Positions 1-33,259 of a stretch of 33,259 nt of DNA are shown one piece after another. Every line of letters starts with the position of its first letter. The stretch's first letter is position 1. Location: contig CALUTK010000019.1 in assembly GCA_944323675.1 (NCBI GenBank), positions 1 to 33,259 on the forward strand, in the 5' to 3' direction. A program made the translations under genes and the position numbers. The notes under the pieces were generated by a model. It saw only the letters and a list, made by a program, of their open reading frames with translations, did not search any database and had not been told where the DNA came from. This stretch comes from Candidatus Gastranaerophilales bacterium (GTDB taxonomy: Bacteria; Cyanobacteriota; Vampirovibrionia; Gastranaerophilales; Gastranaerophilaceae).

Positions 1-259
1 CGTTCACTCCTCGCCCATTTCTTGTCACCCCTCACCCGCCCTTCGGGCACCCTCTCCCTCAAGGGGAGAGGGAAGAAGAAAACCGTTCATCCGTTCAGGT
101 TTCAACTACTTTATATTGAACCACTCACCCCTCACCATTTACTCTTCACTTAACAAAAAGCTGGATTGCTTCGCTATCGCTCGCAATGATGCGTTCACCC
201 TCGCCCATTTTTTGTCACCCCTACCCCTCTCCCGTAGGGAGAGGGGGATTAGAGAAATG
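1..259. repeat. Intergenic repeat block with two copies of a GC-rich hairpin element
   Basis: No gene is visible here. Two related copies of one element lie at 1-72 and 192-247. Both begin CGTTCAC, continue with CTCGCCCATTT and TTGTCACCCCT, and end in a hairpin. The first hairpin has arms CCCTCTCCC (50-58) and GGGAGAGGG (64-72) around a TCAAG loop. The second has perfect 10-bp arms at 224-233 and 237-246 with a GTA loop. A third motif at about 163-189, with ATTGC and GCAAT ends around TTCGCTATCGCTC, resembles dispersed 'attgcttcgctcgcaatga' palindromes seen in many bacterial genomes (recalled, not searched). The block is far richer in G+C than its neighbours. Confidence 0.75.
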
Positions 260-1579
260 CTATAAAATCTTCACCGTATGAAATTTAAAAGCTTGAAATG
301 TGTCGGAAAAATAAGACTCTTCCATGCCGGCTTTTAATTTGAGAGACTTCATAAATTCACGTTTATCCGGCAAATCTTCCCATACGTCCGGAAGATATAC
401 GCTTTGGAATTCTCCGTCACGGATAATAATGCCGTCCTGAGATGGCGTAATTTTGTCGAGAAGTTCTTCCTCAGTTGAAAATATAATTCGCTCAGGATAC
501 GAAAGCAAGGAAACTTCAATATCTATATATGGAAATTCTTTCCCTGTCAGAGGCTCGAATCTTGTATCCTTAAAGGCTGCAGAATGCGCGTTTTCCTGCA
601 AATCTTTAAGCAAGGTTCTGTGCGGTACAACTGAACCTACGCAGCCGCGCAGTTCTCCCTCTATTGTAAGGGTTACAAAAACTGCTCCGGTTTCTTCAAA
701 TACTGCAGGATAGCCTATTTCTCCGAAATTTCCAATCTGAAGACCCGACATTATGCTTTTACGGCAGATATCAAGAATCATATCTCTGTAATACGTTTTT
801 AAATAATTGTTCTTATCCCCTTCATATAAAAACCAGCTTCCGTAGCCAACAACACGAGACGAATCTCCGGTCGCGGCGGCGGAATTCGTCAAGCCGATGC
901 GAATTAGTGAATATTTATTTTCTTTTGCAAAATCAACAAGCCCGCAAATCCCGACTGCCCCGCATGCCTGTTCCTCATCAAAATCCTTTATGTAACCCGT
1001 TTCTATCATTTGCGCTGTATATTTATCAATTTTATTTGCGTCCCGTTCAGGGTAAAAATGGCTTAAGTCAGACGAAATTACAAAGGATGTTTTTTTATCC
1101 CCCCAATAACTTTTTATAATTTCAGCAATATTTTTGTAGTTTTCGCATCCGTAAAGGACAGATATTATCTTTGCATTCGGGAAAAAGTATTTAATAAATG
1201 GAAGCTGTACTTCTATTGAATGTTCCTTTTCAAACGCTTCATTATCAATTGTAAAAATTTTCACTAAATCAGTGTTTACATCACAATTGCCAAGCGGAGT
1301 TTCAAATTCATCATAGTTACACGACACGCAGCCAAATAATCTTGCATAATGAGAAGGCGCAAAGATAAATATATTTTCACTATCAGGATTTAAATACTTA
1401 AACCCGTGTGCAGAAAGTGCTCCTGAAAAAATATACCCTGCGTGCGGCACAATAATTGCACGGGAATAATATCCGGAGTCATTTGCAACTTTTGAAAAAA
1501 AGTCGTCTATAATTTTTAGTAATTCTGTTTTATCTGCAGGATAAAATGTCCCCGCAGAGTTTGTCGTTTTGATTTTCAT
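260..1579 (-). CDS. MEMO-AMMECR1 fusion (AmmeMemoRadiSam system proteins B and A in one chain)
   Basis: The N-terminal half (about residues 1-258) is a MEMO domain, with AGTFYPAD, VPHAGY (His46), APSHY (His77), EHSIEVQLPF and SSDLSHF. These match the conserved metal-site histidine regions of the family. The C-terminal half (about 265-439) is an AMMECR1 domain carrying the hallmark LRGCVG and the FKDTRFEPL stretch. In many anaerobes these two domains occur with a radical SAM enzyme as the 'AmmeMemoRadiSam' set; their chemistry is unresolved, so no reaction is assigned. No radical SAM gene lies in this window. The gene follows ribD by 21 nt on the same strand, yet has its own -10-like TATAAT exactly 6 nt before the ATG and no Shine-Dalgarno sequence. 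It may therefore be both read through from ribD and transcribed as a leaderless mRNA. Confidence 0.9.
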   Translation of the reverse strand: MKIKTTNSAGTFYPADKTELLKIIDDFFSKVANDSGYYSRAIIVPHAGYIFSGALSAHGFKYLNPDSENIFIFAPSHYARLFGCVSCNYDEFETPLGNCDVNTDLVKIFTIDNEAFEKEHSIEVQLPFIKYFFPNAKIISVLYGCENYKNIAEIIKSYWGDKKTSFVISSDLSHFYPERDANKIDKYTAQMIETGYIKDFDEEQACGAVGICGLVDFAKENKYSLIRIGLTNSAAATGDSSRVVGYGSWFLYEGDKNNYLKTYYRDMILDICRKSIMSGLQIGNFGEIGYPAVFEETGAVFVTLTIEGELRGCVGSVVPHRTLLKDLQENAHSAAFKDTRFEPLTGKEFPYIDIEVSLLSYPERIIFSTEEELLDKITPSQDGIIIRDGEFQSVYLPDVWEDLPDKREFMKSLKLKAGMEESYFSDTFQAFKFHTVKIL

Positions 1580-1585
1580 AAAACT

Positions 1586-1614
1586 ATTATACCACTCTGC
1601 CTAAGTTTTCAAAA
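1586..1614 (-). promoter_or_regulatory. Putative promoter of the MEMO-AMMECR1 gene (leaderless type)
   Basis: On the minus strand an extended -10 (TGG TATAAT, hexamer at 1586-1591) lies 6 nt before the ATG at 1579. An upstream TTTTGA 17 nt before it, or TTGAAA at 15 nt, could serve as -35; this overlaps the end of ribD. With normal spacing the transcript would start at or within a base or two of the A of ATG. No Shine-Dalgarno sequence is present. Confidence 0.45.
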
Positions 1615-2650
1615 TAGGATAGTAAGTCAATAAAATATCTTGTCCAAAATGTTCGATACTATCTATTCTGAAATTATCACAAAGATTTATATCGTCAGCC
1701 TCTCGATAATCAAAACAGGAGCGTCCGCTGTTGTCGCCTAAAATTTTCGGCGCCATAAAATGATATATCTTATCCGCAAATTTTAATGCGGCACCATTCA
1801 AATGTCCGCCGGCCTCTATCAGGACACTCATTATTCGCATTTCGTATAATTTATTAAATATAAATTCTAAATCAAGCTTGCCTTCCTTAATAGGGGTTTT
1901 AATAAATTCAGCTCTGCCTTGAGGCTGTGACAACGATTCATCGTAAAATACGATTACCCGTTCATTATTATATATTTTATAACCATTAATTGTTTTTAAA
2001 TTTCTGTCGAGAATGATATTGCATTTATGAAGCATGGATGGATTATCCGCAATAACGGTAGCAGAAGAAGTTAATAAAGCATCATATCTGTTTCTTATTT
2101 TTTTTACCTCTTCTCTTGCAATATCCGATGTAATCCATTTAGAAGAACCGTTACAGGTCGCAATTTTGCCGTCGAGTGTTGAGGCTGTTTTTATGGCAAC
2201 AAAGGTTTTATGCTCTTTCATATTTTTTATAAACACTTCATTGAGTTTTTTACAATCATCTTCCAGAATTCCTGTAACAACTTCAATTCCTGCGTTTTTG
2301 AGTTTTCTAAACCCGTTGCCCGCGACAATGGGATTAACATCCGTCATCCCTGCTACAACTTTTTTTATTCCACGCTCAATAATCAAATCAACGCACGGCG
2401 GGGTTTTCCCAAAATGTGAACAAGGTTCAAGGTTAACAACAAGAGTTCCTCCTCTTGCTTCGTCATTATGAAGTTTCAATAAGGCATCGCGTTCAGCGTG
2501 ATTTTCGCCATACTTTTTGTGATAGCCCTCAGAAATAATGTTCCCGTCTTTATCGTAAATAACACATCCTACAAGAGGATTTGGCGCAACATTGCCTTCC
2601 CCGAGTTTTGCAAGTTCTATACATCGTTTCATTGATTTTTCATAGTTCAT
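1601..2650 (-). CDS. ribD: Bifunctional riboflavin biosynthesis deaminase/reductase RibD
   Basis: RibD carries out the second and third steps of riboflavin synthesis: deamination of the pyrimidine made from GTP, then NADPH-dependent reduction of the ribose side chain. The deaminase domain (about 1-140) shows the zinc-site signature HAE at 51-53 and PCSHFGKTPPC at 76-86 (Cys77, Cys86). The reductase domain (about 145-349) starts at VAIKTASTLDGKIAT and includes the KWITS and ADNPSM stretches. Length 349 aa is normal for the fused enzyme. No ribB, ribE or ribH neighbour and no FMN riboswitch is visible, so this gene stands apart from a rib operon. There is no Shine-Dalgarno sequence; TAAAAT lies exactly 6 nt before the ATG with an overlapping TATAAT 5 nt further upstream, so a leaderless transcript is possible. 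Confidence 0.94.
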   Translation of the reverse strand: MNYEKSMKRCIELAKLGEGNVAPNPLVGCVIYDKDGNIISEGYHKKYGENHAERDALLKLHNDEARGGTLVVNLEPCSHFGKTPPCVDLIIERGIKKVVAGMTDVNPIVAGNGFRKLKNAGIEVVTGILEDDCKKLNEVFIKNMKEHKTFVAIKTASTLDGKIATCNGSSKWITSDIAREEVKKIRNRYDALLTSSATVIADNPSMLHKCNIILDRNLKTINGYKIYNNERVIVFYDESLSQPQGRAEFIKTPIKEGKLDLEFIFNKLYEMRIMSVLIEAGGHLNGAALKFADKIYHFMAPKILGDNSGRSCFDYREADDINLCDNFRIDSIEHFGQDILLTYYPILKT

Positions 2651-2723
2651 AGTTGTATTTTATTATAAAAAATGCTATTTTAGTAGAGTAGTGTTATATT
2701 CAATTAATTAAGGAGAGAAGAGA

Positions 2724-3389
2724 ATGGTAGATTTAAAATACATTGGACACAGTGCTTTTGAATTCAAATCAAAAGATAAAGCAATTCTTGTAGACCCGCT
2801 TGTGTCTATTAACCCTAAATACGATTACCACGAAGCTAATATCGTTGATATCTTTGTTACCCACGCACATGCAGACCATCTGGGAGAAGCTGTTGAGATT
2901 GCAAAAGAGAAAAAAGCGACAATTACTGCAGTTCCTGAAATAACAAATCACATAGCTGAAAAGAAACTCAAGACCCGTCCGATTAACCTCGGAAGCTGGC
3001 TGAATTACGAATGGGGCCGCGCAATATTTTTACCTGCACACCATTCAAGTTCATTTGCTGACGGGGCTTACGGCGGAGTTGCAGCAAGCATTCTTTTTGA
3101 TATAGATGGTGTTAGAATTTTCCATGCCGGAGATACATGCCTTAATTCTGAATTCAAAACATATAAGGAATTATACAGACCAAACATAGCACTTCTTCCT
3201 ATAGGCGGAACTTATACTATGGATGTTGAACATGCTGTTGTAGCCGCTGACTGGTTAGGTGCAAAGACCGTTATACCTATGCACTACAACACCTTCCCTG
3301 AAATTCAGGCTGATTTGAAGAGATTCCTCCAGCTTATGCAGGTTAATAACACCCAGTGCTGCATTTTGAATCCTGAAGAAATTAAATAA
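2724..3389 (+). CDS. UPF0173-type metal-dependent hydrolase (metallo-beta-lactamase fold)
   Basis: This is a compact metallo-beta-lactamase-fold protein of 221 aa, typical of the YtkL/UPF0173 family, whose substrate is not established. Metal ligands are visible in order: THAHADH at 46-52 (the HxHxDH motif), His106 in PAHHSS, HAGDT at 134-138 and PMHY with His187. The first residues (LKYIGHSAFEF) match the family's usual N-terminus. A strong Shine-Dalgarno sequence (AAGGAGAG) ends several bases before the ATG. The gene is divergent from ribD, with only 73 bp between the two starts. A long-stem terminator follows it at 3415-3469, so it is probably monocistronic. Confidence 0.9.
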   Translation: MVDLKYIGHSAFEFKSKDKAILVDPLVSINPKYDYHEANIVDIFVTHAHADHLGEAVEIAKEKKATITAVPEITNHIAEKKLKTRPINLGSWLNYEWGRAIFLPAHHSSSFADGAYGGVAASILFDIDGVRIFHAGDTCLNSEFKTYKELYRPNIALLPIGGTYTMDVEHAVVAADWLGAKTVIPMHYNTFPEIQADLKRFLQLMQVNNTQCCILNPEEIK

Positions 3390-3414
3390 CTTCAATATTC
3401 ATTTAAATATTTTT

Positions 3415-3469
3415 AAAATATTACCACCTTTATCATTGTGAAGAAAGATATTTGGTGGTAATATTTTTT
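3415..3469 (+). terminator. Rho-independent terminator with an unusually large loop
   Basis: A 14-bp perfect stem (AAAATATTACCACC at 3415-3428 with GGTGGTAATATTTT at 3454-3467) encloses a 25-nt loop and runs directly into a T tract. It sits just after the UPF0173 gene. The loop is much longer than the usual 3-8 nt. Confidence 0.7.
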
Positions 3470-3516
3470 CTGACAGTAAAGCAAATATTTACGGCAGACT
3501 GCCGGAAGGGGATTTT

Positions 3517-4500
3517 ATGGATATCTTATTTATCATAGACCGAATTGAACTCAAATATTTTGAATTTAATAATCTTGTAACTAATTTCTGGCTTATAAGA
3601 GAATTCTTAAACGAAAATAAAAATGTTTATATAACAACGATTGATAAACTTCTCTTAAAAGGCAATAAAGCATATACTCACTGTTACGAAAGTTATCAGA
3701 AAAACGGGAATATTTTTTATGATAAAAATGATATCCTTAAAGAAATCAATGACTTTCAGCTTGTCATGTTCCGCCAAGATCCGCCTGTTGATTTGGATTA
3801 CATAAATTCAACCTACATATTTGATTTTGTGGACAGAAAGAAAACTTTCGTCATGAATGAACCGCGCGCAATAAGAGATTTTAACGAAAAACTGCACACA
3901 GTAGAATTTTTAGATTTAATGCCTACCAATATAGTAACTTCTTCAAAATCAGATATTATGGAATTTTTAAACGAGCACGGAGAAATTATCCTTAAACCTT
4001 TGAACAGATGCTTTGGCGCTGGCGTTATGTATCTTAAAAAAGGCGATAAAAATACAGCCGTCATAATTAATTCAATGACAAATAACAGTTCAACACTTTT
4101 AATGGTTCAAAAATATATCCCGAAAGCCGTATATGGGGATAAGAGAGTTCTAATACTCGGAGATAAGGTGCTTGATTATGCGGTACAAAAACTACCTTCT
4201 AATGACGATTTCAAATTCAATGACCACTGTGATTCAAATATTATAAAAGCAGAACTTTCAACCGTTGAAAAAGCGGCGTTTTCAATGGTTGCGGAAAGAT
4301 TAAATGATATGGGGCTTTATATGGCAGGGTTAGACGTTATCGACGGCAAAATCATCGAAATCAATGTTACAAGTCCGTGTTACTTCATAAAAGAAATAAA
4401 TGCCCACTTTGGCTGCGAACTTGAAAAAGAAATAACGTCATATATCTTTGCAAAACTAAATGCCCGAAATCTAGAGAGCTTCCTTTACGTCAGCCAGTAA
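3517..4500 (+). CDS. gshB: Glutathione-synthetase-like ATP-grasp ligase (GshB family)
   Basis: Over its length (327 aa) the protein follows the plan of prokaryotic glutathione synthetase, which joins gamma-glutamylcysteine and glycine using ATP. Visible markers are FRQDPPVDLDYI (the RxDPPxD motif of the N-terminal domain), MNEPRAIRDFNEKL, and the ATP-grasp core: KPLNRCFGAGVMYL, VQKYIP...GDKRVLILGDKVL and the metal-site strand GLDVIDGKIIEINVTSPC. Some positions differ from classical GshB; the glycine-rich loop is CFGAG rather than GxGG. A related peptide ligase is therefore possible, and no gshA is visible nearby. The Shine-Dalgarno GGAAGGGG sits before the ATG. The 3' end overlaps the convergent gene at 4471-5874 by 30 bp, so the two mRNAs are complementary at their ends. 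Confidence 0.82.
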   Translation: MDILFIIDRIELKYFEFNNLVTNFWLIREFLNENKNVYITTIDKLLLKGNKAYTHCYESYQKNGNIFYDKNDILKEINDFQLVMFRQDPPVDLDYINSTYIFDFVDRKKTFVMNEPRAIRDFNEKLHTVEFLDLMPTNIVTSSKSDIMEFLNEHGEIILKPLNRCFGAGVMYLKKGDKNTAVIINSMTNNSSTLLMVQKYIPKAVYGDKRVLILGDKVLDYAVQKLPSNDDFKFNDHCDSNIIKAELSTVEKAAFSMVAERLNDMGLYMAGLDVIDGKIIEINVTSPCYFIKEINAHFGCELEKEITSYIFAKLNARNLESFLYVSQ

Positions 4501-5874
4501 ATGCCAGTTCTCCTGACTAATATGAATCTTACTTTTTTTAAGCGCCAGCATAATATCATTATGGTTAGGGATAGAAGCTTTTATAGCGGCGTCGTAGAGC
4601 GCATTCCAGTATTTAATCCGTTCGGTCTGCGTTTTTACAGGATCTTTATATAAAATTTGCGAAATTTTATGATAATATCTCCGCGCAATCCTGTTTTCAG
4701 CAAGTTCTCTTATGCCGTTAAGAGGTTTTATACCGCCGTAATCTATTACACGGCCTTCAACTTCGTTATTTTTATTAAGAATTAAATCATCATGGAAAAG
4801 CCCGTACTTATAAAGGTTAATCTTTTTCGTTATCGGCGGAAGGGCTTTGTCAGAAAATTCCGATAACCCTACATTATTCAAAGTGTTCAAATAATATATA
4901 TCTATATAATTTGATTTTGTCATAGGATGTCCGGCAGAACGTTTGATAAATTGGGTGAGATTACTTTCTGGATTTACACCGTTGTATTTAATCTCGTCAA
5001 ACATTGTCTTTTCAATCAAATCTAAAAATTTTTGTTCTTCGTTTTTAATCTTCATTTTGCTGTAAATGTCAAGGAGAGATTTTTTATAAACTTCTTTTTT
5101 ATCTGGCGGAACAACTTTCACAGAGGCGTGGTCAAGTATATTTGTCACCACGCTCAGATAATTTTTAGGTTTAATGTTCTGAAAATATTCTTTCATAAGC
5201 GATAGAAGAACCTTTACCTGAGCCATGGAGCTTTCAGCTGATTTAAAACTCAAGAGGACTTTCGGATGAATAATATCATTGTCTGCTTCATCTGTAAAAC
5301 GAAGTTTAAATGCGTTTTTATATTTTCCCTGATCCAGATATGTAAGCTGAACTTTTTGATTTTCTTTCAATATGCCTGCGGAATGAAGTTTTTTTTCAAT
5401 AACCTTGCCAGCTTCATCAGAAATTGAAGCCAGAACCTCTTTATCAGGAGTAAATCTCTTGCGCATTTCAGTAATAATACGAGGAATTCTGTCAGGCTGG
5501 ATATTTATCTTTGCAATCTTTGGCAGGAAAGCATTTATAAGGTTATTAAGGTTCATTTTTTTTGCATTGTCAACCTTAATCTCTTCAATTTTAGCAAGAA
5601 TTTTATTTGCCTCGTTTAAAGCCTCTTTCACCTGTGCAATTTTTGCAGCGTTTTCAGCCTTTGAATTTGTCCTAAAGAGGCAGAATAAATCCTTTGGCAA
5701 GTTTCCTACACTGCCTTTTTCTCTTACTGAAATCTCACTCAGCTTTTCAAGGTAATCCGGATTTATAGTAATCCTTTTTGACATTATACTTGTCAAACCC
5801 TGAAAAGACTGTGCGTTTTTATATTGATTGTTATTGGAGTAACTTATTTGCACACAGATTAACCTTATTTTCAT
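4471..5874 (-). CDS. Unknown 467-aa protein with faint kinase-like motifs and an N-terminal SFQG motif
   Basis: I do not recognise a named family. The N-terminus has the short motif NAQSFQGL at 20-27; similar aromatic-Gly motifs near the start are, from memory, common in large gut Gastranaerophilales proteins. Residues 60-125 are a Lys/Glu/Ala-rich helical stretch. From about 175 a kinase-like order appears: a possible nucleotide-loop strand (YLDQGKYKNAFKLRF, 179-193), a lysine-bearing strand (KVLLSFKSAES, 205-215), then HDDLILNKNN (361-370) and VIDYGG (376-381). The last two resemble the HxD...N catalytic loop and the DFG metal motif of kinase or aminoglycoside-phosphotransferase folds. The spacing of the Asn is not canonical, so activity is uncertain. 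No signal peptide or membrane segment is seen, and no clear Shine-Dalgarno sequence precedes the ATG. The kinase fold is inference only. Confidence 0.75.
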   Translation of the reverse strand: MKIRLICVQISYSNNNQYKNAQSFQGLTSIMSKRITINPDYLEKLSEISVREKGSVGNLPKDLFCLFRTNSKAENAAKIAQVKEALNEANKILAKIEEIKVDNAKKMNLNNLINAFLPKIAKINIQPDRIPRIITEMRKRFTPDKEVLASISDEAGKVIEKKLHSAGILKENQKVQLTYLDQGKYKNAFKLRFTDEADNDIIHPKVLLSFKSAESSMAQVKVLLSLMKEYFQNIKPKNYLSVVTNILDHASVKVVPPDKKEVYKKSLLDIYSKMKIKNEEQKFLDLIEKTMFDEIKYNGVNPESNLTQFIKRSAGHPMTKSNYIDIYYLNTLNNVGLSEFSDKALPPITKKINLYKYGLFHDDLILNKNNEVEGRVIDYGGIKPLNGIRELAENRIARRYYHKISQILYKDPVKTQTERIKYWNALYDAAIKASIPNHNDIMLALKKSKIHISQENWHLLADVKEAL

Positions 5875-6088
5875 CAGAAATAAAAAAGCTCAAGATAAAA
5901 AGTTGCACAAATGGTGGTATTATATTAAAAATTATTAAGCAAAAAATAATTGCATCAAGATAAGTGAGAACGACATTGCTCACTGCAAAGTATTATACTT
6001 CCACTCCTCACACTTCACTCATAACATTTGTAATTTGCAGTGTGCGTGCGTCTTAGCGTGAGGTATTATTATACATAAATGCCGGAAT
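5875..6088. other. Intergenic region with inverted repeats
   Basis: This gap holds no gene. CACTGCAAA (5981-5989) and TTTGCAGTG (6034-6042) form a 9-bp inverted repeat. Inside it AAGTAT-T-ATACTT (5988-6000) is a near-perfect palindrome. The region separates the starts of the 467-aa gene from the end of the pectate-lyase-like gene; it has no T-tract terminator that I can support. Confidence 0.5.
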
Positions 6089-7591
6089 TCAAGATTTTTT
6101 CAGCACATTAACCATTTTTAGCACATTCAGCCAGAATAAGTCTCTGGACGGCACAGGCATTCTGTTTTGATGAGAAGTTATATGCTCAACCAGACTGTTC
6201 ATATAAACTTCCAAATTTGTATAATCTTTTTGCCTGCGGTTAAACTGGTTTCCGTCTTTAGGATTACGTGGATTCAGCCCGTGTGAAATTTCCCAGCTGT
6301 CCGGAATACCGTCTCCATCTGAATCTTTTAACGCTTTTGCCTTTGAATAAGGTTTGTAGCCGCCGACATCAGCCGGAGAATCAATTATACCGTTTTTACT
6401 GCCTCTGGAACCCTGATCCGGAAATCTGTTCGTTGTTATATTTAAGACCAGACGTATATCAACATTGTCCTTTTTCTTTGAGGCACCTGCATATCTTAAA
6501 ACATTTATAAAAGCTCTGTTTGCCGTATGCAAAGTGACAGGTGCATGGAAAAATTGTCTCCAGGATAAATTCGGGTGCTTGCCTTCTTTAATATATTGCT
6601 GGTTAGGATAGACGCCCATCCAGTTATCATTTGTATTTAACGGATTGTTATATACAAAGTTTCCATAAAGATACAAATTAGGATTGGCAGAGCCGTCTGC
6701 GACTTTAGTATTATCCGGATATATTCTTATAATCTGGCTTTTTGTCGGAAGGATTGATGCCGGTCCGCTTTTATAGTAATTGTTTACAAGATTAAATCTG
6801 CCGCGCAGTATTCCTTCCGAGGAATTATCATCCCAGTTAACAATTACGTTATTTCTGAAATCAACAAGCTGTGAAAATGAACTGCTTGTTAAACTCATGT
6901 TTTCAAAATAAGGGTTTTGACGTGCATTGCTGACAAAAAGATTGTGGTGGAAGGAAGAAGATAACCCGCCGAGTTTTGCGCCTGCGCCGTTATACCCTTC
7001 TCCCGTAACATTCAGAGCTTCGCTGATTATACACCACTGCATAGTCAAAAGAGCATTATTTTGAATATTTATATTTTGCATTGTAGACCAGCTTATTGAG
7101 CAATGATCAATCATAATTCTTTGCCTGTTCTGAACAACCAGTGCGGAATTCTGGCTTGCTTCACCAAGTCTTAGCCGCAAAAATCTTATAATTACGTTAT
7201 CTGCATTAACTATCAGCGGATAATTTTTTATACAGATACCTGTACCGGGAGAAGTCTGGCCGGCTATTGTTATATTATTGTGCTTAATTTCCAGAGGCGC
7301 ATTCAAAGAAATTACCCCTGAAACATCAAAGACAACAGTTCTGCGGCCGGGCTGGGAGACTGCATAACGGAGAGTACCCGGAAAATTTCCATCTTTCAGG
7401 GTAGTTACATGATAAACTTTACCGCCTCTGCCGCCTTGTATAAATGCACCGAAACCTTCTGCACCAGGAAATGCAAAATAAGTTTTAGGAACCAGTATCA
7501 TCATCCATATTACAAAAATAAATACTGCTAAAACTCCAATTCCAAATAATATAAGTAACGCGAGATTTCTTTTAGAAATTTTATGCTTCAT
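6089..7591 (-). CDS. Pectate-lyase-like right-handed beta-helix protein with N-terminal membrane anchor
   Basis: The chain resembles secreted PL1-type pectate lyases, which cleave polygalacturonate by beta-elimination with calcium. A hydrophobic segment (about residues 10-33) is followed at once by FAFPGAEGFGAFIQGGRGGKVYHVT, the usual start of the mature domain. Further markers are TLRYAV, the PL1-like IMIDHCSISWS, and SFHHNLFVSNARQNP, where the Arg may match the catalytic arginine. The C-terminal part carries DSDGDGIPDSWE, a thrombospondin-type-3-like calcium motif. The ATG at 7591 is chosen because GGGGGA lies just upstream. A TTG further out at 7618 lies inside the predicted -10 of a strong promoter and cannot be the start. 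The protein is probably surface- or periplasm-located. Substrate is inferred from the family; a relative of the fold with another glycan target is possible. Confidence 0.85.
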   Translation of the reverse strand: MKHKISKRNLALLILFGIGVLAVFIFVIWMMILVPKTYFAFPGAEGFGAFIQGGRGGKVYHVTTLKDGNFPGTLRYAVSQPGRRTVVFDVSGVISLNAPLEIKHNNITIAGQTSPGTGICIKNYPLIVNADNVIIRFLRLRLGEASQNSALVVQNRQRIMIDHCSISWSTMQNINIQNNALLTMQWCIISEALNVTGEGYNGAGAKLGGLSSSFHHNLFVSNARQNPYFENMSLTSSSFSQLVDFRNNVIVNWDDNSSEGILRGRFNLVNNYYKSGPASILPTKSQIIRIYPDNTKVADGSANPNLYLYGNFVYNNPLNTNDNWMGVYPNQQYIKEGKHPNLSWRQFFHAPVTLHTANRAFINVLRYAGASKKKDNVDIRLVLNITTNRFPDQGSRGSKNGIIDSPADVGGYKPYSKAKALKDSDGDGIPDSWEISHGLNPRNPKDGNQFNRRQKDYTNLEVYMNSLVEHITSHQNRMPVPSRDLFWLNVLKMVNVLKKS

Positions 7592-7617
7592 ACTTCCCCC
7601 AAAATAATTCCTAACCA

Positions 7618-7646
7618 ATTGTATAAATATATATCCGAACTGGCAA
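7618..7646 (-). promoter_or_regulatory. Sigma70-type promoter of the pectate-lyase-like gene
   Basis: On the minus strand TTGCCA (7641-7646), a 17-nt spacer and TACAAT (7618-7623) make a near-consensus promoter, followed by about 26 nt to the ATG at 7591. This supports the shorter start. Confidence 0.65.
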
Positions 7647-7756
7647 AATATTTACATTAATACATAATTATCTTTTTTATTTCATATATAATATTAATAT
7701 AAACTGTTCGAAAAAATTTCACAATAAGGGATGTGTGCAAAATTTTTGAGTGGCTT

Positions 7757-7816
7757 ATGAAAATGGGAGCCGGCCAAAGCGGCGTTACCGGATTAAAACG
7801 AGGGGATTTGTTATGA
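7757..7816 (+). CDS. Possible 19-codon upstream ORF / leader peptide
   Basis: An ATG at 7757 opens a frame reading MKMGAGQSGVTGLKRGDLL, whose TGA stop overlaps the ATG of the GH13 gene as ATGA. Only a weak GAGTGG-like ribosome site precedes it. The GCCGG/GCGGC-rich DNA here can also fold into a hairpin (GCCG-loop-CGGC). It could be a translated leader coupling ribosomes onto the GH13 start, or a structured untranslated leader that is open by chance. No known riboswitch class was recognised. Confidence 0.3.
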   Translation: MKMGAGQSGVTGLKRGDLL

Positions 7817-9870
7817 ACGTGAAAAAATATACAGCATTTATCCTGACAGCGCTTATGCTTATGAATACAACTCTGCCACTTACTTTTGCGGCTGAAGATA
7901 TATCACCTGCCCAAAAACCTGCACAAAAATTGAACCTTGCCCTTAAACAGCGGGCTATCCCTGACTCTGTTGAAAAAGAAATGAAAGAGTGCATAAAAAA
8001 AATTTACGGGGCTGATAAAGTTGATGATATTTATTCGCACATCTATATGCTTGCGCAAAAAGCAAAAGCTGAACGTCCTGATTATCTTTTAAAAGACGAT
8101 CTTGAAAGACCTTCTGACTGGTACAAAGATGAAATTATTTATATGTTTTACGCTGATCAATTCGGCGTAAAATCGACAATACGCCCTAATACATTTAAAG
8201 ATACTATAGGAATGTTAGATTACCTGAAAGATTTAGGAGTGACGACAATATATATCCTTCCGTTTGCGGATTCCCCGATGGGTGATGCAGGGTTTGATAT
8301 AAGAAATCCACGTAATGTAAGAACAGATTTAGGCGGGCTTGAAGAATTTAAACAGTTTATTACCGCGGTCAGAGAAAAAGGGTTTAAAATTAAGGCAGAT
8401 TTGGTGCTTAATCATTTCTCCGACCAGCATGAATGGTTTAAACAGGCTCTCAAAGGCGATTTAGATAAGCTTCATTACTTTGTTGTAAAAGAAGAAATGC
8501 CGCAATTTACCAAATACAAAGATGACAAACTCGGATGGGTTGTTGAATATAAAGAATCTGACGGAAGCATTTCAAAACGTAGATTAATATTTCCTGACCA
8601 AACCGAACATAATTACAGAAAAGTTACAATCAACAATAAAAACTACTATCTGTATCACACGTTTTATCCGTTCCAGCTTGATATAAACTGGGAAAACCCT
8701 GAAGTTCTTTACTATAACCTTGAAACAATTACATTCTGGGCAAACTTAGGAGTGGATATTTTCAGAATGGATGCAATCCCGTATCTGATGAAAGAAAACG
8801 GCACTAATGCTGAAAATCTTCCAAGAACACATGAGACAATAAAACTTCTTAGCCTTTTTCTTCAGTCAATAGCACCTCGCTCAGTAATTCAGGCAGAAGC
8901 CTGCCAGCTTCCGAACAAAATTTTACCGTATTTTGGCAGGGAAAGAACTTTCTCTGAAACTATCAATAACCAAGATAAAGAACTCACCAGAACCGATGAA
9001 GTGCAGATTGCATACCATTTTCCGTATATGCCTGCAATCTGGGCATCTTTGATTACTGCGGACAACAGGTATTTCTGGAAAGCGCATAAACAAACTCCGG
9101 AAATTCCATCCACTGCATCGTGGGCTATATTTTTGCGGGTTCACGACGAACTAACACTTGAAATGGTTAATAAAAAGACTCGGGAACTTATCTACGAAGA
9201 CTTGGAGCCAAAAGGCGCCGAATTCAGAAAAGGATTCGGGGTTAGCGGAAGAATGGCAAACTTCTTAGATAACAACCCTGACAGAATTGCAATGGCATTT
9301 TCTATACTGATGTCGCTTCCGGGGATTCCGATAATCTATTACGGCGATGAAATAGCAAGCCAGAATAATTTTTATAACGCAAGACGATTTGCAAGACTCA
9401 GAGAAATGAGAGAGAAAAATAAAAATTCTAAAAACGGAACAGAACTGCTTTCATATTTTGACAGCCGTGACATAAATAGAGGCGCAATAAGAGCGAAAAA
9501 CTTCTACAATGCGCAGGAAAACAGTAAAGTTTATAAAAGGGTCAAACAGCTTATAAAAGTCAGAAAAGAAAACCCTGTGATTTCCCGTGGAACATTCACG
9601 CAGGTAAAGACAAAATCACCTGAAATCTTTGCATATACAAGAACTTACAAAGATGAAAAAATTATCATAATCAACAACCTTTCGAATGACAAAATTCAGG
9701 CAGAAATCGAATTACCGACGGATACAATCTGGACGGGCGATAAAGATGTCATGCTCCGTGACCTTTTGAATAATCGAAAACTTAAAGTATCCATTTCAAC
9801 TACAAACAAAAAGATGACACTTTTATTAAGGCCGTTTGACACAGCCTGGCTCAAGATGGAGAATAATTAA
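7813..9870 (+). CDS. Exported GH13 alpha-amylase-family enzyme, trehalose-synthase (TreS) type
   Basis: TreS interconverts maltose and trehalose and normally works in the cytoplasm. This 685-aa protein begins with a clear signal peptide (MNVKKYTAFILTALMLMNTTLPLTFA, cleavage near TFA/AE). The catalytic domain opens with DWYKDEIIYMFYADQFG and shows ILPFADSPMGDAGFDI and VLNHFSDQHEWF. The catalytic triad is complete: Asp320 (DIFRMDAIP), Glu362 (IQAEAC) and Asp445 (RVHDELTLEM). Stretches such as NGTNAENLPRTHE, AYHFPYMPAIWASL and PGIPIIYYGDEI are those of TreS rather than of alpha-amylases. There is no maltokinase domain. The start at 7813 is chosen for its AGGGGA site at 7801-7806 and for the signal peptide; a GTG at 7750 would bury both. 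Family assignment is firm; exact substrate is not. The 3' end faces the toxin gene only 12 bp away, with no terminator seen. Confidence 0.9.
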   Translation: MNVKKYTAFILTALMLMNTTLPLTFAAEDISPAQKPAQKLNLALKQRAIPDSVEKEMKECIKKIYGADKVDDIYSHIYMLAQKAKAERPDYLLKDDLERPSDWYKDEIIYMFYADQFGVKSTIRPNTFKDTIGMLDYLKDLGVTTIYILPFADSPMGDAGFDIRNPRNVRTDLGGLEEFKQFITAVREKGFKIKADLVLNHFSDQHEWFKQALKGDLDKLHYFVVKEEMPQFTKYKDDKLGWVVEYKESDGSISKRRLIFPDQTEHNYRKVTINNKNYYLYHTFYPFQLDINWENPEVLYYNLETITFWANLGVDIFRMDAIPYLMKENGTNAENLPRTHETIKLLSLFLQSIAPRSVIQAEACQLPNKILPYFGRERTFSETINNQDKELTRTDEVQIAYHFPYMPAIWASLITADNRYFWKAHKQTPEIPSTASWAIFLRVHDELTLEMVNKKTRELIYEDLEPKGAEFRKGFGVSGRMANFLDNNPDRIAMAFSILMSLPGIPIIYYGDEIASQNNFYNARRFARLREMREKNKNSKNGTELLSYFDSRDINRGAIRAKNFYNAQENSKVYKRVKQLIKVRKENPVISRGTFTQVKTKSPEIFAYTRTYKDEKIIIINNLSNDKIQAEIELPTDTIWTGDKDVMLRDLLNNRKLKVSISTTNKKMTLLLRPFDTAWLKMENN

Positions 9871-9881
9871 ATATATATAGC

Positions 9882-10181
9882 TTAAAATAATAAACTGTAA
9901 TCTTGATATTCAGATAAAACTCTTAAAATATAGATTTTATCATCAGCAACACAGTAGACAATGCTATATCCCCATTTAATGGTGAAGAACAGCACGTCCT
10001 CATCAGTGTATTCTGGTCTTTTCTTACCCATTTTAGGATATTGCGACAAATAAATAAAAATTTTCTTTAAAGTTTTTGCAAACTCATAAGCAGCTTGTTT
10101 GTTATCTGTTTCAATGTAAGCGACAATTCCGTTAATATCAGTCTGAGCTTGTTCGGTTGTTATGACAGTCAAATTATTCAT
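9882..10181 (-). CDS. parE: RelE/ParE-family toxin
   Basis: This 99-aa protein has the ParE layout: an N-terminal helix with TEQAQTDINGIVAYI, a central helix (AYEFAKTLKKIFIYLSQYPKMGKKRPEY), then strands FTIKWGYSIVYCV and KIYILRVLSEYQDY. ParE toxins poison DNA gyrase and RelE relatives cleave mRNA on the ribosome; the target here cannot be read from sequence. It is the second gene of a two-gene operon, its start overlapping the antitoxin stop by 8 bp, which suggests coupled translation. No own promoter is visible. It is full length for the family. Confidence 0.85.
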   Translation of the reverse strand: MNNLTVITTEQAQTDINGIVAYIETDNKQAAYEFAKTLKKIFIYLSQYPKMGKKRPEYTDEDVLFFTIKWGYSIVYCVADDKIYILRVLSEYQDYSLLF

Positions 10182-10422
10182 ATTTTGCTATTAAATCATC
10201 CATAAAATTTAAACCGTCATGAATTCTACCGGCAGCAACATCATTAAGTCCCTTTTTTATCTCAGCATTAATGCTGGCTTTACGATTTTTAGCCATAGAG
10301 GTTTGTAAAATCAATATACTAATATTTGCGTTAATGGCTTCACTTAGCGATTTATATATTCCGGCTGAAATCTGGTTTTGTAAAAAATTTTTAACATCCG
10401 GAGATAACGAAATATTATCCAT
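10174..10422 (-). CDS. parD: ParD-type antitoxin
   Basis: An 82-aa protein whose N-terminal half (ISLSPDVKNFLQNQISAGIYKSLSEAINANISIL) has the ribbon-helix-helix form of ParD antitoxins, which bind their own promoter. The C-terminal part (INAEIKKGLNDVAAGRIHDG) matches the toxin-binding tail of this group. A GGAGTT ribosome site precedes the ATG, and a near-perfect promoter lies about 33 bp upstream. The antitoxin-first order and 8-bp overlap with the toxin gene are typical of type II systems. The pair lies next to a tRNA-Arg gene, a common place for acquired DNA, but no integrase is present. Confidence 0.85.
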   Translation of the reverse strand: MDNISLSPDVKNFLQNQISAGIYKSLSEAINANISILILQTSMAKNRKASINAEIKKGLNDVAAGRIHDGLNFMDDLIAKYE

Positions 10423-10639
10423 TTTTAACTCCTTTTTAATGGCTTTATAGAATTATTATACAGCATTTTGAAAAAGATATCAACTCTGACAGCCTCACAT
10501 TTAAGCAGGTTTGTTTATAAAACTGCCAAAAATCATTTCGACGTCAAGGCTCCGCTCTCAGCTCGTTCGCGTTCGACCCCTGACCTGACTTCGTCAGGTG
10601 GTTCGCCACCAGATTAGATATTTTTGACAATTATAAAAA
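10423..10639. other. Intergenic region between the toxin-antitoxin operon and tRNA-Arg, with a dispersed repeat
   Basis: The left end holds the ParDE promoter. At 10551-10612 lies a GC-richer repeat beginning TCCGCTCTCAGCT, followed by CGTTCGCGTTCGACC and two hairpins, ACCTGA-CTTCG-TCAGGT and GGTGG-TTCG-CCACC. A related copy starts at 33018 (TCCGCACTCAGCT) with a different hairpin stem. No gene is visible. Confidence 0.6.
10455..10483 (-). promoter_or_regulatory. Near-consensus promoter of the ParD/ParE operon
   Basis: Minus strand: TTGATA (10478-10483), a 17-nt spacer, TATAAT (10455-10460), then about 32 nt to the antitoxin ATG at 10422. This is the best sigma70-like promoter in the window. 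No obvious palindromic operator for the antitoxin was seen inside it. Confidence 0.75.
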
Positions 10640-10713
10640 TGGCCTTGGCGGGAGTCGAACCCGCGACCACCGGTTTAGGAAACCGTCGCTCTATCCTACT
10701 GAGCTACAAAGCC
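10640..10713 (-). tRNA. tRNA-Arg (anticodon CCT)
   Basis: Read on the minus strand, the 74-nt sequence folds as a tRNA. The acceptor stem GGCTTTG pairs with CAAGGCC (one G-T pair) and the discriminator is A. A D-arm with AGCTCAGTAGGATAGAGC, the loop TTCCTAA giving anticodon CCT, and a T-arm GCGGGTTCGACTCCCGC are all present. The top pair of the anticodon stem is an A-G mismatch. CCA is not encoded. CCT reads AGG arginine codons. Confidence 0.95.
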
Positions 10714-10882
10714 ATTTTTATATTTTATTTTTACTTGCTGACGAAACCCTTAATTTGGATTTTCTCGTCTGCAAAATTCTTAAAGTACCAATAATATCTT
10801 ACCGGCACCAATCGATTGTATGTACAACCGGCTGTCAACCTCTCTTATCTTATCACCAGGCGAGATATTAGTCAAACTGAAT

Positions 10883-11932
10883 TTAATCTTCTACCTCTGC
10901 TATCAGTAATGTTTCTAAGAAATATGATTCTTCCGGTTTTCTTATTTTAAATTTGTAACCCAGATTCCAACTCTCTATCATTGGTTTTATGTGAAGATAG
11001 TCATCTAAATTATGATAAATACTGATAAGCAGTGCAGGTTTCTGAGTCTTAATTGTCTGTTCTGCTCCTCTCAGAAAATATTGTTCAAAACCTTCTATAT
11101 CTACTTTTATTAACCCGACTTCAATATTGTTTTTTGAGACATAATCATCTAAAGTAGTTGCCTCAATTACTGAAGTTGCAATGGTTTCAGTTGATGGACG
11201 TCGGGCTACTGTAACCCCAGAACCAGCACCATTAAGACTCAACGTTTCTGAGACTTTATCTCCCAATGCACAGTTTACAGGTACAACATTAGTCAGATTA
11301 TTTAACTCTATTGTCTTTTTCATTAATTCAAAATTCTCTTTTGATGGCTCAAATGAATATACCTTTTTATCCGTATAATCAGAAAATACAAGAGCTGAAT
11401 CACCGATAAAACCGCCCACATCTATTATATCTTTCTGTCTTATTTTATTCAGAGATTCCAGTTCATTTATTGAATGCTTATAATAAAAAACACTCGGTTC
11501 AAAATGTTTGAGAGGAAGCTTATAATCCTTATACGAATATTCTTCATCATTTAAATTTTTTATATCTGGATAATATTTTTTATTAAACTTTCTAAATGAA
11601 AGAATCTGCATTCTTAGATTTTTTAAAAAATCATTTGCCGAATTTTTATCTTGAATTCTAAATAAACCAAGAGTCAAATTTACATTTTCAACACTTTTTT
11701 CATCCATATTTTTAATCAAGGCAGCATAATCTGCTTCCAAATTTACATTTTTATGAACTCCCCAAAATCCAGATAAAGAATTTATAGAATTTACAAATGA
11801 TTTTTTAATTATTTTCGGGAACAATGGATTAAAATATTTTCCATTACCAAGGTAAATTTTAATTCCAAAGACAGTAAAAATTTTCCAGCAAGCTTCGTTT
11901 CGCATACTAAACACATACTCTAATGGTCTCAT
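10883..11932 (-). CDS. FkbM-family SAM-dependent methyltransferase
   Basis: The C-terminal two thirds (from about residue 165) form an FkbM-type methyltransferase. The SAM-binding motif is IIDVGGFIGDSALVFSDY, followed by KVYSFEPSKENFELMKKTIELN, VPVNCALGD, TTLDDYV, and the motif VGLIKVDIEGFEQYFLRGAE with ISIYH after it. FkbM enzymes O-methylate sugars in natural products or surface glycans. The N-terminal 160 residues are not part of that domain; they begin with WKIFTVFGIKIYL, a pattern I recall from cell-surface glycan enzymes. The gene has a Shine-Dalgarno TAGGAG before the ATG. It begins only 31 nt after the end of tRNA-Arg(CCG), with no terminator or promoter evident in between, and ends 169 bp before tRNA-Arg(CCT). 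Co-transcription with the upstream tRNA is therefore likely. Confidence 0.88.
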   Translation of the reverse strand: MRPLEYVFSMRNEACWKIFTVFGIKIYLGNGKYFNPLFPKIIKKSFVNSINSLSGFWGVHKNVNLEADYAALIKNMDEKSVENVNLTLGLFRIQDKNSANDFLKNLRMQILSFRKFNKKYYPDIKNLNDEEYSYKDYKLPLKHFEPSVFYYKHSINELESLNKIRQKDIIDVGGFIGDSALVFSDYTDKKVYSFEPSKENFELMKKTIELNNLTNVVPVNCALGDKVSETLSLNGAGSGVTVARRPSTETIATSVIEATTLDDYVSKNNIEVGLIKVDIEGFEQYFLRGAEQTIKTQKPALLISIYHNLDDYLHIKPMIESWNLGYKFKIRKPEESYFLETLLIAEVED

Positions 11933-11963
11933 CTTCTACTCCTAATCAACTTTGAATACTAAA

Positions 11964-12037
11964 TGCGCCCGACGGGAGTCAAACCCGTGACCTTCGGCTT
12001 CGGAGACCGACACTCTATTCAACTGAGCTACGGGCGC
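11964..12037 (-). tRNA. tRNA-Arg (anticodon CCG)
   Basis: On the minus strand a 74-nt cloverleaf is clear. The acceptor stem GCGCCCG pairs with CGGGCGC and the discriminator is A. The D-arm AGCTCAGTTGAATAGAGT, loop CTCCGAA with anticodon CCG, and T-arm ACGGGTTTGACTCCCGT complete it. CCA is not encoded. CCG reads CGG arginine codons. Confidence 0.95.
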
Positions 12038-12057
12038 ACATGTTGTGTTTATAATAT

Positions 12058-12086
12058 CACAAAAAAGGCGGTTTTTAAAACCGCCT
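12058..12086 (-). terminator. Terminator after lemA (usable in both directions)
   Basis: Arms AGGCGGTTTT (12066-12075) and AAAACCGCCT (12077-12086) form a strong hairpin. On the minus strand it runs into TTTTTT, ending the LCP-lemA transcript just before tRNA-Arg(CCG). The plus-strand side has only an interrupted CTCTTTT tract. Confidence 0.8.
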
Positions 12087-12095
12087 CTCTTTTAC

Positions 12096-12698
12096 TTATT
12101 TCATATAATCAGCCGCATTTATTGCTTTTCGTTCCTGCGCGTTTTCAACCTCAAAGAACGGAAGCGGTTTAATTGCAAGCATGCCCGCTATTAATGAACC
12201 AGGGAAGATTTCAACTGCATTGTTGAGATCCAAAACTGCAGAATTGTAAAATCTTCTTGCTGCTGCAATATGTTCTTCTTGCTCATTGTAGGTTTGCATT
12301 GCTGTTATCATTGTCTGATCAGATTTCAATTGCGGATAATTTTCAACAGATACTAATAATTGTCCCATCTTTCCGCTGATTACATTATCAAGCTGCAATT
12401 TCTGCTCTGCATTATTTAAATCCGCCGGTAATTTTGCTGCCTGCGCTCTTAATTTGGTAATTTCTTCCAGTAACCCTCTTTCATGTTCCATAAATTTGTT
12501 TGCAATAAACAGTACATTCGGAATCAAATCATAACGCTTTTTCAATTGAACATCAATACCAGAAAACGCTTCTTTGGCTTTGTTTTTCTTTTTGATAAGC
12601 GACACATAGAATGAATATGCCACAATTATCGCAAGAACAATAATTACCAGTACAACCAATGATAATAAATCACTGAAATTAATAAAAACTTTTTCCAT
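12096..12698 (-). CDS. lemA: LemA-family membrane protein
   Basis: A 200-aa LemA protein with one membrane helix (about 11-33), then the family pattern KNKAKEAFSGIDVQLKKRYDLIPN, followed by long helices: MEHERGLLEEITKLRAQA, LKSDQTMITAMQTYNEQEEHIAAARRFYNSAVLDLNN and FPGSLIAGMLAIKPLPFFEVE. The long cytoplasmic or extracytoplasmic helical bundle has no established enzymatic role. It starts 13 nt after the LCP gene with the ribosome site GAGG, so both belong to one operon that ends at the terminator at 12058-12086. The pairing hints at an envelope role, but that is inference. Confidence 0.92.
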   Translation of the reverse strand: MEKVFINFSDLLSLVVLVIIVLAIIVAYSFYVSLIKKKNKAKEAFSGIDVQLKKRYDLIPNVLFIANKFMEHERGLLEEITKLRAQAAKLPADLNNAEQKLQLDNVISGKMGQLLVSVENYPQLKSDQTMITAMQTYNEQEEHIAAARRFYNSAVLDLNNAVEIFPGSLIAGMLAIKPLPFFEVENAQERKAINAADYMK

Positions 12699-12711
12699 TA
12701 AAACCTCGTTT

Positions 12712-14067
12712 CTATTTTCCTGCCACTATAACGGTAAAATCAGTTTCACCACAATAATAGTTTACAGGTTCATATACAAATTGATAACCTGCAATTGAAG
12801 GAGTTTTCTTCTTTAACCAGTTATAATATTCATTAGTAACTTTGCTTGAATGCGCGATAAATTGAGTGTGGGTTTTAGCTAAATTTCCGGTACATTTAAC
12901 GTTTATTCCGGCTGCCGTTAGTTCATTTTTAATAGTTTCAGCCTCGTCTGCATATGAGAGAGAATACATAACACCTGCAGACATAACCATGTTTTCATCC
13001 GGCTGAATTTTTTCTCTATAGATAAGTCTGTTTACAACTTCCTGCGATTTTTCAGGATCCAAAATCCAGTAGCTTATAACACCTTTTTTATTAGGTTCAC
13101 CAGGAAGGGTTGCTATTTCAATTTTATCCATATCTATATGCTTTGTAAGTGCTGCATACTGAGAAAGCTCATATAAAGACATATTTGTTTTTACGTATTT
13201 TTTAGTTACGTCAATAATATCCGGAATTTTAGTAATCGTTTCAGGTTTTTGGAGTTCATGCAGCAAACCTCTGAGGAACCATTGCTGGCGGTGGGTTCTT
13301 CCGATATCGCCAAACGCGTCATGACGAAACCTCAAATAGCCTACAGCTTCCGTAGGGCTTAACCTGTGTTCTCCTTTTGAAAGGTCTATATGAAGCTTGC
13401 CGGAATAATCATGATAATGCATTGGTTTTTCAACATATACATCAACTCCGCCAAGAGCTTCTACAATAGCCTTAACAGCGTTATCATGCACCATAATGTA
13501 TCTATCAATATGAACTCCCAATGTATCTTCAATAGTTCTTATAGTCATACCGACACCGCCAATTGCATGAGCCGCATTTATCTTTTGAATCCCGTTATTA
13601 TCAGGCAGATAAACTTTGCTGTCACGCGGAATTGAAATAGCATTGACAGATTTCGATCTGGGATCAATATTTAAAAGAATAATTGTATCAGTTCTTGTCC
13701 CCGTCCAGAGATCATTATCATTCTGGCTTGCGTCAACTCCGAGCAGCAAAATATTCTGGTGTCTCGGACCGAAAGGAAGAGAAAAATCTGCCTTTTCTTT
13801 TATATCATTATCCTTATTTACATCATTCAACAATTTTGCAATAAAAGAATTTTCTCCGAATTTATTTTTAATAAAATCACTGTTCCCTGAACAAAAAAGA
13901 ATAGCAGCAATTACGCAGATAAAAATTATAAACATTATAATAATCGCACGAATAAATGTTTCCTGTTCTTCCTGCTGTTGTTTTAATTTATTCAAATAAT
14001 CATTTCTTCTTGTATTCTCATCAGGTATATATTCCTGTATACGGTCTTCGTTCGGGTTAATTGTCAT
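12712..14067 (-). CDS. LytR-CpsA-Psr (LCP) family wall-glycopolymer ligase with LytR C-terminal domain
   Basis: LCP enzymes move glycopolymers from a polyprenyl-phosphate carrier to peptidoglycan outside the cytoplasmic membrane. The protein has a charged, Gln-rich cytoplasmic N-terminus, one membrane helix (about 40-60), an LCP domain (about 104-265) and a LytR_C-like domain (about 350-450). LCP hallmarks are ILLLGVD (Asp112), TRTDTIILLNID, ISIPRDSKVYL (Arg148), the HAIGGVGMTIRTIEDTLG helix, GGVDVYVEKPM, and GYLRFRHDAFGDIGRTHRQQ with its arginine cluster. An AGAGGAAA site precedes the ATG. It is the first gene of an operon with lemA. The polymer attached is unknown; the FkbM and GT2 genes nearby fit glycan decoration but are not in the same operon. 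Confidence 0.92.
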   Translation of the reverse strand: MTINPNEDRIQEYIPDENTRRNDYLNKLKQQQEEQETFIRAIIIMFIIFICVIAAILFCSGNSDFIKNKFGENSFIAKLLNDVNKDNDIKEKADFSLPFGPRHQNILLLGVDASQNDNDLWTGTRTDTIILLNIDPRSKSVNAISIPRDSKVYLPDNNGIQKINAAHAIGGVGMTIRTIEDTLGVHIDRYIMVHDNAVKAIVEALGGVDVYVEKPMHYHDYSGKLHIDLSKGEHRLSPTEAVGYLRFRHDAFGDIGRTHRQQWFLRGLLHELQKPETITKIPDIIDVTKKYVKTNMSLYELSQYAALTKHIDMDKIEIATLPGEPNKKGVISYWILDPEKSQEVVNRLIYREKIQPDENMVMSAGVMYSLSYADEAETIKNELTAAGINVKCTGNLAKTHTQFIAHSSKVTNEYYNWLKKKTPSIAGYQFVYEPVNYYCGETDFTVIVAGK

Positions 14068-14153
14068 ATTTAAAATTTCCTCTGTAATCTTCTTATTAAA
14101 ATATTTTATTATAAATATCCGACATAGCCATACAGTAGATTATGTATTTTAGC

Positions 14154-15521
14154 CTAAAACACTCTTATTAAAAATAGTGTAACGAGTGAAAAATAGACAG
14201 CCAGACCGACAACGTCAATCGTTGTTGCGATAACAGGACCTGATGCAACCGCCGGATCAACATTAATAGCCTTGAGCGCAAAAGGCGTAAAAGTACCTAT
14301 AATAGTGGCCATAGTCATATTAATAGTCATAGCTGCACCAACAACAACTCCGAGTAACACACTATGCTGCCAGCCCCAGGTTGCAAAAGTAACAAGAACA
14401 CCGAAAAGTGCACCAATTAAAAATCCTATTAAAGCTTCCCTCAAAATATGGTGAAACGCAGAACTTAACGTGACCTGACCTGTCGAAAGCCCGCGCACCA
14501 TAAGAGTAATACTCTGGGTTCCGATATTACCGCCCAGTCCTGCAAGAAGCGGCATAAAAATCGCAATAATAGGGAGTGCAGTCAGAGTATGCTGATAAAA
14601 ATGCGCAACATTAACCGCAACAAATTCCCCGAGCAGTGTTATAAAAAGCCACGGTGTTCTTGCTCTGATTGCATTAAAAATGTTACCTGTCAGAATTTCA
14701 TCTTCATCAACAACTTCTGTTGAAATACCGGATGACTGATAAATTTCTTCTGTAGTTTCTTCTTCAAAAAGGTCGTGAACATCATCCCACGTAATCATCC
14801 CTTTTAACCTGTTATACAAATCCACAACCGGCAGCGCATTATATTGATACTTCATAAATTCATCAATAATGTAATCGCTGTAATCATCAACGTGAAGTTT
14901 TACAATATCCGAAATCATTATATCTTCTATTTTTTGATTTATAGGAGATGTCAAAAGTTTTCTTAAGGATACAACTCCTAGAAGGTGGTTTTGTTTATCA
15001 GTCACATAAACATAATAAAGCTCCATGTTGTCCTGCTCTGCCTTAATCCTGATATAATTCAAAACATCTTGAACACTCATATCAGAATTAACCGTCAGAA
15101 CAACAGGGTTCATAATACCGCCTGCAGTATCTTCGTTATATGTTAAAAGTTCTCTGACTTCTTCCGAAAATTTATGCGGAAGTTTATCAAGATAAGTTTC
15201 GCTCTCATCATCTTCCATATCGCCAAGGACATCGGCAGCAGCATCGTGCGGCAACTGCGTAAGGATTTTTGAGGCGAGTTCTTCATCTATATCGCTCAAA
15301 AGTTCTACCTGAGTTTGAGCTGGCAGATATTCCATCAAATCCGCAGCTTTATCAACATCAAGAAGAGTAAAACATTTAAGCCTTTCTTCCGGTTTTAATT
15401 CCTGAAAAATATCCGCCAGATCCGCAACGTGATACCCGTTCAACTCTTCTTTGAGCTGATCGGCTGTTTCATCATCCATAATTTCGCGGATTCTTTCAAT
15501 TATATTTTCCAGATTAATCAT
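14154..15521 (-). CDS. mgtE: Magnesium transporter MgtE
   Basis: MgtE is a dimeric, magnesium-gated Mg2+ channel of the inner membrane. Three parts are visible: an N domain of helical repeats (about 1-130, HVADLADIFQELKPEERLKCF and following), a pair of CBS domains (about 135-255, MNPVVLTV and PVVDLYNRLKGMITWDDV), and five membrane helices from about 285. The last part includes the pore motif PLLAGLGGNIGTQS and the terminal PVIATTIDVVGLAVYF. Length is typical. Two ATGs lie 6 nt apart. The upstream one (15527) directly abuts a TATAAT, so the inner one (15521) is chosen; it is 6 nt from that -10. There is no Shine-Dalgarno sequence, so a leaderless mRNA is likely. No Mg2+ riboswitch was seen upstream. 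Confidence 0.93.
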   Translation of the reverse strand: MINLENIIERIREIMDDETADQLKEELNGYHVADLADIFQELKPEERLKCFTLLDVDKAADLMEYLPAQTQVELLSDIDEELASKILTQLPHDAAADVLGDMEDDESETYLDKLPHKFSEEVRELLTYNEDTAGGIMNPVVLTVNSDMSVQDVLNYIRIKAEQDNMELYYVYVTDKQNHLLGVVSLRKLLTSPINQKIEDIMISDIVKLHVDDYSDYIIDEFMKYQYNALPVVDLYNRLKGMITWDDVHDLFEEETTEEIYQSSGISTEVVDEDEILTGNIFNAIRARTPWLFITLLGEFVAVNVAHFYQHTLTALPIIAIFMPLLAGLGGNIGTQSITLMVRGLSTGQVTLSSAFHHILREALIGFLIGALFGVLVTFATWGWQHSVLLGVVVGAAMTINMTMATIIGTFTPFALKAINVDPAVASGPVIATTIDVVGLAVYFSLVTLFLIRVF

Positions 15522-15527
15522 AATCAT

Positions 15528-15850
15528 ATTATATTACAAATAAAAATTTCGGTTTCTTAATTGCAAAAATTTTCTATAGCAATAAATTATTATTCCCTTC
15601 GTGCATAGGGATTTATATCGCAGTTTACACCAGATGAACAAAAGTGTCATGCTGAATTTATTTCAGCATCTCTATGCTGTTAGACCCTGAAACAAGTTCA
15701 TAGCCTGCCCTGAATTTATTTCAGGGGTGACATTTCTGAGTTTTTTAGTGTAAACTGCGATATAAGGCCCTATTATTATTCCCTTCGCACATGAATATTT
15801 AATCTCTCTCTTGTTTATGGTAACATTTAACCACAGGAGAGAAAAAGATT
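15528..15850. other. Intergenic region upstream of argS, mostly a MITE-like inverted-repeat element
   Basis: The left side holds the -10 of mgtE (TATAAT, 15528-15533, minus strand). From 15586 to 15792 it is occupied by the direct-repeat-flanked element described separately. The right side holds the argS leader with AGGAGAG at 15835-15841. No gene is visible. Confidence 0.7.
15607..15771. mobile_element. 165-bp MITE-like element with terminal inverted repeats, built of palindromic-repeat copies
   Basis: Ends are 24-bp inverted repeats with two mismatches (15607-15630 and 15748-15771), of which 18 bp are perfect (15613-15630 and 15748-15765). The element is flanked by direct repeats: ATTATTATTCCCTTCG is identical at 15586-15601 and 15772-15787, and the match extends to 21 bp with two mismatches (15586-15606 and 15772-15792). 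Inside are three degenerate copies of a palindrome: 15645-15671 in plus orientation, 15682-15700 inverted and truncated, and 15705-15732 inverted. The same palindrome occurs inside argS. No ORF is inside, so it would be non-autonomous if mobile. Mobility is inference from the architecture. Confidence 0.6.
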
Positions 15851-17611
15851 ATGATAAAAGATTATTTTTTAAATCAGATAGAAACAGCAGTTGAAAAAGC
15901 GATTAGTGATAATAAACTCGGCGGAATGACAGAGTACAAAAGAGGAACACTCTTGACAGAACGCCCTAAAAATGCAGATTTTGGCGATTTTGCAATTAAT
16001 GTATCATCTCTTGCAAGATTTGCTAAAATGGCGCCGCCTGTGATTGCTAGTACTATCCTTGAATATGTTGATAAAGACGATAACGATTACTCTGTTGTTG
16101 CAGGATTTATTAATTTTAAAACAGGGAAAAAATTACTTGTAAATTCAATAAAAGAAATCTTTGAAAAGGATAAAAATTACGGGAAACCTGAAAACGTCAA
16201 AACCGAAAAAATTATACTTGAATACGTTTCTGCAAATCCGACAGGCCCTTTCCATATAGGTCACGGACGCTGGGCAGCTATGGGATCAGTCCTTGCCAAC
16301 CTTTTAAAATTTTACGGTCATGAAGTTTATCAGGAATTCTACATTAATGACGCGGGTTCTCAGATTACAAAACTCGGTAACTCTCTTGCAATCCGTGTCC
16401 GCCAGCAGTTAGGCGAAGATATTGATTTTCCGGAAGATGAAATTGAAAGAAAAAATTACTACCCGGGAGATTACTTAATTCCGACAGCCGAAAAATTTAT
16501 CAATGATATTCCTACATGTCATCCTGAACTTGTTTCAGGATCTCAACTAACACTTGAAGATGCTAAAAAAATTGATGTCAAAATATTCTCAGACTTTGCA
16601 AAAGCTGAAATGGAACGTCTCCAAAGAGAGTTGCTTGAAAGCTTCCGTGTTCATTTTGACAACTTCTATTCTGAATTAACACTCCATAAATCCGGCAAAG
16701 TTGATGAATGCGTAAATAAGCTTAAAGACAGCGGGAAAATTTATAAAAAAGACGGAGCCGACTGGTTTAAATCATCAGATTACGGAGATGATCAGGACAG
16801 GGTAATCAAAAAAGCCGACGGCTCAAACACCTATCTCACGGCAGATATCGCATACCACATTGATAAACTAGAACGCGGCTTTGACAGAATGATAAACATC
16901 TGGGGCGCTGACCACCACGGTTATGTAGCAAGGGTAAAAGCATCAATTGAGGCGCTCGGATATGACCCTAATAAACTTGAAATTCTCTTAGGACAGCTTG
17001 TTAACCTTGTGATTAACGGGAACGAAGTCCGTATGGGCAAGCGTAAAAATATGGTAACCCTTGACGATTTGATTGAAGAAGTCGGAGTTGATGCAACCCG
17101 CTTCTGGATGTCAATGAGAAATATTGATACAACTCTTGATTTTGATATTGAACTTGCAAAAACAAACAGCGACGAAAACCCTGTATTCTACGTTCAATAT
17201 GCGCACGCAAGAGCCTGCTCAATTTTAAGAAACGCTGTTGAAGAAAAATTAAATACAGAAACAGGAGAAAAAACTCCTGCTCCGTTAACAAAAGCAGAAC
17301 TTGACGAAATCGTGAACAATTATTCTGCAAAAACTATTTTACCGACACTTGATACTGCTAAAAAGTTAATTCTCAAACTTGAAGAATACAAGTCTATGAT
17401 AAAAACTTCGGCAGAAACAAGACAGGTTTACACAATCTGCAGATATGTCCAGGAACTTGCTGCGGAATTTCATTCCTTCTACAACGCAAACCGCGTAATC
17501 TCTGATGATAAAGAAATGATGAAAGCCCGTTTAGCACTCGTTGTAGCGGTTAAGAAAGTTTTGAATAACGCACTTGATATTCTTGCAGTCACCGCACCTG
17601 AGAGAATGTAA
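15851..17611 (+). CDS. argS: Arginyl-tRNA synthetase with an in-frame palindromic-repeat insertion
   Basis: ArgS charges tRNA-Arg with arginine. At 586 aa it has the N-terminal tRNA-recognition domain (about 1-105), the class I core with NPTGPFHIGHGRW (HIGH at 135-138), the DAGSQ stretch, TADIAYHIDK and WGADHHGY, and the VRMGKRKNMVTLDDL segment, which stands where other class I enzymes have KMSKS. The C-terminal helical anticodon domain ends in NALDILAVTAPERM, as is typical. Residues 223-231 (CHPELVSGS) are encoded by a palindromic repeat, lie in the stretch between GDYLI and the DFAKAEMERLQ helix, and look foreign to the family. The frame is intact, so the enzyme is presumably active. The ribosome site AGGAGAG lies 9 nt upstream. 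A bidirectional terminator follows. Two tRNA-Arg genes lie 3.8-5.2 kb away, but not in the same transcript. Confidence 0.96.
   Translation: MIKDYFLNQIETAVEKAISDNKLGGMTEYKRGTLLTERPKNADFGDFAINVSSLARFAKMAPPVIASTILEYVDKDDNDYSVVAGFINFKTGKKLLVNSIKEIFEKDKNYGKPENVKTEKIILEYVSANPTGPFHIGHGRWAAMGSVLANLLKFYGHEVYQEFYINDAGSQITKLGNSLAIRVRQQLGEDIDFPEDEIERKNYYPGDYLIPTAEKFINDIPTCHPELVSGSQLTLEDAKKIDVKIFSDFAKAEMERLQRELLESFRVHFDNFYSELTLHKSGKVDECVNKLKDSGKIYKKDGADWFKSSDYGDDQDRVIKKADGSNTYLTADIAYHIDKLERGFDRMINIWGADHHGYVARVKASIEALGYDPNKLEILLGQLVNLVINGNEVRMGKRKNMVTLDDLIEEVGVDATRFWMSMRNIDTTLDFDIELAKTNSDENPVFYVQYAHARACSILRNAVEEKLNTETGEKTPAPLTKAELDEIVNNYSAKTILPTLDTAKKLILKLEEYKSMIKTSAETRQVYTICRYVQELAAEFHSFYNANRVISDDKEMMKARLALVVAVKKVLNNALDILAVTAPERM
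16517..16543 (+). repeat. 27-bp palindromic repeat inserted in frame in argS (encodes CHPELVSGS)
   Basis: The hairpin arms are ATCCTGAA (16520-16527) and TTCAGGAT (16534-16541), flanked by TGTC and CT. Length is exactly 9 codons. It matches the copy at 15645-15671 at 23 of 27 positions; one pair of the four differences is a G-C to C-G swap within the stem. The codons match residues 223-231 of ArgS. Confidence 0.8.
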
Positions 17612-17630
17612 ACAAATAAAAATGATTCTT

Positions 17631-17667
17631 AAAAAAAATTCCGTCTTTTAAAACGGAATTTTTTTAA
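17631..17667. terminator. Bidirectional terminator between argS and the secreted beta protein
   Basis: An A-rich tract runs into AATTCCGT, a CTTTTAAA loop, ACGGAATT and a T tract. The stem is perfect and has A/T tracts on both sides, so it can end argS (+) and the gene at 17689-18363 (-). Confidence 0.85.
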
Positions 17668-17688
17668 TAAACCAAAATTTACTAAACA

Positions 17689-18363
17689 TTATAAAACAGG
17701 CACGTCAACAGGTTCAACCAGAATAACATTTAATACATCATTTGCGAATATATTTACATCAGCGCCTTTTCTGATTAAATCTGCAATACTGTCGACAACA
17801 AAATAAACACCTCCGCCAATCGCGCCGCCCACAGCACTTAATGGAACAGTTACGTATTTTGCAGCCCCGTCATTCACAATATCGTTGCCCCACTCGGTCG
17901 CATTCTTTGTAATTTCAACGGTTTTATCCCAGTTTAATTTTACGGCATCCCCCCAGCCTTTAGTGGTTGTTATCCCGCCATCATATGTAAGATCAGTTCG
18001 CCCTACAATATTTAAAGAAAGAGGTAGCTGCCTGCCGGTAGGGGTTACAACGTGATCAAAATCCAGATACAAAATGGCACCTTTCGACATCCTTTTAGCA
18101 GGAACAACTTCTCTAACGCTTCCCCTTACAAGAGAACCTGACGGAAGTATAACATCAGAATCAGCAGTTTGATCAGTTTTCAGGATTGCCGAAAAATCTT
18201 TTCCTTCAGAATTAATTGTACTTACAGAATTTAACATTTGCAGCTGGAATTTTGTCCCGGCCGGAATTCTTTTTGTTTTTGCTTTTGCATTAAAAGGAGC
18301 AGCAAATGCACACTGCGTAAATACTAAAATTGATAAAATTATAGCGAATATTTTTAATTTCAT
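17689..18363 (-). CDS. Secreted protein with a VirB10/TrbI-like 'IPAGT...LPSGS' beta domain
   Basis: The 224-aa chain starts with a signal peptide (MKLKIFAIILSILVFTQCAFA, cut near AFA/AP). The mature part has RIPAGTKFQLQMLNSVSTINSEGKDFSAILKTDQ, then VILPSGSLVRGSVREVVPAKR and LYLDFDHVVTPTGRQLPL. This order (IPxGT, then LPxGSxxxGxV, then a strand with TPTGR) resembles the beta-barrel domain of VirB10/TrbI proteins. A similar order appears in the C-terminal part of the SLH protein at 27346-28494. A Gly/Ala-rich hydrophobic stretch (PLSAVGGAIGGGVYFVVDSIADLI) sits near the end. The start at 18363 is set by GGAGGG eight nt upstream; an in-frame ATG at 18378 overlaps that site. Function is unknown. 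Confidence 0.8.
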   Translation of the reverse strand: MKLKIFAIILSILVFTQCAFAAPFNAKAKTKRIPAGTKFQLQMLNSVSTINSEGKDFSAILKTDQTADSDVILPSGSLVRGSVREVVPAKRMSKGAILYLDFDHVVTPTGRQLPLSLNIVGRTDLTYDGGITTTKGWGDAVKLNWDKTVEITKNATEWGNDIVNDGAAKYVTVPLSAVGGAIGGGVYFVVDSIADLIRKGADVNIFANDVLNVILVEPVDVPVL

Positions 18364-18423
18364 GTTTAAGCCCTCCATGGTGTTACTATTATTCTAAATA
18401 AATATAAAATAAATGCAATAACC

Positions 18424-18458
18424 TTGCCATATATTAAGAAAATTGATATGATTTTTTT
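18424..18458 (+). promoter_or_regulatory. Promoter of the TPR gene giving a leaderless transcript
   Basis: TTGCCA (18424-18429), a 17-nt spacer, TATGAT (18447-18452), then exactly six T before the ATG at 18459. There is no room for a ribosome-binding site in the predicted transcript. Confidence 0.65.
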
Positions 18459-19391
18459 ATGGCAAACTTGGATAAAATTCAGGAATTACAGGAAATTTTG
18501 CAAAACGACAGCGAGAATTTTCAAGCGCGGCGGGAACTTGCCGTCCTTTTGCTTGATAACGGCTTTACAAAAGAAGCGCTGCAGCATTTTATGTGGCTTA
18601 CGAAATATTTTCCTGACGATGCAAAACTCTTTTATAATATAGGAATTACATACGAAAAATTAAAGAAATACGATAAAGCTAAAGAAGCTTATGTAAAATC
18701 AACGGAACTTGCACCTGAAGATACTGACGCTTTTTATAATCTCGGGCTTGTTTATACGGAACTAAAAGACTATGATGAAGGAATCAAGTGTTTTGAAAAA
18801 GTTCTGGAAAAAGATACAAACGATTCAAATTCTTTTTTTAATTTAGGTATATGCTACCTGAAAAAGGGTGACAATTTCAACGCGATGATGAATTTTCAAA
18901 GCACAATAGATTTAAATCCAGAGGATTTATATGCACATTTTTATCTGGGGAATATCCTAAAAGATATGGACGACTCCCCTGCCGCGGCAGAAGAATTTAA
19001 AAAAGTTATTGAAATTTCGCCAGATTACAGCTGGGCATATTATAACCTTGCGGTCATTGATTTTGAAAACGGGCAGTATGAAGATGCCGTATTAAAGCTT
19101 GAACAAGCCCTTAAATATAACCCGAAAGATTTGGAAGCCTACATAAATTATATAAAAATAATGGCAAAGCAGGGAGAATATGAAGGCGCCAGAGAAGTGT
19201 CCGAACGTGCAATTTCAGAATTTCCGGATACGGGAGACCTTTATTATCTAGAAGCGCAGATTGACAAAAAACTCGGGAATCTTGATGACTGCCGGAAGGA
19301 ATTAAATCTTGCCATGCAGTATGCTGATAAGCTCTCAGTTTCCCAGAAACAAATTCTTGATGAACTTGAAGAAATTTCAGATGCCACCTGA
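18459..19391 (+). CDS. Tetratricopeptide-repeat (TPR) protein
   Basis: A 310-aa protein made almost only of TPRs. After a 19-residue lead it has about eight 34-residue units, whose second helices begin with patterns such as KLFYNIGITYEKLKKYDKAKEAY, DAFYNLGLVYTELKDYDEGIKCFEKVLE, SNSFFNLGICYLKKGDNFNAM and WAYYNLAVIDFENGQYEDAVLKLEQAL. No signal peptide, membrane segment or catalytic domain is seen, so it is a cytoplasmic scaffold of unknown partner. It is divergent from the secreted beta-protein gene and convergent with the glycosyltransferases. There is no Shine-Dalgarno sequence; the near-consensus promoter places the transcript start at the ATG. Confidence 0.9.
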   Translation: MANLDKIQELQEILQNDSENFQARRELAVLLLDNGFTKEALQHFMWLTKYFPDDAKLFYNIGITYEKLKKYDKAKEAYVKSTELAPEDTDAFYNLGLVYTELKDYDEGIKCFEKVLEKDTNDSNSFFNLGICYLKKGDNFNAMMNFQSTIDLNPEDLYAHFYLGNILKDMDDSPAAAEEFKKVIEISPDYSWAYYNLAVIDFENGQYEDAVLKLEQALKYNPKDLEAYINYIKIMAKQGEYEGAREVSERAISEFPDTGDLYYLEAQIDKKLGNLDDCRKELNLAMQYADKLSVSQKQILDELEEISDAT

Positions 19392-19449
19392 TAAAGTTTT
19401 CTCAACCACCTTATCTGATAAAGAATTAAAAATTTTTTCAGAAAATGAT

Positions 19450-20445
19450 TTATTTTTTCGCGAATAATTTATCAAACTCACTACGCGAACTTGATTTAAC
19501 CATTTCAAATAGCTTATAGTTAGACAACTGCGAATAGATGCTTTTTTCTATATCTTTATTTTCGGCTTCTAACAGACGATTCTTCATCTCTATATAAAAT
19601 TTGTCTTTTAATTCTTCAGGGCATAAATTATACGCCTCTATATATAAATTGTATTTATACTGGAATAACGCATACTTGTAGCTATCATACTTTCCTGAAT
19701 TAATGATATCCATTTCTGTCATGTCCATTATTTTGAATGCATCAAATACCTGACGGGTTAATGCAGTTGATACAGAACCTGTGTCATGCAGTCTATATCT
19801 GTAATAGACATCATCCGTTAATAAAATACTCTCCGCCGACATCGCTATTTTTACCCAGCAATAGTTGTCTTCATATTTTTTTACATCCGGAAACTTTATA
19901 CCGTTATCAAATAATAATCCGCTTCTGTAAATTTTATTACATACGCTCAGATTTCTGGTAAACGGACGTATGCAGTCATCAAATGTGTGAATAGTCTGCA
20001 CTGATGAATGATTTTTCCAGTCGCACAACTCAAAAAACCTGCCTTCCAGCAAATCGCTCAAACGCGGATTATAAAAACAAGCATTAAACATAAATATATC
20101 AATATCTCTGCCTGCATCTGTTAAAGCTTTTACAAAAACATCATATAAATCAAGTAGTATCCAATCATCTGAATCTACAAAAGATATATAATCTCCAGAA
20201 GCCTCACTAAGACCTCTGTTTCTTGCGGCACTAACTCCGCTGTTTTTCTGTTTAAAAACCTTGAATCGTGAATCCTTTTCGCTAAACCACTTTAATATAC
20301 CGGCACTACCGTCGGTAGAACCATCATCCACACATATAATTTCTAAATTTTCATATGTCTGATATCTGACACTATTAAGACATTTCTCTAAATACTTCCA
20401 GCTGTTATATACAGGAATTATTACCGATATCAACGGTTTAACCAT
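19450..20445 (-). CDS. GT2-family glycosyltransferase (second of a tandem pair)
   Basis: The N-terminal domain is a GT-A fold of family 2: ISVIIPVYNSWKYLEKCLNSVRYQTYENLEIICVDDGSTDGS, then NSGVSAARNRGLSEASGDYISFVDSDDWI with the metal-binding DSD. The C-terminal part (about 110-331) is aromatic-rich and carries YRYRLHDTGSVS, as in capsule or surface-polysaccharide transferases. Sugar donor and acceptor cannot be read. The ATG overlaps the stop of the upstream glycosyltransferase gene by 8 bp, so translation is coupled. The two proteins are similar over their length and equal in size to within three residues, which suggests an old tandem duplication. Confidence 0.9.
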   Translation of the reverse strand: MVKPLISVIIPVYNSWKYLEKCLNSVRYQTYENLEIICVDDGSTDGSAGILKWFSEKDSRFKVFKQKNSGVSAARNRGLSEASGDYISFVDSDDWILLDLYDVFVKALTDAGRDIDIFMFNACFYNPRLSDLLEGRFFELCDWKNHSSVQTIHTFDDCIRPFTRNLSVCNKIYRSGLLFDNGIKFPDVKKYEDNYCWVKIAMSAESILLTDDVYYRYRLHDTGSVSTALTRQVFDAFKIMDMTEMDIINSGKYDSYKYALFQYKYNLYIEAYNLCPEELKDKFYIEMKNRLLEAENKDIEKSIYSQLSNYKLFEMVKSSSRSEFDKLFAKK

Positions 20446-21427
20446 AATTCATCACCATCGTATACCTTTTACTAAATTCATCATAACTTAATTCTAATAT
20501 AGCTTTATAGATTTCTAAATTTTGCCTGTCAATGCCTGACATTGCTATTCCTTTGTAATAGTCATAATCTAACTGCATCGGAGATTCTTTTATCTTATTA
20601 TAGAAAGATTCCCGTAAATCTTCACGTAAGAGACCTAAAGTGCGTATTTGATCTCTTGCAGAAATACGGTCTAACGTATGCTTATATTTGTCCCAATAAC
20701 CTGAATCTATAAAAGCTTTATCTCTTCTTTCGCATGCTTTGAATACATCAAAATGTTTTTCATCCATAAGCTGCATTATTGAACCTTCACGGTACAAATA
20801 ATAGTAATATAAAGGTTCAGGCAAATATGCAATCCGCTTTGCTTTTACATAAACATCAGCTTCAAATGGAACATCTTCCAAAATCATATCTTCATAAAAC
20901 GGGATGTGCTTTATTAAATCTGTTCTATATAACTTTGACCACGCTGTCTCTATAATATTCGGAAACATATCCGGTTCAAGAGTTTCAATTGAAAATACTT
21001 TGTCTGAATAATTTTCTTTGAGGAATGAGGATGATACAAGATTTTTAATATTATTTTTTAAATCCTCAGTAATACATTCATACAAAACAACATCTGCTTC
21101 GTGCTTTTCTGCATAATTAAAAAGCCTTTCGCAGGCAACTGTTGAAATTTTATCGTCGCCGTCAACAAATAAAGTATATTTTCCGCGTGCAGCACGAACA
21201 GCGGCATTTCTGGCAGAGGATAAGCCACCGTTTTCTTTATCTATAATCTTTACTCTTCTATCTGATTTACGATATTGTTGAAGAATTTTAAGTGAATTAT
21301 CAGTAGAACCATCATTTACGCATATCAACTCTATATCTTTTAATGACTGGGCTAAAACGCTGTCCAGACAACGCGAGACATACTTTTCTATATTATAAAC
21401 AGGAACTATTACTGAAATTTTTATCAT
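20438..21427 (-). CDS. GT2-family glycosyltransferase (first of a tandem pair)
   Basis: GT-A family 2 motifs are clear: ISVIVPVYNIEKYVSRCLDSVLAQSLKDIELICVNDGSTDNS, NGGLSSARNAAVRAARGKYTLFVDGDDKI with DGD, and further on AWSKLYRTDLI, EDVPFEADVYVKAKRIAYLPEPLYYYYLYREGSIM. This layout is common in transferases building surface glycans. An upstream in-frame GTG (21433) exists, but the ATG at 21427 is preferred: TTGCAG (21457-21462), a 17-nt spacer, TATCAT (21434-21439) and exactly 6 nt lead to it. No Shine-Dalgarno sequence is present. It forms a two-gene operon with the next glycosyltransferase. Confidence 0.9.
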   Translation of the reverse strand: MIKISVIVPVYNIEKYVSRCLDSVLAQSLKDIELICVNDGSTDNSLKILQQYRKSDRRVKIIDKENGGLSSARNAAVRAARGKYTLFVDGDDKISTVACERLFNYAEKHEADVVLYECITEDLKNNIKNLVSSSFLKENYSDKVFSIETLEPDMFPNIIETAWSKLYRTDLIKHIPFYEDMILEDVPFEADVYVKAKRIAYLPEPLYYYYLYREGSIMQLMDEKHFDVFKACERRDKAFIDSGYWDKYKHTLDRISARDQIRTLGLLREDLRESFYNKIKESPMQLDYDYYKGIAMSGIDRQNLEIYKAILELSYDEFSKRYTMVMNYG

Positions 21428-21433
21428 ACACAC

Positions 21434-21462
21434 ATGATACTATACTTATTAGTTGGCTGCAA
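21434..21462 (-). promoter_or_regulatory. Promoter of the glycosyltransferase pair (leaderless type)
   Basis: Minus strand TTGCAG, 17-nt spacer, TATCAT, then GTGTGT and ATG. The layout is the same as at the TPR gene: 17-nt spacer and 6 nt from -10 to start codon. Confidence 0.6.
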
Positions 21463-21476
21463 TTTGTTAAGATAAA

Positions 21477-21503
21477 TGAAAAGAGGGATAAGGATCCCTC
21501 TTT
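21477..21503 (-). terminator. Terminator of the flagellar operon
   Basis: AAGAGGGAT (21481-21489) and ATCCCTCTT (21494-21502) form a 9-bp stem with a 4-nt loop. On the minus strand it is followed by TTCATTT, giving TTTT at the stem base. It lies about 30 bp beyond the hook/rod gene stop. Confidence 0.75.
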
Positions 21504-21534
21504 GTAAATGGAGTTTGAATTAAGATATGAAAAA

Positions 21535-22371
21535 TTAATTACCTACAAGCCTTAAGGCTTCTTCAAGTAATTCTTTATTGGAAGATATGAGTTTATTTGA
21601 GATTTCAAGCTGTAATTTTGCCATCTGGAAATAAGAAATATTTCCTTTGAAATCAGCGTTTGACATTTCCAGCAAACCGGAACGGATTGAACCGAAACCT
21701 AAAAGCGGCTTTCCTGATTCTTCGGTTTCAACGTACTGCCCGTCTTTAAATTCATACAGGCCGGCTGCATTATGGAAGTTTCTAGTTGTGATTCTATACA
21801 GGGGAACCGTACGTTTGCCGTTGTCAGCTTTTCCGTAAATAGTTCCGTCCTCTTTTATTTCAAAGTCATCGTATTTACCGAGATATTTACCGTTATTCGG
21901 ATCAATCCACATTTTTATGTTTGTTGTCGGAATATCAAGAGCTCCGCCTTTCAGCGCCGTTTCCTGATAGAGGTCTGCTGAGATTGTTTTTGTTCCCTGC
22001 ATAATTTCACCTTTATCATTCAGAATATACCCTTGAACAGTATTACCGTTTCTGTCGCGGTAAATACCTTCTCCGTCAAACGTGAATTCACCGAGGCGGG
22101 TATATACACTTTTGCCTTCAGGTGTTTTCATAAGGAAAAAGCCTTTGCCTTCAAGAAAAAGGTTATCGTTTGAAGTACCAGGTGTTGATTTTCCCTGACT
22201 GATTTTCTTATCGTAGTCATCAGAAATTGCACCGCCCAGAAAGGTTTTAAAATTAACCTGTTTTTCTCTGAATCCAGGTGTATAGATGTTCGTCATGTTA
22301 TCAGCAATAACATCCATCCAGTTCGTAGTTGATTTCTGGGTATTTAGCGCCGTAATAAATGAATCATTCAT
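21535..22371 (-). CDS. Flagellar hook/basal-body rod family protein (FlgE/FlgF/FlgG type)
   Basis: A 278-aa axial flagellar protein. The N-terminus has the rod signature DVIADNMTNIYTPGFREKQVNF, a middle FlgE/F/G region follows (LFLEGKGFFLMKTPEGKSVYTRLGEFTFDGEGIYRDRNGNTVQGYI), and the C-terminus SGLLEMSNADFKGNISYFQMAKLQLEISNKLISSNKELLEEALRL is the conserved helix. Which of FlgE, F or G it is cannot be settled; the size fits FlgF/FlgG better than a typical hook protein. AAGGAG precedes the ATG, which overlaps the stop of the fliK-like gene by 8 bp. It is the last gene of a three-gene operon. Confidence 0.85.
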   Translation of the reverse strand: MNDSFITALNTQKSTTNWMDVIADNMTNIYTPGFREKQVNFKTFLGGAISDDYDKKISQGKSTPGTSNDNLFLEGKGFFLMKTPEGKSVYTRLGEFTFDGEGIYRDRNGNTVQGYILNDKGEIMQGTKTISADLYQETALKGGALDIPTTNIKMWIDPNNGKYLGKYDDFEIKEDGTIYGKADNGKRTVPLYRITTRNFHNAAGLYEFKDGQYVETEESGKPLLGFGSIRSGLLEMSNADFKGNISYFQMAKLQLEISNKLISSNKELLEEALRLVGN

Positions 22372-23278
22372 TATTTTGCTCCTTATTATTTTTATTCTGT
22401 TTTTCTCTTTCCTGACGTGACCTTGAATAATTCAAATCACCGTAAGCAATATTTTCTTCGTTAAAACGTTGTTTAAGAAAATCAATATTATTCCTTAAAT
22501 ACGCTTCAACAGCTTTATCTCCCGGAATAAAGTTTGCGTTGATTTTACCTTCTTTATCCACCTGCAGAATTACAGAAACATCTTTATCAAAATCAATTCT
22601 GAAAGGCTGATGAGTTTTTGCGGATTCTTGAAGGTTAGCTATCAACGCTGCGGTGGCTTTAGCTGTAGATTGTGCCTGCTGAACGTTTCCGCCGTTTAAA
22701 GTTTTTTGGAATTCTGCCGCAACACTTCTTGCTGACATATCAGTTTTGTTAACTAAATCGGAGAAAAATTTTGCGTCGCTGTCGGACATTTTTATGGAAG
22801 AATAATCAACCGAAGGTGAAATATTTGAGATTTCAGCGCGAGTTTTTGCAGTCATGAGATTTACTGCATTAAGATTGAATTGTCCGCCATTTTTGAGCAT
22901 AAAGCTTTTAACCTGATCAGAAAGGGCTGCGTAGTTATCTCCCTGAACATCCGACCTGGAAATCTCTCCCTTTAAAGACTGATTAGAATCATCAGAAGCT
23001 GTTTCAGCTTTAGTCTCAGTTTTTTCTTCCTGTTTATCTGAAGACGGTTTTTCTTCTTTCTTTTCAGATTTAGTGTTTTCTTCTTTTTTAGAAACTTCCT
23101 CAGTTTCCGGTTCCTGTTCTGCTTGTTGAATATCTTTAGTATCTTCTGTTTCGGATGCCTTTAATTCATCCTGAAACGAAGACTTTTTCTCAGACGTACG
23201 TGAAGCTGACGGGGATTTTGAGGAAGTAACCCCGTTGCTTCCAAATATTGCTGTTGCTGCTGTATCTACATTTATCAT
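22364..23278 (-). CDS. fliK: FliK-like flagellar hook-length control protein
   Basis: A 304-aa protein with a long, low-complexity, Glu/Lys/Ser-rich N-terminal region (about 20-110), as FliK proteins have, and a C-terminal part (about 215-280) that fits the Flg_hook domain: PFRIDFDKDVSVILQVDKEGKINANFIPGDKAVEAYLRNNIDFLKQRFNEENIAYGDLNYS. FliK measures the hook and switches the export gate. The tail is very rich in Asn, Lys and Glu. GGAGGG lies 11 nt before the ATG and overlaps the end of fliJ. Sequence conservation in FliK is low; the call rests on the C-terminal domain and on the neighbours. Confidence 0.78.
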   Translation of the reverse strand: MINVDTAATAIFGSNGVTSSKSPSASRTSEKKSSFQDELKASETEDTKDIQQAEQEPETEEVSKKEENTKSEKKEEKPSSDKQEEKTETKAETASDDSNQSLKGEISRSDVQGDNYAALSDQVKSFMLKNGGQFNLNAVNLMTAKTRAEISNISPSVDYSSIKMSDSDAKFFSDLVNKTDMSARSVAAEFQKTLNGGNVQQAQSTAKATAALIANLQESAKTHQPFRIDFDKDVSVILQVDKEGKINANFIPGDKAVEAYLRNNIDFLKQRFNEENIAYGDLNYSRSRQEREKQNKNNKEQNNE

Positions 23279-23286
23279 TATACTTA

Positions 23287-23775
23287 TTACCCTCCATCCA
23301 GCTCTTGAAGCTGACGCATAATTTCTTTTTCTTCTTCTTCGATTTTTTCAAGATTCTGTCTGTAAAATCTTGTGACACCGAGTTCTGAGAAAGTTTTCAG
23401 TTCTGCCGCTTTTTCTTCTGCTATATAGGCTTCCCTGTTTTTTTCTTTATGCTTTTCAAGAACCTTTACACCCTGCTCAAGCTTGACGAGTTTTTCTTTT
23501 TCAATATCAAGTTTTCGCTGTGCTTCTACACGGATTTCTTCTAGTTTTTCCGCCTTATCCCAGAGATAGACGAGGTAATTATCATACGTTTCGTACATCA
23601 TCGGGTTGGCTTGCCGCATGTTCTGTTTTGTAGCCTCTATCTCTTCGTTATTTTTTCTTATATTCTCCTCCGCGATAAAGACTGCCTGCTGGGCTTTTTG
23701 AACCACTAACAACTGTTCTTCTTTTTTACGGATTCTGAATTCTAAGACTTTTTGTAATCTGTAACGAAAAGGCAT
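23287..23775 (-). CDS. fliJ: FliJ-like flagellar export chaperone (coiled coil)
   Basis: A 162-aa, almost entirely helical, Glu/Lys/Gln-rich protein starting MPFRYRLQKVLEFRIRKKEEQLLVVQKAQQAV, the typical opening of FliJ (FxFRLQxVLxxR). FliJ is the soluble central stalk of the flagellar export ATPase and escorts chaperones. It lies directly before the fliK-like gene, a common order downstream of fliI, but no fliI is in the window. It is the first gene of the three-gene operon. No clear Shine-Dalgarno sequence is seen. A weak promoter (TTTAGA, 17-18 nt, TTATATA) lies about 50 bp upstream. Confidence 0.82.
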   Translation of the reverse strand: MPFRYRLQKVLEFRIRKKEEQLLVVQKAQQAVFIAEENIRKNNEEIEATKQNMRQANPMMYETYDNYLVYLWDKAEKLEEIRVEAQRKLDIEKEKLVKLEQGVKVLEKHKEKNREAYIAEEKAAELKTFSELGVTRFYRQNLEKIEEEEKEIMRQLQELDGG

Positions 23776-23865
23776 TTTAGACTAAACTTTCTTGTGATTA
23801 TTATGTTATATAACCGCAAGTTCAGAAACATCTAAACGTATGATATATTTAATGATAAAAATCAA

Positions 23866-24306
23866 TTAGTCAATAATATGAACTCCAGTCCCGGAACCTA
23901 TTTGTTCATTATGATGATACCAGCCGTTTATGCTTTCATAATCGGTCTGCTTTCCGTTTACTGAATTCGTATCATCATCCCAATAAGGGTTAACCTGCGG
24001 GGTTAAACCAGTCGGAGTACCTGTAAAAAATGTACTTATTCTGTTAAATAACCCGCCGGTGCCGCCGATATTTATACTATTGCAGCCATATCTGTTTCTG
24101 TAACGAGGGTTATCATAAGGTCTGTCATAAATAGGGCGCGGATGTCTGTAAAAATTGCCCCTGTGCGGACGTGATTTAAAATGATGATTATAAATACTCG
24201 GATTATACGCAGGACGCCCCGGCGAATACGTGGTTACATATCTTGTGGCAAAGGCACAATTTATAGAAAATATCAGCCCTGTCAGCAAAATTAAAAATTT
24301 TTTCAT
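23866..24306 (-). CDS. Small secreted protein rich in Arg, Tyr, Pro and His
   Basis: This 146-aa protein is not recognised. It has a clear signal peptide (MKKFLILLTGLIFSINCAFA, cut near AFA/TR). The mature part is rich in basic and aromatic residues, with a repeated R-P-x-Y-x-R/N flavour (RPAYNPSIYNHHFKSRPHRG, HPRPIYDRPYDNPRYRNRYG). A Gly/Asn/Thr-rich segment and an acidic tail follow. Low-complexity composition suggests an extracytoplasmic, possibly disordered or wall-binding protein. A good AGAGGAGTG site precedes the ATG. It is divergent from rqcH. Confidence 0.7.
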   Translation of the reverse strand: MKKFLILLTGLIFSINCAFATRYVTTYSPGRPAYNPSIYNHHFKSRPHRGNFYRHPRPIYDRPYDNPRYRNRYGCNSINIGGTGGLFNRISTFFTGTPTGLTPQVNPYWDDDTNSVNGKQTDYESINGWYHHNEQIGSGTGVHIID

Positions 24307-24446
24307 AATACACTCCTCTGATTTTTATAACGGAAAGTCTGCCTGTTTTTATTGAGCACTCAAAACTCATAAAAAGAATATATTCATTAACGGAAAATTT
24401 TATCCCCCGAAGTGGCAATCCGTGATAATTAATTTTATATGGTTCA

Positions 24447-24461
24447 TGCTAAAATTATTCT
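24447..24461 (+). promoter_or_regulatory. Extended -10 of rqcH (leaderless type)
   Basis: TGC-TAAAAT (TG at 24447-24448, hexamer at 24450-24455) is followed by exactly 6 nt and the ATG at 24462. No good -35 is visible, which is common for extended -10 promoters. There is no Shine-Dalgarno sequence. Confidence 0.45.
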
Positions 24462-26051
24462 ATGATTACATATGACAGCCTTACATTAAAAGCGTGGACA
24501 GATGAAAATTCAGAATTTCTTACAGGCGCCAGAATCCAAAAAATTCAGCAGCCTACAAGAAGGGATTTCGTGTTTTCTATAAGAAAAACAGGTGAAACAA
24601 GAAAATTTTATATAAATATTAATCCTCAGTTTCACCATATCTGTTTTATGAATAAAGAAAACGAAACCGGAAGAATGATTGAAATACCTAAAAAACCGCC
24701 TATGTTTTGCATGCTTTTAAGAAAATATCTTGAAAATTCGGTTATCTATAAGGTCAATCAGCCGCCATATGAGAGGATTTTGGAATTATATATAGAAACA
24801 TTCAACGAACTATCAGAAAAAATTTATCTTTGCCTTGCAATTGAGTTAATGGGAAAACATTCAAATGTTATTTTATATAATGACGACACTAACGTAATTA
24901 TCGGGTGCGCACATAACGTAGGTGCCGAAAAAAGCAGTGTGAGGGAAATGGCAGGCACGCTTCCCTATGTTTATCCGCCGAAACAAATTAAATCAGACAT
25001 TCTGAACTACAATGGCATACTTGATTACGCAACTCTATCAAAAGACTTTTTCTGGTTTTCAAAATCTTTTGCGGAACTTTGTGCAAATGTTCCGCTCGAA
25101 AAATTAAAAGATTTTATCAGGCTGAAAAACATCTCGCCTGCAATTTCCTCTGACTATAAAGAATTTTCGCTGTTTAAAGAACTCCTGAAAAATCCTATTC
25201 CGCAAGAGTCGGTAAATGGCATGATTGATAACTACTTCACTTATTATCAGGTAAAAGACAAATTCCAGACAATAAAAACCCACCTCCTGTCGTTTACAAA
25301 TCAAAAAATAAAAAAATTAAAAAATACACTGATAAAAATTGAAACTCACATTATGCAAGAAGGAAATTCAGACAGATACCGTCTTTTTGGTGATTTGATT
25401 ATGGCAAATCTTTATAATAACAAAGATTTTTCATCATCTATTGATGTTTTTGATTACGAAAACAATAAAAATATTACAATTGAACTTGATAACACAAGAA
25501 CGCTGAAAGAAAACGCAAATAAATTCTATAAACTCTATAACAAAGGGAAAATTTCGCTGCAAAAATCGACAGAAATGAAAGAACAAATTTCTGAAAATCT
25601 TGCCTATTTTGAACAGGTTTTATATTCACTGGAAACAGCAAAAGAAATCACGGATTTACTGGAAATAAAATCAGAACTCATGCCTGACGAAAACGAAAAA
25701 ATTGAAAAACGCAAGGCTATTGAGCCGGAGAAATTAGAACTTGACGGTTTTACTATTTTTATCGGCAAAAACAACCGCCAGAATGATTACATAATCTCAA
25801 AACTCGCAAAAGATGAAGATTTGTGGTTCCATACAAAAGACTGCGCGGGCTCACACGTACTTTTAAAAGGAGAAAACCCGCCGGATGACATCATCTTGCA
25901 ATGTGCAAAGCTTGCAAAAAAACATTCTTCCGCGGCTGAATCTTCAAAAGCAGGAGTAATTTATACCAAAAGAAAATACCTTAGAAAACCGCCTAAGGCA
26001 AATTTAGGATATGTAACTTACAAAAACGAAAAAGAAATAATAATTGACTAA
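24462..26051 (+). CDS. rqcH: NFACT-family protein RqcH (ribosome quality control)
   Basis: RqcH binds the obstructed 50S subunit and directs C-terminal alanine tailing of stalled peptides. The 529-aa chain has the NFACT-N domain (about 1-190; IQKIQQPTRRDFVFSIR, PKKPPMFCMLLRKYLENS, LAIELMGKHSNVILYN), a helical and coiled-coil middle (about 260-400), and the NFACT-R domain (about 425-529; GKNNRQNDYIISKLAKDEDLWFHTKDCAGSHVLLKG and AKKHSSAAESSKAGVIYTKRKYLRKPP). These genes are often annotated 'fibronectin-binding', which is misleading. The stop codon overlaps the start of the polymerase gene by one base (TAATG). Confidence 0.93.
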   Translation: MITYDSLTLKAWTDENSEFLTGARIQKIQQPTRRDFVFSIRKTGETRKFYININPQFHHICFMNKENETGRMIEIPKKPPMFCMLLRKYLENSVIYKVNQPPYERILELYIETFNELSEKIYLCLAIELMGKHSNVILYNDDTNVIIGCAHNVGAEKSSVREMAGTLPYVYPPKQIKSDILNYNGILDYATLSKDFFWFSKSFAELCANVPLEKLKDFIRLKNISPAISSDYKEFSLFKELLKNPIPQESVNGMIDNYFTYYQVKDKFQTIKTHLLSFTNQKIKKLKNTLIKIETHIMQEGNSDRYRLFGDLIMANLYNNKDFSSSIDVFDYENNKNITIELDNTRTLKENANKFYKLYNKGKISLQKSTEMKEQISENLAYFEQVLYSLETAKEITDLLEIKSELMPDENEKIEKRKAIEPEKLELDGFTIFIGKNNRQNDYIISKLAKDEDLWFHTKDCAGSHVLLKGENPPDDIILQCAKLAKKHSSAAESSKAGVIYTKRKYLRKPPKANLGYVTYKNEKEIIID

Positions 26052-27280
26052 TGGCAAACGGATTGGATGAAATTCAAAAGATAATTGATAATATTGCTAT
26101 GGCGAAGAAACACGTTATAGCACTTATCGATTGTGATTCTTTTTTTGTATCCTGCGAGCAGAAGGTTAACCCCGAACTAAAAGGAAAACCAGTCTGCGTT
26201 ATGTCAGCGCGCGGGCAATGCGTAATTTCCCGTTCCAAAGAAGCAAAAGCGCTAGGCATCCGTATGGGTATGCCATATTTTCAGGTTACCGGGAAAATGA
26301 AAGATGCAATCTATATCAACGCAAGCCATGACCTATATGGAAAAGTTTCAAAAGAGGTTATGGCTGTTTTAAAACGGTTTTCGCCAAAAGTTGAGGTTTA
26401 TTCAATTGACGAAGCCTTTGTTGATTTAACTGGACTTGAAAGACTTTATAAAAAGAATTACCTTGAAATTGCACAGATGATACGGGAAACAATTAAAAAG
26501 GAAGTGGATATTCCTGTATCAATCGGCTTAAGTTCCTCAAAATCGCTCGCTAAACTCGCCTCTGATAAAGCAAAAGCTCAAGAGACAGGAATTTTTCTAA
26601 TCGGTTCCAGAAAAATCATCCCCGTCCTTGAAAAGACAAGCATAGACGAAATCTGGGGAATAGGTAAAAATCTTTCCGCACTTCTGCGCCGCAACGGAAT
26701 CTTAACAGCCTACGAACTTGTAAGACAATCTGATATATGGCTTAATAAACAAATAGGAATCCGCGGATTAGAGATGAAACACGAACTTCTCGGAGAAATG
26801 GTCTCTCCGGTATCAGACGAAGTGAAGCTTCCAAAATCCATCCAGCAGACAAGCGCCATGGCAAAATTTACCTCAGACAAAGAATACATAAAAAATTCGC
26901 TGAATTACCACATCCACCGCGCCTGCGTAAAACTCAGAAAAATTAACGCAAAATGCCACGGTATCGGTATTATGCTCAGAACAAAAGATTTTAAGGTTTA
27001 TTATGATAAAAGAATACTGAATCAGGCAACAAGTTTTGAACTTGAAATATCTGACGTGATTTTTGAAATGCTGGATGAATTATATAACCCGAACATCTTA
27101 TACAGAAGCACCGGCGTAACACTGGATAACTTTGTTCAAAATTCACAAGCACAGCTCTCGCTCTTTGCAGACAACGAAACCGAGACAAAAAAAGATAAAC
27201 TCACCCGCTGCTTTGATAAACTTGAAGAGAAATTCGGGAAAAATATAATACAAACAGGTTTTATAAAAGAAGATGTTTAG
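26051..27280 (+). CDS. dinB: Y-family translesion DNA polymerase (DinB/UmuC)
   Basis: A 409-aa error-prone polymerase that copies past lesions. The palm carries both metal-site motifs: ALIDCDSFFVSCEQ and YSIDEAFVDLTG. VISRSKEAKALGIRMGMPYFQ is closer in style to UmuC than to classical DinB. IPVSIGLSSSKSLAKLASDKAK and the helix-hairpin-helix region (IWGIGKNLSALLRRNGI) follow, then the little finger. Near the C-terminus QLSLF fits a sliding-clamp-binding motif. The start at 26051 shares a base with the rqcH stop, so translation is probably coupled. A second Met, 16 residues in, lies just before the conserved core and has no ribosome site. No umuD or LexA-type box was seen. Confidence 0.92.
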   Translation: MANGLDEIQKIIDNIAMAKKHVIALIDCDSFFVSCEQKVNPELKGKPVCVMSARGQCVISRSKEAKALGIRMGMPYFQVTGKMKDAIYINASHDLYGKVSKEVMAVLKRFSPKVEVYSIDEAFVDLTGLERLYKKNYLEIAQMIRETIKKEVDIPVSIGLSSSKSLAKLASDKAKAQETGIFLIGSRKIIPVLEKTSIDEIWGIGKNLSALLRRNGILTAYELVRQSDIWLNKQIGIRGLEMKHELLGEMVSPVSDEVKLPKSIQQTSAMAKFTSDKEYIKNSLNYHIHRACVKLRKINAKCHGIGIMLRTKDFKVYYDKRILNQATSFELEISDVIFEMLDELYNPNILYRSTGVTLDNFVQNSQAQLSLFADNETETKKDKLTRCFDKLEEKFGKNIIQTGFIKEDV

Positions 27281-27320
27281 AAAAAACAAGGCGCTAAATG
27301 CAATTGCACTTAACGCCTTT
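27281..27320. terminator. Bidirectional terminator between the polymerase and SLH genes
   Basis: AAGGCG (27288-27293) pairs with CGCCTT (27314-27319), and an inner TAAxTGCAA/TTGCAxTTA stem adds to it. On the minus strand the hairpin runs into TGTTTTTTC, a good terminator for the SLH gene; on the plus side the T run is short. Confidence 0.75.
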
Positions 27321-27345
27321 ATAAATGTCTTATTGGCTTAACTTA

Positions 27346-28494
27346 CTATTCATAAATCCAGCCGTTAGTTAAATCAACTTTTACAGGTTTCAATAATTTT
27401 ATGTGGACAATGTTATCAGTTGTAACCTCAAGTTTTTCACCTTTAAATACTGCTCTTACAAACTTCATAAACCAGTTTCTGTGTTTCGTAATATTTGCAA
27501 CACCTTGAAATGCTGTTGTCTGGTCATTGTTTGTTGTGATAATTGAGTTATCAAGGACAAGAACACCGTTTCTTACAAACCATTTGCCTTTTCTTACATC
27601 AATTACCTGACCTTTAAGAGTTGACCCCTGATAAACAAGAATATATTTATCTTTTGTAATATAGTTCTGAGGAGCAACAGCCACATATAAATCACCATTT
27701 TGAGCCGATTGAGAACTTACAAATTTTGTTAACTTAACCGGAACAATTGTGCCTTCCGGAATTATGCCGTAGCTGCCCTGAACAGTTGCATTTTCAATAA
27801 CAAAGCCTTCGCCCGTCTTTTTTGTCATTGCCTGAGCAAGTTTTTCATTCGGATTAAGTTTTGCCTGTTCCATCATATTATAAAGAATTGCAGCCACTTC
27901 TGCTCTTGTTGCAGGTCTTGTAGGTTCAAGACTTGCTTTTCCGTCTGTCGGCATTACAACAATCATCTTTAAAATTTCAGCTTTACCGGCAGGGAGCAGA
28001 AATGATTCAGGAATGGAGGAAGCATCAGCATACTTTGATAAAACTTCTTTTGCTTTCTCTGGACTAATCTGTTCTGTAGTCAAAGCATTAACTGCAACCG
28101 TCATGGATTCTTCACGTGTCACTGTATCATCCGGTCTGAATACTCCGCCTTCTTCATCGGCTGAAATTAATTCAAAATATAAAGCTTTTTGAATTGCGTC
28201 GTAAGCCCAGTATTCAGAATTGATATCAGAAAATTCAACCGGCTGTGCAACAGAAGCATGCTCCTGGCCTAAAGCTTTAATTGCCATGGAAGCGAATTCC
28301 GCACGGGTAACGTTCGCATCAGGCTTGAACGTACCGTCAGGATATCCTACAATTACGCCCTTATCTGATAAATCATTAATCTGAGCCGCTGCCCAGTGAT
28401 CTGCAGATACATCAGGAAACTGAAATGCCCATGCTGATGTTATACCAAACAACACCACAGAGACACTTAACAAGAATCTTATTAGATTTTTCAT
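27346..28494 (-). CDS. S-layer-homology (SLH) protein with a C-terminal IPxGT beta domain
   Basis: The signal peptide (MKNLIRFLLSVSVVLFGITSAWA) is followed by three SLH repeats. The first, FPDVSADHWAAAQINDLSDKGVIVGYPDGTFKPDANVTRAEFASM, is classical. The second (FSDINSEYWAYDAIQKALYFELI...FRPDDTVTREES) is good. The third (about 145-205, ending RPATRAEVAAILYNMM) is degenerate. SLH triplets bind pyruvylated wall polymers. The C-terminal part (about 230-380) has IPEGTIVPVKLTKFVSSQSAQNGD, YQGSTLKGQVIDVRKGK and LVLDNSIITTNN, resembling the secreted protein at 17689-18363. GGAGGG eight nt upstream sets the ATG at 28494; an in-frame TTG at 28500 is less likely. Promoter and adjoining palindrome are listed separately. 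Confidence 0.9.
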   Translation of the reverse strand: MKNLIRFLLSVSVVLFGITSAWAFQFPDVSADHWAAAQINDLSDKGVIVGYPDGTFKPDANVTRAEFASMAIKALGQEHASVAQPVEFSDINSEYWAYDAIQKALYFELISADEEGGVFRPDDTVTREESMTVAVNALTTEQISPEKAKEVLSKYADASSIPESFLLPAGKAEILKMIVVMPTDGKASLEPTRPATRAEVAAILYNMMEQAKLNPNEKLAQAMTKKTGEGFVIENATVQGSYGIIPEGTIVPVKLTKFVSSQSAQNGDLYVAVAPQNYITKDKYILVYQGSTLKGQVIDVRKGKWFVRNGVLVLDNSIITTNNDQTTAFQGVANITKHRNWFMKFVRAVFKGEKLEVTTDNIVHIKLLKPVKVDLTNGWIYE

Positions 28495-28536
28495 ATCCAA
28501 CCCTCCAAGTTATAAGATACACAAATTATTTATATC

Positions 28537-28565
28537 ATGATACACGTAACAAATAAATGTCGCAA
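28537..28565 (-). promoter_or_regulatory. Promoter of the SLH gene
   Basis: Minus strand TTGCGA (28560-28565), a 17-nt spacer and TATCAT (28537-28542), followed by about 42 nt to the ATG at 28494 including GGAGGG. Confidence 0.65.
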
Positions 28566-28566
28566 C

Positions 28567-28586
28567 TTTACATAAAGTTATGTAAA
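28567..28586. promoter_or_regulatory. 20-bp palindrome abutting the SLH promoter (candidate operator)
   Basis: TTTACATAA (28567-28575), two central bases (AG) and TTATGTAAA (28578-28586) make perfect 9-bp arms. It ends one base upstream of the -35 of the SLH gene, the usual place for a dimeric activator or a repressor site. No T tract follows that would make it a terminator for the SLH gene. Confidence 0.55.
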
Positions 28587-28665
28587 AAATAGCATATAGA
28601 CTTTAAGTCCAAACAAGTTAGCCACAGTCTCATGTGCGCGAAAACCTGAATTAAAAGAATGGATT

Positions 28666-31221
28666 TTATACAATTCCAAAATTAATTCCAAGACAGCTGA
28701 GAGCGTCTTCCGTATTATTGACAAAGAAGTCGTAGCGTTTTGCAATTTCTGCTGCTGTTAGTTTTGGGTTAATTTTTACTGCATCCTGGGTTGCTTTTGC
28801 CATTTCATTCATTAACTGTTTTATTATCGTATTCCGGTCAACAGCTTTTGCTAGATTATAGTTACAGCTGTTCGCTATATTCTGCAGGCAGCCAAGGTTT
28901 GATATGATATAAGTTTCCTCTGCCTTCATCTGGTTAATATGTGCCGCGTTCGGGATTATGTTTTTCTTCTGCATAAAATCTAAGCAGAAGCTGTTTACTG
29001 TTGAGAATATTTTCACAGGGTTATCTACATCAATTTTTGTATCAGTGTTATAAATTGAGTGTTTGAGTGCTGCTGACATCTCTTTGATAATCTGTTTTTT
29101 ATTGTTATCTCCGAGTTTGGCGCCTTCAAGCATTGCTTCTGCAATGGCGTCAGTGTTGCCTATAAGGTAATCTATATGGTTAAAGAGATTCTTAATCGCC
29201 TGAGCCTGTTCTGTTTTTGTTGTGTTTCCGTAGTCGATAATTGTGATAGGTTTGGAGCCGTTTTTAAGGTCTTTGATTTTTCTGACATCAACAAGAATAT
29301 TACCGCCATGAGGGTCAGATTGAACTACTTTTATGCCTTTTTTCGGCAGTGAGAACAGTTGTTCGCAATAGACTTTTACGTAGTTTTCTACAAAATTTTT
29401 GAAGTCGTCTTCTGTTAGGTTTGCTTCCTTCCATTTCTCAGCAAATTTGTCGCTGTCCAATTGTGTACCCGGTGCTTTTTCCATAATGAATATATGATTT
29501 TTGGAATCTATTACGCCGACAGGTTGGAAAGCAGATGCCTGCTCACCGATTTGTTTTGCGGAAAGAGCTTCTTCATTAAGGTTAATTTCGTTGCCCCAGA
29601 CTTTGTACATATTCTCTGTCTGATTTATGTCGTATTCTTTACGCTCTTTTGTTTTAATCGTTTGTTTCGAAGTAAAGAGAGAATAATCATCTATCGCGCG
29701 TTCTTCAATTTTTGCCATAACCTTTGCTTTATCTCTTGCAATTTTATCGGAATCAAGGAAATGCTGCTTAACAAGTTTTATTACAACTTCTTTTCCTTCA
29801 GTATCTTTTGCAAGATATGATTCTGCGATTGAGCCGACACCTAATAGTTTTTCTATTTTATATTTGCCGCTGTATTCTTTATCAAGCATATTTTGGGCAT
29901 CTTCAATGCTCCTTGATGTCGGGCAGGAACTTTTTATCCGTTTTAAGATTTGCTGCAGGTCTTTAAATCCGTTGATATCCATGTCTTTTTTATCAAGTTC
30001 TTCTAATGCTCTATCAATCCCTGATGTTTCAAAAGAAAAATTGAATTCTCTACCGTCATACAACCTGCCATTTTTACGTGCATTATTTCCTTCGACAAGC
30101 TGGTCGATTTGTTTTATTATTTTTGCTTGTTTGTCATCAGGAATATCAACAACCGTCTGCAAATATTTAGGGAGAAATATGTTTTCTTCTTCAAGTTTTC
30201 TAATTTTACCTTCAATGTTACCGTTTTGCCCTTTTTCAAGTAAAATTCTCATAAAATCTTCGTCAAGTTTGGGAATTCCTGTCGGATCAAACTTTTCGCC
30301 TTTAATAATTACCCCTAGGTCATAGCCGATATCACGTGCAAGCTGCTGGAATTCCGTAAGTTGTCCTTCCGGAGGTCGGTAGCTTATGACATGCTGTTTA
30401 TTTAGCGCGGTTAATTTTACCGAATCAACAATTTTTGAAATATTAAGATGACCTCTAGCCGAGGCAAAAGCAATCCCCGCAAGACTTAAGGTTCCAATTA
30501 AAGCAGTATCTTTTTGTTTTTGCAAAAAGTCACTGATTGAAGGAAGATTTTCATCATCTTTTTTATCTGTAATATATCTAGTAAAGGCATTTATCGCTAT
30601 ACCTGCCGGAATAAGAACCGGATTAAGCGTTGATAAAAATCCGGAAACACCGTCTAAGGAGCCGGAAAGAACGTTTGAAGTTGTGTTTTGCTGTTCTTTT
30701 CTCACATCTTTATCCATCCCGAGAGAATCCAGACCTTTTAAGCCAGTTTTTACAGCCAGACCCGTTAAGACTGAAGCTCCTGCTGTTAAAATAAATGCAG
30801 GTATTTTATATTTAGGTGTAAAAGTATTTACAAGACTTTTTGCTTTTTTACCAATAAAACCTATACCTAAAGCCGCTACTGTAGCAAGAGTGTCTATTGT
30901 TATTTCCGAACGGTTAAAGTTTGAATTTTCATAGCGGGCAATATATTTTTTCGTATCTGATTTTGAAAGTTGTCCTTCCTGATACTGCACAAGTTTTTTC
31001 TTAACCTTTTTATCAGTTACGCCTACAGGCAAAATTCTGTTTAAAAATCCGTAAAACTTTGCGATTAACCCGCGTTTTTTCTTCGCCGAAATATAAATGT
31101 CGTTCAAATCGTTATCCGGATTAATGACAAGTTTTGGCTTAGCCTGCTTTTTATTTTTATTGTCTTTTTCAGGCATTTTTGCGGCAAATTTTACACTATT
31201 TTGTATATCAAAATCAGACAT
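28666..31221 (-). CDS. Large membrane protein with a UbiB/ABC1-like kinase domain
   Basis: The 851-aa chain starts with a short motif (NSVKFAAKMPEKD, 8-20). A basic region follows, then four hydrophobic Ala/Gly-rich segments (about 107-124, 138-160, 187-213, 238-256), then a soluble region. The kinase-like domain starts about 455: nucleotide loop LLGVGSIAESYLAK (Gly461, Gly463), VVIKLVK, a helix with NLNEEALSAKQIGEQ, IFIMEKAPGTQLD, then SDPHGGNILVD (Asp636) and ITIIDYGN (Asp663). DPHGGN...DYG matches the DPHPGN...DFG signature of UbiB/ADCK kinases. The alanine-rich loop of that family is absent. UbiB proteins have C-terminal membrane helices; here they are N-terminal. The role is unknown. AGGGGA precedes the ATG, and a TTGGCA/TATTTA promoter lies upstream. 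It is divergent from the 476-aa membrane gene. Confidence 0.82.
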   Translation of the reverse strand: MSDFDIQNSVKFAAKMPEKDNKNKKQAKPKLVINPDNDLNDIYISAKKKRGLIAKFYGFLNRILPVGVTDKKVKKKLVQYQEGQLSKSDTKKYIARYENSNFNRSEITIDTLATVAALGIGFIGKKAKSLVNTFTPKYKIPAFILTAGASVLTGLAVKTGLKGLDSLGMDKDVRKEQQNTTSNVLSGSLDGVSGFLSTLNPVLIPAGIAINAFTRYITDKKDDENLPSISDFLQKQKDTALIGTLSLAGIAFASARGHLNISKIVDSVKLTALNKQHVISYRPPEGQLTEFQQLARDIGYDLGVIIKGEKFDPTGIPKLDEDFMRILLEKGQNGNIEGKIRKLEEENIFLPKYLQTVVDIPDDKQAKIIKQIDQLVEGNNARKNGRLYDGREFNFSFETSGIDRALEELDKKDMDINGFKDLQQILKRIKSSCPTSRSIEDAQNMLDKEYSGKYKIEKLLGVGSIAESYLAKDTEGKEVVIKLVKQHFLDSDKIARDKAKVMAKIEERAIDDYSLFTSKQTIKTKERKEYDINQTENMYKVWGNEINLNEEALSAKQIGEQASAFQPVGVIDSKNHIFIMEKAPGTQLDSDKFAEKWKEANLTEDDFKNFVENYVKVYCEQLFSLPKKGIKVVQSDPHGGNILVDVRKIKDLKNGSKPITIIDYGNTTKTEQAQAIKNLFNHIDYLIGNTDAIAEAMLEGAKLGDNNKKQIIKEMSAALKHSIYNTDTKIDVDNPVKIFSTVNSFCLDFMQKKNIIPNAAHINQMKAEETYIISNLGCLQNIANSCNYNLAKAVDRNTIIKQLMNEMAKATQDAVKINPKLTAAEIAKRYDFFVNNTEDALSCLGINFGIV

Positions 31222-31240
31222 ATTTCCCCTATATTTTTTA

Positions 31241-31269
31241 TAAATAGCCTAAAATTTGAAAATTGCCAA
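31241..31269 (-). promoter_or_regulatory. Putative promoter of the UbiB-like membrane kinase gene
   Basis: Minus strand TTGGCA (31264-31269), a 17-nt spacer and TATTTA (31241-31246), then about 19 nt to the ATG at 31221, with AGGGGA in between. It lies in the 147-bp gap shared with the divergent gene at 31369. Confidence 0.45.
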
Positions 31270-31368
31270 ATTCTTCATTTTAAATTAAGAAATATTAAAG
31301 TTAGAATAAGATTTATAGCAATTTTTCTTTGTGTTTTAATTTTATTTTAAATGTAGAAAGGTTTTTTA

Positions 31369-32799
31369 ATGGAAACTGGTACGGAAATTTCTCAAGTAAA
31401 CAAGACGAATTTACCGCAAAAAGTGCAGCCAAGTGCGGAGAAAACACCTGTAGCGCAGCCAAAAACAGCGCCATTGCCAAATGATGTTGTAGAAATTTCC
31501 ACGGGGAAAAATAAAGACCCTCAATCTTCTTTCGGCAAAGTTGCGGCATTACTTGCTTCTCTTTCTGTAATTATCGGCGCCGGAACCTTCGGCGGTGTTA
31601 AAATCTACGACAGGTATTTCCAAAAACTTGCCTCTGGAATTAAAAAAGGCGAAATCCACGATGCTCTTTATCACTTTATCAAGAAAAATGATCCCAGAGG
31701 TCTTATGTTTGATGATAAAAATAAAATTCTGCAAATAAACGAAAAACTCACAGACGACAATCTTCTCATCCTGAAACAGCTCACAAAAATGCAGGATGAA
31801 AATTCAAAACGCTGGGGCTGGGTACATGAACGCTTCACTCTTGACGATATGACAGAACTGATGACAGGAGCTAATGAATTTAATATTAAATACCTTGAAC
31901 AGCTTGCAAAAAAATCAGAAACAAAATACGATTATACAAAAACATTTACGACAAATGATATTTTGAGTATTCTCAAAAATATTACACCGGATAACGAAAA
32001 AGTTGCCCCGCAGTTGATTGATATAAGCGATATTCGCAAACCTGACGATTTGGCAAAATGCCTTTCTAAAATAAAAAAAGATAATGTTGATGTATATCAG
32101 CTTCTGCTGTCTACAAGAAAAAAGGGGCCGAATACGGAATTATCTATAGAAGAATTACAGAAGGTAGCAGATATTCTAAAAGACACGAAAAATCCAAAAT
32201 GTGCAGAATTTTTCCTGAATCAGGAAAAGAATGACGGCTCAGGATTATTCAGATATGATATGAAAGAGATAGAAGAACTTTTAAGGGTTTCAAGCGATGA
32301 TAAAATTGAAACTTACCAAAAACTCTGTGACCTTAATTGCACCAAAAGTATAAATTCAGGTATGCCTCAGCTTGTGCAGTCAGTTACTGAAGATAATATT
32401 GACATTGTAGAACCTCTTCTTACCAAAAAATACGAGTCTCTCAATCAATATATCTTTAATAACTGGTCAGATATTAGCGAAATACTGCAGTCAGTTAACA
32501 AAAATAACAATGAAACCGCATTACGAATACTTGATATTGTTGACAGAAAAACTGTTTATTTAACAACGTCATACAGCTGGGATACAGTAGATTTAACAGA
32601 TTTCCTGCCGGATTTATTTAGAGAAATTTCAAAATCTCCTGAAAAAATGAAAACTGTAAATGGTATTCTTGATAATGGTCTTGTTGAAGGAAAGCAGACA
32701 CTCACTATACAAAATTTCTATAACGCATACCGGAAAGTATACCCTGAACCTGCACGTAAATCCGAATTTTTTAGTACTAATTATAGTAAAGTGAGGTAG
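31369..32799 (+). CDS. Unknown membrane-anchored protein of about eight helical repeats
   Basis: The 476-aa protein is not recognised. A Pro/Lys/Gln/Thr-rich N-terminus (1-50) leads to SSFGKVAALLASLSVIIGAGTFGGVKIYD, with one membrane helix at about 56-78. From about 130 the rest looks like degenerate helical-hairpin units of roughly 35-45 residues. They share a pattern of a first helix ending in I-L-x-x-[ILV], then [DN]-[DN]-[KNI] and a second helix with L-L: DDMTELMTGANEFNIKYLEQL, NDILSILKNITPDNEKVAPQLI, LAKCLSKIKKDNVDVYQLLL, LVQSVTEDNIDIVEPLL and ISEILQSVNKNNNETALRIL. This suggests an alpha-solenoid binding platform. An AAAGG site lies before the ATG. It is divergent from the membrane kinase gene, with which it shares a 147-bp control region. 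Confidence 0.75.
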   Translation: METGTEISQVNKTNLPQKVQPSAEKTPVAQPKTAPLPNDVVEISTGKNKDPQSSFGKVAALLASLSVIIGAGTFGGVKIYDRYFQKLASGIKKGEIHDALYHFIKKNDPRGLMFDDKNKILQINEKLTDDNLLILKQLTKMQDENSKRWGWVHERFTLDDMTELMTGANEFNIKYLEQLAKKSETKYDYTKTFTTNDILSILKNITPDNEKVAPQLIDISDIRKPDDLAKCLSKIKKDNVDVYQLLLSTRKKGPNTELSIEELQKVADILKDTKNPKCAEFFLNQEKNDGSGLFRYDMKEIEELLRVSSDDKIETYQKLCDLNCTKSINSGMPQLVQSVTEDNIDIVEPLLTKKYESLNQYIFNNWSDISEILQSVNKNNNETALRILDIVDRKTVYLTTSYSWDTVDLTDFLPDLFREISKSPEKMKTVNGILDNGLVEGKQTLTIQNFYNAYRKVYPEPARKSEFFSTNYSKVR

Positions 32800-32869
32800 T
32801 GCGGCGAAACTTCACTAAATTTTGGAGGGAAAATCCATACGGTGCTGAGCAACACCTCTGAACACAATA

Positions 32870-32894
32870 ATAAAGACTTCCTTTGCGGAAGTCT
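32870..32894 (-). terminator. Terminator-like hairpin, repeat copy 1
   Basis: AGACTTCC (32874-32881) and GGAAGTCT (32887-32894) with a 5-nt loop; on the minus strand the stem is followed by TTATTATT. No gene on that strand in the window ends here. Confidence 0.45.
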
Positions 32895-33084
32895 AAATGT
32901 TGTGGGCTGGGGTGTTTGTTAACTTTTTTTTGCTACCCCACCTCGTAATCAAAGATTTCGGTCCTCCCTCAAGGGGAGGACAAAATCTTAAGCTTTGCTT
33001 GCTTCAAAGAAAATTCTTCCGCACTCAGCTTGCCCGCGCTCGAACCATGATAAGGCTTCGTCTTATGTTGTTCTCATCCACCCA

Positions 33085-33107
33085 TAAAAAAGAGCCTTTC
33101 GGCTCTT
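33085..33107 (-). terminator. Terminator-like hairpin, repeat copy 2
   Basis: AAGAGCC (33090-33096) and GGCTCTT (33101-33107) with a TTTC loop; the minus strand continues TTTTAT. It is a good intrinsic terminator shape for a transcript entering from the right. Confidence 0.5.
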
Positions 33108-33213
33108 ATAAGTAGTGGGCAGGGGTAAGGACTCCGTTCAAAAGTTGACTAAATGTCAGGTTTTAAATGGAGGGGAGAACCACCACGGTGGTGAGAATTA
33201 CCCCTGAACACAA

Positions 33214-33242
33214 TAAAAAAGACTTCCGTCAAGGAAGTCTTA
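33214..33242 (-). terminator. Terminator-like hairpin, repeat copy 3
   Basis: AAGACTTCC and GGAAGTCTT surround a GTCAA loop at about 33220-33242. On the minus strand the stem runs into TTTTTATTG. It would stop transcripts entering from beyond the right edge. Confidence 0.5.
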
Positions 33243-33259
33243 AAATGGTGGGCAGGGGT

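Follow-up and report, generated by a model that had tools for sequence, protein, structure and literature searches.

Short non-autonomous elements of Gastranaerophilales often inserted at a fixed distance upstream of predicted promoters

Results

An inverted-repeat unit framed by direct repeats lies upstream of argS

The window, that is the whole stretch of DNA analysed here (33,259 nucleotides, contig CALUTK010000019.1 of assembly GCA_944323675.1, genome G000), contains in its mgtE-argS spacer a 165-bp unit (15607–15771) that starts with AGGG, ends with CCCT and is bordered on both sides by a direct repeat. The following features were assigned in this region.

15586–15606, plus strand: left copy of the 21-bp direct repeat
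15607–15630, plus strand: left terminal inverted repeat (TIR), 24 bp by the count of the first-pass annotation, inner 18 bp perfect
15608–15770, no strand: MITE by the family boundary GGG...CCC, 163 bp; the family 8-bp duplication abuts GGG and CCC
15652–15666, no strand: internal CTGAATTTATTTCAG palindrome, copy 1
15710–15724, no strand: internal CTGAATTTATTTCAG palindrome, copy 2
15748–15771, minus strand: right TIR, 24 bp, inner 18 bp perfect
15772–15792, plus strand: right copy of the 21-bp direct repeat, 2 mismatches to the left copy
15798–15826, plus strand: candidate argS promoter TTTAAT-17-TAACAT, read by eye; its -10 region is conserved in the related genome G006

The first-pass annotation had described a 165-bp unit with 24-bp TIRs and direct repeats of 16 or 21 bp, and these numbers were right when checked on the window sequence. 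The direct repeat reads ATTATTATTCCCTTCG(TG/CA)CAT, with bases 1–16 identical and two mismatches over 21. When the 1.81-Mb genome was scanned with the two differing positions left free, two exact matches were found, both of them here, and the next best match had 3 mismatches. One extra base (A on the left, T on the right) separates the 163-bp element from each direct repeat. At 0–2 mismatches, the TIR core is present in the window at the two element ends only. The unit has no coding capacity and no Rfam match. Its predicted RNA fold is strong (z = -9.95 against dinucleotide shuffles) and places a hairpin 80 bp upstream of the argS start. Elsewhere in the window (9882–10422), a pair of short neighbouring genes on the minus strand resembles, by eye, a toxin-antitoxin system of the RelE/ParE type.

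The unit belongs to a dispersed family with 8-bp target-site duplications

A BLAST search with a 207-base query gave 62 matches to the element in G000, the best sister copy being 98% identical across 174 bases. A 17-base TIR core was searched with up to 3 mismatches: 60 TIR-like ends (27 + 33) were found in G000 against 3 (1 + 2) for the reversed control pattern, and other Gastranaerophilales carriers were found among the relatives. The conserved family TIR is 23 bp long, GGGAYTTATATCGCAGTTTACAC. Copies mostly measure 104–336 bp and have strongly variable, hairpin-rich interiors; clustering left 40 end types. One variant of the right end, GGGAATTATATACAAGTTTACACC, is found repeatedly (L150:1501-1796 and similar ends), which suggests asymmetric TIR subfamilies. 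Many interiors hold CTGAA...TTCAG-like or CCGAA...TTCGG-like hairpins. A palindrome of the same kind, CTGAACTTGTTTCAG, encodes an in-frame CHPELVSGS within argS (16517–16543), where the aligned G006 ArgS has LAPCGRGNEG.

In contigs representing one genome per species, the exact core occurred in at least 106 stretches, mostly from Gastranaerophilales among the matches listed; given 257 billion bases, chance alone should yield single matches to a 17-mer TIR end in unrelated phyla. Exact cores were present in 4 of 60 genomes of the family Gastranaerophilaceae, a patchy distribution. The element had no match in plasmid and phage collections, the exact TIR core was absent from IMG/VR, and a literature search for the core sequences of TIR and hairpin found no paper. 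Strong TIR ends numbered just six in the 1.79 Mb of G006 covered, compared with about 60 ends in G000, suggesting amplification in the lineage of the window.

The family duplicates 8 bp directly outside GGG...CCC. Over 76 copies, a count that includes orthologous sites unfiltered, the mean identity of these duplications was 0.81, and at least 7 of the 8 bases matched in 52 copies. Identity dropped to about 0.2–0.5 when the flanks were read out of step, while registers that slide both flanks together stayed high as they overlap the same repeat.

Comparison with G006 revealed insertion polymorphism. At the G000 copy C9:3292, G006 has a near-clean empty site with a single copy of the target; as read from the alignment, this site already has a promoter (TTGATT-17-TAAAAT) without the element. 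Another copy is common to both species (G000 C62:7650-7816, G006 C2:259364-259526) and is 99.4% identical between them, compared with about 87–89% for the 800-bp flanks. The nearest flanks of this shared copy are also highly conserved, and by eye it seems to occupy the loop of what resembles a terminator hairpin. At C2:32557, the copy in G000 is short and its counterpart in G006, beside the same neighbour genes, is the 1128-bp version, representing one insertion or two. The mgtE-argS spacer of G006 is shorter and contains neither the element nor either direct repeat. As the spacers have diverged between the two genomes, the comparison shows that the orthologous locus lacks the element and does not amount to a clean empty site. 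The observation that the first-pass annotation had named as refuting an insertion, one structure kept in every argS leader, does not hold, as G006 lacks it.

Half of the insertions are in register with a predicted promoter

A pooled first count over 182 flanks of 91 copies placed the best promoter at offset 12 in 42 flanks, against about 1 for mononucleotide-shuffled flanks. The promoter model was an E. coli-type consensus, and the promoters are predictions, not mapped transcription starts. Orthologous sites were then collapsed to 76 elements, and an insertion was called in register when a flank had a promoter score of at least 6 at offset 11–13. In 38 of the 76 non-orthologous insertions, a sigma70-type promoter was found with its -35 box starting 12 (±1) bp outside the element; this is a stricter recount of the pooled data and no independent replication, the offset and threshold having been fixed after the pooled count and most copies being common to both. 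The promoter lay on the left in 21 cases and on the right in 19, including 2 with both. The other half of the copies had no scoring promoter in register.

The peak was narrow. Among the 152 flanks, 30 promoters were at offset 12, 7 at 11 and 4 at 13, and offsets beyond 14 mostly had 0–1; in three-base windows, offsets 0–9 gave 2–7 promoters and offsets from 15 on 0–3. The threshold-free count of TTG gave the same peak: 34 flanks had it at offset 12, and at most positions about 3 did. G000 alone had 12 of 42 flanks in register. In this geometry, the 12 bp correspond to the 8-bp duplication plus 4 bp. Where copies could be oriented, 15 had TTG at offset 11–12 only on the right and 6 only on the left, a weak right-side preference.

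The copy in the window, upstream of argS, is atypical. Its flanks show neither an 8-bp duplication nor a promoter at offset 12, and it is the sole copy with a long repeat among 78 pairs, again counted with orthologous sites included, the other 77 all having 12 bp or less. The candidate argS promoter is weak and was not listed among the consensus promoter matches; its -35 box starts 27 bp from the element edge and is therefore out of the family register. The distance from the right direct repeat to this TTTAAT is 5 bp, and that from the family duplication to the -35 box is 4 bp, a likeness that is suggestive only.

No transposase was found in the genomes searched

As annotated at first, the window contains no transposase. 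The profiles tried detected none in the whole of G000 either, nor in another seven genomes. Six profiles were used (IS1595, ISL3, IS256, DDE_Tnp_1, ISLre2/UPF0236 and ISKra4) and gave no credible match in the carrier genomes searched. The IS1595 and ISL3 profiles matched nothing in six genomes, and IS256 and DDE_Tnp_1 (IS4/IS5-type) nothing in seven; each of the four matched at least one control genome. The ISLre2/UPF0236 profile had no match in 8 genomes, and its controls were equally silent. With the ISKra4 profile, 383 genomes of the order gave one weak sub-threshold match, which we read as a fragment of an unrelated transposase; G000, G006 and G055 were listed without a match.

The first-pass annotation had also suggested a transposase gene between the same ends. 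No such gene or autonomous parent was found in the draft assemblies searched, and no recurring open reading frame (ORF) was found beside unpaired TIRs; an autonomous copy could be missing because draft assemblies break at repeats. Three longer TIR pairs were considered as parents and rejected. The 1848-bp element L055:3336-5183 has a perfect 8-bp duplication (AAATCGTG), and its ORFs (269 and 96 aa) contain no recognisable transposase domain: neither has a Pfam match, nor has the 269-aa ORF an NCBIfam match. The 1128-bp element L240:4293-5420 (G006 C1:504293-505420) has a 294-aa ORF that extends into the right TIR, likewise lacks a recognisable transposase domain and gave only a weak PHROG match (ADP-ribosyltransferase family, E = 0.0083). 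Visual inspection suggested that the third pair, in L135 and 727 bp long, is spurious. Four groups of G006 repeats longer than 400 bp (1.79 Mb) were inspected and contained no recognisable transposase: one had a long open frame of unknown function, one a pilin-like gene and two no long ORF.

Discussion

The copies are short and non-coding, have TIRs, are dispersed and flanked by target-site duplications, and differ in presence between genomes. These are the properties of a MITE, and the initial reading as a non-autonomous mobile element is borne out by the dispersed copies, the 8-bp duplications, the empty site of another copy in a relative and the lack of coding capacity. We are confident that the window feature is one copy of a Gastranaerophilales MITE family that inserts in promoter register in about half of its copies. 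That the structure is instead a conserved regulatory leader of argS could be argued from the strong predicted hairpin so close to the gene; this idea is contradicted by the many copies of the sequence elsewhere in the genome, by the lack of an Rfam match at this place and by the absence of the structure from the syntenic G006 mgtE-argS locus, and is almost certainly wrong. The long direct repeat, initially taken as the target-site duplication although its length was remarked on, is not the normal product of a family that makes 8 bp. Most likely it would be a one-off, abnormally long duplication from the window insertion. The 8-bp norm, under which a 21-bp repeat needs another source, and the two differences between its copies would also fit a pre-existing tandem pair at whose junction the element landed, its own 8-bp duplication being lost or never left. 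This would require insertion almost exactly at the junction, and the repeat occurs neither in the G006 spacer nor elsewhere in the genome; we consider it rather unlikely. Given the two differences between the copies, an artefact of k-mer assembly also seems unlikely.

For the register itself, selection is a conceivable cause, since surviving insertions alone are visible and those elsewhere may disrupt promoters and be lost. With a width of one to three bases, the peak is far narrower than survival would demand, and a peak of essentially one base is hardly explained by selection against harmful insertions alone; we regard this account as very improbable. It is quite possible, if somewhat short of an even chance, that the family is an unrecognised p-MULT 3/4 (ISLre2/ISKra4-like) branch whose transposase the profiles missed. 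The 8-bp duplications, the length of the inverted repeats, their terminal G/C and the insertion upstream of promoters fit the description of these groups (PMC3942029), as do promoters on either side, reported for near-perfect inverted repeats; the spacing of 12 and the ISKra4 search of the order speak against it, and the UPF0236 search was negative with silent controls. We infer that a DDE-type transposase acting in trans would move the MITE copies. It would cut at two positions upstream of the -35 box, 4 and 12 bp away, because it recognises either the promoter DNA or RNA polymerase bound there, a mechanism proposed for TnGBS/ISLre2. It is possible, though less likely than not, that this enzyme is an undescribed one, seated on the RNA polymerase-promoter complex and with a geometry unlike p-MULT 3/4, in a lineage where no conventional parent was detected.

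The 76 non-orthologous insertions provide a second promoter spacing, which could help in finding the responsible enzyme and in testing RNA polymerase itself as the target. The insertions may also help to locate promoters in uncultured Gastranaerophilales.

Among known systems, MITEAba12 of Acinetobacter is likewise a small non-autonomous TIR element with many copies across genomes, 9-bp duplications and AT-rich targets; it differs in that its parent ISAba12 is coresident and in that no target sequence trend was reported (PMC6382973). The transposases of IS256 (p-MULT 1), ISL3, IS1595 and IS4/IS5-type elements were not found in the genomes searched. Promoter position has been described as read by just two bacterial transposase lineages (PMC3942029). 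TnGBS/ISLre2 elements (p-MULT 3) insert 15–17 bp upstream of the -35 box of sigmaA promoters, with a peak at 16 from the right inverted repeat, and some ISKra4 elements insert upstream of promoters at 15–17 bp (PMC3942029). The present family resembles ISLre2/TnGBS in its 8-bp duplications (8–9 bp there), 23-bp TIRs (inverted repeats of 18–39 bp there) and fixed promoter-upstream distance (PMC3942029). It differs in its peak at offset 12 and in insertion on either side where theirs is mostly one-sided; their UPF0236 transposase was not found here in a search with silent controls. With the ISKra4 group of p-MULT 4, a set of elements reported from several phyla including Cyanobacteria, it shares near-perfect inverted repeats, predicted promoters on either side and duplications of 8–9 bp (PMC3942029); no copy bearing a transposase is known for the Gastranaerophilales TIRs. 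Judged by the descriptions of TnGBS/ISLre2 and ISKra4, the 12-bp spacing appears to set the Gastranaerophilales family apart from both.
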